Source: Pelomonas sp. Root1237 (lineage in GTDB: Bacteria; Pseudomonadota; Gammaproteobacteria; Burkholderiales; Burkholderiaceae_C). From it: 64,000 bases of DNA. The stretch spans positions 124,001 to 188,000 of the forward strand of contig NZ_LMDK01000018.1 of NCBI RefSeq assembly GCF_001425055.1, written 5' to 3'. Shown here in pieces: positions 1 through 64,000 of this stretch. Positions within the stretch are counted from its first letter, which is position 1, and the number at the start of each line of letters is the position of its first letter. The notes below the pieces were generated by a model. That model worked only from the letters and a program-made list of their open reading frames with translations, was not told the origin of the DNA and did not search any database. The translations under genes and the position numbers were made by a program.

Positions 1-1
1 C

Positions 2-340
2 ATCGAGGAGGCCGGCCCGCGGGCCAAGGGCACGCTGGGCTTCGAGTACGCCCAGGGCGCCTGGACGGGTGAGGCCAAGATCATCCACTTCGGCAAGCAG
101 ACGCAGGGCGCTTTCACCGAAGGCATGACGCTGAACTACAAGCCCAAGACCTCGATGGACCTGGGCGCCACCTGGCAGGCCACGCCGGCGCTGAAGCTCA
201 GCATCGGTGGCAACAACGTCTTCAACGTGAAGCCGTCGCGCCAGGACCCGTTCGAGACCGACAACGGCTTCTACTACGACAGCGTGCAGTTCGGCCTGAA
301 TGGCGCGTCCTACTACGCGCGGGCCTACTACCGCTTCTGA
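2..340 (+). CDS. TonB-dependent outer-membrane receptor, C-terminal fragment
   Basis: Only the last 112 codons are inside the window; the reading frame is open to the left edge. The visible part looks like the final strands of a 22-stranded barrel: alternating hydrophobic and polar residues, a GGNNVFNVKPSRQDPF turn as in TonB-dependent receptors, and a C-terminal YYRF ending in the Phe that the Bam machinery recognises. The family imports siderophores, cobalamin or glycans using TonB energy. The substrate cannot be judged without the plug domain. Confidence 0.8.
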   Translation: MEEAGPRAKGTLGFEYAQGAWTGEAKIIHFGKQTQGAFTEGMTLNYKPKTSMDLGATWQATPALKLSIGGNNVFNVKPSRQDPFETDNGFYYDSVQFGLNGASYYARAYYRF

Positions 341-364
341 GTCGCTCGCTGACAATCCGGGCGG

Positions 365-967
365 ATGGACCACAGCTTCCTCTCCGCCCTGATCCTGCTG
401 CTGCTGGTGCTCGACCCGCTCGGCAGCCTGCCCGTGTTCATTCCCATCATGCGTGCGGTGCCCAAGGAGCGCCGCACGCGGGTGGCGTTGCGCGAGGTGG
501 GCATCGCCTTCTGCGTGCTGTTTGCCTTCATGTTCCTGGGCGAGGGCTTCCTGCGCGTGATGCACCTGTCGGAGCGCTCGCTCGAGGTGGCTGGCGGCGT
601 GATTCTGGTGATCATCGCCATCCGCATGATCTTCGGCAGCTCGGGCGAATCGGCCTATGGCCTGGAGCCCGGCAAGGAGCCGCTGATCTTTCCGCTGGCC
701 GTGCCGCTGCTGGCTGGGCCATCGGCCATGGCCACGGTCTTGCTGCTGGCTTCCCGCCAGCCTGACCGCATTTACGAGTGGATTGGTGCGCTCAGCGCGG
801 CCCTGCTGGTCTCAGGCCTGGTGCTCGTGCTGGCGGACCGCATCCGCAAGCTGCTCGGCGACTCGGTGGTCTCGGCCATCGAGAAGCTGATGGGCCTGGT
901 GCTGACCGCGATCGCGGTCGAGATGGTGCTGGCCGGCCTGAAGCGCTACTTCGTCGGCGGTTTGTAG
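365..967 (+). CDS. MarC family inner-membrane protein
   Basis: This 200-residue protein is almost entirely hydrophobic, with about six predicted membrane segments. The LDPLGSLPVFIP stretch near residue 17 and the LAGPSAMATVLLL stretch near residue 118 are typical of MarC/YhgN proteins. The usual family length is about 200 to 215 residues, so the gene is complete. Despite the name, a role of MarC in multiple antibiotic resistance has been withdrawn, and its transport function is unknown. The start lies 25 bases after the receptor stop. Confidence 0.85.
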   Translation: MDHSFLSALILLLLVLDPLGSLPVFIPIMRAVPKERRTRVALREVGIAFCVLFAFMFLGEGFLRVMHLSERSLEVAGGVILVIIAIRMIFGSSGESAYGLEPGKEPLIFPLAVPLLAGPSAMATVLLLASRQPDRIYEWIGALSAALLVSGLVLVLADRIRKLLGDSVVSAIEKLMGLVLTAIAVEMVLAGLKRYFVGGL

Positions 968-991
968 TCCTTGGTCGGCCAGCGGCCGGCC

Positions 992-1141
992 TTACTTGTT
1001 CTTGAGCTTGGCTTCCTTGCCCTTGGGCAGCACGGCCGTCATCGGTGGCACCGGGCGATCCGAGCCCGCCGCCTTGCCGGGGCCCGTGTCCTTCTTGGGT
1101 TTCTTCGTCATCTTGTTGCCGCGTTGTTCGGTGTTGGCCAT
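992..1141 (-). CDS. Small basic protein of unknown function (49 aa)
   Basis: A 49-codon frame starts with ATG behind a strong GGAGGA ribosome binding site and ends TAA. The product is Lys/Pro-rich: it opens MANTEQRGNKMTKKPKK and ends GKEAKLKNK. No domain is recognised. Low-complexity basic proteins of this size recur in Burkholderiales. It sits between two genes of opposite direction and looks monocistronic. Confidence 0.6.
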   Translation of the reverse strand: MANTEQRGNKMTKKPKKDTGPGKAAGSDRPVPPMTAVLPKGKEAKLKNK

Positions 1142-1176
1142 AGGTCCTCCGTGCAGAGTGATTGCGAGAAACCGAA

Positions 1177-1728
1177 CTATGCCTCAGCGTCGTAGCGTGT
1201 TTTAGCTGGGCTGGCCGCCCATTGCGCCGCGGTGATGTCGTAGCGCCTGCAATCCATGTCATACCAGCGGCCGTTGCCGGTGAAGGTCATGCCCAGGCGC
1301 TCCATGACGGTGGAGGAGGGCGTGTTCTCGGGCTGGCAGACGGCGCAGATCAACTCCGGCTTGAGCGTCTTGAACGCCCAGCCGACCATGTGGCGGGCTG
1401 CTTCGCTGGCATAGCCCACGCCCCAGGCATCCTGGCGCAGCCGCCAGCCGGTCTCCAGCGGCCCCGCCGGGTCGCGGTTCAAGTGCTGGATGCAGCCGGT
1501 GCCGATCAGGTCGCCGTTGTCCTGGCGGATGAAACCCCACCAGGAATAGCCGAACTCGGCCCAGCGGGCCTTCACGCGGTCGATCATGGACTGCGTGTCT
1601 TCCGGCGTGTCAGGCCGGCCGGTGATGTAGCGCATGACGACGGGGTCGCTGTTCAGGCGGTACAGGGCCTCGAAATGGCTGTCGTTCAGCGGCTCAAGGC
1701 GCAGCCGAGGGGTCACGAGAAGGGTCAT
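1177..1728 (-). CDS. GNAT family N-acetyltransferase (RimJ/RimL type)
   Basis: The 183-residue protein has the RimJ/RimL-type layout: an N-terminal TPRLRLEPLNDSHFEALYRL segment, a central beta strand GTGCIQHLN, and an acetyl-CoA binding part near WGVGYASEAARHMVGWAF. The tail has the ENTPSSTVMERLGMTF pattern that closes the fold. Such enzymes acetylate protein N-termini or small amines from acetyl-CoA in the cytoplasm. The substrate is not predictable. It is transcribed away from isocitrate lyase. Confidence 0.85.
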   Translation of the reverse strand: MTLLVTPRLRLEPLNDSHFEALYRLNSDPVVMRYITGRPDTPEDTQSMIDRVKARWAEFGYSWWGFIRQDNGDLIGTGCIQHLNRDPAGPLETGWRLRQDAWGVGYASEAARHMVGWAFKTLKPELICAVCQPENTPSSTVMERLGMTFTGNGRWYDMDCRRYDITAAQWAASPAKTRYDAEA

Positions 1729-1781
1729 GGCACGCAGCCTGAGTGGGTCATGGTTGGACGCATTGTGAAGCGGTGCGTTCT

Positions 1782-1811
1782 CACGATTCGAAAGTCACTT
1801 TTCAAATCGTG
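1782..1811. promoter_or_regulatory. Inverted repeat in the isocitrate lyase upstream region
   Basis: The arms CACGATTCGAAAG (1782-1794) and TTTTCAAATCGTG (1799-1811) are complementary at 11 of 13 positions. The same core, GATTTGAAAA, occurs a third time at 1869-1878. The whole 1750-2000 region is unusually AT-rich for this genome. A possible promoter follows (ATGACA at 1904, TATAAG at 1925, 15-base spacer). I infer an operator for a glyoxylate-shunt regulator; the protein that binds is unknown. Confidence 0.4.
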
Positions 1812-2006
1812 AAAAGCAACCATGGTGCGCTGCCGCAATATTTCTCATTATGGTGAATGGCATTTCTTGATTTGAAAAATAAAACATAAGCCATTGTTTT
1901 TAAATGACAAAGTTTTTCGTCTTATATAAGACTAGCGGCTTCACAAGGCCAGGTCCAAGGCCTAGTCTTGCACCATCGGTTTTCGATGTTCAGCAAGGAG
2001 CTTTTC

Positions 2007-3305
<1,299 letters not shown>

Positions 3306-3334
3306 ATCAGTCGGCTTCAACTCCTGACTTTTGT

Positions 3335-3358
3335 GGCCCGCTTCGGCGGGCCTTTTTT
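3335..3358 (+). terminator. Rho-independent terminator of aceA
   Basis: A 7-bp perfect stem, GGCCCGC with GCGGGCC, closes a TTCG tetraloop and is followed by six T residues. It begins 30 bases after the aceA stop codon. Confidence 0.93.
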
Positions 3359-3423
3359 ATGGCGTTGTGAGTGTTTGCCCGGTCGTCACGGTCGTGTCAT
3401 ATTCATGTCAAACACTCGTGGCC

Positions 3424-4284
3424 ATGAACAACACAACGACAACAAAGTTCAGCCTCGCAAATCGCCTGAGCGCCTGGGTCGGCCAGCGACGCGAGACCCG
3501 TTTCCAGCAGGCGCTGCGCCGCCAGTGCCCGCCGGCCACGCTGGCCGCCGAGCAGATCCAGCCCGCGGTTCGCGAGGCCTGGATGCGGCAAGCCCCCGAT
3601 GACTTTCCCGGCCTTGCCGTCGATGACGCGGCCTGGTTGCGCTGCTCCACAGGCCTGGCCCAGTTCTTCGAGGCCTGCCGGCTGCAGCAGGCTCAGGGCC
3701 CGTGTGCCTTGCCCAGCAAGGCGGCGGATTCGGTGTGGCATGTCTGGCTGCAAACGGATGCTGGCGGGCTGGCTGCCTGGCAGCAACGCTACTTCGGCCA
3801 GTTCGTCGAACACCGCGAAGCCGAGGCGCTGGGCGCGCCCCTGGATGAATGCCTGGCCCGCACCTGGGCCGGCGCCTGTCGCAGCGAAGGGCGCAGCCTG
3901 ATCGCGCAGCGGCTGCCCTTCCTGTTCGCGCTCGACGGCCTGATGCGCCTGCCCACCGGCTGGGCCTATGGTCATGAGCGCGGTGTGCTGGTGCATCGCC
4001 AGATCGATGGCTTTGGTCAGCTCAGCGGCAGCTCGACGACCCATGCCGCTCTCGGTGCTGCCGGGTTGGCGGGCCTGGGGCTGCTCAGTGCCGCAGAGGC
4101 CCAGGCGATGCAGCGCCGCCGTGATGACAGCGGTAGCGGCGATGGCGGCTTCAACTGGGGCTACAGCTTCAGCGATGGCGGCAGCAGCGACTGTGGCAGC
4201 AGCGATGGCGGTGGAGCCAGCTGTGACGGCGGTGGCGGCAGCAGCTGCGGCGGCTCGGGCTGCGGAGGCGGCGGGGGCAGTTAG
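3424..4284 (+). CDS. Unknown protein with GRDP-like WHxxL segment and Gly/Ser/Cys tail
   Basis: The 286-residue product has no signal peptide. Residues 100-125 read [15 protein letters not shown] then WQQRYFG, which resembles the EVWHxHL...YFG pattern of the glycine-rich domain-containing (GRDP-like) proteins. A hydrophobic Ala/Leu/Gly-rich stretch at 207-222 may be a membrane segment. Residues 235-286 are low complexity, almost only Gly, Ser, Asp and six Cys. ATG 3424 is used because upstream codons run into the aceA terminator. The 3' end overlaps the convergent chemotaxis gene by three bases. Confidence 0.7.
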
Positions 4285-5831
4285 CGCCGCGCGACCTGGA
4301 AGGTCCCGACCGCGCCGTTCAGCGTCGTCGCCTGTTCGCGCAGGCTCTCGGCCGCGGCGGTCGACTCCTCCACCAGGGCGGCGTTCTGCTGCGTGACCTG
4401 GTCGAGCTGGGCGATCGCGATATTGACCTGGGCGATGCCGTCGGACTGCTCGGCCGTGGCGGTCGTGATCTCGCCCATGATGTCCTTGACGCGTTGCACG
4501 GCGCCAACGAGTTCGCCCATCGTCTTGCCCGCCTCGGCCACCAGCCGCGAGCCCGCTTCCACGCGCTCGACACTGCTGCCGATCAGGCTCTTGATCTCCT
4601 TGGCCGCATCCGCCGAGCGGCCGGCCAGCGAGCGCACTTCGCTGGCGACAACCGCAAAGCCGCGCCCCTGTTCACCGGCTCGCGCCGCCTCGACGGCGGC
4701 ATTCAGCGCCAGGATGTTGGTCTGGAAGGCGATGCCATCAATGACGCTGATGATGTCGGCGATCTTGCGCGAGCTGGCATTGATCTCGTCCATGGTGTGC
4801 ACGACCTGGCCGACCACCTCGCCGCCCCGCTGAGCCACGTTGGCGGCCGAGACCGCCAGCGTGTTCGCCTGGCCGGCTGACGCCGCCGACTGCTGCACCG
4901 TGCCGGTCAGCTCCTCCATCGCACTGGCCGTCTGCTCCAGGCTGGAGGCCGCCTTTTCGGTGCGAGCGCTCAGGTCCTGGTTGCCACTGGCGATCTCGGC
5001 CGACGCAGTGCCAATGGATTCGGCCGAATCGCGGATGCTGCCAATCGTCTGCGCCAGCGTTTCGCGCATGCGGCGCAGCGTCGTCTGCAGCTTGCCGATT
5101 TCGTCGGAGCGCGCAATCTGCCCCGCGCCCGAGCGCATCAGGTTGCCGTCCGCCACGCGCTCGGCCAATTCGTTGGCTGCCGCCAGCGGCAGCGTGATGC
5201 TGCGCGTGATGGTCCAGGCCGCGGCCACGCCCAGGCCCAGCATGGCGAGGCCGAAACCCAGCAGCAGCAGGCGGCCGTTGCTGTTGGCGGCGTCGATGCC
5301 GGCCGCGGTCTGGTCGATGGCCTTGCGCTGGTAGTCCAGGAAGTCCTGCATCTTGGCCAGATACACCTTGGAGCCGGGCACGAAGACATCGGTCAGCAGC
5401 TTGTCGGCCGCCTCGGCCTGGCCGTCCTTCTTGAGCTTGACGATCGTGTCGCGCGAGTCGATGTAGATCTTGCGTGCCTTGCCGACTTCATCGAACAGCG
5501 TCTGCTCCTCGGGCGAGCGGATCAGCGCTTTCAGCTTGTCCTGCATCTCGCTGGACGACTTGGTGGACTGCGCCTGATCCTCCTTGAACAGCTCGACCAG
5601 CGAAGCGTCGGAGCTCTTGGCGATGGCCATGGTGCGGCGTACGCCCGAGTTGATGTTGCGGTTCCAGTCCGCAATCAGCCTCTCCTTGGTCAGCGGCTCG
5701 TCCATCATCTGACGCGTCGCCGCGGCCGTCGAGGCCAGCCGCCAGGACGCCAGCGCAATCACGCAGGCGGCCAATGCCAGCACCAGGGCGAAGCCGGCGG
5801 CCAGGCGCTTGCCGATGGATAGCTTGTTCAT
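4281..5831 (-). CDS. Methyl-accepting chemotaxis protein
   Basis: A 516-residue transmembrane receptor. Residues about 10-32 form the first membrane helix, a four-helix-bundle ligand domain covers about 33-190, and a second helix lies near 188-212. HAMP and the cytoplasmic signalling domain follow. The hairpin tip has the conserved segments [20 protein letters not shown] and [20 protein letters not shown]. The C-terminus, GTFQVARR, lacks the CheR/CheB-tethering pentapeptide. It signals through CheW/CheA to the flagellar motor. No che genes are adjacent, so it is an orphan receptor. Confidence 0.95.
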
Positions 5832-5959
5832 GATGTCTCCTGTCTTTTCGTCTCGACGCCGCGCCTGCGCGCGGGCAACGAAGCATGCTAGTGCGGCGTT
5901 ACAAGCCGTGTCGACCGCAAACTGGGACTTCGGTCACGCTGTCGCGATGAAAACGATGA

Positions 5960-7099
5960 TCAACGCGATGCTGCCAGCAGCGCCCGGTATTCCTCGGCGC
6001 TCGCAATGCGCGGGTTGGTCTTGTGGCAGTGATCGACCAGGGCGCGTTCGATGATGCGGTCGTCCAGCTCGGGGCCGACCTCCATGGCCGCCAGCCCGCT
6101 GGGCAAGCCCAGGCGGGCATTCAATGCGCTGATCGCGCCGGCCACCGCATCGGCGTCGCTGCCGGCCAGCCCCATGGCCTGCGCCAGCCGTTCGATGCGC
6201 CGCTCGCGCCGCACGCTGTCGGCCTCGGCATTGAAGCGGATCATGGCTGGCAGGAAGACCGCGTTCAGCGTGCCGTGGTGCAGGCGCGGGTTCAGGCCAC
6301 CGAGCGCATGGCTCAGCGAGTGCACGGCGCCCAGGCCCTTCTGGAAAGCCATCGCACCATGCACGCTGGCGCACATCATGTCCATGCGCGCGTCCCGGTC
6401 CTGGCCGTCGCGCGTGGCCCGTTCAATGGATTGCCAGCCCCGGCGCAGGCCTTCCAGCGCGATGCCGTCGGCCGGCGGGTTGAAGGCCGGCGCGAGGAAG
6501 GTCTCGATGCAATGGGCGATGGCGTCCATGCCGGTGGCGGCCGTCAGGCCAGGCGGCAGCTTCAGCGTCAGCGCCGGGTCGCAGATGGCCGCCTTGGGCA
6601 GCAGTTCCCAGTTGTGGAAGCCCAGCTTGCGGCCGTCGTCCACGATGATGATGGCGCCGCGGGCCACCTCGCTACCAGTGCCCGCCGTCGTCGGCACGGC
6701 GATCAGCGGCAGCACCTTGGGGCTGATGCGCCCGGCGCCGCCTTCGATGGTCGCGTAATGCGTCAGCGGGCCCTCGTGCGTGGCGGCGATGGCCACGCCC
6801 TTGGCCAAGTCCATGCTGGAGCCGCCGCCGATGGCGATCAGGCCGTCGCAATCGAACTCCCGGGCCATCTGTACCGCCAGCCGCACGGCCGCCTCGGTCG
6901 GGTTGGCGGGGGTGCGGTCGAAGACGGGGGGCTTGGCGTCGAAGGCCGCCAGCGCCTCGTCCAGCACGCCGGCTGCGCGCACGCCAGCGTCGGTGACGAC
7001 GAGCGGGCGGCGGATGCCGATGCGCTCGCACTCGGCCGGCAGCAGGCGGCTGGCGCCGAACTCGAGCTCGATGCGGGTCAGGTAGAGGATCTGGGCCAC
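5960..7099 (-). CDS. Iron-containing alcohol dehydrogenase
   Basis: This 379-residue cytoplasmic enzyme belongs to the group III metal-dependent alcohol dehydrogenases (FucO, 4-hydroxybutyrate dehydrogenase). The dinucleotide-binding part shows [10 protein letters not shown] at 91-100 and TTAGTGSE near 137. Metal ligands by family spacing are D192, H196, H260 and H274. It should interconvert an alcohol and its aldehyde or ketone with NAD(P)H. The exact substrate is not evident. It is divergent from the carboxypeptidase at 7158. Confidence 0.88.
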
Positions 7100-7157
7100 G
7101 GCGCACTCCCTGCAATGTCTTTGCGCATCCTAGTCCGGCGTGTCTAGACTCGCCGTC

Positions 7158-8852
7158 ATGCGCGCGACTTCACTGCCCCTGCTGCTCCTGGTCCTGCTCG
7201 CGGCCTGCGGGGGCGGAGGAGGGGGCTCGACCCCAACGCCGACGCCGCCGGTCGACAACCAGCCGGGGCTGACCGACACGACGGTCTATTCCTCGGCGGC
7301 CGATGCTTCGCTGTCGGGCGCCGTCGAGGCCGCCGCGGTCAGCACCCAGACGCTCACGGCCAACGGCCAGACGCTGAGCTACACCGCCACCGCCGGCCAC
7401 CTGATCGCGCGCGACGCCACTGGCGCCGCCGAAGCCTCGGTCTTCTACGTCGCCTACACGCTGCCCGGTGCCGATGTGGCGACCCGCCCCGTCACCTTCT
7501 TCTACAACGGCGGCCCGGGCTCGGCCTCGGTCTGGCTGCAGCTGGGCAGCTTCGGTCCCAAGCGCCTCGTGGCCAACGCACCCGACACGACGGCGGCGCG
7601 GCCTTTCCCGATGATCGACAACGCCGAGCATCTGCTGGGCCAGACCGATCTCGTCTTCATCAACGCGGTCGGCAGCGGCTATTCCCAGGCCATCGCGCCC
7701 TTCACCAACCGCAACTTCTGGGGCGTGGACGCCGACGCCGCGCTGTTCCGCGACGCCATCCAGCGCTACCTGGCTGCCAACAACCGCGCCGCCTCGCCCA
7801 AATACCTCTACGGCGAAAGCTACGGCGGCCCGCGTACGGCCGTGCTTGCGCGCCAGTTGCAGGAGGCCGGCGTCATGCTTGACGGGCTGGTGCTGCAGTC
7901 CCCGGCGATGGACTACAACAGCAATTGCGGCATCACGAACGGGCAGGGCTGCGGCGGCTATCTGCCGAGCTTTGCCGCCGTTGGCGCCTTCCACCGCCTC
8001 ACCCAACCGGTGCCGGCCGATCTCAATACCTGGGCGGCGCAAGCGCGTGTCTATGCCGACCAGGTTTACGCGCCGGCGCTGCAGGCTTGGCTGGCCAATG
8101 CGCCGACACCGTCGATCTGGCAGCCTCTGGCCGACCTGACCGGTCTGCCCGCGGCGCAATGGCAGACCAGCCTGAACGTGTCGGCCGACAACTTCCGCAT
8201 CTGGCTGATCTCCGGCCAGCAGCTCGGCCGCTACGACGGCCGCATGAAGGCGGCCATTGGCAGCCAGCTCGCTTCCGAGGGCGATGTGTCCAGCACCTGG
8301 ATCGGCAGCAGCTTCGCCACGGGCATCGCCACCCATCTGCGCGACCAGCTCGGCTACCGCAACAGCTCCACCTATGTCGTGCTGAGCAATGCCATCAACT
8401 TCTGGAACTTCAGCCACGCCGGCCGGCCCTTGCCGGACACCTTGCCCGACCTTTCGGTGGCCCTGGCCCAGAACGCCCGCCTGCGCGTGCTCGCCGTCAG
8501 CGGCTATCACGACCTGGCCACGCCCTTTCACCTGACCGAGACCGACCTGGCGCGCGTCGATGCCAGCCGCGTGAAAGTCCGCAACTATGCCGGCGGCCAC
8601 ATGAGCTATCTCGACGACGCGACCCGGGTCGCTCAGCTCGCCGACCTCAAGGCCTTCTACGCGAACACGCTGGCCCTGCGTGCGGCCGCCGACCTCGAAC
8701 CCGAACGGCGAGCGTTGCAGGCGCGGCCCTTCGTGATGGTGGATCGCGCCGGTACGCCGCAGCAGCCGGGCAGCGTGGCGCCAACGAGCGAGAACGCCTT
8801 CCAAGCCCCGCTGCGCGACCCCTGGGTGCCGCCGACAATGCGGGCCCGATGA
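7158..8852 (+). CDS. Serine carboxypeptidase-like (S10) lipoprotein
   Basis: The 564-residue product begins MRATSLPLLLLVLLAACGG, a lipoprotein signal with a lipobox ending at Cys17, followed by a Gly/Pro/Thr linker. The alpha/beta-hydrolase nucleophile is Ser221 in GESYGG. The oxyanion region is NGGPGSAS. The Asp and His of the triad are probably in SGYHDLATPF and YAGGHMSYLD near the C-terminus. S10 enzymes remove C-terminal residues at acid pH; a periplasmic role is inferred from the lipobox. The stop overlaps the next ATG. Confidence 0.85.
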   Translation: MRATSLPLLLLVLLAACGGGGGGSTPTPTPPVDNQPGLTDTTVYSSAADASLSGAVEAAAVSTQTLTANGQTLSYTATAGHLIARDATGAAEASVFYVAYTLPGADVATRPVTFFYNGGPGSASVWLQLGSFGPKRLVANAPDTTAARPFPMIDNAEHLLGQTDLVFINAVGSGYSQAIAPFTNRNFWGVDADAALFRDAIQRYLAANNRAASPKYLYGESYGGPRTAVLARQLQEAGVMLDGLVLQSPAMDYNSNCGITNGQGCGGYLPSFAAVGAFHRLTQPVPADLNTWAAQARVYADQVYAPALQAWLANAPTPSIWQPLADLTGLPAAQWQTSLNVSADNFRIWLISGQQLGRYDGRMKAAIGSQLASEGDVSSTWIGSSFATGIATHLRDQLGYRNSSTYVVLSNAINFWNFSHAGRPLPDTLPDLSVALAQNARLRVLAVSGYHDLATPFHLTETDLARVDASRVKVRNYAGGHMSYLDDATRVAQLADLKAFYANTLALRAAADLEPERRALQARPFVMVDRAGTPQQPGSVAPTSENAFQAPLRDPWVPPTMRAR

Positions 8853-9769
8853 CGACGCCACTGACCCCACGTATGGCCGAACTGCTGACGCGCATCCAGC
8901 GCGCCAAGCGGCCGCCGTTTCACGCGCTGACGCCGCGTGAGGCCCGCTTGGCCTACCGCATGGGCGCAGAGATCCTGGACCTGCCGCGTGCGGCCCTGGC
9001 CCGCGTCGAAGATCTGGAGGTGGCTGGCCGGCCGGCACGTCTGTACGCGCCCAGCGCCGACAAGCTGCCCGTGCTGCTGTATCTGCACGGCGGCGGCTTC
9101 ACGATCGGCGACCTGGAGACGCATGACAGCCTGTGCCGCCAGCTCAGCAACCGCAGTGGCGCAGCCGTGCTGGCGCTGGACTACCGCCTCGCACCCGAGC
9201 ACCGTTTTCCGGCCGCTGTCGACGATGCCTGGGCCGCCCTGGCCTGGCTGCATGAGCAGGCGTCGGCGCTGGGCCTGGACGGCAGCCGCCTGGGCGTCGG
9301 CGGCGACAGCGCCGGCGGCACGCTGGCGGCCAGCACGGCCTTCTTCGCCCGTGAGCAGGGCCTGCCGCTGGCGCTTCAGCTTCTGATCACGCCCGGTACC
9401 GCGGCCCGGCTGAGCCATGACTCGCACCGCCGTTTTGCCGAGGGTTATCTGCTCGATGCGACGACCATCGAATGGTTCTTCAGCCACTACATCGACGCCG
9501 ACCAGCGCAGCGACTGGCGCTTCGCACCGCTGGAGGCCGAAGACCATGCCGATCTCGCGCCCGCCGCCGTGCTGCTGGCCGAGGCCGACCCTCTGGTGGA
9601 CGAAGGCCTGGCCTATGCCGACGTGCTGCGCGCGGCCGGCGTGCCGGTGCAGCTGGAACTCGCACGCGGCGTGACCCACGACTTCATCAAGATGGGCCGC
9701 AGCCTGCCCGAGGCCGTCGCGGCGCTGGACTTCTGCGCCGCGGCCATCAAGGAACATCTCAAGCCATGA
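8849..9769 (+). CDS. Alpha/beta hydrolase, hormone-sensitive lipase family
   Basis: The 306-residue esterase has the oxyanion motif YLHGGGFTIGD and the nucleophile GDSAGG, both diagnostic of the HSL (bacterial esterase family IV) group. The LDYRLAPEH segment between them is also characteristic. The Asp and His are in EADPLVDEG and GVTHDF. ATG 8849 overlaps the carboxypeptidase stop by four bases, indicating translational coupling. It likely hydrolyses short-chain esters in the cytoplasm. Confidence 0.9.
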   Translation: MTTPLTPRMAELLTRIQRAKRPPFHALTPREARLAYRMGAEILDLPRAALARVEDLEVAGRPARLYAPSADKLPVLLYLHGGGFTIGDLETHDSLCRQLSNRSGAAVLALDYRLAPEHRFPAAVDDAWAALAWLHEQASALGLDGSRLGVGGDSAGGTLAASTAFFAREQGLPLALQLLITPGTAARLSHDSHRRFAEGYLLDATTIEWFFSHYIDADQRSDWRFAPLEAEDHADLAPAAVLLAEADPLVDEGLAYADVLRAAGVPVQLELARGVTHDFIKMGRSLPEAVAALDFCAAAIKEHLKP

Positions 9770-10623
9770 AACGCCAGGACTTCCGCTTCTTCGAACCGCT
9801 GCGCGTGCGCTGGGCCGAGATCGACGCCCAGGGCATCGTCTTCAACGGCCACTACCTGACCTATATGGACACGGCCATCAGCGGCTATTGGCGAGCCCTG
9901 GCGCTGCCCTATGCCGACACGATGAAGATGCTGGGTGGCGACCTCTTCGTGCGCCGCGCGGCGCTGGACTACCTCGCCTCGGCCCGCTATGACGACCGCC
10001 TGGACATCGGCGTGCGCTGCCGCGAGTTCGGCAACAGCTCGATGAAGGTCGACGGCGCCTTCTTCCGTGGCGACCAGTTGCTGGTGCAGGCCGACATGAT
10101 CTACGTCTTCGCCGACCCGGTCGCGCAGACGCCGCAGCGCCTGCCCGAGGCGCTGCGCGACGTCATCCATGGCTTCGAGGCCGGCCAGAGCGTCGTCGAC
10201 GTCAGCGTCGGCGCATGGAGCGAGCATGGCGAAGCCGCCGGCGCCATCCGTCGCGAGGTCTTCATCGAGGAGCAGGGCATCCCGGCCGACATGGAATGGG
10301 ACGCCGCCGACGCGAGCTGCCTGCATGCGCTGGCGCGCAACCGCTTCGGCATTCCGCTGGCCACCGGCCGCATGCTGGAGCATGTGCCCGGCGTGGCCAA
10401 GATCGGCCGCATGGCCGTGCTGCGCGCCATGCGCGGCACCCAGATCGGCCGCCAGGTGCTCGACGCGTTGATGGCCGAGGCCAGAAAACAGGGCTACCGC
10501 GAGGTGCTGCTGCATGCGCAGCTGTCTGCCGAGAATTTCTATTTGCGCGCTGGCTTCCAGCGGCGGGGCCAGCCTTTCGAAGAGGCCGGGATCGGACATG
10601 TGGAGATGGTGCGCGGCCTCTAA
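9766..10623 (+). CDS. Fusion: YbgC-type acyl-CoA thioesterase + GNAT acetyltransferase
   Basis: This 285-residue protein joins two domains. Residues 1-140 are a 4HBT hotdog thioesterase with the active-site segment RVRWAEIDAQGIVFNGHYL. Residues about 145-285 are a GNAT domain like ElaA-type acetyltransferases, with REVFIEEQGIP at its start and IGRMAVLRAMRGTQIGRQVL as the acetyl-CoA binding part. ATG 9766 overlaps the upstream esterase stop by four bases. The first domain may hydrolyse acyl-CoA and the second transfer an acyl group. Similar fusions are known in Burkholderiales, but their substrates are not. Confidence 0.85.
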   Translation: MKRQDFRFFEPLRVRWAEIDAQGIVFNGHYLTYMDTAISGYWRALALPYADTMKMLGGDLFVRRAALDYLASARYDDRLDIGVRCREFGNSSMKVDGAFFRGDQLLVQADMIYVFADPVAQTPQRLPEALRDVIHGFEAGQSVVDVSVGAWSEHGEAAGAIRREVFIEEQGIPADMEWDAADASCLHALARNRFGIPLATGRMLEHVPGVAKIGRMAVLRAMRGTQIGRQVLDALMAEARKQGYREVLLHAQLSAENFYLRAGFQRRGQPFEEAGIGHVEMVRGL

Positions 10624-10868
10624 CCGAGCATCTCGAAGCGCTCAACCTTGCGTTCGCTGGCCAGCCACTCGGCCATCGCCGCTGCCACCTGCGGCTCGCG
10701 GTGGGTCCAGCCTTCCGGATAGATCTCCATCCAGGTCCACCGCCCATCGGCGTCCGGCTCGGGGCGTTGCAGCAGCTCGATGGGCGCTTCGACGCGAGCC
10801 TTGCGGAAGGCGATGAGCGCTGCCTCGACGTTGTCGGCGGCGACGCGGTAGTAGACGTAGAGCTGCAC
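10620..10868 (-). CDS. DUF4936 family protein
   Basis: An 82-residue protein beginning MQLYVYYRVAADNVEAAL and containing PDADGRWTWMEIYP, typical of the small DUF4936 family of beta-proteobacteria. The fold is probably ferredoxin-like; function is unknown. It follows ygfZ by two bases and is almost certainly co-transcribed with it. Its end overlaps the convergent fusion gene by four bases. Confidence 0.8.
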   Translation of the reverse strand: MQLYVYYRVAADNVEAALIAFRKARVEAPIELLQRPEPDADGRWTWMEIYPEGWTHREPQVAAAMAEWLASERKVERFEMLG

Positions 10869-10870
10869 GG

Positions 10871-11749
10871 TCAGTCTTGGGGCGGGATCTCGTAGGGCAG
10901 GGCACGCGGCTGCAGCGTGGCGCCGGTAGCGCTGCCCAGGTGCAGGCTGCCGCCTTCCAATGCCGCGAGCTTGATCTCGGCGGCAATGGCGGTCCGGCCG
11001 CCCTTGGACCCGCTGCCCGCAACGACGCCAGCGGGTTGTTCCGGATCAGCGCTGTTGAAGATCTCCTGGCCCACGGTGGCGGTGGCGTCGGTCTCGAAAA
11101 CCTGCAGCCGGCGCTTCAGCGTGCCGCGGTACTGGCTGCGCGCGACGATCTCCTGGCCGGGGTAGCAGCCCTTCTTGAAATTCACGCCGCCCAGCACCTC
11201 GAAATTGATCATCTGCGGCACAAAGGCCTCGACGGTGGCGCCACGCACCCAGGCCACACCGGCCTCGGCTTCGGCCCAGGCCCAGTCGTCGGCCGTCATC
11301 GCTGCGCCGGTCGGTGCGGGTGCGTTGGCGGGCTGCACGCGCAGCGCGCGACCGGTGCCAGGCAGGGCGACCTGTACGGCTTCGCCATCGCTCGCCAGCG
11401 TCCAGGCCTCGGCGGCCGGCTCGCCCAGCAATCCGTAGACCGCGAACTCGGCGCTCGCGTCGCTGAGCTTGCATTTGGCGCGCATGACGAACATGGACAG
11501 CCGCTTCAGCGTGGCGGCCAGCGTCTCGGCCGGCAGGGCCAGCAGAATCTCTTCATCACCGCCGCGCCAGCCCACCATCGTCGCCAGCAGCCGGCCCTTG
11601 GCCGTGCAGAAGCCGGCCAGGCGTGCGTGCTCGCGGTCGAGCAGGGCGAAGTCCTGGGTCAGCTGGCTGTGCAGGAAGCTGGCGGCGTCAGCGCCCTGGG
11701 CGCGGATCACGCCCCAGTCAGAGAGACGGAGTTGGGAGGCTTGGGACAT
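10871..11749 (-). CDS. ygfZ: Folate-binding Fe-S cluster repair protein YgfZ
   Basis: The 292-residue protein is a GcvT-like folate-binding protein that supports iron-sulfur cluster maturation or repair in MiaB-type enzymes. The diagnostic motif KGCYPGQE is present and includes the conserved Cys. ATG 11749 gives the usual start, SQASQLRLSDWGVIRAQG. The gene is divergent from mltG, leaving a 47-base intergenic region. Confidence 0.93.
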   Translation of the reverse strand: MSQASQLRLSDWGVIRAQGADAASFLHSQLTQDFALLDREHARLAGFCTAKGRLLATMVGWRGGDEEILLALPAETLAATLKRLSMFVMRAKCKLSDASAEFAVYGLLGEPAAEAWTLASDGEAVQVALPGTGRALRVQPANAPAPTGAAMTADDWAWAEAEAGVAWVRGATVEAFVPQMINFEVLGGVNFKKGCYPGQEIVARSQYRGTLKRRLQVFETDATATVGQEIFNSADPEQPAGVVAGSGSKGGRTAIAAEIKLAALEGGSLHLGSATGATLQPRALPYEIPPQD

Positions 11750-11796
11750 GACGGGAATTATCATCGGCCCCCTTTTGACCGGGCTTTTCACAGGGC

Positions 11797-12792
11797 ATGA
11801 AGTGGTTGTTGCGAGCGCTGCTCGTCTTGTTGTTGATCGCAGTGCTGGCTGCAGGCGCCGTCTGGCAGTGGCTGCGCAGCCCGCTGGCGCTGTCGGCGCC
11901 TTCGGTGGAGCTGTCCATCGAGCCCGGCACCAACCCGGTGGAGGTTGCCCGCGCCTGGGTCGCTGCCGGCGTGCAGACCGATACCCGCTTCCTCTACCAA
12001 TGGTTCAAGTGGTCCGGCCAGGCCAAGCAGATCCGCGCCGGCAGCTATGAGGTGCATGCCGGCATCACGCCGCGCGAGTTGCTCGACAAGATGGTGCGCG
12101 GCGACCAGGTCATGGAGCAACTGCGCCTCATCGAAGGCTGGAACTGGCGCCAGGTGAGGGCAGCACTCGCCGCCGCACCTTCACTCAAGCCCAAGACGGC
12201 GCAGATGAGCGATGCCGAGATCATGACGGCGCTGGGTGAGCCCGGCGTGGCGCCCGAGGGCCGCTTCTTCCCCGACACCTATGCGTACAGCCGCGGTGTC
12301 AGCGACCTGACGGTGCTCAAGCGCGCCCACGCGGCGATGCGGGGCCGGCTGGCGGCAGCCTGGAGCAAGCGGGCGCGCGACCTGCCGCTGAAATCGGCCG
12401 ACGAGGCGCTGATCCTGGCCTCCGTCGTCGAAAAGGAAACCGGCGTGTCTTCAGACCGCTCCAAGGTCGCCGCCGTCTTCATGAACCGGCTGCGCGTGGG
12501 CATGCCCCTGCAGACCGACCCCACCGTCATCTACGGCCTGGGCGAAAGCTTCGACGGCAACTTGCGCAAGCGTGACCTGCTGGCTGACACGCCCTACAAC
12601 AGCTACACCCGTGGTGGCCTGCCGCCGACGCCGATCGCCATGCCCGGCGCGGCCTCGCTGCAGGCGGCGCTGAACCCGGCGGCCATCAAGGCGGTCTACT
12701 TCGTTGCCCGGGGGGATGGCAGCAGCGAATTCAGCGATGACCTCGCCGCGCACAATCGCGCGGTCAACAAATACCAACGCGGCGGCAAGTGA
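11797..12792 (+). CDS. mltG: Endolytic murein transglycosylase MltG
   Basis: The 331-residue protein has one N-terminal membrane helix (residues 4-22) and a periplasmic YceG domain. The catalytic Glu lies in ASVVEKETG, followed by the conserved FMNRLRVGMPLQTDPTVIYG stretch. MltG cuts nascent glycan strands and sets their length. It is the first gene of a tightly packed operon; its stop overlaps the tmk start. Confidence 0.96.
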   Translation: MKWLLRALLVLLLIAVLAAGAVWQWLRSPLALSAPSVELSIEPGTNPVEVARAWVAAGVQTDTRFLYQWFKWSGQAKQIRAGSYEVHAGITPRELLDKMVRGDQVMEQLRLIEGWNWRQVRAALAAAPSLKPKTAQMSDAEIMTALGEPGVAPEGRFFPDTYAYSRGVSDLTVLKRAHAAMRGRLAAAWSKRARDLPLKSADEALILASVVEKETGVSSDRSKVAAVFMNRLRVGMPLQTDPTVIYGLGESFDGNLRKRDLLADTPYNSYTRGGLPPTPIAMPGAASLQAALNPAAIKAVYFVARGDGSSEFSDDLAAHNRAVNKYQRGGK

Positions 12793-13403
12793 CCGGTCGA
12801 TTCATTTCTTTCGAAGGCATCGACGGTGCCGGCAAGTCCACCCACATCCAGGCGGTGGCCGACTGGTTCCGCGCGCGCGGCGCCGATGTGCAGCTAAGCC
12901 GTGAGCCTGGCGGCACGCCACTGGCCGAGACGCTGCGTGACATCGTGCTCAAGGAATCCATGGGCTCGCTGACCGAGCTGCTGCTGATGTTTGCCGGCCG
13001 GCGCGACCATGTCGAGGCCGTCATCAAGCCGGCACTGGCCGCCGGCAAGACGCTGCTCTGCGACCGCTTCACCGACGCCAGCTTTGCTTACCAGGGCGGC
13101 GGCCGCGGCCTGCCGCTGTCGGTGCTGGAGCCGCTGGCCGATTGGGTGCAGGAAGGCACCGAGCCCGAATTGACGCTGTGGTTCGACCTGCCCGCCGAAC
13201 AGGCCGCCGCCCGTCGTGCCAGCGCCCGTGAGGCCGACCGCATCGAGCAGCAGGACCTGGAGTTCTTCGAGCGCGTGCGGGCCGGCTATGCGGCGCGTGC
13301 GGCCAAGGCGCCGGGGCGCATCGTGCGTGTCGACGCCAGTGGCACGGTCGAGCAGGTAGGTGCCCACGTGCTGGCCGTCCTTGCAGAACGCTACCCATGC
13401 TGA
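12789..13403 (+). CDS. tmk: Thymidylate kinase
   Basis: The 204-residue enzyme phosphorylates dTMP to dTDP. It has the P-loop FEGIDGAGKST at the N-terminus, the DRF segment (CDRFTDASFAYQGGG) and a LID region with ARREAD-like arginines. It starts with GTG and overlaps the mltG stop by four bases. The order mltG-tmk-holB is widely conserved in proteobacteria. Confidence 0.97.
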   Translation: MTGRFISFEGIDGAGKSTHIQAVADWFRARGADVQLSREPGGTPLAETLRDIVLKESMGSLTELLLMFAGRRDHVEAVIKPALAAGKTLLCDRFTDASFAYQGGGRGLPLSVLEPLADWVQEGTEPELTLWFDLPAEQAAARRASAREADRIEQQDLEFFERVRAGYAARAAKAPGRIVRVDASGTVEQVGAHVLAVLAERYPC

Positions 13404-14404
13404 ACGCCGATCTCCCCTGGCTGCAGGCGCCGCTGGCCGATGCGCTGGCACGGGCGCGTTCGCATGCGCTGCTGGTGCAAGGGCCGGCCGGCGTCGGCCA
13501 GCTCGAACTCGCCGTCAAGCTGGCCCAGAGCTGGCTGTGCGAAGACCGCGGCCAAGCCCAACCCGCCTGCGGCCACTGCTCAAGCTGCAAGTTGTTTGCC
13601 AGTGGCACTCATCCGGACTTCCAGCTCCTGATGCCGGAAGCCCTGGACGCAGCTGCACGCGAGTCCCTCGGCCTGCCTTTCGAGGAACCCGACGCGCCCA
13701 AGGCCGGCAAGGCCAAACCCAGCAAGGAAATCAAGGTCGAAGCGGTGCGCAACCTGCTCGCCTTTGCCCAGGCGACATCGGCGCGCGGCAAGGCCAAGGT
13801 GGTCGTCATCTTCCCGGCCGAGGCGCTGAACGGCATTGCGGCCAATGCGTTGTTGAAGACGCTGGAGGAGCCCTCCGGCCTGTTGCGCTTTGCGCTGGCC
13901 AGCCATGACAGCGCCGCGCTGCTGCCCACCATCCGCAGCCGCTGCCAGCCGGTACCCTTGCCGCTGCCCGAACGCGCGGCCGCGCTGGCCTGGCTGGTGT
14001 CCAAGGGTGTCGACGGTGCCGAAGGGCTGCTGGATGCCACAGGCGGCCGGCCGCAGCAGGCGCTGGCCTGGTCCGAAGGCGGCTTGACCGATGCGGCGTG
14101 GCAGGCCCTGCCCAAGCGGGTGGCCCGCGGCGAGGTGGCGGCCTTGTCGGACTGGGCGCCACCTCGCGTCATCGATGCGCTGCAGCGCCTGTGCCACGAC
14201 CTGGTGCGCCGCAGCCACGGGCAGCGCGGCCAGTTCTTCGCGCCGGCGGCCCTGCCTGCGCCCAAGCGCGCCGCACCGTTGCTGAGCTGGGACGCCGAAC
14301 TGCGCCGCGCCGCCCGCCACGCCGACCATCCGCTGAACGCCGGGTTGTGGATCGAGGCCTTGGTGGCGCAAGCCCAGACGGCCATCTCGGCCGCCGCGCG
14401 CTGA
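13397..14404 (+). CDS. holB: DNA polymerase III subunit delta'
   Basis: A 335-residue clamp-loader subunit. The P-loop equivalent, QGPAGVGQLELA, is degenerate as in other delta' subunits, which do not hydrolyse ATP. Four cysteines form the zinc site (CEDRG, CGHCSSC). The SRC motif appears in TIRSRCQ. The ATG overlaps the tmk stop by seven bases. It works with HolA and DnaX to load the beta clamp. Confidence 0.95.
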   Translation: MLNADLPWLQAPLADALARARSHALLVQGPAGVGQLELAVKLAQSWLCEDRGQAQPACGHCSSCKLFASGTHPDFQLLMPEALDAAARESLGLPFEEPDAPKAGKAKPSKEIKVEAVRNLLAFAQATSARGKAKVVVIFPAEALNGIAANALLKTLEEPSGLLRFALASHDSAALLPTIRSRCQPVPLPLPERAAALAWLVSKGVDGAEGLLDATGGRPQQALAWSEGGLTDAAWQALPKRVARGEVAALSDWAPPRVIDALQRLCHDLVRRSHGQRGQFFAPAALPAPKRAAPLLSWDAELRRAARHADHPLNAGLWIEALVAQAQTAISAAAR

Positions 14405-14419
14405 CTACACTCGCCCTTC

Positions 14420-14860
14420 ATGAGCGACGCCCCCTCCTCCAAGTCTCCGCAATTCCAGCCCAGCAAGGTGAGCGGTAGCCTGCCCTTGCCCACGGTGAGC
14501 GGTCAGGGCGCATCGTCCGGCGCGCGGCCCAGCGTCATCCAATTGGTCTTCCGCGAGAAGTCGGCGCTCTACGCCGCCTACATCCCGGCCTTCACGGAAG
14601 GCGGCCTGTTCGTGCCGACGACGCGAGACTACAAGCTCGGCGAAGACGTCTACCTGCTGCTGGCCCTGCCCGAGGACAACCAGCGCTATCCGGTGGCCGG
14701 CAAGGTGGCCTGGCTGACGCCAGCCAACGCGTCGGGTGGCCGCACCCAGGGCGTGGGCGTGCGCTTCCCTGGTGACGAGAAGACCCGGTTGATCCGCGTC
14801 AGGATCGAGGAAATCCTGGGCACTGCGATCTCGTCGAGCAAGCCGACTCAGACCCTTTGA
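14420..14860 (+). CDS. pilZ: Type IV pilus assembly protein PilZ
   Basis: A 146-residue single-domain PilZ protein directly after holB, the position of the type IV pilus gene pilZ in many gamma- and beta-proteobacteria. Conserved segments include FTEGGLFVPT and GVGVRFPGD. The RxxxR and DxSxxG residues that bind cyclic di-GMP in canonical PilZ domains are absent, as expected for the pilus-type protein that works with FimX and PilB. Confidence 0.87.
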   Translation: MSDAPSSKSPQFQPSKVSGSLPLPTVSGQGASSGARPSVIQLVFREKSALYAAYIPAFTEGGLFVPTTRDYKLGEDVYLLLALPEDNQRYPVAGKVAWLTPANASGGRTQGVGVRFPGDEKTRLIRVRIEEILGTAISSSKPTQTL

Positions 14861-14875
14861 TTCCTGTTCCCGTCG

Positions 14876-15661
14876 ATGTTCGTTGACTCGCATTGCCATC
14901 TCAGCTTCCCGGAGCTGAAGCAGAACCTTCCCGCCATCCTGGCCGACATGCAGGCCGCGCAGGTCGAGCAGGCCATCTGCATCTGCACGCAGATGGAGGA
15001 GTTCGAGGCCGTGCATGCGCTGGCTCTTGAGCATGCCCAGCTGTGGGCCACCGTGGGCGTACACCCCGACACCGAGGACATGCGCGAACCCGACGTGGCG
15101 GAACTGGTGCGCCTGGCCGCGCTGCCGCGTGTCGTCGCCATCGGCGAGACCGGGCTGGACTACTACCGCCTCAACGGCCGCAGCATCGACGACATGGAGT
15201 GGCAGCGCGAGCGCTTTCGCACCCACATCCGGGCCGCGAAGGCAGCGGCGAAGCCACTGGTCATCCACACTCGCTCCAGCGCGGCCGACACGCTGCGCGT
15301 GCTGGACGAAGAGGGCGGTGAGCAGGCCGGCGGCGTTTTCCACTGCTTCACCGAGACGGCGGAAGTTGCCCTGGCCGCCGTCGAACGCGGCTACTACATC
15401 TCCTTCTCGGGCATCGTCAGCTTCAAGAACGCCCAGGACCTGCGTGACCTGCTGAGGCTGCTGCCGCTGGATCGCGTGCTGATCGAAACCGACAGCCCTT
15501 ATCTCGCGCCGGTGCCCTTCCGCGGCAAGACCAATTCGCCGGCCTATGTGCCCCATGTAGCCAAGGCGGTGGCCGATGCGGTGGGCCTGCCGGTGGAGGA
15601 GCTGGCCGCCCGCACGACGGCAAATACGCGGCGGCTGTTCGGCCTGCCCGAAGCGGCATGA
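14876..15661 (+). CDS. tatD: TatD family metal-dependent hydrolase
   Basis: The 261-residue TIM-barrel hydrolase begins MFVDSHCHLSF, the HxH metal motif. Other ligands are visible: the Glu in AIGETGLDYY, the His in LVIHTRSS and FHCF, and the Asp in LIETDSPYLAP. TatD proteins are cytoplasmic 3'-5' exonucleases with roles in DNA repair or RNA turnover. It follows pilZ by 15 bases and its stop overlaps the ankyrin gene start. It could also be named ycfH. Confidence 0.93.
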   Translation: MFVDSHCHLSFPELKQNLPAILADMQAAQVEQAICICTQMEEFEAVHALALEHAQLWATVGVHPDTEDMREPDVAELVRLAALPRVVAIGETGLDYYRLNGRSIDDMEWQRERFRTHIRAAKAAAKPLVIHTRSSAADTLRVLDEEGGEQAGGVFHCFTETAEVALAAVERGYYISFSGIVSFKNAQDLRDLLRLLPLDRVLIETDSPYLAPVPFRGKTNSPAYVPHVAKAVADAVGLPVEELAARTTANTRRLFGLPEAA

Positions 15662-16332
15662 AGAAGGCATGGATCGCCGCGCTGGCGCTGCTGGCCACGA
15701 CGGCCCTGCGTGCCGCGCCCGCTGACGAACTCGCCATTGCCGCCGAAATGAACGACGGCCGCGCCGTGCTGGCTCTGCTGCTCAAGGGCGTGGACGCCAA
15801 CCAGGCTGACTCGCGCGGCCGCAAGGCCATCTTCATCGCCGTGCGTGAAGAGTCGCTGCGCGCGCTGGACAGTCTGCTGGCTTCGCCGCAGACGCAGGTG
15901 GACGAAGCCAATGCCCAGGGCGAGACGCCGTTGATGGTGGCTGCCATCCGCGGCTCGCTGCCGGCCGTGCAGGCCCTGGTCAAGCGTGGCGCCGCCGTCA
16001 ATCGCAAGGGCTGGACGCCGCTGCACTACGCCTGCAGCGGGCCGGACAACGGCGTGGCGGCCTTCCTCATTGCTCACGGCGCCGAGCTCAATGCGCGCTC
16101 CGAGAACGGTACGACGCCGCTGATGATGGCGGCGCGCTACGGCAACAGCGATCTGGTGCCTCTGCTCATCAAGGCCGGCGCCGAGCCGCGCGCGGCCAAC
16201 GAGCAGGAACTGACGGCGGCCGATTTCGCCCAGCGCGGCGGCCGCGATGTGATGGCCAAGGAGCTGCGCCTGATCATTCAGGAACGCCAGCGCGCGGCCA
16301 AAGCTGCAGAACCTGCCAAGAGCGCCAATTAG
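15658..16332 (+). CDS. Secreted ankyrin-repeat protein
   Basis: The 224-residue product has a signal peptide (MKKAWIAALALLATTALRA, cleavage near 20) and four to five ankyrin repeats. Examples are DSRGRKAIFIAVREES, QGETPLMVAAIRGS, KGWTPLHYACSGPD and NGTTPLMMAARYGN. The C-terminus is Lys/Ala-rich. Periplasmic ankyrin proteins act as binding partners, but no ligand is evident. Its start overlaps the tatD stop, so it appears to be the last gene of the mltG operon. Confidence 0.9.
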   Translation: MKKAWIAALALLATTALRAAPADELAIAAEMNDGRAVLALLLKGVDANQADSRGRKAIFIAVREESLRALDSLLASPQTQVDEANAQGETPLMVAAIRGSLPAVQALVKRGAAVNRKGWTPLHYACSGPDNGVAAFLIAHGAELNARSENGTTPLMMAARYGNSDLVPLLIKAGAEPRAANEQELTAADFAQRGGRDVMAKELRLIIQERQRAAKAAEPAKSAN

Positions 16333-16350
16333 TTCTCGCCCCGGGGGCCG

Positions 16351-16370
16351 TGTAGGGAAAAGTCTTACAG
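16351..16370. promoter_or_regulatory. Inverted repeat, possible NarL/FixJ-type operator
   Basis: TGTAGG and CTTACA flank an 8-base AAA-rich spacer and match at 5 of 6 inverted positions. The layout resembles sites of LuxR/NarL-family response regulators. It lies about 80 bases before the start of the 73-residue gene and upstream of a weak promoter (TTGCGC at 16394, TAAAGT at 16415). The binding protein is unknown. Confidence 0.3.
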
Positions 16371-16448
16371 CGGCTAGCGCGCTGGGCCGACTGTTGCGCC
16401 AAGGCGCGGCTGCCTAAAGTGGAGTCATCGTCAAACACGAGGCCCACC

Positions 16449-16670
16449 ATGCTGTCCAACACCCCGAATCTGGCTGACCCCTTCGCGATGCTGATCTCCC
16501 CCGCCGAGGTGATGAACGCCATCGAGCGTTCCGACCGCCTGGCGCGCCTGCAGAGCCGCATCTACCGCCCGCTGGACCGCCCATGGATCCCGGTCAAGGC
16601 TTCGGCCGATTTCGACAGCGAGATCGACGCCGAGCTGGAAGTCCCCGATCTGTCTGACGACGCCGAATAA
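16449..16670 (+). CDS. Small acidic protein of unknown function (73 aa)
   Basis: The product starts MLSNTPNLADPFAMLISPAEVM, contains the basic segment RLARLQSRIYRPLDRPW and ends very acidic (ELEVPDLSDDAE). No known domain is recognised. ATG 16449 sits behind a weak GAGG. A bidirectional terminator follows directly, so this is a free-standing transcription unit. Confidence 0.65.
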   Translation: MLSNTPNLADPFAMLISPAEVMNAIERSDRLARLQSRIYRPLDRPWIPVKASADFDSEIDAELEVPDLSDDAE

Positions 16671-16673
16671 AGA

Positions 16674-16699
16674 AAAACGCCCGCTGATGCGGGCGTTTT
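16674..16699. terminator. Bidirectional terminator between the small acidic gene and efp
   Basis: A perfect 11-bp stem, AAAACGCCCGC with GCGGGCGTTTT, encloses a TGAT loop. A-run and T-run at the two sides let it act on both the plus-strand small gene and the minus-strand efp transcript. Confidence 0.9.
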
Positions 16700-16721
16700 G
16701 CTGGAGGCCGGAGGCGTCTGC

Positions 16722-17276
16722 TTAGACGCGCTTGCGGTACTCGTGGGTGCGGGTGTCGATTTCGATCTTGTCGCCGTTCTCGACGAACGCCGGCACGGAG
16801 ATCTCGAAGCCGGTGCCCTTCAGGCGGGCGGGCTTCATGACCTTGCCCGAGGTGTCGCCCTTGGCGGCCGGCTCGGTCTCGATCTCGCGCACGACGCTGG
16901 TGGGCAGTTCGATGGAGATGGCTTTGCCGTCGTAGAAGGTCACTTCCGCGGCCATGCTGTCTTCGAGGTAGGACAGAGCGTCACCCATGTTCTCGGACTC
17001 GACTTCGTACTGGTTGTACTCGGTGTCCATGAAGACATACATCGGGTCGGCGAAGTAGGTGTAGGTGCACTCCTTCTTGTCGAGGATGATCTGCTCCATC
17101 TTGTCGTCGGCCTTGAAGACCAGCTCGGCACCCGCGCCGTTCAGCAGGTTCTTCATCTTGATGCGCACGGTGGCAGCACCACGGCCACCACGGCTGTATT
17201 CGGTCTTCAGGACGACCATCGGGTCCTTGCCCTGCATGATCACGTTGCCGGCGCGGATTTCTTGAGCGAGTTTCAT
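16722..17276 (-). CDS. efp: Elongation factor P, arginine type
   Basis: The 184-residue EF-P relieves ribosome stalling at consecutive prolines. The modified loop reads SRGGRGAAT with Arg at position 32, so this is the EarP-dependent arginine-rhamnosylated type rather than the lysine type modified by EpmA/B. All three domains are present. The modifying enzyme gene, earP, lies just upstream on the same strand. Confidence 0.97.
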
Positions 17277-17372
17277 GGTGAATTGCGGTGTGAGGCGCCG
17301 GAGATTCCGGCTGGACGGCGCACCAGACTCCAGGAGAACCCGTCTCGGGTTGGCGCGGCAAAGCCCGTCATT

Positions 17373-18404
17373 CTAGCTGGAAACCCCTAAGAAGCCCTGC
17401 AGCTGCGTCAGCAAGTCGGGCTGCGCCGCCAATTGCGCACGCCACCTCGGCGCTTGCTCGGCGGCCTCGTCCAGGCCGGTGAGCGAGGCGGGTAAGGGAG
17501 TCAGGCCGTTCCAGCCACGCCAGACCGCGCGCCAGGATGCAGGCAGTTCGGCACGCGCCATGAAGGCTTCGAGCTTGGCGTGGTGGGCGTCGTCGTGCTG
17601 GGGATAGATATGCCAGACGAATGGCTTGCCGGCCCATTGCGCGCGCACGAACGAGTCCTCGCCGCGCACGAAATTCAGATCGCAGGCCCAGAGCAACCGG
17701 TCGTAGTCGTCCTGGGCCAGATAGGGCAGGGCGATGGTGCGCAAGCCTGGGCGTTCGTGAACCTGTGCCTGCAGCGGGCCGGGGCAGGCGAGCAGCAGCG
17801 TGGGCTCGTTGCCCAGCGCGTCGAGCAGAGCCGGCAGGGCCGCATTGGCATAGGCGAACAGGCTGACGACGCGCTCGCCAGGCAGCGGCGACCAGCCCCG
17901 CTCAGCCAGCCAGGCCGTGCCATCGAAGCCGGCGATGCGCTCCAACAAACCCGGTTCGCGCAGCAGGCCGCCGGTGCGTGGCGTGAAGCCGGGGTAGAAG
18001 AAGTGCTTGGTCAGCCCCGCGCCAGGGCCGCTGAACTGCGGTGAGGCCAGGCCATGGCTGCGCTCGACATAGTCCTCGGCGCTGAGGTATTCGAGATTGA
18101 TCCACCGCGCTGGCTGCTGGCGCGCGGCCATGCGGGCCGCAAAGGCCGGCGGCAGTTCGCAGCCAAAGGCCTCGATGACGATGTCGCCGGGCTGCTCGAG
18201 CACGTCGCCCTCGGGCCAGGCGCGCACGTCGATGGCGGCGGGGCGGTCCGGTGCCATCCAGGCCAGGGCCGACGGCTCATCAATCCACAGCCTGGCCTCA
18301 TCGCCGCGCGCCGCGAGGTCGCGTGCCAGCCGCCAGCAGACGCCCAGATCGCCATGGTTGTCGATGACGCGGCAGAAGATGTCCCAAAGCATCGGCGCTC
18401 TCAT
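17373..18404 (-). CDS. earP: EF-P arginine rhamnosyltransferase EarP
   Basis: EarP transfers rhamnose from dTDP-L-rhamnose to Arg32 of EF-P. The 343-residue protein has the N-terminal [21 protein letters not shown] segment, the catalytic-site region near [13 protein letters not shown], and the dTDP-binding end [23 protein letters not shown] 18404 is taken; ATG 18392 is possible. It is head-to-head with uvrC across 31 bases, and 96 bases separate it from efp. Confidence 0.95.
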
Positions 18405-18435
18405 GGCCCGATTCTCCCAGGCCACAATTCCAGCC

Positions 18436-20436
18436 ATGTCGAGTACGACCCCTTCCAACACCGATGCCGGTGATCCGCAGCAGTCTGAGCAGGTGGCCGA
18501 GCGGGCCGCCATCGCAACCGCCGAAAAGCAGCGCACCGCCGAGGTGGAGGCCGCCGCGCGCGAGGGCCGCGAAAGGCTGCTGACCGAAGTCAATGCGCTG
18601 CCGGCCCTGCCGGGCGTCTACCGCTATTTCGATGCCAAGGGCGAGGTGCTCTACGTCGGCAAGGCGAAAGACCTGAAGCGTCGCGTCAGCAGCTATTTCC
18701 AGAAGAACCATGGCGGCACCCGCATCGGCCTGATGGTGGCCCGCGTTGCGCGCCTGGAAACCACGGTGGTGCGCACCGAGGCCGAGGCGCTGCTGCTCGA
18801 GAACAACCTGATCAAGACGTTGAACCCGCGCTTCAACATCGTGTTCCGGGATGACAAGAGCTACCCCTATCTGAAGATCACCTCGCACGCCTGGCCGCGC
18901 ATGGCCTACTACCGCGGTGCGGTGGACAAGCGGCACAAATACTTTGGCCCCTTCCCGAGCGCCTGGGCGGTGAAGGAGTCCATCCAGCTGATGCAGAAGG
19001 TCTTCAAGCTGCGCACTTGCGAGGACAGCGTCTTCAACAACCGCAGCCGGCCTTGCCTGCTGCACCAGATCAAGCGCTGCTCGGGCCCTTGCGTGCCGGC
19101 CGGGCAGACGCCCGAGTACGCGCGTGATGTGGATAGCGCCGAGCGCTTCCTGCGCGGCGAGACCAACGAGGTGATGGCAGCGCTGCAGGAGCAGATGGGC
19201 GCCTATGCCGAGCGCTTCGAGTACGAGCTGGCGGCCGAGGTGCGCAACCAGATCCAGGCGCTGTCCAAGGTGCTGCAGCAGCAGGTCATCGAGGAAAGCA
19301 GCGCCACGGGCCGCGACCGTGATGTCGACGTGCTGGCCGTCAAGGTGCAGGGCGGCAAGGCTTGCGTGAATCTCGCCATGGTGCGCGGTGGACGGCATCT
19401 GGGTGACCGCGCCTTCTTCCCCAAGCATGTCGATGACGCGACTGCCGTTCAGCTCAACGATGAAGAAATGCTGTCGCCTGAGCGGCAAGTGCTCGAGGCC
19501 TTCATGGCCCAGCACTACCTGGCCTCGCCGGCTCCCGGGTTGATCGTCGTCAGCGAGATGGTGGATGCGGGGCTGGCCGAAGCCCTCGGCATCCAGACTG
19601 GCAGCCGCGTGACTGTGCAGGCCCAGCCGCGCGGGCAGCGGCGCATCTGGCTGGAGATGTGCGTCAAGGGCGCGGAGCTGGCACTGGCACGGCTGCTGGC
19701 GGAGGAAGGCTCCCAGCATGCGCGCACGCGGGCCCTGGTCGACGCGCTGGATCTGTCGGTTGCCGAGATTGACAAGTTCCGTGTCGAATGCTTCGACATC
19801 AGCCACACGGCAGGCGAGGCGACGATGGCGAGCTGCGTCGTGTTCGAGAACCATCAGATGCAGAGCAGCCAGTACCGGCGCTACAACATCGAGGGCATCA
19901 CGGGCGGCGATGACTACGCGGCCATGCGCCAGGTGCTGACGCGCCGCTACAGCAAGATGGCCGAAGCCGCCCAGCTGGGCACCGGCCGCCTGCCCGATCT
20001 CGTGCTCGTCGACGGTGGCCGCGGCCAGGTGTCGATGGCGCGCGAGGTTTTCGAGGAGCTGGGGCTGGACCTCGGTCTCATTGCCGGCGTCGAAAAAGGC
20101 GAGGGCCGCAAGGTCGGGCTGGAGGAACTTGTTTTTGCCGACGGGCGCGCGAAGATCTACCTCGGCCGCGACTCGGCGGCGCTGATGCTGATCGCGCAGA
20201 TCCGCGATGAGGCGCACCGCTTTGCCATCACGGGCATGCGCGCCAAGCGCGCCGCGACCCGCACCGGCGGCTCACGGCTGGAGGACGTGCCGGGGGTCGG
20301 CCCGAAGAAGCGTGCTCAGTTGCTGCAGCGCTTTGGCGGCGTGCGCGGCGTGGCGGGCGCGAGCGTGGACGAGCTGTGCAGCGTGAAGGGCGTGTCGCGC
20401 GAACTTGCCGAGGAGATCTACCGCGCGCTGCACTGA
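18436..20436 (+). CDS. uvrC: Excinuclease ABC subunit C
   Basis: The 666-residue nuclease makes both incisions in nucleotide excision repair. It has a GIY-YIG domain ([20 protein letters not shown]), a UVR motif near residue 260, the C-terminal RNase H-like endonuclease ([20 protein letters not shown]) and a helix-hairpin-helix pair ([24 protein letters not shown]). About 45 residues precede the usual start and are Ala/Glu-rich. Its last codons are duplicated just downstream. Confidence 0.97.
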
Positions 20437-20496
20437 AGTGCAGAACGCGCGAGTTGGCCGAAGAAATCTACCGCGCGCTGCACTGAGGTGTAGAAC
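20397..20496 (+). repeat. Tandem 50-bp duplication of the uvrC 3' end
   Basis: Positions 20397-20446 contain the last uvrC codons ([11 protein letters not shown], stop) and 10 further bases. Positions 20447-20496 repeat them with 43 of 50 identities. The five coding differences are all synonymous, and the second copy again spells [11 protein letters not shown] then TGA, although it lies after the stop and is shifted by 50 bases. This pattern suits a second, diverged uvrC end brought in by recombination better than recent slippage. Confidence 0.85.
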
Positions 20497-20604
20497 GCTT
20501 ACGCTGCGTTGCATTGCGCTACCAGCGCCGCAGTCGCGGTGAGAAATTCGTCGCACCTCGAGCAGGGGACGAAGCAGAACAATGCGAGCCATGAGGAGAA
20601 CGCC

Positions 20605-21132
20605 GTGCCCACCATCGCCCCCTTGAAACGCGCCGCACGCTGGCTGATCGGTCCGCTGCTGGCCGGCTGCGCGGCAACGCCACGTGCACCGGCGCCTGTG
20701 GTGCCCACTGACGGCGTGCCACGCGCCGTGGTTCTAGAGCCCGCGCCGCAGCCGTCGCCAACCGTTGTGGCGGCCCCCAAGCCCGCCGGCTTGCCGCCGC
20801 CCAAGCCGGTGCGCACCCACGACGAGTTGCGTCGCCAGGCCGCGGAGCGCCTCGTCATGGCCAACCCGGAAGGCAGCTTCATGACCAAGGCGCCCTCGCA
20901 TGTACTGAGCGTCGTGGTGCTGGAGATCGAGGTCAAGGCCGACGGCAGCGTGCGTCGCGTCAACGTCGTCCGCAAGCCCAGGTTTGCACCGGAAACCCTG
21001 CAGCTGGCCATCGACGCCATCCATCGCGCTGCGCCCTTTGGCGACGTGCGCCGCATGCCTGAGCCCTGGAAGTTCACCGAGACCTTCCTTTTCGAAGAGG
21101 ACCGGCGCTTCAAGCCGCTCAGCCTGAACTGA
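20605..21132 (+). CDS. TonB family protein, probable lipoprotein
   Basis: The 175-residue product starts at GTG 20605 behind GAGGAG. Residues 1-20 form a signal ending in LAGC, a possible lipobox. A Pro-rich linker follows (APAPVVPTD, PSPTVVAAPKP), then a TonB C-terminal-like domain from about 100: VLEIEVKADGSVRRVNVVRKP and DAIHRAAPFG. There are no exbB/exbD genes nearby, so it is an isolated TonB-like protein and may not energise receptors. Confidence 0.72.
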   Translation: MPTIAPLKRAARWLIGPLLAGCAATPRAPAPVVPTDGVPRAVVLEPAPQPSPTVVAAPKPAGLPPPKPVRTHDELRRQAAERLVMANPEGSFMTKAPSHVLSVVVLEIEVKADGSVRRVNVVRKPRFAPETLQLAIDAIHRAAPFGDVRRMPEPWKFTETFLFEEDRRFKPLSLN

Positions 21133-21199
21133 GGGCTGGCCGCCACAGTTGCGCCGGCGGTGCCCCGGGGGCGGGCGTCGACATGGGCACAATGCTGGC

Positions 21200-21766
21200 A
21201 TGTTCCTGACGCTGCCGACTCTGTTGACCTGGGCCCGCATCGTGGCGATCCCGCTGATCGTCGGCGTGTTCTATCTGGAAATGCAGCCGGCGCACAAGAA
21301 TCTGTTCGCGACGGTCCTGTTCGTCGTGGTCGCGTTGACCGACTGGCTGGACGGCTATCTGGCACGCAAGCTCAACCAGACATCCTCCTTCGGCGCTTTC
21401 CTCGATCCGGTGGCCGACAAATTCCTGGTCTGCTCGGCGCTGCTGATCCTGCTGGAGCTCGGCCGGGTCAACGCCTTCGTCGCCCTGGTCATCGTCGGCC
21501 GCGAGATCGCGATCTCGGCCCTGCGCGAATGGATGGCCCAGATCGGCGCTTCACGCAGCGTTGCCGTGCACATGGTCGGCAAGCTGAAGACGACGGTGCA
21601 GATGGTGGCCATCCCCTTCCTGCTCTATGACGGCCAGCTTTTCGGCCTCATTCCGACGCGGCTCTGGGGTACCTGGCTGATCTACGCAGCCGTCGTGCTG
21701 ACCATCTGGTCCATGGTCTATTACCTGCAGAAGGCCTTGCCGGAAATCCGTGCCAAGGCCCGCTAG
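21200..21766 (+). CDS. pgsA: CDP-diacylglycerol-glycerol-3-phosphate 3-phosphatidyltransferase
   Basis: The 188-residue integral membrane enzyme makes phosphatidylglycerol phosphate from CDP-diacylglycerol and glycerol 3-phosphate. The CDP-alcohol phosphotransferase signature is complete: DGYLAR, then G, then DPVAD. ATG 21200 gives the usual MFLTLPTLLTWARI start. uvrC followed by pgsA is a common proteobacterial order; here the TonB-like gene intervenes. Confidence 0.95.
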   Translation: MFLTLPTLLTWARIVAIPLIVGVFYLEMQPAHKNLFATVLFVVVALTDWLDGYLARKLNQTSSFGAFLDPVADKFLVCSALLILLELGRVNAFVALVIVGREIAISALREWMAQIGASRSVAVHMVGKLKTTVQMVAIPFLLYDGQLFGLIPTRLWGTWLIYAAVVLTIWSMVYYLQKALPEIRAKAR

Positions 21767-21992
21767 GGCGCCGTCCTGGTTCACGCCGGACGCCGAGTTG
21801 TATCGGGACTTTTCCCGCCCCGCCCACCGCCGGACGCGCGTCTAGAATCCGCTTCCCCGCGCGCGCCTTGGCCGCTTGTAGTCGGCCTGTCACAGGCTGC
21901 GCAGTGCGCGGGATCGACATCTGCATCGCAGTCTTGCGGCCGGTCACGGTGCAGGGCTCAACAGTCCGCTGAATCGTCATGAGGGGGCACGA

Positions 21993-22265
21993 GTGAACAA
22001 GTCCGAATTGATCGAGCACATCGCCAAGCAGGCCGACATCTCCAAGGCTGCTGCAGGCCGTGCGCTCGAAGCCGTGATCGGCGGCGTCAAGACGACGCTG
22101 AAGAAGAACGGCACCGTCTCGCTGGTAGGCTTCGGCACCTTCAGCATCACCAAGCGTGCTGCGCGCGCCGGCCGCAACCCACGCACCGGCGATACCATCA
22201 AGATCAAATCGGCCAAGGTGCCCAAGTTCAAACCCGGCAAGGCGCTCAAGGACGCCGTGAACTGA
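21993..22265 (+). CDS. hupB: HU family DNA-binding protein
   Basis: The 90-residue nucleoid protein begins [22 protein letters not shown] and has the DNA-binding arm signature [18 protein letters not shown]. It should act as a dimer that bends DNA. The 226-base region upstream contains a TAGAAT -10-like element at 21843. The run HU, tRNA-Val, ppiD, tRNA-His is typical of the order. Confidence 0.95.
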
Positions 22266-22290
22266 ACCTTCGGCCAATCCCGGTTTCCCC

Positions 22291-22366
22291 GGGCGCTTAG
22301 CTCAGTTGGTAGAGCACCTCCCTTACACGGAGATTGTCGGCGGTTCGAGCCCGTCAGCGCCCACCA
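22291..22366 (+). tRNA. tRNA-Val (anticodon TAC)
   Basis: The 76-base gene folds as a cloverleaf: acceptor GGGCGCT pairs with AGCGCCC, the anticodon loop is CTTACAC (anticodon TAC), the T loop is TTCGAGC, and CCA is encoded. The anticodon stem CCTCC/GGAGA has a C-A mismatch at the 27-43 pair where relatives usually have C-G. Confidence 0.93.
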
Positions 22367-22416
22367 CCCGACCCCAGGGCGGCGTCAGCCGTCTCGCATT
22401 TAGAATGCGGCTCCCT

Positions 22417-22442
22417 CGAAGGCGAACCTCGGTTCGCCTTCG
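22417..22442. terminator. Strong hairpin between tRNA-Val and ppiD
   Basis: A 12-bp perfect inverted repeat, CGAAGGCGAACC and GGTTCGCCTTCG, with a TC loop. No T-run follows, so it may serve as a processing or attenuation structure for the tRNA transcript, or sit in the ppiD leader. A second palindrome, CGCATT-TAG-AATGCG, lies at 22395-22409. Confidence 0.45.
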
Positions 22443-22470
22443 TCGCGTTTGATCCTCAAGGCTCCCCGAG

Positions 22471-24384
22471 ATGTTTGAATTCGTCCGCACGCACAACCGC
22501 CTGTTCCAGTTCGTCCTGCTGTTGCTGATCCTGCCGTCCTTCGCCCTCGTCGGCATGCAGGGCTACACCAGCATGATGGGTGGTGCCAACACCGGCGTGG
22601 CAAGCGTCGATGGCCGCAAGATCACCCAGGCCGAATGGGACGTCGCCCAACGTGAGCAGGCCGACCGCATCCGCCGCCAGAGCCCGGGCGTCGATGCCAA
22701 ACTGCTGGATACGCCGGAAGTGAAACGCCAGGCCCTCGAGAACCTGGTCAACGAGCGCACGCTCAAGGCCGCCGCGGAGCACCAGCACTTCACGCCCAGC
22801 GCTGAGTCCGTCAACGCCCGCTTCTGGAATGACCCGCAGTTCGCCTTTCTGCGCAACCCCGACGGTACGGTCAACAAGGCCCTGCTCGCGGCCCAGGGCA
22901 TGACGCCTTCCATCTTCATGGAGCGCCTGCGTCAGGACTACGCCGTCCGTCAGGTCACGGCCCCCATCGAGTCCTCGGCTGCCGTCGGCGCCGCCAGCCC
23001 CAAGCTGGCCTTCGACGCCCTGCTGCAGCAACGTGAGGTGCAGCTGCAGCGTTTTGACGTCAAGGACTTCGCTGCCAAGCTCAACCCGAGCGATGCCGAC
23101 GTCGAGGCCTTCTACAAGGAACCGGCGAATGCCGCCAAGTTCCAGCTGCCCGAATCGGCCCAGATCCAGTACGTCGTGCTCGACCTGGACGCGCTGAAGA
23201 AGGACGTCAAGTTCAGCGAAGACGACCTGCAGAACTACTACAAGGAAAACGCAGCACGCTATGGTGTGCCCGAGGAGCGCCGCGCCAGCCACATCCTCAT
23301 CAAGGTGGAGCGCAATGCGCCAGCCGAAGAGCGCGCCAAGGCCAAGGCCAAGGCTGAGGAGATCCTGGCGCAAGTGCGCAAGAACCCCGGCGAGTTCGCC
23401 GCGCTGGCCAAGAAGAATTCCCAGGACGAAGGCTCGGGCGCCAACGGCGGCGACCTCGACTTCTTCAGCCGCGGCGCCATGGTCAAGGAGTTCGATGCGG
23501 CGGTCTACGCGATGAAGCAGGGCGAGATCAGCAACCTTGTCGAGACCGATTTCGGTTATCACATCATCCAGCTGACCGGTACCCGCGGCGGCGACAAGAA
23601 GCCCTTCGAGGCCGTGCGCACCGAAGTCGAGAACGAAGTGCGCAAGCAGCTCGCCCAGCGCCGCTACTCCGAGGCTGCCGAGCAGTTCGGCAATCTCGTC
23701 TACGAGCAGTCCGACAGCCTGCAGCCCGCAGCCGACAAGCTCAAGCTGCAGGTCCAGACCGCCACCGTGCAGCGCCTGCCGCAGCCTGGCGCAGCGGGCC
23801 CGCTCGCCTCGCCCAAGCTGCTGGAAGCCGTCTTCGGCAACGATGCACTGCGCAACAAGCGCAACACTGAAGCCGTCGAGACCGGTCCCAGCCAGCTCGT
23901 GTCGGCTCACGTCACCCAGCACAACCCGGCCCGCGTGCCGCCGCTGGCCGACGTGAAGGACAAGGTGCGCGAGCAGCTCGTGCACAAGCTCGCCGCCGAT
24001 CAGGCCAGGAAGGCCGGCGAAGCCCGCCTGGCCGCGATGAAGGCCAACCCGGCGGACACCGCCGGCCTGGAAGTTGCCGTCTCCGTTTCGCGTGCCAAGC
24101 CGCAGAACCTGACGCGCACCCAGCTCGAAGCCGTGCTCGGTGCCGATGCCGCCAAGCTGCCGGCCGCCGTTGGCGTGGCGGCCGACGACGGCGGTTATGT
24201 CGTCGTGCGCATCAACCAGCTGCAGCCACGCGACGCCGCCGTCATCGACGACAAGCGCGCAGCCCAGCAATACGCCGGCGCCTGGGCGCGTGCCGAAGGC
24301 GCCGCCTATCTGGCCGCGCTGAAGGCGCAATACAAGGCCGCCATCAAGGTCGAGGCACCGGCCTCGGCGGCCAGCGCACCCTGA
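22471..24384 (+). CDS. ppiD: Periplasmic folding chaperone PpiD
   Basis: The 637-residue protein is anchored by one N-terminal helix (residues 12-29). It has a SurA_N-like chaperone region and one parvulin (PPIC) domain near residues 265-360, starting RRASHILIKV and containing SGANGGDLDFF. It assists folding of proteins leaving the Sec translocon. The C-terminus is Ala-rich. ATG 22471 lies behind a weak AAGG. Confidence 0.93.
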   Translation: MFEFVRTHNRLFQFVLLLLILPSFALVGMQGYTSMMGGANTGVASVDGRKITQAEWDVAQREQADRIRRQSPGVDAKLLDTPEVKRQALENLVNERTLKAAAEHQHFTPSAESVNARFWNDPQFAFLRNPDGTVNKALLAAQGMTPSIFMERLRQDYAVRQVTAPIESSAAVGAASPKLAFDALLQQREVQLQRFDVKDFAAKLNPSDADVEAFYKEPANAAKFQLPESAQIQYVVLDLDALKKDVKFSEDDLQNYYKENAARYGVPEERRASHILIKVERNAPAEERAKAKAKAEEILAQVRKNPGEFAALAKKNSQDEGSGANGGDLDFFSRGAMVKEFDAAVYAMKQGEISNLVETDFGYHIIQLTGTRGGDKKPFEAVRTEVENEVRKQLAQRRYSEAAEQFGNLVYEQSDSLQPAADKLKLQVQTATVQRLPQPGAAGPLASPKLLEAVFGNDALRNKRNTEAVETGPSQLVSAHVTQHNPARVPPLADVKDKVREQLVHKLAADQARKAGEARLAAMKANPADTAGLEVAVSVSRAKPQNLTRTQLEAVLGADAAKLPAAVGVAADDGGYVVVRINQLQPRDAAVIDDKRAAQQYAGAWARAEGAAYLAALKAQYKAAIKVEAPASAASAP

Positions 24385-24411
24385 TTTATCGGTTATACTT
24401 TTTGGCTCTGC

Positions 24412-24488
24412 GGTGGCTGTAGCTCAGTTGGTAGAGTCCAGGATTGTGATTCCTGTCGTCGTGGGTTCGAGTCCCATCAGCCACCCCA
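24412..24488 (+). tRNA. tRNA-His (anticodon GTG)
   Basis: The gene has the extra 5' G (G-1) diagnostic of tRNA-His, acceptor GTGGCTG with CAGCCAC, anticodon GTG in loop ATTGTGATT, T loop TTCGAGT and an encoded CCA. A TATACT -10 element lies at 24394-24399. Its 3' end and the following terminator form the left boundary of a genomic island. Confidence 0.95.
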
Positions 24489-24536
24489 AATAAAGCAAGG
24501 ACCTGGAAGCGAAAGCCTCCAGGTCCTTTTTGTTTT
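24484..24536 (+). repeat. Island boundary repeat, left copy (att) with tRNA-His terminator
   Basis: The repeat starts in the last acceptor-stem bases of tRNA-His. It contains an 11-bp terminator stem, AAGGACCTGGA with TCCAGGTCCTT (24497-24528), followed by TTTTTGTTTT. It is identical over 53 bases to the copy at 28332. Confidence 0.9.
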
Positions 24537-24633
24537 TTGCGCTCCATGTAACGCCTGCGTAAGACGATTCTTGCAGGTGACCGGTCCAGGTGGCATTGTT
24601 GGGAGACACTGGCCCGCCAGGGAGGTGCGCTAG

Positions 24634-25365
24634 ATGACGATTCCGATATCGGCTGATACGCCAGCAGAGGCTGAGCTTTCAAGACGAATCCAACGGACTG
24701 AAGCCGAGGAAGTAGTCGCCCGTCTTGCTGGTGCAGTGACCGAGCGCCAGCTCATTGCTGTTGCTGAGAATGCGGCTGGCTTTGCTAAAGAAGCCACTGC
24801 TCGGCACTTGCATCCTGAAAGTCCGCCAGTCGCGTGTAAAGCGGGCTGCTCGTGGTGCTGTTATCAGTTGGTCCCGGTTTCCGTCCCAGAGACTCTTCAA
24901 ATCGCTGCCTTTCTTCAAGACTTGCCGACAGCGGAGGCTGATGGCATCAAGGTTCGCCTTCGGATGCTAGATAGGGCAACACGAGGCATCACCCCCAAAC
25001 AGCGTGTTGGCGTCCCGAAGCCTTGCGCCTTCCTGCAGGATGGGAGGTGCGCCATATATGCGGTGCGACCTCTTGCGTGCGCGGAGTTCACCTCCTATGA
25101 CCTGCGCGTTTGCAAGAAGGGGCAGCGTAAAGGCTTTAAGCCTGATTCGGTTATCCACGAAAAAGCGCGGATGCTCGTCTACTACGCGGTCCAGCGTGGC
25201 TTGACCGAAGGTTTGAAAACCGCAGCGCCGCTAGCGGACTGTTCAGCGCTGGAACTTACTGCTGCATTGGTGGTGGCTCTTGATTCCCCTGACGGAGCAG
25301 CCCTTTGGGCCAATGGGCAAGAAGTCTTCCGGCAAGCACGTCTGCACTTGGACAAGGGCAACTAG
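24634..25365 (+). CDS. YkgJ family cysteine-cluster protein
   Basis: The 243-residue protein has the clustered cysteines of the YkgJ (CxxCxxCC, UPF0153) family: CKAGCSWCC at about 69-77, then PCAFLQDGRCAIYAVRPLAC near 131-150 and further Cys. Such proteins probably bind an iron-sulfur cluster; the family has no settled function, though some members may modify proteins. Base composition is lower in GC than the flanking core genes. It is the leftmost island gene and reads away from the tRNA. Confidence 0.82.
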   Translation: MTIPISADTPAEAELSRRIQRTEAEEVVARLAGAVTERQLIAVAENAAGFAKEATARHLHPESPPVACKAGCSWCCYQLVPVSVPETLQIAAFLQDLPTAEADGIKVRLRMLDRATRGITPKQRVGVPKPCAFLQDGRCAIYAVRPLACAEFTSYDLRVCKKGQRKGFKPDSVIHEKARMLVYYAVQRGLTEGLKTAAPLADCSALELTAALVVALDSPDGAALWANGQEVFRQARLHLDKGN

Positions 25366-25782
25366 CCGGCCGTCCACATCTCAGACACGGTGCCGTCAGC
25401 CATCAGGAACCCACTAGGCACCCAGTCGATGGGCGCGATGCCGGGCATCATTTCCCAGGAGCAACAGCCGCCGCTCGTTCGGGGCAAAGGAGGTGAGCTG
25501 GCTGGCGCGTGGATCAGCGAGACGGGAGTTGCTCACCTCACAGCTAGATGAAGTCAAAAGTACTTCAAGCGCATGGGCCAAGCTGTAACGCTTGGCGTGT
25601 GACCATCGAATATCAGTGCACTGGTACGCCTCCAGCATCGAAATAGGCGGGATGCCTGGACGCCTTTTCCGCGTCTAGGCAGGATGTAGCTGATGCCCAG
25701 TCCGCAAGAGCGCCTGCCGCGAGGAGCGCGGCTGGAGCAATAAAGAAAGCATCTCCACTGACGCGCTGGCAACCGGATCCGC
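25366..25782. other. Gene-poor stretch in the island with frame remnants
   Basis: About 417 bases without a convincing gene. On the minus strand two coding-like stretches lack start codons. One ends GTVSEMWTAG near 25369; the other is a hydrophobic frame around 25620-25760 (AALLAAGALADWAS) that overlaps the end of the HEPN gene. Both look like decayed gene ends. Confidence 0.4.
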
Positions 25783-26274
25783 CTACTTGACTCGGCGTAT
25801 GCCTGGCCTCGGACCCATTGGCGCGCTGGGCGGATCTGGAACTGCAACACTTTGCGCAGGCGGTGCAGCGGTGGCTGAAGAGGCGGCTCCCGTGGCAGTC
25901 TCGACAATTGCTCGCTTAACCATGCTGGCGTGGGTGGCCAAGTCCTCTTTTGATATTCGCGCGGCTAGTTCGTAGTCCGCGCGGGTTCGTCGCTGTCGAG
26001 CGGTGTCGAGCTTATTTCCAAGCTTCTTCGACAGTCGCTGCTGTTCAGTAGAAATGATGGCGCTGGGGTAGCTAAGCTGCTCGACCAACTGGAGATGAGC
26101 GCCGATGTTTGCTCGCCTCACCTCACCGGGATGCTTTAGCCCTTGGTGCCATGCGCGGCAGTGGTGAAAGAGGGCGTAGTAGTGGCGCCCAATTGCCGCT
26201 CGCCGAAATGACTCGTTGTCAGTGCCGGCAAGCGTGTCGCCAATGGCAAGCAAGTCGTCTATGGTCACTGGCAT
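25783..26274 (-). CDS. HEPN-like protein, second gene of a two-gene operon
   Basis: The 163-residue product resembles HEPN proteins: an early helix SFRRAAIGRHYYALFHHCRAW (residues 22-42) like the SRAYYAxFH helix of the family, and RTRADYEL near 97-103 like the C-terminal R-ADY motif. A possible HEPN RNase motif R54-x5-H60 is present. The C-terminal 35 residues are a Pro/Ala tail. ATG 26274 overlaps the upstream gene by 10 bases. HEPN domains are common in RNase toxins and defence proteins. No nucleotidyltransferase partner is present. Confidence 0.65.
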   Translation of the reverse strand: MPVTIDDLLAIGDTLAGTDNESFRRAAIGRHYYALFHHCRAWHQGLKHPGEVRRANIGAHLQLVEQLSYPSAIISTEQQRLSKKLGNKLDTARQRRTRADYELAARISKEDLATHASMVKRAIVETATGAASSATAAPPAQSVAVPDPPSAPMGPRPGIRRVK

Positions 26275-27035
26275 GGCGGTTCCGAAGCAACGAATGCAAC
26301 GCTGAGGCCAGGCATCAAAAGACCTGCGTCGATGCACTTTTCAACGGCTTGGTCCGTCAGCTCGACAGCCTGATCTGCGTCGGTCGCGATAGGAAGCTCA
26401 ATCAGTAGGCCCGGCTCCTCAGCATCCAATGAGGTGGTGACGCTGAGGTGTCGGTTCAGCCAAAGGAGGCGACTCTCTCGTTGAACTTGGCCGAAGGTGT
26501 CGAGTGCTGCCAAGACGCGCGATTGGTCAAGTCCAAGCCGTTCTAAAACTATCGCCGCTTCCACCGCAACTCGGTGCGCATTAGGGTCCAACTCTAGTTT
26601 TAGATCCGCTGCACGCTGAAACACACCAGCCATCTGTTTGAAGGATGCCGTTGACAGCCCAGCAGACCATAAGCGTTTGAGCCTTGGGTTATCCACGTCG
26701 GCGATCTTTGCGTACAGCGCAGCCGCGTCCGAAAAATACCCGAGGTTCGCTAGGGAAAAGACGCGCGACCCATTCACGTACCAAGGTTCAGCGTGCAGCC
26801 TTTCGCCGTTGTCGAACCAGTAGTGCATCTGTTCGGTATCACCCAGCAGACAAAACAGCCCACCGCGTACCACGCTGGCCGTTGCTGCGTCCACCTTGTC
26901 TAGCTGTTTGAGCCTGTCCTGCAGTTCGATGACAAACTGGTCTTCAGGAGACAGCCAATGCGTCGCCGCATAGGTTGCTCGGAGGAGGTCGTCCTGAACC
27001 TCGTCGCTGATGGTGGCGGGCTGAACTACTGTCAT
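26265..27035 (-). CDS. Unknown helical protein, first gene of the HEPN operon
   Basis: The 256-residue protein is mostly alpha-helical by composition, with TPR-like stretches (LANLGYFSDAAALYAKIAD and FKQMAGVFQRAADLKLELD). A Trp/His-rich segment, DTEQMHYWFDNGERLHAEPW, stands out. I do not recognise a named family. The stop overlaps the HEPN gene start, so the two should be made together in fixed proportion, as in toxin-antitoxin or sensor-effector pairs. It could be the antitoxin or the sensor. Confidence 0.65.
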   Translation of the reverse strand: MTVVQPATISDEVQDDLLRATYAATHWLSPEDQFVIELQDRLKQLDKVDAATASVVRGGLFCLLGDTEQMHYWFDNGERLHAEPWYVNGSRVFSLANLGYFSDAAALYAKIADVDNPRLKRLWSAGLSTASFKQMAGVFQRAADLKLELDPNAHRVAVEAAIVLERLGLDQSRVLAALDTFGQVQRESRLLWLNRHLSVTTSLDAEEPGLLIELPIATDADQAVELTDQAVEKCIDAGLLMPGLSVAFVASEPPCQ

Positions 27036-27055
27036 GCTAGGTTCCGTAAGCCAGT

Positions 27056-27291
27056 CTACCTTTGCGAGCGCCTACCGTCGCGTGTGCGGCAGCTCTTCGC
27101 CTCGCGGGCGGTCTTGACCTTGTGCTGCTCGACGCTCAGCCATTGCATGTCCGTCGTCATGTCAGGCCCGCCGCACTTGAGGGCGTGATGTGGTCAACCT
27201 ACCAACCTGGCCACGCCCCTTGCGTCTTGCCTGTGGCGGGGCACGGGGGAGTCGGGGTCAGCTCGCGCAGCAGCTCGAGGAAGACGTTGGC
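27056..27291 (-). pseudogene. Broken HNH endonuclease
   Basis: Reading the minus strand gives LLRELTPTPPCPATGKTQG, then W-stop-VDHITP, then after a one-base frame change KCGGPDMTTDMQWLSVEQHK. HNH nucleases of phages and islands normally read WQVDHIxPLKCGGxD...NMQWL. Here CAG has become TAG inside WQVDHI, and one base is missing after ACGCCC. The gene also lacks a start. It is clearly inactive. Confidence 0.75.
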
Positions 27292-27467
27292 GCGCTAACC
27301 ATGGCACTGACCGTCGTGGTAACCATCGTGGTAACTGGGTGCAACCGAGCGCCGGCCCCCGCCCTTCAACGACCTTTTCGAAAACCTGAGCATTTGTGAG
27401 CATCTCGCGTCGACGATGTAAACGCGGCAGTCGCTGGCGGTCAGCCGCTGCGCCTGCCGGTGAAGCC

Positions 27468-27725
27468 ATGAGCCTCGACACGCTTTACGCCGACCGCATC
27501 GAGGAGGGCATTCAGCGCCTGATTGCGGCGCAGTTCAACGAAGACGGCTCCTTCAAGCCTCCAACGTCCCCCGATGTCGTCCAGGCCGATTCCGACGATG
27601 TGGCAGTCGACCTAAGCGTCCCAGCGGCGGAATGGCCGGTATCCACGCCCAGCAAAGGCATGGAGCCTGTCGATCAGGCCGGCGCCCTCAGCGGCCTTGC
27701 CAAGAGCCCACCGCGCCACGTGTAG
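27468..27725 (+). CDS. Uncertain 85-aa frame, possibly a truncated gene
   Basis: The product starts MSLDTLYADRIEEGIQRLIAAQF and is acidic in the middle (VVQADSDDVAVDL). The last third overlaps the convergent membrane-protein gene, so a real gene may be cut off near 27610. No family recognised. It could be spurious. Confidence 0.3.
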   Translation: MSLDTLYADRIEEGIQRLIAAQFNEDGSFKPPTSPDVVQADSDDVAVDLSVPAAEWPVSTPSKGMEPVDQAGALSGLAKSPPRHV

Positions 27726-28139
27726 GTGGCCTAGCTGCATTGACTGCTCGGTCTTGTCGGCGTCGTACAGGCGCCCCATCGCGAGTCGGAAGGCATTGAT
27801 GAGGTCGTAGGTCCGTACCACCTGCTCGGCCGCAGAAGCGCCCAGCAGCCCGATCTTCGAGACGTTGGCGTCGTAGAACCGACTGACCGGTTTCTCCTGC
27901 GGCGTCGGCGCTATTGGAGTGCCGGCTGCCACCTGAGCGATGAGGGTATCTAGCAGCGGGCGCATCATCGCCGCCCCTTCAGCATGTGAGGCCAGCTCAC
28001 CAGCGAGGCCGCCAGCGAGGGCCTGCGCATCCCGAAATCGCTTGTAGTCCTCGCCCAGAAAGTTTGCGATGAGACTGCCGAGCGTCGTCCCTGCCAAGCC
28101 GATCGTGGCTCCAATGATGGTGGCGATCGTTGCGTCCAT
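27612..28139 (-). CDS. Membrane-anchored protein of unknown function in the island
   Basis: The 175-residue product starts at ATG 28139 behind GGAGGGG. Residues 3-28 form one Gly/Ala/Ile-rich membrane helix (TIATIIGATIGLAGTTLGSL); the rest is soluble and helical. A conserved-looking patch, VSRFYDANVSKIGLLGASAAEQVVRTY, resembles small accessory-genome proteins found near defence genes. Function unknown. It is the rightmost island gene. Confidence 0.65.
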   Translation of the reverse strand: MDATIATIIGATIGLAGTTLGSLIANFLGEDYKRFRDAQALAGGLAGELASHAEGAAMMRPLLDTLIAQVAAGTPIAPTPQEKPVSRFYDANVSKIGLLGASAAEQVVRTYDLINAFRLAMGRLYDADKTEQSMQLGHLHVARWALGKAAEGAGLIDRLHAFAGRGYRPFRRWDA

Positions 28140-28331
28140 ACCTGGCCCCTCCCAAAGTGAACTTGAACTGCCATGGTGGCAGACGTGCCGCCGTTTTCGA
28201 CCCGGTCGCGATCGGTCGGCGCGGGGCCGCCGGTCGGGTGGTAGGGGAACAAGTCGGGGAACGATCAACGTCCACGCGCTGGGAAGCAAGCACCGGCGCG
28301 GCTTACATTGAAGTGTTCAATCTCCATCAGC

Positions 28332-28384
28332 CCCCAAATAAAGCAAGGACCTGGAAGCGAAAGCCTCCAGGTCCTTTTTGTTTT
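28332..28384 (+). repeat. Island boundary repeat, right copy (att)
   Basis: This is an exact 53-base copy of 24484-24536, including the tRNA-His terminator hairpin and TTTTTGTTTT. It is preceded by GTTCAATCTCCATCAG, which resembles a tRNA T loop and 3' T-stem. Core-like sequence resumes to the right. Confidence 0.9.
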
Positions 28385-28414
28385 GGGCCGCCGCCATAGC
28401 GGCCGGGTCACGCC

Positions 28415-28849
28415 TCAGCGCATCGTGTATCCGCGCCCGTCCATGCAGGCTTCGACGGCGCGCTGGAACACGCCGGCATCCGACATCGCGGCCTGCTGAG
28501 TCGTCGCCCAGCGGTTGCATTCGCGGCTGTCGGCTTCCAGTTGGACGCCGCTCTGGCCGTTGCGCGGATAGATGATCGGCACGGCACGCGACGGCTGGGT
28601 GTAAACCGGTTGCACGGGCTGCACATACACCGGCTGCGGCGGCGGGGGCGGCGGCACATAGACCACCTCGCGCTCAGCCTGATTCGCCATCGCGATCAGC
28701 GGCACCGCCACTGCCAGGCCGAGGACCAAGCCACCGAGGCCGGGGCCGCGGTGATGATGGTGATGGTGGTAGTAGCGGGGGCCGGCGCTCGCCAGGCCTT
28801 GGGCGGCCAGCAGGGCCAGAACAACGGAGGCGCGGACAAGGGTCTTCAT
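28415..28849 (-). CDS. Secreted His-rich, Pro-rich small protein
   Basis: The 144-residue product has a signal peptide (MKTLVRASVVLALLAAQGLASA). A run of six histidines follows at about 28-33, then a Gly/Leu-rich hydrophobic stretch (GLGGLVLGLAVAVPLIAM). A Pro/Val/Tyr-rich linker with YVQPVQPVYTQP comes next, and a C-terminal domain with two cysteines (SRECNRWATTQQA and EACMDGRGY). Related proteins with glycine-zipper-like cores are common in Burkholderiales. Metal binding by the His run is a guess. Confidence 0.7.
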   Translation of the reverse strand: MKTLVRASVVLALLAAQGLASAGPRYYHHHHHHRGPGLGGLVLGLAVAVPLIAMANQAEREVVYVPPPPPPQPVYVQPVQPVYTQPSRAVPIIYPRNGQSGVQLEADSRECNRWATTQQAAMSDAGVFQRAVEACMDGRGYTMR

Positions 28850-28951
28850 GACAGGCTCGCTCAGGTCGAATGCGGTGAACTTAACGCCGCAATGCCTGTA
28901 CGGTGTACTGCGGCTGCCCGCAATTTGCAACACGCCGTAGCAAATGACGCG

Positions 28952-29419
28952 TCAACCGGCATAGCCCAAGGGCAATGCCGTCGTCAGCTTGAGTTCCTCC
29001 ATGGCGAAGCTGGAGCTGACGTCGCGCAGCTGAGTGCCGGCGATGAGGCGCTTGTAGACCCTGTCATAGGCGGCAATGTCGGGCACCACCACCCGCAGCA
29101 GATAGTCCACGTCGCCGCTCATGCGATAGAACTCGACGACCTCGGGGATGGCCTGCACCGTGGCCTTGAAGGTCTCGAACCAGTCCTGGCTGTGGGTGCT
29201 GGTGCGCACCGAGACGAAGACGGTGACGCCGACATTCACTTTCTGCGCGTCCAGCAGCGCCACCTGGCGTGTGATGACGCCCGATTCCTTCAGGCGCTGG
29301 ATGCGCCGCCAGCAAGGCGTCGTTGACAGGCCGACCTGCTGCGCCACCTCGGCCGTCTGAAGCTCGGCGTTCTGTTGAAGGATGTCGAGGATGCGGATGT
29401 CTATGGAATCCAGTTTCAT
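28952..29419 (-). CDS. Lrp/AsnC family regulator, DecR (CyuR)-like
   Basis: The 155-residue protein has an N-terminal helix-turn-helix (VAQQVGLSTTPCWRRIQRLKE) and a C-terminal RAM ligand domain. It closely resembles E. coli DecR/YbaO: the TTPCW turn, the RMSGDVDYLLRV strand and the final SSSFAMEELKLTTALP, where DecR has SSFAMEQIKYTTSLP. DecR senses cysteine and turns on cysteine detoxification. The gene is divergent from the persulfide fusion gene, which is a likely target. Confidence 0.88.
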   Translation of the reverse strand: MKLDSIDIRILDILQQNAELQTAEVAQQVGLSTTPCWRRIQRLKESGVITRQVALLDAQKVNVGVTVFVSVRTSTHSQDWFETFKATVQAIPEVVEFYRMSGDVDYLLRVVVPDIAAYDRVYKRLIAGTQLRDVSSSFAMEELKLTTALPLGYAG

Positions 29420-29474
29420 GGAATCGATCATATAAAGCATTGCATGCCCGGTCCGGGCGATTGAAAGCCGGCTT

Positions 29475-29491
29475 GCGCAAACCGTTTGTGC
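29475..29491. promoter_or_regulatory. Inverted repeat between the DecR-like gene and the fusion gene
   Basis: GCGCAAA (29475-29481) and TTTGTGC (29485-29491) match at 6 of 7 inverted positions across a CCG spacer. It lies in the 126-base divergent intergenic region, 55 bases before the fusion gene start. An operator for the DecR-like regulator is inferred. Confidence 0.4.
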
Positions 29492-29545
29492 CCGAAGCTG
29501 GCAACAATACCGCCAGCGCATCCCACTGCCGCAGCGGCCAGCACC

Positions 29546-31789
29546 ATGGAAATCTATCTCGACGCCAACGCCACCACGCCCGTCCTGCCGCAAGCCCGCG
29601 AAGCCGCCATGGCCGCGATGGCCGATGACTTCGGCAACCCCAGCAGCGTCCACAGCACCGGGCTGAAGGCGAGGGCGCTGATGGACGGCGTTCGGGCCCG
29701 TGCTCGCCGCGTGCTCGGGGCGAGTTCGGGCAAGCTGCTTTTCCTCAGCGGAGCGACGGAGGGCATCCAGACGGCCGTGCTGTCGGCGCTGAGCGCCTTG
29801 AGGGACGTGCCAACCCGGCCCAAGCTGCTGCTCTACGGCGCCACCGAGCACAAGGCGGTGCCCGAGGCCATCAAGCACTGGAATGCGCTGCTCGGCCTGA
29901 ACCTGCAGGTGCTGGCCATTCCCGTCGGCCGCGACGGCCGCCATGACCTCGCCTGGCTGCGCGAGCACGCACCGCGCGCCGGCCTCGTCTGCACGATGGC
30001 GGCCAACAACGAGACCGGCGTCATCAGCGATCTGGATGGCATCGAGCGGGCGCTTTCCGGCAGCGCGGCGCTGTGGATGGTGGACGGCGTGCAGGCCCTG
30101 GGCAAGCTGCCGCTGCGCCTGGCCGAGCGCCGCATCGACTTCGCGCCGTTCTCGGGCCACAAGCTCTACGCCCCCAAGGGTATCGGCCTGCTCTATGTGC
30201 GCGAAGGCGCACCGTTCACGCCGCTGCTGGCCGGCGGCGGCCAGGAGGGCGCGCTGCGCTCGGGCACCGAGAACATGTCCGGCATTGCCGCCCTGGGCGC
30301 CGTGCTGGCGGCGCTGGAGGACGGCAAGACCTTTCGCGATCACGCCACCCTCGTCGCCTTCCGCGACCGCCTGGCTGGCGCGCTGCAGCAGGCCTTCCCC
30401 GGCCTCGTGTTCAATGCACCGCCCGAGGTCTGCCTGCCGACGACGCTGAACTTCGCCGTGCCGGGTGTCAGCTCCAAGCTGCTGCTGGACCTTTTCGACG
30501 CTGCCGAGCTGCGCGTCAGCGGCGGCTCGGCCTGCAGCGCGGCCAAGGCGCAGCCCAGCTATGTGCTCGAAGCCATGGGCCTGCCGGCCTGGCAGACGGC
30601 CTCGGCCGTGCGGTTGTCCTTCGGCCCGGTGGCCGATGCCGCCTTCATCGACGAGGCCTGCGCTCGCATCCGCATCTGTGGCGAGTCCCTGCGCGAGAGC
30701 TGCCTGGACCCGAGCGCTCCCGGCCAGGCCCTGCCGGCCGATGGCCTGACGCGCTTCGTTGTCGATGGCGCCTGCTGCTATCTGCTGGCCGATGCCGCCA
30801 GCCGCCGTGCCGTTGTCGTCGACCCGTTGCCCGAGCTGACCGAACGCCTGGCTCAGTGGCTGACCTGCCAGGGTTATGAACTCGCCGCCGTGCTCGACAC
30901 CCACAGCCATGGCGACCACGCCTCGTCCGCGTCCGAGCTGCTCGCTGCCGCCGGCCAGTCGCGCGGTGATGTCGACGGCCTGGGCTGGCCAATCGGCGCC
31001 GACGCCATCGCGCTGGGCACCTCCCGGCTGAGCCGCATGCCGATTCCCGGCCACACCCAGGACTCGACGGCCTATCTGCTGTACGACGCGGGCGGATTGC
31101 GCCTGGCCTTCGTCGGCGACACCGTCATGCCCGGCGCCCTGGGCCGCAGCGACTTCGAACAGAGCGCGCCGCTGGCCTACGGCAGCTCGCTAGGCCGCCT
31201 GGAAAAGGCCGTCGGCCCCCACGCCCTGCTGCTGCCCGGTCACGACTACGACGACCGCTTCGCCAGCACGCTGGCCGTGGAGTGCGTCGCCCAGCCGCTG
31301 CTGGGCGACGTGCTGGGTGGCCGCATCGACGGCGCCGGCTTTGCGGCCGCCAAGGCCCAGCTGGAGCAGGGCCTGGCGCTGACCGAATACCAGACCGTGG
31401 CCTGCGGCGCGCGCGTCGACAGCGCTTGCCCGCTTGCTTCCAGCGAGATGAGCCTGGACGAACTGAATGACCTGCTGCGCGAGCACCCGCAGCTTCTGCT
31501 CGTCGATGTACGCGAGCCCTACGAGCAGCGCCTGGGCCAGGCGCCCGAGCTCGGCGCGGGCGTGCGCCGCGAGGCCGTGCCGCTGTCGGGCCTGCCCAAT
31601 GCGCTGGCACGCTGGCTGACCCTGCCGGCCGAGACGCCCATCGTCTTCTTCTGCCGCAGCGGCAACCGCAGCGCGCAAGCCGCGCAGGCTCTACGGCGGC
31701 TTGGGCATGAGCAGGCCTGGAGCCTGGGCGGTGGCCTGGCGCTGTGGCCGCGGGCGCTGGCCGGTGCCGACGCCGCGCTCGCCATCTGA
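29546..31789 (+). CDS. Three-domain fusion: cysteine desulfurase + persulfide dioxygenase + rhodanese
   Basis: The 747-residue protein joins three sulfur enzymes. Residues 1-385 are a class V aminotransferase of the NifS/IscS type, with PLP Lys206 in FSGHKLYAPKG and catalytic Cys330 in GGSACSAAK. Residues 400-630 are an ETHE1-like metallo-beta-lactamase domain: H453/H455/D457/H458 in THSHGDH, H503 in PGHT, D525 in VGDT, GRSDFEQ, and H566 in PGHDYDD. Residues 635-747 are a rhodanese with Cys703 in CRSGNRS. Together they could take sulfur from cysteine as persulfide, oxidise it to sulfite and form thiosulfate. No signal peptide is seen. Confidence 0.92.
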   Translation: MEIYLDANATTPVLPQAREAAMAAMADDFGNPSSVHSTGLKARALMDGVRARARRVLGASSGKLLFLSGATEGIQTAVLSALSALRDVPTRPKLLLYGATEHKAVPEAIKHWNALLGLNLQVLAIPVGRDGRHDLAWLREHAPRAGLVCTMAANNETGVISDLDGIERALSGSAALWMVDGVQALGKLPLRLAERRIDFAPFSGHKLYAPKGIGLLYVREGAPFTPLLAGGGQEGALRSGTENMSGIAALGAVLAALEDGKTFRDHATLVAFRDRLAGALQQAFPGLVFNAPPEVCLPTTLNFAVPGVSSKLLLDLFDAAELRVSGGSACSAAKAQPSYVLEAMGLPAWQTASAVRLSFGPVADAAFIDEACARIRICGESLRESCLDPSAPGQALPADGLTRFVVDGACCYLLADAASRRAVVVDPLPELTERLAQWLTCQGYELAAVLDTHSHGDHASSASELLAAAGQSRGDVDGLGWPIGADAIALGTSRLSRMPIPGHTQDSTAYLLYDAGGLRLAFVGDTVMPGALGRSDFEQSAPLAYGSSLGRLEKAVGPHALLLPGHDYDDRFASTLAVECVAQPLLGDVLGGRIDGAGFAAAKAQLEQGLALTEYQTVACGARVDSACPLASSEMSLDELNDLLREHPQLLLVDVREPYEQRLGQAPELGAGVRREAVPLSGLPNALARWLTLPAETPIVFFCRSGNRSAQAAQALRRLGHEQAWSLGGGLALWPRALAGADAALAI

Positions 31790-31824
31790 GCGCCGGACCT
31801 GAAACCAGTTTCAGCGTCCTGGGT

Positions 31825-32904
31825 TCAAAGCCGGGCGGCGACCTCTTCGGCCAGGGCCAGCGAGGCCGTCAGCCCGGGCGACTCGATGCCGAACAGCTGC
31901 ACCAAGCCCGGCGTCGCGGTGTCGATGCGGAAGTCCGCCGCCGCCTCGCCCGGGCCGCTCAGCTTTGGCCGGATGCCGCTGTAGGCCGGCTGCAGCGCGC
32001 CCGCGGGCAGGCCCGGCCAGTAGCCGCGCACCTCGGCCTCGAAGGCCGGTGCCAGGGCAGGGTCGACGGCGTAGTCCAGCCTGGCCGGCGCGCGCTCGGT
32101 CAACCACTGCACATCAGGCCCGAAGCGCGCCTGGCCGCCCAGATCCAGCGTCAGATGCACACCCAGGCCGCCGTCTACCGGCAGCGGGTAGATCAAGTGC
32201 GAGAACGGCGCCCGTCCGGCGAGTGAGAAGTAGTGGCCGCGGGCAAAGCGCAGTGGTGGCACAGGCGTGCCCAGGGATTCAGCGACCTGCGCAGCAAACA
32301 GCCCAGCTGCATTGATGACGCAGCGCGCGCCCAGCTCGAAATCCTCCACCAGCAGCCGCCAGCCATCACCCTCCCGCGCGCCACCGGTCACCGCACTGGC
32401 CAGGGCCAGCGTCGCGCCGGCGTTCTCGGCGTCAGCCAGCAGGGCTGTCATCAGGCCATGGCTGTCGACGATGCCGCTGGACGGCGACAGCAGCGCACCC
32501 GCGGCGTTCAAGGCCGGCTCCAGCGCCAGCGTTTCGGTCCGACGCAGCAGGCGCAGGTCGTCAACGCCATTGGCCACGCCAGCCTCGGCGATCTGCTCCA
32601 GCCGCGGCAGGTCCTCGGCGCGTGTTGCCACCACCAGCTTGCCGCAGCGACTGTGCGCAATGCCGCGCGCCGCGCAGTAGTCGTAGAGCAGCATCTTGCC
32701 GCGCACGCACAGCCGCGCCTTCAGGCTGCCGGTTGGGTAGTAGAGGCCGGCGTGGATGACCTCGCTGTTGCGCGAGGAGATGCCCGTGCCGATGGCGCCA
32801 GCGGCCTCGATGACGACGACCTCACGCCCGCGCAGCGCCAGCTCGCGCGCGATCGCGAGGCCGACAACGCCGGCACCGATGACGGCAATATCCACCTGAT
32901 CCAT
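31825..32904 (-). CDS. FAD-dependent oxidoreductase, LhgO-like
   Basis: The 359-residue DAO-family flavoprotein begins [20 protein letters not shown], the FAD-binding fold, and has [25 protein letters not shown], typical of L-2-hydroxyglutarate oxidase/dehydrogenase proteins. The ending GIRPKLSG and [19 protein letters not shown] also fit. It probably oxidises L-2-hydroxyglutarate to 2-oxoglutarate and passes electrons to quinone or oxygen. It is convergent with the fusion gene and divergent from the MFS gene. Confidence 0.83.
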
Positions 32905-32962
32905 GAACGGAGTTTGCCTTGCCTAAAATGCGCGGCGCTTCGCGGCGAGTGCCGTGACGCCG

Positions 32963-33041
32963 TCTCTGCCGAGGGGTGCTGCGACGAGGGTCATGATGCC
33001 TTCGCCACGCTTGGTGAGGACGACAGGACAAGGGCGCCCTC
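32963..33041 (+). ncRNA. SAH-riboswitch-like leader upstream of a Bcr/CflA transporter
   Basis: The core GCCGAGGGGTGCTGCGAC matches the S-adenosylhomocysteine riboswitch core CCGAGGAGCGCTGCGAC. P1 forms from TCTC-GCCGAG (32963-32973) and CTTGGTGAGG (33010-33019). A P2 hairpin uses GCGA...TCGC. The pseudoknot pairs GGGTGCTG with GGGCGCCC (33032-33039), where known SAH switches pair GAGCGCTG with CGGCGCTC; the changes compensate at several positions. CACGCTTGG replaces the usual CAGGCTCGG, so ligand binding may be altered. The transporter ATG follows 20 bases later. Confidence 0.62.
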
Positions 33042-33061
33042 TGTGAAGAAGAGGCTCCCGC

Positions 33062-34261
33062 ATGCATTCCCCTCCCGCATCCCCTTCCGCATCGATACGC
33101 ACCATCCTGCCGCTGGCCTTCGTCACCGGCGTCAGCATGGCCGCGATGGATCTCTACCTGCCCGCCGTGCCGGCCCTGCAGGCCGGCATGGGCATCAGCG
33201 TGCCCTTGGCCCAGGCCACCGTGGCCGTCTACCTGGCCGGCCTGGCAGGCGCCCAACTGCTGTGGGGCGAGCTGCTGAACCGCCTCGGTCCGCGGCGCTG
33301 CGTCGAGGTGGGCCTGCTGCTGCTGGTGCTGACCAGCCTGGGCTGCGCTTTAGCGCCCAACATCGAGACGCTGCTGGTGCTGCGCCTGCTGCAGGGTGTG
33401 TCAGCCGCGGCGGCGACGGTGGTGGCGCCGACCGTCGTACGCGCCACGCTGGCCGATGCCGACGTGGTGCGCGGCATCGCCGCCATCTCCATGGTCGAGG
33501 CCATCGTGCCTGCTGCCGGCCCCGTGCTGGGCGCGCTGATGCTGCGCGTGACGGACTGGCGCGGCACCTTCTGGGTGCTGGCGGCCCTGGCCCTGCTGTT
33601 GCTGCCGTGGGTGGTGAAGATCGCGCCGCGCAGGCTGCCCGGGCTCAACCTCGAGCACGACGCCGGCTATCTCGGCATCCTGCGCAACCGCAGCTATCTG
33701 CGGCTGGCCGGTTCGCATGCGCTGTGCATCGGTGCGCTGCTGACCTTCCTGGCCAGCGCGCCCCAGCTGCTGCAGCACACCCTGGGCTTGGGCACGGCGG
33801 CATTCGCGCTGCTGCAGGTGCTGGGTGTCGGCTCCTTCATGCTGGGCGCCTCGCAGTCTGGCCGGCTGGCCGCGCACCTGGGCCATGCGCGCGTCGTGAG
33901 GCTGGGCAGCGTGGTGCAGCTGGTGGCCTGCACGCTGGCCCTGCTGGCCGCCTGGAGCGGGCAGCAGCTGCCTTATGCGGCGGTGGCGGCCTACTGGATG
34001 TGCTTCTGCGGCGCCCTGGCCATTCGCGGGCCGGCGACCTTCGTCGATGCCCTGGCGCTGCCGCCCGCCCAGATGGGCCGCGCGACGGCCCTGCTGGTGC
34101 TGGCCCTGTTGGCGGCAGGCGCCGTCGGCACGCAGCTGGTGGCGCCCTTCCTCGGGCATGCGGACAGCGCTGTGCCGGTGTTCGCTGGCGTGCTGATCCA
34201 GCTGCTGGTCAGCGCGGCGCTGGTATGGCGCTATCCCGTCGTGCAGCCGGTCAAGGCTTGA
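33062..34261 (+). CDS. Bcr/CflA family MFS efflux transporter
   Basis: The 399-residue transporter has about 12 membrane helices. MDLYLPAVPAL in helix 1 and GELLNRLGPRRCVEVGLLL in loop 2-3 are typical of Bcr/CflA drug:H+ antiporters, as is RLLQGVSAAAATVVAPTVVR in helices 4-5. Substrates in the family include bicyclomycin, chloramphenicol and small thiols or amino acids such as cysteine. The ATG is 9 bases after GAAGAAGAGG. The upstream riboswitch-like leader suggests control by a methylation by-product. Confidence 0.9.
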   Translation: MHSPPASPSASIRTILPLAFVTGVSMAAMDLYLPAVPALQAGMGISVPLAQATVAVYLAGLAGAQLLWGELLNRLGPRRCVEVGLLLLVLTSLGCALAPNIETLLVLRLLQGVSAAAATVVAPTVVRATLADADVVRGIAAISMVEAIVPAAGPVLGALMLRVTDWRGTFWVLAALALLLLPWVVKIAPRRLPGLNLEHDAGYLGILRNRSYLRLAGSHALCIGALLTFLASAPQLLQHTLGLGTAAFALLQVLGVGSFMLGASQSGRLAAHLGHARVVRLGSVVQLVACTLALLAAWSGQQLPYAAVAAYWMCFCGALAIRGPATFVDALALPPAQMGRATALLVLALLAAGAVGTQLVAPFLGHADSAVPVFAGVLIQLLVSAALVWRYPVVQPVKA

Positions 34262-35174
34262 GGTCGAGGGCGCGGAAGGCGCGCTTGCTCTTGTCCGCGT
34301 CCTTGCAGGCCTTCTTGCCCACCATGACGCCGCCGTCGTCGCTGAGCAGCGTGACTTGACCGTCCGGCCAGGCAAACAGCGCCTCGGGGCGCAGCGTGCC
34401 GGGGTCGGCCTTGATGGGCGCCGGCACATCGGTGGCCTTGCCGCTCCAGCGGAACAGCGCGAAGCTGCCCACGTCGGCCGGCGGGCCAGCGGCGATCAGA
34501 TAGCCGCTGCCCACGCGCTCGATGGAGCGCACGCCGCGTCCACCCAGGTCCAGGCGGATGGCGCTGCCAAAGCGCGCTGGGCTCTTCCCGCTCACCAACT
34601 CGGCCGGGTTCAGCAGCGGAATGACGAGGGCACGCCCCTGCGGAATCGGGTTGCGCAAGCCGATCAGCAGGCTGCCGTCCGGCGCGGCGGCCAGGCCTTC
34701 GATGTTGAAGCCGCCTTCCGCCTCGGCCGCACGGCCAGCGGCGTCGGACAGCTTCAGCGGCGCGAGGGCCGGCGCCGCCAGCAGGTCGGCCAGCAGGCCC
34801 GTGTAGGGCTGGCCCACCGGCTCCACCGTGGTGCCGTGGATGTCGGTGGCGAAGAAGCGCAGCCGGTCCTCGCGCACCTTGCCGGCGCTGTTGCGTGCAT
34901 GCGAGGCGATCCAGTAGATGCGGCTGCCGACCTGGGCCGCGCCTTCGAGGTCGGCTTCCTTGTCGGCCTTCAAGAACTTGTCGAGGTCGATCCCGCCGAC
35001 GCTTTTGGCTTCGCCGCGCCTGTAGATGGTCAGCCGGTTGTGCTCATCGTCGGCAACAACGAAATGACGCGCATCCAGCGCCACCGCCGCCGAGGCGTCG
35101 CACAGGCCCTCATAGCGCGTCTGCGCCGCGGCCGCGCCTACCGCACACAGCAGCAGCGCAGCCAGCGCGCGCAT
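34251..35174 (-). CDS. DUF3616 family secreted protein
   Basis: The 307-residue product has a signal peptide (MRALAALLLCAVGAAAAQ) and beta-propeller-like repeats, for example VADDEHNRLTIYRR, FNIEGLAAAPDGSLLIGLRNP and LRPEALFAWPDGQVTLLSDDGG. These match the DUF3616 family, whose function is unknown. Its ATG overlaps the pepP stop, so the two form an operon. Its 3' end overlaps the convergent MFS gene by 11 bases. Confidence 0.82.
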   Translation of the reverse strand: MRALAALLLCAVGAAAAQTRYEGLCDASAAVALDARHFVVADDEHNRLTIYRRGEAKSVGGIDLDKFLKADKEADLEGAAQVGSRIYWIASHARNSAGKVREDRLRFFATDIHGTTVEPVGQPYTGLLADLLAAPALAPLKLSDAAGRAAEAEGGFNIEGLAAAPDGSLLIGLRNPIPQGRALVIPLLNPAELVSGKSPARFGSAIRLDLGGRGVRSIERVGSGYLIAAGPPADVGSFALFRWSGKATDVPAPIKADPGTLRPEALFAWPDGQVTLLSDDGGVMVGKKACKDADKSKRAFRALDLKP

Positions 35175-36991
35175 CAGGCCGCCAACGGCGCGGTGCGCAG
35201 CAGCAGCCAGGCCAGGGCCGGGCCGCTGACCTTGGCGCTCAGGCGCTCTCGCACGGTGGCGTGGTAGCGGTTCAGCCAGTCGATCTCGTCGGCGCGCATC
35301 AGGCTGATGTCGATGCAGCGCGTGTCGATGGGGCAGAGCGTCAGCGTCTCGAACTCCAGCATCTCGCCGAAGGCGTTCTTCTCCGGCGTATCGATGGCGA
35401 CGTTGAGCACCAGGTTCTCGATGCGCACACCCCACAGCCCCGGCCGATACAGGCCTGGCTCGATGGACGTGATCATGCCGGGCTCCATGGCCATGGCTGG
35501 CTCGGCAATCGCCTTGCTGATGCTCTGCGGGCCCTCATGCACATTCATGAAGTAGCCCACGCCGTGGCCCGTGCCGTGGCCGTAGTCCAGGCCGTGCTCC
35601 CACAGCGGCGCGCGGGCAATCGCGTCCAGCATGGGGCTGAGCGTGCCGCGCGGGAAGCGGGTGCGCGACAGCGCTAGCGTGCCCTTGAGCACCAGCGTGT
35701 AGTCGCGCTTCTGCGCCGCGCTGACGGTGCCGATGGGCCAGACGCGCGTGATGTCCGTCGTGCCGCCGACGTACTGGCCGCCGGAGTCGATCAGCAGCAG
35801 GCCGTTGCCTTCGATCTGCGCGAACGACTCGGGCGTGGCGCGGTAGTGCGGCTGGGCGCCATTGGCCATCCAGCCCGCAATCGTCGAGAAGGACAGGCCG
35901 ACAAAACCCGGGCGCTTCTTGCGCGCGGCCGTCAGCTGGGTGTCGACGTCCAGCTCGCTCCAGCGTTCGCCGCGGGCTAGTCCAGCCTCGAACTCGGCGT
36001 AGAACTCGCACATCGCCGCGCCGTCCTCGGCCATGGCCTCGCGGATGAAGGCGGCCTCGGCCGCGGTCTTGCGGCTCTTCAGCAGCGTGCTCGGGTTGAT
36101 CTGCTCGACGACGGTCACGGTGGCCGTCACGGCCTCGCGCAGGCCCAGGGTCACGCGGCGTGGGTCGATCAGCAGCTTGGCGCCGGCGGGCAGGGCGGCC
36201 AGGGCGGACGAAGCCTGTCCATAGGGGGCCAGCTGGATGCCATCCGCCGCAAGCCGCGCGGCCACGTCGGCTGGCACCTTGCCGTCGCCAATGAAGAGGC
36301 GGCCGCCGGTGGGGCCGAGCAGCAGGTGGGCGATGAAGACCGGGTTGCACTGCACGTCGCTGCCGCGCAGATTCAGCAGCCAGGCCACGTCGTCCACGGT
36401 AGACACGAGGTGGTGGGTGGCCTGCACCGTCGCCATCGCGGCGCGCACGCGGGCCAGCTTGTCGGCGCGGGACACGGCGGCCTGCGGCGCGGCGTGCTCG
36501 TAGACGGGTTCGGTGGGCAGGCCGGGGCGGCTGTCCCAGGCGTCCTGCACGAGGTCGAGGTCGGTGCGCAGCGTGATGCCGGCGCGCTGCATGGCCGTGC
36601 GCAGGGCATTGGCCAGGGACAGCCCCAACACCTGGCCGTCCACGGCGATCGCCTGGCCGGGCTGCAGGGCTTTGGCGATCCAGTCGATGTATTGCGTCGA
36701 CGCGCCCGAGTTCATCTTCTCGAGCTGGATGCCGCTGCCGGCGATCTGCGCCTCGGCCTGGGCCCAGTAGCGGCTGTCGGCAAACAGGGCGGCCTGGTCG
36801 CGCGTGACGACAAGGCTGCCGACCGAGCCGGTGAAGCCCGACAGCCATTCGCGGCCCTGCCAGCGGTCGGGCAGGTATTCGGACAGGTGCGGATCACTGG
36901 ACGGCACGAGCACGGCATGCACGCCGTGGGCGTTGAGGGCATCGCGCAGGCGCTCGATGCGCAGGCGGGTTTCGTGGGTGCGGGTGTCCAT
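35174..36991 (-). CDS. pepP: Xaa-Pro aminopeptidase (M24B)
   Basis: The 605-residue peptidase removes an N-terminal residue preceding proline. It has creatinase-like N-terminal domains and a C-terminal pita-bread metallopeptidase domain. Metal-site segments are LLIDSGGQYVGGTTDITR, YGHGTGHGVGYFMNVHEGP, SIEPGLYRPGLWGVRIEN and LEFETLTL. The length fits the eukaryote-like long aminopeptidase P group rather than the 440-residue E. coli PepP. No signal peptide is seen. Confidence 0.93.
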   Translation of the reverse strand: MDTRTHETRLRIERLRDALNAHGVHAVLVPSSDPHLSEYLPDRWQGREWLSGFTGSVGSLVVTRDQAALFADSRYWAQAEAQIAGSGIQLEKMNSGASTQYIDWIAKALQPGQAIAVDGQVLGLSLANALRTAMQRAGITLRTDLDLVQDAWDSRPGLPTEPVYEHAAPQAAVSRADKLARVRAAMATVQATHHLVSTVDDVAWLLNLRGSDVQCNPVFIAHLLLGPTGGRLFIGDGKVPADVAARLAADGIQLAPYGQASSALAALPAGAKLLIDPRRVTLGLREAVTATVTVVEQINPSTLLKSRKTAAEAAFIREAMAEDGAAMCEFYAEFEAGLARGERWSELDVDTQLTAARKKRPGFVGLSFSTIAGWMANGAQPHYRATPESFAQIEGNGLLLIDSGGQYVGGTTDITRVWPIGTVSAAQKRDYTLVLKGTLALSRTRFPRGTLSPMLDAIARAPLWEHGLDYGHGTGHGVGYFMNVHEGPQSISKAIAEPAMAMEPGMITSIEPGLYRPGLWGVRIENLVLNVAIDTPEKNAFGEMLEFETLTLCPIDTRCIDISLMRADEIDWLNRYHATVRERLSAKVSGPALAWLLLRTAPLAA

Positions 36992-37102
36992 GGCGTCAGG
37001 ACCTCGGTGATGGTCCCGCGCCGGGTGGGCTCGGGACCGTGAAAAGGGTGCCTGGGATTGTAGAAGCCGGGTGCACCATGCCGGTGGGCACGGTGCCTGC
37101 CG

Positions 37103-37777
37103 TCAGCGGGCGAAGAACTTCCAATGCCCTGCCGACACGACTTCCGCGGCGCCGTCCACCACCTTGATGGCGCTCTCGTCGTCGAGAGCGTAGGCCGGGC
37201 AGCCGATGCCGGCCGCCCATGCCTCGGCGGCGGCCATCGAGTTGCTCGGCCAGCCGGGGTAGTCCAGGTGGGGAAAGATCGCGAAATCGACCACGCCGAG
37301 CGCCCTGTCATCGCCCGTGATGGGCGGCCTGGTTTCGACGAAGGCCTCGCCGACGCGCGGCGTCATGACCATGCTCCCTGCGCTCAAGCCCACCCAGACC
37401 ATGTCCGGCAGCGACTGCAGCAGGTCGGCCAGCCCCGACTCGCGCATCCAGTGGCACAGGTACAGCGCGTCGCCGCCGTTCACCAGCAGCACGTCCGCCT
37501 GCCGCACCCAGCCTTGCCAGCGCGTCCTGTCGATGCTCGGCAGCGCAGTGAGTTCCAGCACCCCGACCGACTTCCAACCCAGCTCGCACATCGGCGTGGA
37601 CGGCTCCTGGCCGCTGATGAAACGCCACGTGTTGTCAGGGCTGCCGTGCGGATGCCCGTACAGCGCCGTGGGGATGCACAGCGCGTGGCACTCGGCGATG
37701 GGTTTGCCCAGCAGGTCGAGCAGCGCGGCATGGATGCTCGCGTTGCGGATGCCGGCGGAGGTGAGGAGCAGTTTCAT
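37103..37777 (-). CDS. Peptidase S51 (dipeptidase E-like)
   Basis: The 224-residue protein begins MKLLLTSAGIRNASIHAALLDLLGKP. The nucleophile is Ser132 in WVGLSAGSMV and a likely His follows in FPHLDYPG. The LLVNGGDALYLCHW segment is characteristic of dipeptidase E/cyanophycinase-like S51 enzymes, which cleave dipeptides with N-terminal Asp. It lies 86 bases beyond the kynA stop on the same strand and could be read from the kyn transcript. ATG 37777 is chosen over upstream codons on family length. Confidence 0.85.
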   Translation of the reverse strand: MKLLLTSAGIRNASIHAALLDLLGKPIAECHALCIPTALYGHPHGSPDNTWRFISGQEPSTPMCELGWKSVGVLELTALPSIDRTRWQGWVRQADVLLVNGGDALYLCHWMRESGLADLLQSLPDMVWVGLSAGSMVMTPRVGEAFVETRPPITGDDRALGVVDFAIFPHLDYPGWPSNSMAAAEAWAAGIGCPAYALDDESAIKVVDGAAEVVSAGHWKFFAR

Positions 37778-37863
37778 CGGGTCCTTTCCAAACCCGGCCG
37801 ACCGGGCCGGGCCAGGAACGACGGTCGAGGCCGGCCGAAATCGACAACGCCCGGCGTTTTTCC

Positions 37864-38691
37864 CTACAGCTCCGTGCGCAGCGCCCACAGCTCCGGGAAC
37901 AGCACCACGTCCAGCATCTTGCGCAGATAGCTGACGCCGCCCGTGCCGCCGGTGCCGCGCTTGAAGCCGATGACGCGCTCTACCGTCGTCACGTGGCGGA
38001 AGCGCCAGAGGCGGAAGGCGTCCTCCAGGTCCACCAGCTCCTCGCCCATCTGGTACAGGTCCCAGTGGTCCTGCGGCTTGCGGTAGACCGTCAGCCAGGC
38101 CTCCTTGACGCCCTCGTCGGCCACATGGGGCTGGGTCCAGTCGCGGCTGAGGTTTGCAGCCGGCACGGGGATGCCGCGCCGCGCCATCAGCTTGAGCGCC
38201 TCGTCGTAGAGGGACGGCGCGTCATAGGCTTGCTTCACCTGGGCCAGCAGGTCGGGCCGGTGCTCGTGCGGCTTGAGCATGGCGGCGTTCTTGTTACCGA
38301 GCAGGAACTCGATGCGCCGGTACTGCGCGCTCTGGAAGCCGCTGCTCTTGGCCAGGTAGGGCCGGATGGCGCTGTACTCGGGCGGCGTCATCGTCGCCAG
38401 CACGTCCCAGGCGTGCACCAGCTGCTCCATGATGCGCGACACCCGCGCCAGCATCTTGAAGGCCTCGGGCAGGCGGTCGGCCGCCACGTTCGCGATGGCG
38501 GCTTGCAGCTCGTGCAGCATCAGCTTCATCCACAGCTCCGAGGTCTGGTGCTGCACGATGAAGAGCATCTCGTTGTGGTCGGGCGAGAGCGGCTTCTGGG
38601 CGCTGAGGATGGCGTCGAGCTGGAGATAGTCCCCATAGCTCATGTCCTTGGAGAAATCGAGCTGGGCGCCGTGGTGTTCGGTAGTCGCCAT
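37864..38691 (-). CDS. kynA: Tryptophan 2,3-dioxygenase
   Basis: The 275-residue haem enzyme opens the indole ring of tryptophan to N-formylkynurenine. It has [18 protein letters not shown], the LMLHELQ helix, [20 protein letters not shown] and the C-terminal [13 protein letters not shown] loop that closes over the substrate. It is the third gene of kynBUA, three bases after kynU. Confidence 0.97.
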
Positions 38692-38694
38692 GAG

Positions 38695-39948
38695 TCAGGT
38701 CACCTTGGAGCGGCTAGTGAATTGCGGCGCGTCCCAGGAGCGCGCGTCGAGGATGTCCCCCAGCACCCGCACGGCGCACGCCACATCGGCGAAACCGTTG
38801 TACAGCGGCGCAAAACCGAAGCGCAGCAGCTCGGGGTCGCCGGCGCGGAAGTCGCCGATGACGCCCTGGGCAATCAGCGCCTGCATGACCGCATAGCCAT
38901 CGATCCCCTGGGGCAGCGAAAACGACACCTGCGAGCCGCGCATGGCCGAGTCCCGCGGTGTGGCGATGATGGCGCCGGGCACGCGCGCCTCCACGCCACC
39001 GATGAAGGCCTCGGTCAGCGCAAGCGACTTGTTGCGCAGCGCCTTGATGCCGCCCAGTTTGTTCGCCGCGTCGTACACGTCCAGCGCCGTGTCCAGCCCC
39101 GTCATCGCCAGCACGGCGGGCGTGCCGCACTGGTACTGCTGGATGCCCGGCGCGGGCTGGTATTCGCTGTCGAAATCGAAGGGGTTGGCGTGTCCCAGCC
39201 AGCCGGTCAGCGGCTGCCACACCTGGCCCTCGTGGCGCGGGTGCATCCACACGAAGGCCGGCGCGCCCGGGCCGCCGTTCAGGTATTTGTAGCCGCAGCC
39301 AATGGCGAAGTCCGCCGCGCTGCCCAGCAGGTCGATGGGCACTGCGCCGGCGCTGTGCGCCAGGTCCCACACGGCCAGCGCGCCGGCCTGCTGCGCCCAG
39401 CGCGTCAGCAGACCCATGTCATGCATGCGGCCGGTGCGGTAGTTCACATGCGTCAGCATGAGCACGGCGCAGCGCTCGTCCAGCAGCGGCGGGATGTCCT
39501 CGGGCTGCTCGGTCAGGATCAACTCGCCGCCATGCGCCCGCACCACGCTCTGCGCGATGTAGTTGTCGGTGGGGAAGTTGCTGCGCTCGCTGATGACAAC
39601 CTTGCGCTTGCCCTGCTGCAGTTGCAGCGCGGCATGCAGCACCTTGTAGAGATTGACGGAGGTCGAGTCCGCCACCAGCACCTCGCCCGGGCGCGCGCCC
39701 AGCCACGGCGCCAGCCGGTCGCCCAGGCGGCGCGGCAGGTCGATCCAGCCGGCGGTGTTCCAGCTCTTGATCAGGCCCTGGCCCCACTCCTGCTCCACCG
39801 CGCGCAGGATGTGCTGCGGTGTGGCGCGCGGCAGGGCGCCCAGCGAGTTGCCATCCAGGTAAGTGACGCCTTCGGGCAGCGTGAACAGGTCGCGCAGGCT
39901 GCGCAGGGGGTCGGCGGCATCGAGTCGCTTGGCATCATCGAGAGTCAT
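38695..39948 (-). CDS. kynU: Kynureninase
   Basis: The 417-residue PLP enzyme cleaves kynurenine to anthranilate and alanine. It shows TYLDGNSLGALP near the N-terminus, the PLP-binding DLAHSAGAVP and the lysine segment CGYKYLNGGPGAPAF. ATG 39948 overlaps the kynB stop by four bases. Confidence 0.97.
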   Translation of the reverse strand: MTLDDAKRLDAADPLRSLRDLFTLPEGVTYLDGNSLGALPRATPQHILRAVEQEWGQGLIKSWNTAGWIDLPRRLGDRLAPWLGARPGEVLVADSTSVNLYKVLHAALQLQQGKRKVVISERSNFPTDNYIAQSVVRAHGGELILTEQPEDIPPLLDERCAVLMLTHVNYRTGRMHDMGLLTRWAQQAGALAVWDLAHSAGAVPIDLLGSAADFAIGCGYKYLNGGPGAPAFVWMHPRHEGQVWQPLTGWLGHANPFDFDSEYQPAPGIQQYQCGTPAVLAMTGLDTALDVYDAANKLGGIKALRNKSLALTEAFIGGVEARVPGAIIATPRDSAMRGSQVSFSLPQGIDGYAVMQALIAQGVIGDFRAGDPELLRFGFAPLYNGFADVACAVRVLGDILDARSWDAPQFTSRSKVT

Positions 39949-40586
39949 GGCAGTTCCCTCAGGACGGCGCGCACCGGGCTGGCACAGGCGCCTTGTAGTT
40001 TGAGTGGCAGGGCGATCAGCTCGTAGTCGCCCTCGGGCACGTCGTCGAGCACCAGGTTCTCCAGCACGCGCAGGTCGTGGTGGCGCAGTTGCTGGTGGCT
40101 GTCCAGCACCTTGGAGTCGGCCGGGTCCACGCTCGGCGTGTCGATGCCGATCAGCCGCACACCGCGCGCGGCCAGCCATTCGACGGCCTCGGGCGCGTAG
40201 GCGGTGAAGGCTGGGTTCCACACCGTGTCGGCCTTGTCGCAGCAACGCACCAGCACGCGCGGCGGCAGGTCGTTTTCGGCGTGCTGAAGATGCTCAACCA
40301 TGATCAGCGGCGCGGCGCCAATCGCATGGATGACGCGGCAGCGGCCGAGATAGGTGTCCAGCGGCACGTCGGAAATAGCCGGCGCGTCGTTGGCGTAGTG
40401 CAGCGGCGCATCGGCATGCGCGCCCACATGGGGGCTCATCGTGATGGCGCTGAGGTTGACCGGGCAACCGGGCGACAGCTGCGCCGTCCAGCGCAGGCTG
40501 TAGGGCTCGTCGCCCGGGAAGATGGGCGCGTCGGGGGCGACGGTGGGAGAGATGTCCCAGAGTCTGGGAGAGAGGTTGGAGCTCAT
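39945..40586 (-). CDS. kynB: Kynurenine formamidase (arylformamidase)
   Basis: The 213-residue metal-dependent hydrolase converts N-formylkynurenine to kynurenine. It carries the cyclase-like motif HVGAHADAPLHY and the segment IGIDTPSVDPADS. It is first in the kynBUA operon, which turns tryptophan into anthranilate. The expected Lrp-type kynR is not adjacent. The 237-base region upstream is shared with the divergent GH28-like gene. Confidence 0.96.
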   Translation of the reverse strand: MSSNLSPRLWDISPTVAPDAPIFPGDEPYSLRWTAQLSPGCPVNLSAITMSPHVGAHADAPLHYANDAPAISDVPLDTYLGRCRVIHAIGAAPLIMVEHLQHAENDLPPRVLVRCCDKADTVWNPAFTAYAPEAVEWLAARGVRLIGIDTPSVDPADSKVLDSHQQLRHHDLRVLENLVLDDVPEGDYELIALPLKLQGACASPVRAVLRELP

Positions 40587-40823
40587 GGCGGCGGCACCTT
40601 AGCGTTGCAGCGGCCCGTGTGGTGTCGGTTAATTCCAACTGGCTGTCAATCGGGCGCGGCAGCCGCCCTGGGGCGCTGCACCTTTTCGCAGCTGCGGCTC
40701 TCAATCCCGCCGGTCGACTTAAGGGCATGAAAAGCAGGGCCGGGGTGATGTCAATTTGCATATGGATCACGGCGAATAAGTCATTGGTCGAATCGTTCGC
40801 GCGGACAAAGACTGTGCGGTTCC

Positions 40824-42431
40824 GTGGCGTTCAAGAAATTTACATTGCTACCTATACGCAGACATTTCCTGGCACGGGCCGTTGCGCTCGTTGCCGCGCT
40901 GCCGGCCTGCTCGCTGGCAGCGCCGCCCATACCAACGAGTTCGCTGTTCGACGTCAGGCGTTTCGGCGCCAAGGGCAATGGCCGCACGCTCGACTCGCCG
41001 GCGGTCAATGCGGCCATTGCTGCCGCGGCGGCCGCGGGCGGGGGTACTGTCTATTTCCCGCCTGGGCGTTACCTGTCGGCGTCGATCCGGCTCAAGAGCA
41101 ACATCACGCTCTACCTGGAAGCGGGCGCGGTGATCGAAGCGGTTGACGCCAGCGTGGCGCGCTACGACCTGCCCGAGCCGAACGAGGCCGGCGGCAACTA
41201 TCAGGACTACGGCCACAGCCACTGGCAAAACAGCCTGATCTGGGGTATTGGCCTGAACAACGTGGCCATCTTGGGCGGTGGCTTGATTCATGGCAAAGGC
41301 TTGATCAGCGGGCACGACAAATACACCGGCTACTACACCGACAAACCGGACCAGCCCGGCGAAGCCGACAAGGCGATTGCGCTGCGCGAATGCCGCAACG
41401 TGACCCTGCGCGATTTCTCGATCTTGCATGGCGGCCATTTCGGCATCTTGGCGACCGGCTGCGGCAATATGCTGATCGACCACCTGATCATCGACACCAA
41501 CCGCGACGGCATGGATATCGACGGGTGCAACAACGTGCGCATCACGAATTGCAGCCTGAATACGCCCTGGGACGATGCGATTTGCCTCAAGGCCAGCTAC
41601 GGCCTGGGGCGCATCCAGCACTGCGAAAACATCACGATATCGGATTGCCTGGTATCGGGAAATTTCGACGAAGGCAGCGTGATTGACGGCACCTTCAAGC
41701 GCAGTGCGCCGGAATACCGCTCGGGGCGATACGGCCGCATCAAGATGGGCACCGAATCGAATGGTGACTTCAAGAACATCGCCATCACGAACTGCATTTT
41801 CGACGAGTGCCGCGGCCTGGCGATCGAGAGCGTGGACGGTTCGCACATCGAGGACCTGACGATTTCCAACATCACCATGCGCAACGTGGTGAACGATCCG
41901 ATCTTCATCCGCTTGGGCGCGCGCCTGCGCGGACCGAATCAGCCGCGGGTGGGCACGATCAAGCGCATCAATATCAGCAACATTGTGGTGTCCGGTGCGC
42001 ACGTCAATCACGCCAGCACCATCGCCGGGCTGGAAGGGCATCTGATCGAGGATATTCGCATCAGCAATGTGCAGATAGAAACGCAAGGCGGCGGCGATGC
42101 GGCCTGGAGCAAGGCGGTTCCGCCCGAAAACGCAAACGGATATCCGGAGCCCGGCATGTTCGGCAAGGCCCCGGCGTATGCGTTTTACCTGCGCCACGTG
42201 AAGGCCATCGAGGTTCATCACGTCAAAGTCGGCTACGTCCAGCCGGAGGGGCGAACCGCGGTCGTGCTGGACGATGTCAGCGATGCCAGCTTCCATGCCG
42301 TCAATCTGCGGCGCGGGCAGGGCGGGGCGGCGCTGTTCGCGCTGCGCGGGGTCAGCGAATTCTCGGCCAGGGATGTGCGCGGCATGCCGGACCGCGAGGT
42401 CCCGGGGCGTGTGGATGCGCTGACATTTTGA
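40824..42431 (+). CDS. GH28-like right-handed beta-helix enzyme (pectinase type)
   Basis: The 535-residue product has a signal peptide (ARAVALVAALPACSLA) and a pectate-lyase-superfamily start, FDVRRFGAKGNGRTLDSPAVNAAI. Beta-helix rungs follow. Glycosidase-28-like Asp residues are in DGMDIDGCNNV and TPWDDAICLK, and a His-Gly pair in ILHGGHFGIL. It probably hydrolyses pectic polysaccharide. The GTG start has no good ribosome site, so the true start may be a few codons downstream. GC is lower than in neighbours, suggesting transfer. Confidence 0.82.
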   Translation: MAFKKFTLLPIRRHFLARAVALVAALPACSLAAPPIPTSSLFDVRRFGAKGNGRTLDSPAVNAAIAAAAAAGGGTVYFPPGRYLSASIRLKSNITLYLEAGAVIEAVDASVARYDLPEPNEAGGNYQDYGHSHWQNSLIWGIGLNNVAILGGGLIHGKGLISGHDKYTGYYTDKPDQPGEADKAIALRECRNVTLRDFSILHGGHFGILATGCGNMLIDHLIIDTNRDGMDIDGCNNVRITNCSLNTPWDDAICLKASYGLGRIQHCENITISDCLVSGNFDEGSVIDGTFKRSAPEYRSGRYGRIKMGTESNGDFKNIAITNCIFDECRGLAIESVDGSHIEDLTISNITMRNVVNDPIFIRLGARLRGPNQPRVGTIKRINISNIVVSGAHVNHASTIAGLEGHLIEDIRISNVQIETQGGGDAAWSKAVPPENANGYPEPGMFGKAPAYAFYLRHVKAIEVHHVKVGYVQPEGRTAVVLDDVSDASFHAVNLRRGQGGAALFALRGVSEFSARDVRGMPDREVPGRVDALTF

Positions 42432-42507
42432 GGGGCTCGCGGCCGGCCAGCGCCTGACCCTGTACCTGAGGGGCCGCCAGGCCGGCCTGCGCGCGCTGTC
42501 GCGCCAG

Positions 42508-42747
42508 TTAAAGACGCAGCTGCCGCTCCAACACGTCCAGTTCCTCGTCCAGGCTTAGGCGGCGGCGCCAGTCTCGGCCGGCCTTGCCGTACCAGTACTC
42601 GGCGTCCTCCAGGTCGCCCTCCTGCACATGCACCAGGGCATGCAGCCAGGCGGCCTCGGGCGAATCGTGGCGCTGCACCTCGTCGTGCGCCTGCACCCAT
42701 TGGCCGGCGCGCAGCAGCGCCAGCACGTCGAGCAAGGGCTGGTTCAT
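42508..42747 (-). CDS. Small acidic helical protein downstream of LysR (79 aa)
   Basis: The product starts MNQPLLDVLALLRAGQWVQAHDEVQRHD and contains AAWLHALVHVQEGDLEDAEYWYGKAGR, which reads like one and a half TPR-type helix pairs. Function unknown. Its ATG overlaps the LysR stop by four bases, so it is translationally coupled to the regulator. Confidence 0.72.
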   Translation of the reverse strand: MNQPLLDVLALLRAGQWVQAHDEVQRHDSPEAAWLHALVHVQEGDLEDAEYWYGKAGRDWRRRLSLDEELDVLERQLRL

Positions 42748-43682
42748 GCAGTCTCCTCGTGCGCCACCGCAGGGGCGGCGTTCAGTTCATGGTCCCAGGG
42801 CTCGCCTGCGAAGCGTGCCGCCAGGAAGTCCACCAGCAGCCGCAGCGCCAGCGGCTGGTGCTGGCGCGACAGGTAGATGGCATGGATGCCCAGCACCTCG
42901 GGCTGGTGGTCGGGCAGCAGGGGCAGCAGCCGGCCGGCGCGCAGATCATCGCCCAGGTAGTAGGTGGGCAGCATGCCCACGCCGGCCCCGGCCAGCACGG
43001 CGCGGCGCAGCACGGCGGTCTCGTTGGTGTGCAGGCTCCATTCCACCGGCACGGTAATCAGTTCGGCGCCGCGCATGAAGCGGTACTGCTTGCCGATGCC
43101 GAAGGCGTGCGCCACGCAGCGGTGCTGGCGCAACTCGTCGGCGGTGCGCGGCGTGCCGTGCTGCTGCAGATAGGCCGGCGAGGCGCACAGCACCGAGCGG
43201 CACACCGCCAGAGGGCGGGTGATCATGGCCGGGTCCAGCGTGTTGGTGATGCGCACGGCCAGGTCGACCCGCTCGGCCACCAGGTCGGCCGGCTTGTCGG
43301 CCACCGACAGCATCACCTCCACCTGGCGGTACTGGCGCTGGAAGTCCACCACCGCGGCCGTCAGCTGGGCTTCGGCCAGCGAGCCCGGCGTCGTCACGCG
43401 CAGCAGGCCGGCCGGCTCGCGGCTGCGCTCGGCGGCCAGGTGCTGGGTCTCCAGCGCCAGGTCCAGCATCTGGCGGCAGGCGGGCAGCACGGCGCTGCCG
43501 GCATCCGTCAGGCTGACGCGGCGCGTCGTGCGGTGCAGCAGCCGCGCTCCGAACCAGTCCTCGGCCGCCGCCAGATAGCGGCTGACCATGGCGGTGGACA
43601 TCTCCAGCTGATCGGCCGCCTGGGTCAGGCTGGCGCGGTCGGCCACCTCGACAAAGACGCGCATGGCGGTCAGGCGATCCAT
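42744..43682 (-). CDS. LysR family transcriptional regulator (CrgA/AaeR-like)
   Basis: The 312-residue regulator starts MDRLTAMRVFVEVADRASLTQAADQLEMS, a LysR winged helix, and has a PBP2-type effector domain (VEVMLSVADKPADLVAERVDLAVRI). ATG 43682 follows AAGAAAGAG. It is divergent from the metallo-beta-lactamase-fold gene across 136 AT-rich bases, so that gene and those after it are likely targets. Confidence 0.92.
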   Translation of the reverse strand: MDRLTAMRVFVEVADRASLTQAADQLEMSTAMVSRYLAAAEDWFGARLLHRTTRRVSLTDAGSAVLPACRQMLDLALETQHLAAERSREPAGLLRVTTPGSLAEAQLTAAVVDFQRQYRQVEVMLSVADKPADLVAERVDLAVRITNTLDPAMITRPLAVCRSVLCASPAYLQQHGTPRTADELRQHRCVAHAFGIGKQYRFMRGAELITVPVEWSLHTNETAVLRRAVLAGAGVGMLPTYYLGDDLRAGRLLPLLPDHQPEVLGIHAIYLSRQHQPLALRLLVDFLAARFAGEPWDHELNAAPAVAHEETA

Positions 43683-43818
43683 GATCTCTTTCTTTGATTG
43701 CGACGAAAAACGAAATAAATAGTCAACCGAATCGGTCTTTATCAACCATACCGCAAAACCTAGAGTTCGCCCCACACCCCGCCGACACCTCGGCACGTCC
43801 ACCAGACCCCCACCGGAG

Positions 43819-44709
43819 ATGCCCATGTTCCCTCTCAGCCAACTCGCCCGCCGCCTGCTGCCCACCCTGGCCCTGGGCATGGTTGCCACGGGCAGCGCCC
43901 TGGCCCAGGCCCCGCTGGCCGTCAAGGTCTACAACGCCGACGGCAACAGCTTCCACGTCAACGCCGTCGTCATCAGCGGCAAGACCGAGGCCCTGGTCAT
44001 CGACAGTGGCTTCACCCGTGCCGACGCCCTGCGCGTGGCTGCCAACGTGCTGGACAGCGGCAAGACGCTCAAGACCATCTTCATCAGCAACGCCGACCCG
44101 GACTACTACTTCGGCGCCGAGACACTCAAGACCGTCTTCCCCCTGGCCCGCGTGGTGACCACGCCCGCCGTGCGCGAGAAGATCCAGGCCAAGCTGGCCG
44201 GCAAGCTGGCTTTCTGGTCGCCCAAGATGGGCGCCAACGCGCCCCAGCAACCCATCGTGCCCGAGGCCCTGCAGGGCACAACCCTGACCGTCGACGGTGA
44301 GACCATCGAGGTGCGCGGCACCACCGGCGCGCTGGCCCACCGGCCCTATGTGTGGATCCCGTCCATCAAGACCGTGGCCGGCAACATCGCCATCTTCGGC
44401 AACCTGCACGTCTGGACGGCCGACACCCAGAAGCCCGCCGAACGCCAGGCCTGGCTGGCCCAGCTTGACGAGATCGAGGCCCTTCAGCCCGCCACCGTCG
44501 TGCCCGGCCACATGGCCGCCGGCACCGCGCTTGACACCAGCGCCATCCGTTACACCCGCGACTACCTGCGCCGCTTCGACGCCGAGGCCGCCAAGGCCAA
44601 GACCGGCGCCGACCTCATCGCTGCCATGAAGCAGGCCTATCCCCAGGCCGGTCTGGGCATGGCCCTGGACATCGGCGCCAAGGTCAATAAGGGCGAAATG
44701 GCCTGGTGA
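43819..44709 (+). CDS. Exported metallo-beta-lactamase-fold protein with altered metal site
   Basis: The 296-residue protein has a signal peptide ending near ALAQ (residue 30). The fold is recognised from NAVVISGKTEALVIDSGF and VVPGHMAAG. The zinc motif HxHxDH is replaced by NADPDY at 91-96, keeping only Asp95. Relatives with SHPDPDHYFG-type sequences exist, so this may be a clade with another metal or none. Lactamase activity is unlikely. It heads a short run under the divergent LysR. Confidence 0.8.
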   Translation: MPMFPLSQLARRLLPTLALGMVATGSALAQAPLAVKVYNADGNSFHVNAVVISGKTEALVIDSGFTRADALRVAANVLDSGKTLKTIFISNADPDYYFGAETLKTVFPLARVVTTPAVREKIQAKLAGKLAFWSPKMGANAPQQPIVPEALQGTTLTVDGETIEVRGTTGALAHRPYVWIPSIKTVAGNIAIFGNLHVWTADTQKPAERQAWLAQLDEIEALQPATVVPGHMAAGTALDTSAIRYTRDYLRRFDAEAAKAKTGADLIAAMKQAYPQAGLGMALDIGAKVNKGEMAW

Positions 44710-44714
44710 GCAGC

Positions 44715-45410
44715 ATGACGAGCCCTGTCCTCCACTACATCTACGACCCCTTGTGCGGCTGGTGCTGGGGCGCCTCGCCCCTGGTGCGCGCGGCCCGCGA
44801 CCTGCTGCCGGTGCGCCTGCATGCCGGCGGCATGATGACCGGCCCGCAACGCCAGCCCGTCACGCCCGAGTTGCGCGCCTACGTGCTGGCGCATGACCAG
44901 CGCATCGCCCAGGCTACCGGCCAGCCCTTCGGCGACGCCTACCGTGACGGCCTGCTGCGCGACCCACAGGCGGTGTTCGACTCCGAGCCGCCCACCGCCG
45001 CCATCCTCGCCGCCGAAGCCCTTGCCGGCCGCGGTGCGGACATGCTGGCCGAGCTGCAGGCGGCCCATTACGTGCAGGGCCGCCGCATTGCCGAGCCCGC
45101 CGTGCTGATCGAGCAGGCCGTTGCCATCGGCCTGCCAAGGGCGGAATTCGCGACCGAACTGGGCCGCCAGAGCCTGGGCCCGGTGCAGGCCCACATCGAG
45201 CAGACCCGCGCCTTCATGGCGCAGACGGGGGCGCGCGGATTCCCGAGCTTTCTGCTGGAGACCCAAGCCGGCCTCAGCCGCGTGGACGCCACGGCCTATC
45301 TGGGGCGGCCGCAGGACTTCGCGGCCGCCTTGCAGGGCATGCTCGGCCAGGCGCCAGCGCAGCCGGGCGACGCAGCCGCGCTCTGCAGCATCGATGGCTG
45401 TGCCTCGTGA
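44715..45410 (+). CDS. Cytoplasmic DsbA family protein (FrnE-like)
   Basis: The 231-residue protein has the thioredoxin-fold motif CGWC at residues 14-17 (YDPLCGWCWG) and the cis-Pro loop GARGFPSFLLE. It has no signal peptide, so it is of the cytoplasmic FrnE/2-hydroxychromene isomerase group rather than periplasmic DsbA. A GTG at 44706 overlapping the previous stop is an alternative start. Confidence 0.88.
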   Translation: MTSPVLHYIYDPLCGWCWGASPLVRAARDLLPVRLHAGGMMTGPQRQPVTPELRAYVLAHDQRIAQATGQPFGDAYRDGLLRDPQAVFDSEPPTAAILAAEALAGRGADMLAELQAAHYVQGRRIAEPAVLIEQAVAIGLPRAEFATELGRQSLGPVQAHIEQTRAFMAQTGARGFPSFLLETQAGLSRVDATAYLGRPQDFAAALQGMLGQAPAQPGDAAALCSIDGCAS

Positions 45411-45423
45411 ACCGGAGGCAGGC

Positions 45424-45816
45424 GTGAAGAGCAACCTGCAAATCGTCAGCGACCACTACGCCGCCTCGGCGCGCGGCGACATTCCGGCAATGATGGCCGA
45501 CATGGCCCCCGACGTGGCCTGGACGGAGATGGCCGGCTTCCCCTGCGCGGGCACCTGGATCGGCCCCGCGGCCGTCGTCAGCAACGTCTTTGCCGTGCTG
45601 GGCCGTGACTGGGACGACTATCGCTTCACGCTGGAGCAGCTCATCGACGGCGGCGAGCAGCTGGTCGCCCTGGGCCACTACAGCGGCCGCCACCTCGCCA
45701 CGGGCAAGGCCCTGCATGCGCGGGTGGCCCACGTGTGGCGGCTGAAGGCGGGGCGGGTGGTGGCCTTCGAGCAGTTCACCGACACCTTGCTGGTGGCCAG
45801 GGCGATGACGGCCTGA
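45424..45816 (+). CDS. SnoaL-like (NTF2 fold) protein
   Basis: The 130-residue protein starts VKSNLQIVSDHYAASARGDIPAMMADMAPDVAWTEM, the usual opening of the ketosteroid isomerase-like SnoaL family. GTG 45424 is chosen because GGAGG lies 6 bases upstream; an ATG at 45394 would overlap the previous gene. It is probably co-transcribed with the DsbA-like and lactamase-fold genes. Substrate unknown. Confidence 0.85.
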   Translation: MKSNLQIVSDHYAASARGDIPAMMADMAPDVAWTEMAGFPCAGTWIGPAAVVSNVFAVLGRDWDDYRFTLEQLIDGGEQLVALGHYSGRHLATGKALHARVAHVWRLKAGRVVAFEQFTDTLLVARAMTA

Positions 45817-45832
45817 GCCACCGCCGCCGGCG

Positions 45833-48800
45833 TCACACCGGCGTGGCGGTGACCCGCAGCAGCGGCGCCTCGCGGCCGACCGGGTCGACCAGCACCAGCG
45901 CCAGCTGCAAGGCCGGCACAGGCGGCACGGCAGGCACGGCACGCTCGATGACGAGGTCCAGCGCGCCGCTGTCCAGCGGCACCGCGGCAGCCTCGGGCGC
46001 CCAGTCGCCGTCATCCAGCTTCAGATGCACCTGCACCCTGAAGCCGCCCACCGCGCGTGGGTGAGCCACCGGGCCGCCGCGGATCGCCAGCGTCAGCCGC
46101 CACGTGCCGGCTGCGGCACCGGCGCCTACCGTTGCCGTCACGCTGCCGTCCGGCAACGCCGGGATATCCGCCGGCACGAACATGGCCATCGCGGGCGCGG
46201 ACGCGCTGCTGAACGCGCCCGGCGCGTCCAGGCGCTGCGCCGGCTGCAGCGGCTCGACGGCGCCGGCGGGTAGCGGGATCTCGGCCACGCCAGGCGGCAG
46301 GCGGCGCTCGGGCGGCATGCGCAGCTCGGCCCAGTAGTGGTAGCGCACATAGGCGCTCAAGCCCTCGGGCGTTGGCGAGTCGTCCACCTCGGCGACGAAC
46401 TCCCCGCCGTCGCGCCGCAGCACGCCGCGGCCGATCTCGCGGGCGTAGAGCGCCTCGGGCACGCCGCCGCTGGCGCGCCGCAGCCGGTACTCGGGCGGCT
46501 GCGCGTCCGCGGCCGGTGGTTCGTCGAACAGGCCCGGCTCGGCGGCGCGCAGCGCCACCAGGTCCAGGCCCGGCGCGCGCACCGTGACGGTGGCCACGCC
46601 GCTGACCGGGTCGACGCGGGTCTCCACGCGCGGTGCGGGCGGGCGCCGGTCGCTGGGCACGGCCACCGGCAGCAGCGGGCAGCTCTCGAATGCGGCCTCG
46701 TTGCCCTGGCTGCTGAGTGGCACGAAGCGCAGGAACTGCACGGTCTCCAGCGCCCGCGGCAGGCGCGTGTCGAACAGCACGCTGCCATCGCCGCCGGGCG
46801 TCAGCGGCGTGTCGGTGAGCAGGCGGAAACGGTCGCGCAACCCCAAGCCCGCCAGGCCCTGCTGCGCGCCGTCGACGGCCACCTCGGCGCGGGTGCGCGG
46901 CCGCTCGCCCTCCATCAGCGCGATGCCCAGTCCACGCGCATCCGCCAGGTAGGCGCGGTAGCGGGCGCCGGCCACGCCGGTGAAGCGCAGCCGGAACTCG
47001 ACATCGGTCGCCGGCGCCGGGCGGCTGCTCCAGACGATGGCGATGCCCGTCTGCGGCACCGGCGGCGTGCGCGGGTCGTGGAGGGCGATGGTCGCTGCCA
47101 CGGTGGGGCCGGGGGTGCCCGCGTCATCTTCGAAATGGGCGGTCGCGGTGACGGCACGGCTTTCCATCGGCAGCAGCGCCGGCAGCTCGAAGTCGAAGTG
47201 CAGCACGCCGCCGTCCTGCGGCGCCGCGGCGGCCTGCAGTGCTCCATCAAGGTCGATCACGACGCGCGACAAGGGCCGCGAGCCGGCCGTCATCTCGTGC
47301 AGCGCGGGCACCACCACCGACCAGCGCACGCTGCCGGCCACGGCCGCCGCGTCGCCAGCCGCCCGCCCGACCAGTTGCAGGTGTGAGCGCAGCACCGGCT
47401 GCGGCATGGGCGGCCGCGGCGGCGTCGGCACGACGACCTCGGTCGCTGCGCCGAAGCGGCCGAACACGTCGGCCAGGGCCACGCGGTAGCTCCAGGGCGC
47501 GTTGCCGGCGTCGATGTTGGCATCTGACACGATGCCGAAGACGCCGTCGTGCAGCTTGTCGGCGTTGCCCAGCATGCGCGGGGCGGCGCGCTCGGCGGGG
47601 TCGGCATCGGGCGTGGCGGGGGTCAGGTCCACCATGTCATGGCGCGTGCGCCAGCCGTCGACCTCCAGCCGGCCCAGCGCCACCAGCGTGGCCAGCGCCG
47701 GCGTGGCGATGCGCAGCTGCTGGCGGAACCGAATGCTCGGCCCCTCGTCCTCGCGCTGCCAGCCGGCATCGCCCAGCAGCACCTCGGGTGCGGCTGGCAG
47801 GTCGGGCGGCGGCGCGGCCAAGGCGGTGGCCACGAAGGCACGCAGCGTCAGCCCATGGCGCTGCACGGCCAGTTCGGCCGGGCCGCGCAGCCCAGGTTGC
47901 AGTTGCATCAGCCGCTCGATCAGTTCCAGTTCCGTCGCGTCGGCGTCTGGCAGCTCGAAGCGCATGGCCGGGCCGACGGCAAACAAGCCCGCCGCCAGCC
48001 AGCCGCGCGCGCCGGGTGGCTGGAACGGGTTGTCAGGCACGAGCAGGTTGTCCAGCAGCGTGGCGGTGCCCAGGTACCGCCCTGCGCCAGGGTCCAGCGC
48101 CTTCATCAGCAGGCTGCCCTGCACCCATTCGGTGGCGCGCTGCCACGGCCGGCGCTTGCCGTTGAGGGCCACAGCAGCCTCCCAGAGGTGTGTGCGCTGT
48201 ACCAGCGACGGCGGCTTCTCCGCGTCGCCCACCAGGCGTTGGGTGTCGTCGTCCAGGTCGGCCTGCAAGGCGGCCACGCGCGCGCGTTCGGCCGACGCAG
48301 GCAGGGCATCGAACGGACCGTCGGGCCGGTCAGGCCGGGTCCAGCGCTCCGGTGCGCCGCGCTCGGCGCGCGCGAGCGCAACCGCGGTGCCTTCGCCGCC
48401 GGCATACCAGGGCTGGTCGCCCTCGATGGGTAGCGACAGGCTGGCGAAGGGCTGTTGGCCGAGCAGTGCCTCGATCGCCCGCCCGGCCGAGATCCCCCAG
48501 CCCTGCAGCGTGACCCGGCCGCGGCCGCGCAGCCGCAGGCCGGTGATCTGCGGTGCGGCCACCAGCCAGCGCGGCGAAGACCGTGCCGCCACGACGCGGC
48601 TGCCGCTGCGGTCGAGCAGGGCCAGCTCGCCGCTGCCCTGGAAGCGCGCCTCGATGCCGGCCACGCGGGCGTCGCTGGGCGCCTCGAGCTGGCGGCGGCC
48701 GATGAGCTGGCCGCCCCCGATGTCGAGGTTCAGCGCGGGCAGCAGCCGGCCGTCGCGGGCGAACCAGTCCATGGCCGGCGCATCGGTCGCGGACGCCTCC

Positions 48801-48958
48801 ACCGGCCACACCAGAAAGGGCGCCAGTGGAAAGCCGAGGGCCGCCGACGGGAACAGGCGCAGATGCGTGCCCTTGGGCAGGTCGGGGTCGGGGGCGACGA
48901 TGCCGGCCGCCGCCGCGTGGGCCGAGAAATAGCGAGGGTCAACGAGCCAGCTGTTCAT
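45833..48958 (-). CDS. Giant protein of unknown function, partner of the 1767-aa protein
   Basis: The 1041-residue product has no signal peptide or membrane helix. It begins MNSWLVDPRYFSAHAAAAGI. The first 400 residues are mixed; the remainder looks like consecutive beta-sandwich (fibronectin III-like) domains, for example VRWSVVVPALHE, TGIAIVWSSRPAPATDVEFRL and a final TWRLTLAIRGG-VQVHLKLDDGDW. I recognise no catalytic motif. Its ATG overlaps the stop of the upstream giant gene by four bases, so the two are coupled. Function unknown. Confidence 0.8.
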   Translation of the reverse strand: MNSWLVDPRYFSAHAAAAGIVAPDPDLPKGTHLRLFPSAALGFPLAPFLVWPVEASATDAPAMDWFARDGRLLPALNLDIGGGQLIGRRQLEAPSDARVAGIEARFQGSGELALLDRSGSRVVAARSSPRWLVAAPQITGLRLRGRGRVTLQGWGISAGRAIEALLGQQPFASLSLPIEGDQPWYAGGEGTAVALARAERGAPERWTRPDRPDGPFDALPASAERARVAALQADLDDDTQRLVGDAEKPPSLVQRTHLWEAAVALNGKRRPWQRATEWVQGSLLMKALDPGAGRYLGTATLLDNLLVPDNPFQPPGARGWLAAGLFAVGPAMRFELPDADATELELIERLMQLQPGLRGPAELAVQRHGLTLRAFVATALAAPPPDLPAAPEVLLGDAGWQREDEGPSIRFRQQLRIATPALATLVALGRLEVDGWRTRHDMVDLTPATPDADPAERAAPRMLGNADKLHDGVFGIVSDANIDAGNAPWSYRVALADVFGRFGAATEVVVPTPPRPPMPQPVLRSHLQLVGRAAGDAAAVAGSVRWSVVVPALHEMTAGSRPLSRVVIDLDGALQAAAAPQDGGVLHFDFELPALLPMESRAVTATAHFEDDAGTPGPTVAATIALHDPRTPPVPQTGIAIVWSSRPAPATDVEFRLRFTGVAGARYRAYLADARGLGIALMEGERPRTRAEVAVDGAQQGLAGLGLRDRFRLLTDTPLTPGGDGSVLFDTRLPRALETVQFLRFVPLSSQGNEAAFESCPLLPVAVPSDRRPPAPRVETRVDPVSGVATVTVRAPGLDLVALRAAEPGLFDEPPAADAQPPEYRLRRASGGVPEALYAREIGRGVLRRDGGEFVAEVDDSPTPEGLSAYVRYHYWAELRMPPERRLPPGVAEIPLPAGAVEPLQPAQRLDAPGAFSSASAPAMAMFVPADIPALPDGSVTATVGAGAAAGTWRLTLAIRGGPVAHPRAVGGFRVQVHLKLDDGDWAPEAAAVPLDSGALDLVIERAVPAVPPVPALQLALVLVDPVGREAPLLRVTATPV

Positions 48959-51900
48959 GCGGCCTCCTGGGCAAAACTGGGCTGCAGCGGAACTTCAAGC
49001 AGCCCCTGCAACGGCTTGGGTGGCAGGCCGATGGGCTGGTCGGTGCAATGCAGGCGCAGCCTGGGCATGACCCACGCGAAGCCGATGCCGCGCCGCGTGC
49101 GCCGCGGCACGAAGGGCGCGGACGCGGCGAACAGCAGCCGCGAACCGCTGCGGTCACGCAGCCGCACGTTGAAGTTGGCGCTGTTGGCGCCGCTCACGAG
49201 TTGCAGGTCGGTCACATCGAAACGGCCGTCTCGGTGCACCGGTTCGGGCGATTCGATCAGCGCGCCGGCACACAGCCAAGGTGTTCCCGCGGCCACCGGC
49301 GGCAGCCACAGCAGGCTGATGCGCGGCTCGGCGGCGGCGGGCCAGCCGTCCATCCCGAGGCTGTCGAGGAAGGCATCGAAGGCGGCGTCGTCACCCTTGC
49401 TGACCTGCGCGGCCAACACCGTGCCGGGCTGCAGCGCCACGTCGCCCTGCGGGTGACCAGCCAGGCCACTGATCGGGAAGTGCAGGCCCGCCAGCATCTC
49501 GGTGCCGGTGGCCCAGCGCGAGGTGCGAAAGCTCACGCCGGGCAGCCGCCCGTCCGCCACGCCTTCCCGCTTTGACTTGGCCAGCGCGAACACCTCGTAC
49601 CAGGTGTCGCGCGTGAGCGTCACGTCCACGCGCAGCTCGGCCACGTTGGGCGCCAGTCCGCAGGTCGAGGCGAGATAGGCATTGGCGATGAGGGCGGCGC
49701 TGCCGGCCAATTGTGTGGTGCTGGTGACCCAGGCGAGCTTGGGCACGAGCAGCTGGTCGGGCTCCACCTCCTCGGGCTGGTCGAGCCGGCGCAGGCCGCA
49801 CAGCAGCTCGTACTTGTAGGCGGCGGCCAGCAGCGCCACGTGGCCCGGTGCGAAGCGCATGCGCACGGGGTCGTGGGCAAACCGGTGCAGTTCGCTCTGC
49901 GCGGGCTCATAGCCCAGCAGGTAGCGCTGGAGCATGGCCGGGTCAAAGAAATCGCGCTTGCGGTGAATCAGGTCGAGATAGGCATGCGTGCTGGGTGCCG
50001 GCTTGCCGCCCGCCCCGAGCAGCGGCGCGGTGCGAAACCAGTAGCTGCGCACGCTGTCGGTCGTGCCATCGGCGGCTTGTGGCACCAGCACCTGCTTTTG
50101 GCCCTTGTCATCCACCTCGTACAGCGTGCCGGACCAGCGCATGCGCACATCGATGCGGTACAGCCGCCCGGGGTCGAGCACGGCGCGGCGCGTTGTCGAT
50201 GGCTTTGCGTCGGCCTTGGGCGGTCCGTCGTCGGCAGCCTTTTTCTGCTTGGCCGCTTCGGCAGCCGTGGCGGCATTGCGCGCCGCAGCGGCAGCGGCGG
50301 CCGACAGCGTGATGCCGCCCAGCGCCAGCAAGCCCAGCCGCGTCCCTGCGACGCAGCTCGCCTCGATGAGCTTGACGGCGCCGTCGGCGGGCGGCAGCCA
50401 GCGCACGGCCAGCCAGCCGTCGCCCAGATCCGCTTGCAGATCGGGTGCCCAGCGGCGCGCCAGGTCGTCGACGACGACAAAGGGCCGCGCCCCGGCGGCA
50501 TTGGCCTGCCAGTCGGTGGCGCGCACCACCAGCCACAGGCGCGGCTGCGTCAGCGCCTCGTCGGGCACGATGCGCAGGTCGTGCCGCGGCTGCACGCGCT
50601 GGAAGGCGAAGTCGATGCGCGGCGTGAACTGCACGGCGCCGGGGTCGAGCCAGGCGTTGAACTGCCGCCCGTCCAGCGACTGCGGCGCGAACGGCCACAC
50701 GCGCGGGCCGGTGTATCCCATGTGCAGGGGCAGCAGGTTCGCCGCGGTCTTGTCGAGCACGACGGGGGCTAGCGCGGGCTGCGTCAGCAAAAGCTCCACG
50801 CGCGCCCGCACCTGGCTTTGCAGCGGGTCGGCGCTGTGCGGGTCGGGCGGCAACCGGAAACCACTGCCTTCGCGCGCGGCCGAGCCGCCCAGCGCCCAGC
50901 CGAAATGTGCATCCGCCCGCAGATGACAGATGTCGGCGAGCTCCTGCAGCGGCTTTCCCGCCACGCCTGCGCCCGCGTCGCCCACCGCATGCATCCACGG
51001 GTCGCGAAAGGGCGTCAGCAATAGCAGCTCGGCCGGCTGCGGCTGGCCGCCGGCATTGCCATGCTTGCCTCCGTGCCAGGCACTGCTGAAGGGCCCGGCG
51101 ACCACCACGTCGGCCTCGGTGGCGTCGATCAGCGCCACGTCCAGCAGCTCCCAGTCGTAGCTGAGCAGATCGCTGCCGAGGGGCTTGGCACGCAAGCCCT
51201 CGGGGTAGCCGCCGGCATCGGGGAATTGCGCCGAGGCGAACGACAGCTTGGGCGCGGTGCTGAAGGCCAGCAGCGGGATGCTGTCGGGCCACACCGCACT
51301 CTCGGACGTCGCATCCTCGGGCTTGGTGGCCAGCGGCGCCAGGCGGTGGTATTGGTCGTCCACCAGCGAATGCCCGTGGCCATCCAGCGGGTGCTCGGGC
51401 TCGGGCACCTTGTCCTTGGGCGACGGGCTGCCGTACTCCAGCGTCACGCACTTGCGGATCTCGTCGAAGAACAGGTCGATGCTGCCGCACAGCTCGGCCT
51501 TCACGTGTGGGTCGGAACCGTCCACCAGCACGACGTTGATGGTCGCGTCGATGCCCACCGAGAAGATGCCGATGTGCAGCCCGCCGCCGATGGTGCCCGC
51601 GCCGACGAAGCTCATCGGGTGCGTCGCCACCAGGATGTCGGCCCGCGCGAACACGTCCGCCCAGACCACGGGCTTGAAGCCATAGACGATGTCAAAGCCG
51701 ACGCCGAAGGCAAGGACGAAGCTGCCCGGGGCGGCGCAGAAGGTGCCGCCGCGCGGCCAGTTGTTGATGCCGTTGCCGCGGATCATCAAATAGGCGTCGG
51801 AGCTCTGGCCCACGATGTCGGGCAGGAAGATGGAGCGCACCGGGCCGCGCTCACGGCTTTCGGCGGGGTAACCGTCGGCGCCCAGATGGATGAACCAGTC

Positions 51901-54258
51901 CGCTGATTCCGTCGGGAAATGCGCGCCCACGGGCACCGTGGTGGTGACGATGTGCGGGATCTTGTACTCGCCCTCGACGGCGATGGTGACGCCGTCGGCC
52001 GGGTCCACCAGGATGACGCCCTTGGCCTGCAGCAGCGACAGGTCGTTGCCGCCGCGTGCGATCTTCATGCGCGGGCCCATGTAGCGGCCTTCGACCGAGC
52101 CGCGCACGATGATGTCCGGTGTGGTCACGAACAGGCCGGCACGGGCGCTGAAGGTAAAGCCCATGTCCGGCGCCGTGCCGATGACGGCCTCCAGGCCGAA
52201 GCTGAAGGCGCCCGTTTCCTCCACGAACATGCCCGCTTCGCGGTAGTCCCAGTCCAGCGCCGCCTGCACCGGGTCATCGCCCGGCGGCACCGGCTTGGGC
52301 TTGGCGTTGATCGCGAACATGCCGCCCACGCCGTAGATCGCCAGGCCCGAGTTGGCCAATGGCAGCGGGCCAGGCAGGTCCACGCCCAGCGCCAGCTTGA
52401 GCATCTCGCCTTCGGTCTCGATCTCGGCGCTCGCGCCCAGCTTGCCCAGAGGCATGATGCTGGCTTCCATCGCGGCGCGGAAGCCATTGGGCGTCAGCAT
52501 CACCGCGCCGCTGCCGGTGATCATGGGCTGCAGCGCGATCGACGCTTCCAGCCCGCGCAGCTCGCCGCTGAGCTTGCCGTTCTCGTCGAGCGTGCCGCGG
52601 ATGGTGCAACCGCTGACCTTCACCGGCCCCAGGTCGAGCTTGAAGCGCAGGTCCACTTCGATCCACATCGAGCCGCGGCCCGAGCGTGTGCCCAGCACGT
52701 CGAAGAGCGAGCCCGGCCCCTGCACCAGCCAGCCGCCGGGGTCCTCCACCTCCATCGAGCTGCGGGCGTAGTCGAGATGGAATTTCTCCAGCCCGGGCTT
52801 GTCGGGGAAGATGCTCAGCACCACCTCGCGCACCCGCACGCGCAGCGGCTGGTTGGGCTGCATCTGCACCGACAGCACACCCACGTCGATGCCCGTGACG
52901 GTGGCCGCCACCGAATAGTCGAGCTTCAACCGCACCGCGTCGCCGCCCGGCAGCTTGGCACCGCTGCTGATCAGCTCCGCGCCGTGCAGCACCAGCTCGC
53001 CGTGCTCCAGGAAGCTCGACAGCCCCGTGGCCGCCACCAGCAGCGTCTGCAGCACCACGCCGCTGTTGTCGCCGCCGGGCGGCGGTGGCTGCTGGGCAAT
53101 CAGCGCGGTGGCCAGCGTGGCCGCGGTGACGGCGATCTTGGCGCCCAGGCCGCCGGGCGTGCTGTCGATCTTCAGCAGCCCGTCCGGCCCCTGGCTTTCC
53201 AGCGCCAGGCTCATTTCAGACGCGGGCGCCGCGCCGGCCGATCCCGGCTTGCGCGCATAGCGCAGCCGCGCCAGCACCGGCGTGCCGGCCGCAAACGTCA
53301 GCGCGTGGCCGAAGTTCTCGGTGCGGCCATTCAGTGGCAGCTCCATCACCGCCTCGACCAACGTGGGCACGAAGCCGTCCAGCCCCGTCGCCGTGGGGTC
53401 GCGGCATTCGATGCGCACGGCAATGGCCGGCCGGTCGCCGTCGGCCGGCACCTGGGCATTCACGATGAGGTCGATGCCCGGCGTGGGCGGCAGGCCGAGC
53501 TGCAGCCAGGCGTCCACCGCATGGCCGCCGAGGAAAGGCACGCCCTGGGGCAGGAAGAAGCGCGCGCGGTTGACGGCAATGCCCTGCCAGGCGGGCGCGT
53601 CCGCAGGCGTGGCAAGCGCAACGCCGTCGACAACCACGCCGTCCGCCGGCCCGGCCTCGCTGGAAAAGTCCAGCACGATGCCGTGCGTGAACTCGAACCC
53701 GAAGGTGGTGCCACCCAACAGCACCGTGGGCGGCTGCACCTGCAGCACGACGACGTCGTCAGGCGCCTCGCGGTTGGGCGACAAACTCAGCTTGACGCTG
53801 CCACCGGCCTGCCCCTGCAGCACCAGGAACAGGCCCTGGCCGACGAGTTGCACCGGCGGGTTGCCCGGGGCGGCCGTCAGCGACTGGCCGTCTGCCGCCA
53901 GCGTGGCCGCCACCAGGCCGTGCGATGCCACCGAGCGCGCCAGGTTGAATAGCGGCCGCTGCGCGCCTTCCTCGAGCGACACCGCCAGCCGGAAGCCCGT
54001 GCGCGCGCCAGGCGCGCCGTCGAAGGACAGGAAATAGTCGCGTTCGGGAACCGCTTCAGGCGGCGGCACCAGGTGCAGGTTGAAGACACCCAGCGCCTGC
54101 TCGTCCGCGGCCAGCAACATCCTGCCTTCTTCGGTCTGATCGGACAGCACCGTGGTGGAGACGATCTGCAGCGTGGACAGCAGCGCGTCCACCGGCACGC
54201 TGGTGATGAGCTGGGCCAGCAGCTTTTCGTCGGACAGATGTTGTCTGGTGCTCTTCAT
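48955..54258 (-). CDS. Giant protein with DUF6603-like region
   Basis: The 1767-residue product begins MKSTRQHLSDEKLLAQLITSV at ATG 54258 behind AGGGACGT; ATG 54288 is possible. It has no signal peptide. Residues about 630-950 resemble DUF6603: SGLAIYGVGGMFAINAKPKP, FSFGLEAVIGTAPDMGFTFS, LFVTTPDIIVRGSVEGRYMG and similar alternating strands. A Pro/Glu hinge follows near 950, then beta-rich segments and one helical Ala/Lys stretch near 1330-1350. DUF6603 proteins are large and uncharacterised. A shell, scaffold or cargo role is a guess. Confidence 0.78.
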   Translation of the reverse strand: MKSTRQHLSDEKLLAQLITSVPVDALLSTLQIVSTTVLSDQTEEGRMLLAADEQALGVFNLHLVPPPEAVPERDYFLSFDGAPGARTGFRLAVSLEEGAQRPLFNLARSVASHGLVAATLAADGQSLTAAPGNPPVQLVGQGLFLVLQGQAGGSVKLSLSPNREAPDDVVVLQVQPPTVLLGGTTFGFEFTHGIVLDFSSEAGPADGVVVDGVALATPADAPAWQGIAVNRARFFLPQGVPFLGGHAVDAWLQLGLPPTPGIDLIVNAQVPADGDRPAIAVRIECRDPTATGLDGFVPTLVEAVMELPLNGRTENFGHALTFAAGTPVLARLRYARKPGSAGAAPASEMSLALESQGPDGLLKIDSTPGGLGAKIAVTAATLATALIAQQPPPPGGDNSGVVLQTLLVAATGLSSFLEHGELVLHGAELISSGAKLPGGDAVRLKLDYSVAATVTGIDVGVLSVQMQPNQPLRVRVREVVLSIFPDKPGLEKFHLDYARSSMEVEDPGGWLVQGPGSLFDVLGTRSGRGSMWIEVDLRFKLDLGPVKVSGCTIRGTLDENGKLSGELRGLEASIALQPMITGSGAVMLTPNGFRAAMEASIMPLGKLGASAEIETEGEMLKLALGVDLPGPLPLANSGLAIYGVGGMFAINAKPKPVPPGDDPVQAALDWDYREAGMFVEETGAFSFGLEAVIGTAPDMGFTFSARAGLFVTTPDIIVRGSVEGRYMGPRMKIARGGNDLSLLQAKGVILVDPADGVTIAVEGEYKIPHIVTTTVPVGAHFPTESADWFIHLGADGYPAESRERGPVRSIFLPDIVGQSSDAYLMIRGNGINNWPRGGTFCAAPGSFVLAFGVGFDIVYGFKPVVWADVFARADILVATHPMSFVGAGTIGGGLHIGIFSVGIDATINVVLVDGSDPHVKAELCGSIDLFFDEIRKCVTLEYGSPSPKDKVPEPEHPLDGHGHSLVDDQYHRLAPLATKPEDATSESAVWPDSIPLLAFSTAPKLSFASAQFPDAGGYPEGLRAKPLGSDLLSYDWELLDVALIDATEADVVVAGPFSSAWHGGKHGNAGGQPQPAELLLLTPFRDPWMHAVGDAGAGVAGKPLQELADICHLRADAHFGWALGGSAAREGSGFRLPPDPHSADPLQSQVRARVELLLTQPALAPVVLDKTAANLLPLHMGYTGPRVWPFAPQSLDGRQFNAWLDPGAVQFTPRIDFAFQRVQPRHDLRIVPDEALTQPRLWLVVRATDWQANAAGARPFVVVDDLARRWAPDLQADLGDGWLAVRWLPPADGAVKLIEASCVAGTRLGLLALGGITLSAAAAAAARNAATAAEAAKQKKAADDGPPKADAKPSTTRRAVLDPGRLYRIDVRMRWSGTLYEVDDKGQKQVLVPQAADGTTDSVRSYWFRTAPLLGAGGKPAPSTHAYLDLIHRKRDFFDPAMLQRYLLGYEPAQSELHRFAHDPVRMRFAPGHVALLAAAYKYELLCGLRRLDQPEEVEPDQLLVPKLAWVTSTTQLAGSAALIANAYLASTCGLAPNVAELRVDVTLTRDTWYEVFALAKSKREGVADGRLPGVSFRTSRWATGTEMLAGLHFPISGLAGHPQGDVALQPGTVLAAQVSKGDDAAFDAFLDSLGMDGWPAAAEPRISLLWLPPVAAGTPWLCAGALIESPEPVHRDGRFDVTDLQLVSGANSANFNVRLRDRSGSRLLFAASAPFVPRRTRRGIGFAWVMPRLRLHCTDQPIGLPPKPLQGLLEVPLQPSFAQEAA

Positions 54259-54516
54259 ACGTCCCTGCCTCGCCTTGCTGCGGCCCATGCATGCGCCGGC
54301 CTAGGCGGCGGACTGTTGGACGTGGGGCGAGCGGGCGCCATCCCGCAGAACACAGGGCGGGAGCGGGCAGTTGGGCGGCCCTCCATGGCCGCGCGCGCCG
54401 GTGCACTCCGGCGCCTTCATCAATCGGGAGGAAGAGGGGCGTGCTGGGGTATGCGCGAAGCCGCGCCGTTAGCAGAAGAGGAAGAAGGCGAGGGCGTGCA
54501 GCGCCGGGTCAGCCCC
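54259..54516. other. Intergenic region upstream of the giant genes
   Basis: These 258 bases hold no gene. A 7-bp hairpin, GCGCCGG-TGCACT-CCGGCGC, lies at 54395-54414 without a T-run. It may end the upstream binding-protein transcript. No clear promoter was seen. Confidence 0.5.
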
Positions 54517-55638
54517 TCAGCGGCGGAACTTGCCGTTCTGGTCAATGATGGCCAGGTCCACATAGTCCAGGCCGCTGTGGTCCGTCGGGCTGTAGCCCAG
54601 CTCGATGCCGCCCAGGTCATAGCGGCTCATGCCCTCCAGCGCCTTGCGCAGGCCGTCGCGCGTGGGCTGCTTGCCGGCGCGCTTCAGGCCTTCCACCAGC
54701 ACCTTGGCCGACACATAGCCCTCGACGACGGTCGGCGTCACGTCCACGCCGGCCTTCTGGGCTGCCTCGGAGATCTCCTTGATGATCGGCTTGGCGATGG
54801 AGCGTTCATAAGGGAACACCTGGCTGACGATGACGCCGTAGCCGATGTCGCCCAGGTCCTTGATGAAGCCCATCGAGGCGTTGTTGGACAGGGTCACCAG
54901 CTGCGCATTCGAGCCCGCGGCGCGCACGGCCTTCATGCCCTGCACGACGGCAGTGCCGGAGCCGATGAACATCACCGCCTGGGGCTGCTTCTCCAGCAGC
55001 TTGGGCACGATGGGGCCGAAGTCGGGCTTGGCGCGGTCGTACTTCTCGTGGGCCACGGGCTTCTTGTTCGTCTTGGTCAGGCCGGCCATGGCGCCCTGCA
55101 CGGCGTCGTCGCCAAATGAGTCGTCCACCTGCACGATGGCGATGCGCTCCATGCCGATCAAGCTCAGGTGCTCGATGGCCCGCTCGGCCTCGCGCTGGTA
55201 GGTGGCGCGCACGTTGAACAGCCACGGGTGCACGGGCTTGTGCAGCACCATGGCGCCTGTGGACGGCCCCACCAGCGGTACCTTGTGCTCGGTCAGCAGC
55301 GGCATGATGGCCTGCGTATGGGGCGTGCCGCGGTTCAGGAACAGCGAGATGACGCCCTGGTCGATCAGCTGCTTGGCATTGGTGACGGCGATCTTGGGGT
55401 CGAACTTGTCGTCCAGCGACACCAGGTTGATCTTCTGGCCATTGACGCCGCCGCCGGCGTTGATGATGTCGAAGTAGAGCTTGGCGCCCTTCGTCGCCTC
55501 ACCGACGCTGGCCGCCACCTGGCCGGTGTGGCCGGCGGTCTGGCCGATGGTGATCTGGGCGTGGGCGGTGGTGGCCAGCGCTGCGGTCGTGGCGGCGAGC
55601 AGGAGGCGGTGGGCCAACTGCCGAAGTGACGTCGTCAT
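54517..55638 (-). CDS. ABC transporter periplasmic binding protein, branched-chain amino acid type
   Basis: The 373-residue protein has a signal peptide ending ATTAHA (residue 27) and the type I periplasmic binding fold of LivJ/LivK proteins: ITIGQTAGHTGQVAAS, YFDIINAGGGVNGQKINLVSLDD and VPLVGPSTGAM. Ligands in the family include amino acids, amides and aromatic acids. No permease or ATPase genes are adjacent, so it is an orphan or works with a distant transporter. Confidence 0.92.
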   Translation of the reverse strand: MTTSLRQLAHRLLLAATTAALATTAHAQITIGQTAGHTGQVAASVGEATKGAKLYFDIINAGGGVNGQKINLVSLDDKFDPKIAVTNAKQLIDQGVISLFLNRGTPHTQAIMPLLTEHKVPLVGPSTGAMVLHKPVHPWLFNVRATYQREAERAIEHLSLIGMERIAIVQVDDSFGDDAVQGAMAGLTKTNKKPVAHEKYDRAKPDFGPIVPKLLEKQPQAVMFIGSGTAVVQGMKAVRAAGSNAQLVTLSNNASMGFIKDLGDIGYGVIVSQVFPYERSIAKPIIKEISEAAQKAGVDVTPTVVEGYVSAKVLVEGLKRAGKQPTRDGLRKALEGMSRYDLGGIELGYSPTDHSGLDYVDLAIIDQNGKFRR

Positions 55639-55808
55639 GGGTTTGTCTCCAAGCTGCCCCTGGTTGCGGCGGGCTCTTGGATGCTCTGGACGGCCTGCGC
55701 GCGGGATAGCAATTCAAGCATGCGGCGTGTGTCACTAGGGCGTTGCCGCGATGTGGATAGTGCGTATGTCGCGACTTTGGCTTAACGCGTGAGGTCCAGC
55801 GGGGAGTT

Positions 55809-56153
55809 CGCCCCCGCGGGCGACTCACTTTCTTGGGCGCCCAAGGAACCGAAGGTTCGGCGAAGTCAAAGTAAGCAAAGAAGCTGCCCCGGTTCCGCCG
55901 CCCCTCGCGTTGCGAGGGGTTCCCTGTGCGCCGTGCCGCTTGCAGGCGGCATGTCCTTCGACAGGCGTCGCGCAGCACGCAGATGCTGCGCTCGGTCCCT
56001 CCTCAGTCTCGGTCGCCGAGACCTGGGCAAAACTCCCGCCGCTACGCTCTGGTCAAACAGTTGCGCGGAGTCAGTTCACGAAGCGTGCTGCGCACGCGCC
56101 TCGGCGCCCTGCGATGCTCTGCGGCTCCTTCGTGGGCCTTTAGATTAAAGGCC
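55809..56153. repeat. Burkholderiales-type intergenic repeat element
   Basis: The 657 bases from 55639 to 56295 hold no gene. Within them the stretch CGCGGGCGACTCACTTTCTT, then CCAAGGAAC, then AAAGTAAGCAAAGAAG, then CCGCCGCCCCTCG resembles the recurrent intergenic element of Acidovorax/Polaromonas-like genomes that starts CGGGCGAGTCACTTTCTTT and continues AAAGTAACCAAAGAAA. The end is a hairpin, GGCCTTTA-GAT-TAAAGGCC (56135-56153). Confidence 0.5.
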
Positions 56154-56163
56154 TGACCCCGAT
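56152..56163 (-). repeat. REP-like motif, left copy
   Basis: On the minus strand this reads GATCGGGGTCAGGCC followed by the TTTAATCTAAAGGCC hairpin. GGGGTCAGG next to a T/A-rich palindrome is typical of REP-type elements mobilised by Y1 transposases. A second copy in inverted orientation lies at 58053. Confidence 0.4.
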
Positions 56164-56295
56164 CCGTGCGATCCGCGATCTGATCGACCCCGATCCGATC
56201 TGGTCGCGCAGCAAGGGCGACTGATCGTCGCCATCGGCGCCCCGCGTGCGACGAAGGTGTGTAGCAACCCGGCTCGCGCGACTCGACCTCCCCCT

Positions 56296-56934
56296 TCAAT
56301 CGAGGCCGTCCACTGCGGCGATCGCTTCGCGCCGGGCCGACTCCCGAACGGATGCGTTTACCTCCGGTCCGTAAAGCGTCTTGTCCACGGTGATGGTGTT
56401 GATGCGCTCTATGCCGACGAACTTCAGCCAGGCTTCGAGATAGGGCTTCTGAAAGTCGAGCGAGTGGAAGCTGCCCACGCCGTCCGCGGCATAGTCCAGT
56501 CCTCGAGCCAGAACCAGCGTGGCGGCCTTGCCGCCGAGCAAGCCTCTCGCTCCTTCCTCCGGGGAAAAGCTGAACAGGATGTCCTTGTGGGACACCGCAT
56601 CGATCAAGTGCTTCAGCTTGTAGGGGATGCCGAAGTTCCACAGTGGCACCGACAGCAAGATGTGATCGGCCGCGTGAAACGCTTGGCCAAGTAACTTCAC
56701 GCGCTCCCACGCATGCTGCTGCACCGGTGTCAGAGGCGTGCCGTTGATGCCGGCGTACTTGGCTTCCAGCAACTCGGCAGAGACTTCAGGAAGGTCTAGC
56801 GACCAGAGGTCGAGCGTAACGACTACGCTTTTCGGGTGCCGCTGCTCGCAACGCTGAATGAACGCTTTCGCCACGTCGATGCTGGCCGATTGGGTCTTGC
56901 GAGGGGAGGCCTCGATGTACAGGAGGTGTTTCAT
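56296..56934 (-). CDS. azoR: FMN-dependent NADH-azoreductase
   Basis: The 212-residue flavodoxin-like quinone reductase begins MKHLLYIEASPRKTQSASIDVAKAF. It has the FMN-binding LLSVPLWNFGIPYKLKHLIDAV stretch, typical of AzoR. It reduces azo bonds and quinones by two-electron transfer from NADH. GC is clearly below the window average. It is divergent from a LysR gene that probably controls it. Confidence 0.9.
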   Translation of the reverse strand: MKHLLYIEASPRKTQSASIDVAKAFIQRCEQRHPKSVVVTLDLWSLDLPEVSAELLEAKYAGINGTPLTPVQQHAWERVKLLGQAFHAADHILLSVPLWNFGIPYKLKHLIDAVSHKDILFSFSPEEGARGLLGGKAATLVLARGLDYAADGVGSFHSLDFQKPYLEAWLKFVGIERINTITVDKTLYGPEVNASVRESARREAIAAVDGLD

Positions 56935-57037
56935 GGAGTGTGGGCTGGAGGTCCGAGACGGAACGGAGAGTAGGCATAACCTCCTCAGACCTCAATCAAC
57001 TTAATATGAGACTTTTCAGAAGTAATCTCACTGAATC

Positions 57038-57925
57038 ATGCTCATTGATCCGCAGCTCCTCAGGAGCTTTGTCTCTGTTGCCGATCTGGGGAGCGTCTCG
57101 CGTGCCGCGGAGCGAGTGCGTCTGACGCAGTCGGCGGTCAGCGCCCAGATCAAGCGACTGGAGGCTCAGCTGGGATGCCGCGTCTTCGCTCGCACCACCC
57201 GTTCGCTTCGGCTGACAGCACAGGGAGAGGTCCTGCTGGGTTACGCAAGGGGCATCCTCACGTTGAACGATCACGCCGTCCTTCATCTGGGCGCTGCGCG
57301 GCGCATCCGCGATACGGTGCGCATCGGCTGCTCGGAAGGCCTTCCGGCCGATTGGCTGTTCGCTGCGCTGACTAGGTTTCGCGAGAAGTACCCCGAGGTC
57401 GAACTGGAAGTCACCGGAGGAATCAGCATTGCGTTGTCCGAGCTCACGCGGCGGCGCGCATTGGACATCTCGATTGGCGGGCGGTGCGGCGGCTCCGGTG
57501 TGGGCGAACTCCTCTGGAGCGAACCGCTGGTTTGGGCCTTCTCGGAGCGCTCCTTCCTGAACCCTGCACGGCCTGTGCCGATGGCCTTTCTCTCCGAGCC
57601 TTGTCCCTACCGCGATGCGGCGCTTGTCGCCCTGGCAGGGCATCGGCGACGCTGGCATATCGCACTGACGGCCCAGAGTTCCGGCGCCTTGCTGGCTGCG
57701 GTGGCATCGGGCTTTGCGGTAACGCCTCTCACGCCGTCCCTCATGGCAACGGGTTTGCGCGCTGTTCCGACGGGGGACATCCTTCCCGACCTGCCCCGTG
57801 CGGAGTTCACGATGCAGCTGCGCGAGGGCCGACTTGGCGAAGCGGCAACCGAAGTGGCAGCCGACATTCGCCACGCCTGCCATCGATGGCTTGGATCGCT
57901 CCAGTTGAGGCCTGGCTTCGTCTAA
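57038..57925 (+). CDS. LysR family regulator of the azoreductase unit
   Basis: The 295-residue protein begins MLIDPQLLRSFVSVADLGSVSRAAERVRLTQSAVSAQIKRLE, a canonical LysR DNA-binding domain, followed by a PBP2-like effector domain. It is divergent from azoR with a 103-base AT-rich region between them (start at 57038; TTAATATGAGAC near 57000). Regulation of azoR by quinones or azo compounds is inferred from arrangement only. Confidence 0.92.
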   Translation: MLIDPQLLRSFVSVADLGSVSRAAERVRLTQSAVSAQIKRLEAQLGCRVFARTTRSLRLTAQGEVLLGYARGILTLNDHAVLHLGAARRIRDTVRIGCSEGLPADWLFAALTRFREKYPEVELEVTGGISIALSELTRRRALDISIGGRCGGSGVGELLWSEPLVWAFSERSFLNPARPVPMAFLSEPCPYRDAALVALAGHRRRWHIALTAQSSGALLAAVASGFAVTPLTPSLMATGLRAVPTGDILPDLPRAEFTMQLREGRLGEAATEVAADIRHACHRWLGSLQLRPGFV

Positions 57926-58230
57926 CGCAAAAGCCTCAGCACCCCGCCTGATCAGCCGCAAAAAATGTACGTTCGTGGCGAACGGCATGCGATTTGCACG
58001 CGCCTGCCGACATGCAACGGCCCTCGCCGTCGGAAAAGCTGAAAGCGAGGATGGGGTCAGGTTTAAAGTTTTAAGTCTTGCCGGGCATCGTGCACGCCCG
58101 TTTGCCCGCGAGCAATTCATCGTGCAGGTAGAGGATGTGCCGGGCGCGACCACCGCCTGTTGCCGTTGACAGGCCAGCGATGCAGGCGCAAAACGGGACG
58201 TTGCCGGATTCGGCACGCGGGGAGCGCAGC
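57926..58230. other. Intergenic region with REP-like motif, right copy
   Basis: These 305 bases hold no gene. GATGGGGTCAGG at 58050-58061 is followed by TTTAAAGTTTTAAG, with a small TTAAA-GT-TTTAA hairpin. It is the inverted counterpart of the motif at 56152. Further right, GGGGAGCGCAGC forms the ribosome site of the next gene. Confidence 0.45.
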
Positions 58231-59133
58231 ATGAACGACGTTTCGCAGGCGGTTCGCAGCTCTTGGCTTCTTGCCGCACTTGTAGGCCTCCTGCTCTGTA
58301 CGCCAGCGCTGGCCGACCCCGTGCCGGTGGTGCATTTTGAGCATGAAGACGTCGACAAGTTCGGTGATCTGTCTCAGAAGAATGTGGCTCCCTGTCCCAA
58401 CATGGCCTGCGGGCCGGTGGCAGCCGTCAACTCCTTTGTCTTCCTGCAGCGCGAGTACTCCCTGATCTACGGCTCCAAGCTGATCCCGGCAGTCGATGGC
58501 ACCAAGCCCACTCAAGCCGAACTTATTGCGGTTGCCGCCGACCTGGCGAAGAACTACATGGACACCTGCTGTGAGAAGGGCACTCACATCACGAACTTCA
58601 TCAACGGCAAGCAGAAGTACTTCGACACGGTGGCGCCCAACACCACTGTCATCCACGGGCAAGTGAAGGACTGGGATCCGGTTGAGGGCGGTGCCAAGCC
58701 CGACAACATCGACGAAACCAACCCGACGCCGCAATTCCTGCTGAACGAGTTGAGCCACAACCAGGATATCGAGCTGCTGCTCGACTTCGGCACCGACGGT
58801 GGCCACTACGTCACGCTGACCTCTTTGTTCTGGAGCGACGACGACGGCGACGGAAGCATCGACGCCGGTGAGGCCGCGAACATTGGCTATATCGATCCGG
58901 AGGATGGCAAGTCCACCAGCGCACGCCTCGGCGAGTTGGCGGGCGCCCTGACCGTTCAGTACCTCAGCCCGGTCACGGGCAACGTGCGCAGCGGCACGAT
59001 CTTTGCCGCCATCGCGGAGTCGCCCGAGCACCGCACCAACCCTGAACCCGCAAGCGCGGCCCTTGTGCTGGCGGCGTTAGCGGCCGTGTGGTGCGTCAGG
59101 CGCCGGTCGGCCACTGCAGACCGAGGGGGATGA
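58231..59133 (+). CDS. PEP-CTERM protein with C39-like cysteine peptidase domain
   Basis: The 300-residue product has a signal peptide (residues 1-28) and a C-terminal sorting signal: PEP at 271-273, a hydrophobic helix, then RRR at 290-292. This marks it as an exosortase substrate. The middle resembles C39/papain-like peptidases: Cys60 in ACGPVAAVNSF, His192 in GGHYVTL and Asp222 in GYIDPEDG. Residues 203-214 (DDDGDGSIDAGE) form an EF-hand-like calcium loop. Activity is inferred, not certain. Confidence 0.82.
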   Translation: MNDVSQAVRSSWLLAALVGLLLCTPALADPVPVVHFEHEDVDKFGDLSQKNVAPCPNMACGPVAAVNSFVFLQREYSLIYGSKLIPAVDGTKPTQAELIAVAADLAKNYMDTCCEKGTHITNFINGKQKYFDTVAPNTTVIHGQVKDWDPVEGGAKPDNIDETNPTPQFLLNELSHNQDIELLLDFGTDGGHYVTLTSLFWSDDDGDGSIDAGEAANIGYIDPEDGKSTSARLGELAGALTVQYLSPVTGNVRSGTIFAAIAESPEHRTNPEPASAALVLAALAAVWCVRRRSATADRGG

Positions 59134-60393
59134 CTACCAACTCGCCTGGAATGAATCCCCGCTGAACCGGCTATCACCCGTGACCACGCCCATGTCCACG
59201 AACTCAAAGTCCGACGCCCGCAGCGACTTCAAGTTCGAAATCGTCGCGTCCTGCCACTGCGCACTGGGCTCGCCCTGCACGTACAGGTCGGAGCCGATGT
59301 CGGCGACGTAGAGGCCATAGCGCTGCATCGCCACCGTGACGGCCTTGGCCTGGGCGCTCCAGGAGGCTGGCGGTAAGAAGCTGGCCTTCAGGCGCAGCAC
59401 GGCGCCAAAGGGCACGCCGCCGGCCGTCTCGCCGCCGGCGTGATGGCGCGCCGGCCAGACGTGGCTGCGGGCCAGCACGCTGTCGCGCAGCGTGACGCGC
59501 AAGGCATGGCGGATCTCGCCCGCGCTGGCTTCAGCGGCCCGCGCCAGCAGGGGCAGCATGGGCAGGCCGGCGGCGTCGCCCGAGGTCCAGGTGTCGGGGC
59601 GCATCGCGTTGCTCTTCAGGTCCCACGCGGCTGTCGAGTAGCTGTACCACTGCGCATTGAGCTTGAAGCTGGCGTAGCTCTCCCACAGCCGGCAGCTGCC
59701 TTGCTCGACCACCAGCACATGGCGGTCGCCGCATTGCTGGGCGTCATTGCAGGCGCCGCCCTCGGCCTTGAGCAGGTCGTCGCGCGGGAAGGGGAAGCGG
59801 CGGTTGGGCGCGGTCAGCGTCGTGCAGTCGCGCACGAGGCTGTAGCCGCCGCCCACGGGCGCGGCGCAGTCGCTCTCGTCGGGCGCGCCGTCACCGCTGC
59901 CGGCGCGGGGATCGGTGGGGTTGAAGGCCACCGACGGCCAGCTGCTGGTGGCCGTGGCGGCGGTGCTGCCGTCCACCACGTTGTACGGGATGCCGTAGTA
60001 GTCGGCCGGCTGCTGCTGGTTCTCGCTGGTGCCCCAGTCCGGATGAAATGACCTCGTCGTGCCGATGTTGGTGATCCACGTCGCGCTGCTGGCGTGCACG
60101 GGGAAGCGCTGCGCGTCGTCGATGCGCGTGTTGAACACCGCCGTGGCGGGGAAGACGTCGCAGGCGCCGATCTGCGGCGCGGCGCCGGGTGCGGGGGAAG
60201 GCGTGGGGGAAGGCGTGGGAGCCGGCGCAGGGGCCGGCGGAGGTGGCGGCGGCGCAGGAGAGGGCGTGGGAGCGGGCGATGGGGCTGGCGGCGGCAGGGG
60301 GCTGCCGCCACCGCCGCCACAGGCCGTCAGGCCGACGGCCGTGGCCAGCAGGACGAGCCCGCCGATGCTCTTTTTGATCGGGTCGCTTTGCAT
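59134..60393 (-). CDS. Proline-rich lipoprotein of unknown function
   Basis: The 419-residue product has a lipobox (LTAC at residues 22-25) followed by GGGGGS and a long Pro/Ala/Ser linker (27-74). The globular part shows ADYYGIPYNVV, HVLVVEQGSCRLWESYASF, EIRHALRVTL, GAVLRLKASF and a C-terminal AMQRYGLYVADIGSDLYVQG. Proteins with the last two motifs are widespread in soil bacteria and uncharacterised. It lies directly against the convergent PEP-CTERM gene. Confidence 0.78.
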   Translation of the reverse strand: MQSDPIKKSIGGLVLLATAVGLTACGGGGGSPLPPPAPSPAPTPSPAPPPPPPAPAPAPTPSPTPSPAPGAAPQIGACDVFPATAVFNTRIDDAQRFPVHASSATWITNIGTTRSFHPDWGTSENQQQPADYYGIPYNVVDGSTAATATSSWPSVAFNPTDPRAGSGDGAPDESDCAAPVGGGYSLVRDCTTLTAPNRRFPFPRDDLLKAEGGACNDAQQCGDRHVLVVEQGSCRLWESYASFKLNAQWYSYSTAAWDLKSNAMRPDTWTSGDAAGLPMLPLLARAAEASAGEIRHALRVTLRDSVLARSHVWPARHHAGGETAGGVPFGAVLRLKASFLPPASWSAQAKAVTVAMQRYGLYVADIGSDLYVQGEPSAQWQDATISNLKSLRASDFEFVDMGVVTGDSRFSGDSFQASW

Positions 60394-60485
60394 TTGTTCT
60401 TCTTCAACAGGGCGCCGGCCGAAGTGCCGGCGGCCATGTTGAAACAAGTGCGTCGCAGCGAGCACGCCCAGGTGTACGGGGATGT

Positions 60486-60510
60486 AAGCGCGGCCGTGTT
60501 GGCCGCGCTT
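60486..60510 (-). terminator. Hairpin downstream of the GH12 gene
   Basis: A 10-bp perfect stem, AAGCGCGGCC and GGCCGCGCTT, with a GTGTT loop lies just after the glucanase stop on the minus strand. No T-run follows, so it may be a weak or protein-assisted terminator. Confidence 0.5.
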
Positions 60511-60518
60511 TGCCTCGG

Positions 60519-61295
60519 CTACCTCACGGTGACGGAGAAGTTCCTCGACCCGAAGTTCATGCCGCCCGACGACGACGTGATCTCGAAGCCGTACTGCACA
60601 TCACCCACGACCAGGTCGGCCATCCAGCCGAGGTTCCTCAGGTAGTTGAGGATGCCCAGCACGTCGATGGTCGTGTTGTTCGTCTTGGAGGTGCGCAGGA
60701 AGGAATAGACCATGTTGGCGCCGTTGTTGCCGCGGTAGACGTTCCAGGTCGAGCCGCCCACGTTCACGTTGGTGTAGACGGGGATGGCGCAGCCCTGTGC
60801 GTTCCAGTTGTAGGAGATGGGCTTGACGTTGCCGCAGCCGGCCGCGGTGCCGGTGTAGTTCAGCCACAGCATGATCTCGTGGGCGTTGTTGCCCACCCAG
60901 ACGTCGAAGGTCGACGACCAGGCGCCGCCGGCCGGCGTGGTTGCGGAGATGGTGGACGACAGCTGCGACAGCGAGCTGATGGTGCGGTTGACCGCGTAGC
61001 CGATGTGCGGGTACGACTTGATCCCGCCGGTGTTGGGCTGGTCGGACCAGACACCCCAGTCGGCATTCGAGTTGACCCAAATGGTCTGCGGGCCGACGGC
61101 GGCGCCGCCGCACGGGCCCCAGACGTCGTTGTTGAAGTTGTAGCTGCCGTAGTTCCAGCTGGCGAACAGGTTGGGGGCCGAGCAGGATGACGTGGCGGGC
61201 GAGGAGGCCCCCCAGGTGGCGGCCTGCGCGCCCGGGGAGGCGAGGGACATGACGACAAAGGCGGCAGCGCCCAACGCGCGGTGGATTGATTTCAT
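60519..61295 (-). CDS. Secreted glycoside hydrolase family 12 endoglucanase/xyloglucanase
   Basis: The 258-residue enzyme has a signal peptide (cleavage after AQA, residue 25). GH12 features are clear: FNNDVWG near 54, the nucleophile Glu140 in HEIMLWLNY, and the acid/base Glu238 in QYGFEITSSSG. GH12 enzymes cut beta-1,4-glucan or xyloglucan. A plant-polymer diet is supported by the GH28-like gene at 40.8 kb. The 194-base region upstream is AT-rich, with an inverted repeat CGAAC-AATTA-GTTCG at 61383-61397. Confidence 0.93.
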   Translation of the reverse strand: MKSIHRALGAAAFVVMSLASPGAQAATWGASSPATSSCSAPNLFASWNYGSYNFNNDVWGPCGGAAVGPQTIWVNSNADWGVWSDQPNTGGIKSYPHIGYAVNRTISSLSQLSSTISATTPAGGAWSSTFDVWVGNNAHEIMLWLNYTGTAAGCGNVKPISYNWNAQGCAIPVYTNVNVGGSTWNVYRGNNGANMVYSFLRTSKTNNTTIDVLGILNYLRNLGWMADLVVGDVQYGFEITSSSGGMNFGSRNFSVTVR

Positions 61296-61489
61296 ATGTC
61301 TCCGTTATGGTTGAAAGGGTCATCGCCCATGACCGCTACCTTGTGAATGGCAGCGTTGTCATGGGCAAATAAATTCGAGCCGCGAACAATTAGTTCGACC
61401 ATCGGGCTTACCCGCTGATGTGAAACAAGTCGTCGGGCCGGCTCCGCTTCGCCGTCGTATGCGAGCGTGCGCTTGGAGCGATCAGGCGG

Positions 61490-63115
61490 TCAGCGCTTGC
61501 CGGTCCCTTGCCCGGTCAGCCCGTGCGCCTTCATCCAGCGCACCAGCGTGGGAAAGTAGTCGGCGTGGAAGCCCGTCGTCGTGGCCGCCTTGTGGCCGCT
61601 GTCGAGGTCGGTCGCCCACAGGCCGTGGGCGGCGTGGTCGAGGAGGGTGATCTGGTGGTCGCGGTTGCCGGCTTGCGCGAGGGCCTGGCGCAGCAGCGCC
61701 ACGCTGCGCTCGACCGGCACGAAGGCGTCGCGGTCGCCGAAGACGGCGAGCATGGGCACCTTGACCTGGGCGTAGGACGGCATGGGGTCGAAGTACCAGA
61801 AGGTCTGAGCGCGCCGGCTCGGCAGCTCGGGCAGCTTCTCGTGGAACTCCACGAGGTGGGCCCAGCGCGCGTCGAGCTTGGTGCGCGCCGCGTCCTGCAG
61901 CCACTCGCGGCCTTCGCCGGTCTTGACCCAGTGCATCAGGCGGCGCTCGTAGTCGGCCGCTTCGGCCACTTCGGCAGCGCTCAGGCCTTCGTTGCGGGCG
62001 CTGGTCTCGACGCGGTAGATCTCCTGTTCGGCCGCGGTGACCGACGGCCCGGACTGGGCGATGACGAAGGCGACGTCGCTGCTGCGCGCTGCCGCGATCG
62101 GGGCGACCCAGCCGCCCTGGGAATGGCCCCAGACGCCGATGCGCTGCGGGTCGACGCCCGGCGTCTGCTTGAGCAGCCGGACGGCCGCGACTGCGTCGTC
62201 GGCCAGGTCGGTGAGGCCGGTTTCGCGCACGTCGCCCTTGGACTCGCCGACGCCGCGCTTGTCGTAGATGAGGGCGGCCAGGCCCTGGCTGACGAAGAAC
62301 TCGGCCTGCTGGCGGTAGGCCTCGCGCGGTGCGTCGGTGGACATCGGCGACAGCACGACGGCGGCATGTGGGCCGGGCGTGGGCGGCAGCATCAAGGTGC
62401 CACCCAGGCTCAGCGCCCCGTTGGTCCAGCGCATCGGGCGCTCGACGATGTCCACCCGCTCGCCAATCTGCGGCGCGGCGCCGTTCTCGCTCCACAGCAG
62501 CCGCTCGGCCTGGCCTTGCGCGGGCAGGCGCTTCAGCGTCAGGCGCACCGGCCACGGCGATTGAAGCGACGGCCCCGCGGTGGCCTCGCCCGCGCCGCGC
62601 TCGAACAGGAAAGCCCAGCGGCCGGTGCCGAACTCGATGACGGTCGGCTGCGGGAAATCGGTGAACGAACCGACCGACACGAGCCGGCCGTCACGCAGCC
62701 GGTACAGGCCGGGTGTGATGGCGGGCTGTGGCGGCGACGCGACCTGCACCATCGACAGGCGGCAGTTGTCGGTCGCCACTGAAAGCAGTGCGTCGCCCTC
62801 ACGCCGGGCCGTGCAGGAGCCACCGCCCATTGCGGCCGGCAACGTGAAGCCGATGCGGCCGTCGCCCATCGTTGCGCCGGGCAGCGGCTGCCATTCGCCA
62901 CCGGCGTTCACGCCGCCGCCCGGCATGGCATAGGCCAGGCGCGGCTGGTTGTCGACGAGTTCGGTGCGCAGGCGCCAGAAGGAGGGGCGGCCGGCCACCT
63001 CGATCAGGCCGGCCCATTCGCCGCGGGTGGGTTCAGCATGCGCGCCGGCCAGCGGGGCGAGCAGGAGGGAGAGCAAGGCGGCGCCGAATCGGGCGCAAAA
63101 GCGGGAGCGGGTCAT
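61490..63115 (-). CDS. Secreted alpha/beta hydrolase (S9/dienelactone type)
   Basis: The 541-residue product has a signal peptide (residues 1-27, ending AGAHA). An N-terminal beta domain covers about 30-240, followed by an alpha/beta hydrolase domain. The nucleophile lies in VWGHSQGGWVAPIAA; YDKRGVGESKG precedes it, and Asp and His are in FGDRDAFVP and DHAAHGLW. It is likely an esterase or peptidase of periplasmic location. Substrate unknown. Confidence 0.85.
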   Translation of the reverse strand: MTRSRFCARFGAALLSLLLAPLAGAHAEPTRGEWAGLIEVAGRPSFWRLRTELVDNQPRLAYAMPGGGVNAGGEWQPLPGATMGDGRIGFTLPAAMGGGSCTARREGDALLSVATDNCRLSMVQVASPPQPAITPGLYRLRDGRLVSVGSFTDFPQPTVIEFGTGRWAFLFERGAGEATAGPSLQSPWPVRLTLKRLPAQGQAERLLWSENGAAPQIGERVDIVERPMRWTNGALSLGGTLMLPPTPGPHAAVVLSPMSTDAPREAYRQQAEFFVSQGLAALIYDKRGVGESKGDVRETGLTDLADDAVAAVRLLKQTPGVDPQRIGVWGHSQGGWVAPIAAARSSDVAFVIAQSGPSVTAAEQEIYRVETSARNEGLSAAEVAEAADYERRLMHWVKTGEGREWLQDAARTKLDARWAHLVEFHEKLPELPSRRAQTFWYFDPMPSYAQVKVPMLAVFGDRDAFVPVERSVALLRQALAQAGNRDHQITLLDHAAHGLWATDLDSGHKAATTTGFHADYFPTLVRWMKAHGLTGQGTGKR

Positions 63116-63233
63116 GAAAAAAGTTGTCGGATCAGTCGAACGAAGCCTGCATCTTGCTCAGCCGGGGCCGGCGGCGCTGCTGCGGTGCGACAGATTGCGG
63201 GATGGCGGCGATGAAAAGTTGCACCGGGGCCGG

Positions 63234-64000
63234 TCAGCTCGCTGGCCGTGCGGCCAGGAAGCTTTCCCGCAGCACCGCCTCGGCATCCTTGCGCCACGCC
63301 GCAAACACCGCAGACGCCTCGATGGCTTCAGCCAACGGCCGGAACACCGCGCCCTGCACGCCCGCGCGCTGGAAGGCGGCCGGCACGATGCTGATGCCCA
63401 TGCCCTGCGCCACCAGCGACACGACCGACAGCCAGTGCCGCCCTTCGTGCTGCAGCCGCGGGTAGAAGCCGTGCTGGCGGCAGATCTCGACGATGCGGGC
63501 GTGGTAGTCGGGTGAGCCCTTGCGGGAGAAGAGGATGAAGGGCTGGTCGCTCAGCGTCGCCAAGGGAATCTTCTTCAGCTTGGCGCCCGGGTGGTTGGCG
63601 GGCAGGCAGGCGAGGAAGGGTTCGCTGTAGAGGGGCTGCGAGGCGAGGGCGGGGGGCAGGCGGTCGGTGTGGACGAGGCCGAGGTCCAGCTCCTGCCCCA
63701 GCAGCGCCTCGATCTGGTCCTGCGAGTTCAGCTCGATGACGATCACCTCGACCTTGGGGTGGCTGGCCTGGAAGGCCTGCAGCCAGGCGGACAGGCCGTT
63801 GAACAGCGTGGAGCCGACAAAGCCTAGGCGCAACCGCCCCACCTCGCCGGCCTGCACCTCACGGGCGAGGGCGCAGGCGTCTTCGGCGCGGTCCAGCAGG
63901 GCTTGCGCGCTGGTGCGGAAGGCGTCGCCCGCGGGCGTGAGGCGCACGCCCTTGCTGTCGCGGTCGAACAGGCGGGCGCCGACGCTGGCCTCCAGCTGCT
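63234..64000 (-). CDS. LysR family transcriptional regulator, N-terminus beyond window
   Basis: The frame is open to the right edge; the visible start reads QLEASVGARLFDRDSKGVRLTPAGDAF, the end of a LysR helix-turn-helix domain. The effector domain follows (GRLRLGFVGSTLFNGLSAWL, LDLGLVHTDR). About the first 40 residues are missing. The gene lies upstream of the alpha/beta hydrolase on the same strand. Confidence 0.92.
   Translation of the reverse strand, partial: QLEASVGARLFDRDSKGVRLTPAGDAFRTSAQALLDRAEDACALAREVQAGEVGRLRLGFVGSTLFNGLSAWLQAFQASHPKVEVIVIELNSQDQIEALLGQELDLGLVHTDRLPPALASQPLYSEPFLACLPANHPGAKLKKIPLATLSDQPFILFSRKGSPDYHARIVEICRQHGFYPRLQHEGRHWLSVVSLVAQGMGISIVPAAFQRAGVQGAVFRPLAEAIEASAVFAAWRKDAEAVLRESFLAARPAS

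Follow-up and report, generated by a model that had tools for sequence, protein, structure and literature searches.

In the window, a stretch of 64,000 nucleotides from Pelomonas sp. Root1237, a gene that resembles a cysteine sensor stands back to back with one for a single chain of cysteine desulfurase (CD), persulfide dioxygenase (PDO) and rhodanese (Rhd) domains. The pair is probably a well-conserved, cysteine-inducible cysteine-degrading unit built on a new three-domain enzyme, and would probably turn excess cysteine into sulfite instead of toxic hydrogen sulfide. The domains and their active-site residues, the DecR-like regulator, a palindrome that recurs between the two genes and the sulfur-amino-acid partners of the same regulator in some sister genomes partly support this interpretation, which the sequence-only reading had put forward; its claims of novelty and of the order of sulfur transfer had to be corrected.

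The fusion protein and its divergent regulator

The features of the locus, in positions of the window, are as follows.

28952–29419, minus strand: DecR-like Lrp/AsnC-family regulator, 155 aa, divergent from the fusion
29404–29418, no strand assigned: candidate matrix match over the regulator start codon, TGGAATCCAGTTTCA, score 12.4
29435–29449, no strand assigned: operator-like box 1, AAGCATTGCATGCCC, centre 23 bp before the regulator ATG, score 8.8
29476–29490, no strand assigned: operator-like box 2, CGCAAACCGTTTGTG, centre 64 bp before the regulator ATG, weak, score 3.7
29546–31789, plus strand: CD-PDO-Rhd fusion, 747 aa, a 747-codon ORF with its ATG at 29546 and stop at 31789
29546–30700, plus strand: CD domain, residues about 1–385, with H102, D180, Q183, K206, R238 and C330
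30731–31426, plus strand: ETHE1-type PDO domain, residues about 396–627
31430–31786, plus strand: Rhd domain, residues about 629–747, with C703 in the loop CRSGNRS

The ORF and the Pfam matches (Aminotran_5 at 3–366, Lactamase_B at 411–469 and Rhodanese at 637–734, all above the curated cut-offs) agree on a three-domain chain of 747 residues, as had been read from the DNA, and Lys206, Cys330, THSHGDH, H503, D525, H566 and Cys703 are all in place. The PLP lysine, the loop cysteine and the His, Asp and Gln of the PLP site are the residues that define cysteine desulfurases of the NifS/IscS type. The CD domain is, by its score, NifS-like and not NifS itself (268.6 bits with the NCBIfam NifS model TIGR03402, below the equivalog cut-off of 530.75). 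An AlphaFold2 model of the whole chain, made from an alignment of 60 sequences that included the window protein, had a mean pLDDT of 88.2 and a pTM of 0.85. The 50 whole-chain PDB matches listed were desulfurases (Nfs1, IscS, NifS) and selenocysteine lyases.

The regulator shares 47% identity with E. coli DecR (also called CyuR) and 38% with E. coli Lrp. When DecR was compared with the 14 Lrp-like places in the regulator's own genome, this regulator was the best match (47%), followed by one of 38%, while the best match of E. coli Lrp lay elsewhere (L124, 59%). From the side of its own genome, and against E. coli DecR and Lrp, the regulator thus comes out as the likely DecR orthologue, and the likeness to DecR that had been noticed at first reading holds. 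Its best solved-structure match, 3i4p, is named just as an AsnC-family regulator.

Forms of the fusion and nature of the inserted domain

A scan of a species-genome collection returned 411 stretches that encode a relative of the fusion. The best 80 of the 411 were kept; they come from, for example, Pelomonas, Roseateles, Variovorax, Comamonas and Acidovorax, and the nearest named relative among them is Pelomonas sp. Root1217 (94%). A search for the three-domain order with tabulation of neighbours, which the sequence-only reading had proposed, matched the fusion at E 1e-90 in 61 of 399 genomes sampled from its own family, and the regulator lay near 77 of 113 distinct fusions. In an across-class sample of 369 genomes, a match at 1e-75 was seen only in the window's own genome. 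In these samples the fusion was found in one bacterial family.

The comparison set comprised 113 distinct fusion proteins, the window's included; L107 and L118, truncated where the locus ends, and L095, split over two frames, were excluded. By seven metal-site residues the set fell into three forms: PDO intact (at least 6/7 kept; 67 proteins), PDO decayed (at most 5/7 kept; 22) and PDO absent (CD-Rhd; 24). By length alone, the numbers were 68, 21 and 24. The six CD residues and two Rhd residues checked, the Rhd cysteine among them, were kept in 113/113, and the loop CRSGNRS in 65 of the 67 intact rows. All seven metal-site residues were kept in 67 of the 113 distinct fusions, so the finding is not due to chance. 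As the PDO was decayed or missing in 46/113 while CD and Rhd stayed, the PDO is dispensable.

A rooted desulfurase tree was built from 108 rows (98 fusions, near-copies removed, and 10 outgroup rows). Seventeen CD-Rhd rows branched first and all intact forms fell in one clade, inside which lay the decayed forms and six further CD-Rhd rows; constraining all CD-Rhd rows to one clade was rejected (p-AU 0.005). One gain of the PDO followed by repeated loss is the simplest reading of this tree, but not proof, because the outgroup is distant and support is no more than 84–90 at four of the five backbone nodes. In a rhodanese tree, which had too few columns, five CD-Rhd rows were basal as well and the others were scattered.

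The key residues of the inserted domain are H453, H455, D457, H458, H503, D525, R534, D536, H566, Y568 and C620, with the motif THSHGDH at 452–458. The window protein has the 2-His-1-Asp iron site and the THxHxDH motif, and so do 67/67 intact rows, a class that is itself defined by at least 6/7 metal-site residues. In sequence searches, the PDO-Rhd part matched BpPRF, the PDO-rhodanese of Burkholderia phytofirmans, best among PDB entries (1.4e-23), then 4ysb (6.4e-18) and human ETHE1 (3.6e-15); hydroxyacylglutathione hydrolases gave 7.1e-9 or weaker. The hydrolase-named entry 2gcu (6.7e-11) is presumably plant ETHE1 in spite of its name. Residues 396–747 were also modelled separately from 42 sequences (pLDDT 89.8). 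A fold search with that model placed BpPRF first and the first glyoxalase II at rank 23; ranks 1–22 were PDOs, PDO-rhodaneses or metallo-beta-lactamase-fold entries without stated function (3tp9, 3r2u, 4efz, 2gcu). R534, D536 and Y568 correspond to the PDO-specific Arg, Asp and Tyr, a trio kept in 62 of the 67 intact rows; the Arg and Tyr bind glutathione across PDO types, and the Asp is paired (PMC6060420, excerpt).

Among NCBIfam models, GloB (2.4e-14) ranked above the Blh dioxygenase model NF040641 (8.7e-7), both under cut-off; the latter, at 28.1 bits against a cut-off of 625, models a different type of PDO, one that carries an additional domain. On a tree, the fused PDOs formed a clade of their own, which includes the broken copy L226, on a very long stem (about 3 changes/site), apart from PDO and glyoxalase rows. 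The median dN/dS for 22 close intact pairs was 0.12 for CD, 0.154 for PDO and 0.17 for Rhd, and for eight decayed pairs 0.10, 0.27 and 0.17, respectively. These ratios indicate that the PDO of intact copies is under purifying selection.

Each of the 74 fusion genomes examined had a separate PDO homologue (type I or type II). A type I PDO or PDO-rhodanese gene apart from the fusion occurred in 5/40 intact-fusion genomes (including G104, which has one intact and one decayed fusion), 9/10 decayed-fusion genomes and 20/24 CD-Rhd genomes, a pattern that resembles replacement; in the remaining 35 of the 40, the Blh model found a type-II-like PDO, always below its cut-off. With at least one separate homologue in each of the 74, the idea of the fused PDO as the sole PDO of its genome was rejected. 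Independent contrasts on the replacement pattern went in the same direction in about four pairs, too few for significance (p 0.125). Because another homologue is present in all 74 genomes, the best view of the fused PDO is that of a local enzyme under shared regulation, and the earlier proposal that the unit serves in limiting persulfide stress is weakened.

Linkage to the regulator and the intergenic palindromes

A nearby regulator was taken as a relative at least 50% identical within the fetched flanks. By this definition it accompanied 53/67 intact fusions, 20/24 CD-Rhd and 4/22 decayed ones. For the intact fusions, 46 of the 53 regulators were upstream on the opposite strand (in L090 at a distance of 3.4 kb), four upstream on the same strand and three downstream. 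Among the 399 genomes of the family, the fusion occurred in 61, the regulator (E 1e-40) in 72 and the two together in 41 (Fisher p 1.5e-21, kinship ignored). When 24 fusion genomes, mostly ones without the regulator nearby, were searched with it, four had matches of at least 70% (G104, beside its intact fusion, G392, G181 and G269), and in the remaining genomes nothing exceeded 44% among matches at 1e-30. The regulator was missing from the flanks of 18/22 decayed fusions, two of these flanks (L108, L114) being shorter than 500 bases, compared to 14/67 intact ones. The idea that the PDO decayed because the regulator had been lost was considered and dropped, as independent contrasts on the tree gave it no support. 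An operon that extends past the two genes and is conserved was also rejected, as the neighbours scanned vary from locus to locus. The regulator-less fusions L110, L158, L165 and L166 lie beside a phosphatidylserine decarboxylase gene, and L110 also has a UPF0176-rhodanese gene by the fusion.

We looked at what the regulator faces elsewhere, using 35 held-out loci (from 28 of the 31 regulator-only genomes, and seven loci of fusion-bearing genomes). In the 28 fusion-less genomes, the divergent partner was cystathionine beta-lyase in seven, an amino-acid racemase in seven and gamma-glutamyltranspeptidase in three, with none of the three in 11. The seven further loci had an MFS transporter (four), a racemase (one) or none of these partner types (two); 13/35 loci had none of the four partner types. 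The lyase or transpeptidase at 10/28 fits cysteine sensing; racemase and MFS partners are neutral and, taken alone, give no hint of cysteine. In enterobacteria, this type of regulator pairs with varied cysteine-degrading enzymes (PMC5423876, excerpt), so the fusion seems, by analogy, to take the place of the enzyme in a known kind of regulator-enzyme unit.

Motif sampling over 59 intergenic regions gave a 15-bp palindrome, tGGAATnnnATTCCa, with 10.3 bits compared to 7.0–7.4 in 12 shuffled sets, which ignore kinship among the regions. Its centre is 23 bp before the regulator start in most intact loci, and many of them have a second, weaker box at about 64; its positions in CD-Rhd loci are more variable. 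The mean column information for 36 intact loci was 0.77 and 0.62 for the two boxes, compared to 0.36 outside them. In the 64-kb window six other places outscore box 1, one of them being 29404–29418. A palindrome match with p < 0.05 (200 letter shuffles each) was obtained for 22 of the 35 held-out loci. Before E. coli decR there is a matrix match of 13.9, a score met once per about 100 kb of background. Upstream of E. coli cyuP, GAGAATGAATATTCT equals the box of L175, a likeness noticed post hoc; a palindrome before cyuP has perfect arms of 6 bp, though they are separated by 4 bp. For CyuR, a motif of 23 bp has been published that differs from the 15-bp palindrome (PMC11408624, excerpt).

The sequence-only reading gave no position for its 7-bp inverted repeat, and two candidates for it lie between the genes: a repeat search of 29400–29560 returned one pair with overlapping 10-nt arms, 90% complementary, at 29469–29484, and a 6-bp pair, GCCCGG-T-CCGGGC, is readable at 29446–29458. 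Boxes 1 and 2 together overlap both. A promoter and terminator scan of 29300–29700 found neither, including no sigma-70-like promoter by consensus.

Proposed function and comparison with known systems

Our preferred reading, which we regard as fairly probable, is a unit of the DecR/CcdR kind, made up of two genes, that is induced by cysteine and degrades it, its new enzyme passing the sulfur by way of Rhd to the PDO to leave as sulfite. Going by homology, the regulator would bind the intergenic palindromes and turn the fusion on when cysteine is present. The CD would move the sulfur of cysteine onto Cys330, leaving alanine; Cys703 of Rhd would take this sulfur, as reported for the homologous CD-Rhd, and hand it to glutathione; and the PDO would oxidise the glutathione persulfide to sulfite. 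Rhd may also join sulfite and a further persulfide to give thiosulfate. The net outcome would be removal of cysteine with little free H2S. Changing the rhodanese cysteine of CD-Rhd lowers its desulfurase activity with glutathione or mercaptoethanol about ten-fold (PMC8931425, excerpt), and hence the chemical order is probably CD, Rhd, then acceptor or PDO, rather than the order of the domains in the polypeptide. A more ambitious version, in which a single-chain machine takes cysteine to sulfite, the Rhd arm ferrying persulfide from CD to PDO, perhaps protein-bound, so that cysteine is broken down on demand with no free H2S, and in which the PDO entered a cysteine-inducible CD-Rhd by a single insertion and was later discarded several times, is held only tentatively.

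Three other explanations were weighed. The fusion could supply persulfide to other proteins, for sulfur trafficking or to persulfidate them, while its PDO merely trims excess: the Pseudorhodoferax CD-Rhd with cysteine persulfidates roGFP2 (PMC8931425, excerpt), and fusions persist without the regulator, as in the four beside phosphatidylserine decarboxylase. The tie of 53/67 intact fusions to a DecR-like regulator, the degradative sulfur-amino-acid enzymes among the other partners of that regulator, and a separate desulfurase-like gene in the window's own genome (a 415-codon frame, 32% identical) make this unlikely. That the inserted metallo-beta-lactamase-fold domain is a thioesterase-like hydrolase or mere spacer, not a PDO, would suit its long stem, its repeated decay between retained flanking domains and the rank of GloB above Blh. 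Set against the PDOs among its nearest solved structures, the conserved Arg-Asp-Tyr trio and the purifying selection on intact copies, we judge it quite improbable.

The remaining explanation is use of thiosulfate, with Rhd and PDO acting as in BpPRF to bring thiosulfate sulfur to sulfite for assimilation and cysteine as a secondary donor. It draws on the shared PDO-Rhd order in the best PDB match and on the title of the BpPRF paper, which states a role in sulfur assimilation. Assimilation genes are, however, normally repressed by cysteine. The CD residues are invariant in 113/113 and CD-Rhd prefers cysteine (PMC8931425, excerpt), and we give this explanation very little credence. On the other side of the ledger for the two-gene unit, the points counted were the long-stem PDO clade, the other PDOs in 74/74 genomes, the decay or loss of PDO in 46/113, the regulator-less fusions, the differing CyuR motif, the weak box 2, the lack of a promoter in the scan, and the racemase and MFS partners.

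Among known systems, the closest kin of the three-domain fusion are, on the desulfurase tree, two-domain CD-Rhd proteins. The CD-Rhd of Pseudorhodoferax (WP_056898193.1), already characterised (PMC8931425, excerpt), has the same CD and Rhd domains in the same order but no dioxygenase between them. Its authors describe it as the most efficient desulfurase characterised to date, with the Rhd cysteine as acceptor (PMC8931425, excerpt), and its catalytic cysteines are Cys334 and Cys466 (PMC12319549, excerpt). Four of our 24 CD-Rhd rows, all of one genus (L167, L169, L170 and L171), have both cysteines exactly at the published positions and a divergent DecR-like gene at each, and are inferred to be Pseudorhodoferax; three branch beside the three-domain clade, L170, a near-copy, having been omitted from the tree. 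The main text of PMC8931425 never mentions Lrp, AsnC, an operon, a regulator or a dioxygenase. Since CD-Rhd was already characterised, there is precedent for a sulfurtransferase fusion headed by a desulfurase, and the novelty lies in the PDO insertion alone. A search of open PubMed Central full text, with subscription papers outside its scope and so not proof of absence, gave no recognisable CD-PDO-Rhd report. If our reading is true, it would hint at the physiological role of CD-Rhd, around which the cysteine sensor CyReB is built, and the natural series of no PDO, intact PDO and decayed PDO offers a means to test the contribution of the dioxygenase.

BpPRF (5ve3–5ve5) has PDO followed by Rhd, as in the C-terminal two domains of the fusion, of which it is the best match in both sequence and fold. 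It differs in having no desulfurase and in a poor two-domain superposition (rmsd about 16), and the PDO-rhodanese proteins of relatives form a clade separate from the fused PDOs in a tree built without BpPRF itself. CstB of Staphylococcus aureus is likewise a multidomain persulfide dioxygenase-sulfurtransferase, comparable to PDO plus Rhd of the fusion, and reportedly, by the title of its paper, acts in H2S detoxification. We take 3r2u, at fold ranks 13–15 and 21, to be CstB; to our knowledge, it has no desulfurase and a regulator of another kind.

Finally, DecR/CyuR-CyuPA of E. coli and CcdR-CcdA or DecR-CdsH of Pantoea and Salmonella combine, as here, a regulator of the Lrp family with a partner that degrades cysteine; for CcdR the two stand side by side (PMC5423876, excerpt). 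The known partners release sulfide, whereas the partner in the window is a desulfurase fusion. The CcdR-CcdA type has been called limited to gamma-Proteobacteria (PMC5423876, excerpt); if the present reading is true, cysteine resistance of the DecR/CcdR kind would gain a branch beyond the gamma-Proteobacteria in which it has been studied, one that does not end in H2S.

Partners facing the DecR-like regulator

When the DecR-like regulator was followed through 35 loci (L253-L287; 28 fusion-less genomes and seven further loci in fusion genomes), one of four partner types was found to face it in 22.

Partner types facing the regulator, loci of 35 (L253-L287)
Asp/Glu-type racemase: 8
Cystathionine beta-lyase: 7
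MFS transporter: 4
Gamma-glutamyltranspeptidase: 3

Fusion loci without the regulator

Among the matches listed, some frames are common to about 20 of the 36 regulator-less fusion loci, and these shared frames suggest a phosphatidylserine decarboxylase neighbourhood in further loci of this kind.

A phosphatidylserine decarboxylase gene is the near upstream neighbour of two decayed fusions (L110 and L158; at most 5 of the 7 PDO metal-site residues kept), and likewise of the CD-Rhd loci L165 and L166, which lack the PDO. At L110, a UPF0176-rhodanese gene lies downstream of the decayed fusion.

Other genes of the window

31825-34261, after the fusion: FAD-dependent oxidoreductase (DAO) gene, convergent, and MFS transporter gene
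45833-54288(-): two very long adjoining frames, 1041 and 1777 codons

No Pfam domain exceeded the cut-off in either long frame; DUF6603 was a weak Pfam match in the second.

A probable broken second copy and separate PDOs

On contig 201 of G016 (L226), two adjoining short frames share 54-63% identity with the PDO end and rhodanese of the fusion, and are probably a broken second copy of it. Among the 74 fusion genomes checked, all 23 without a Blh-type (type II-like) match carry either a gene for a PDO of type I or one for a PDO-rhodanese protein, and some of the 74 carry both kinds of separate PDO.
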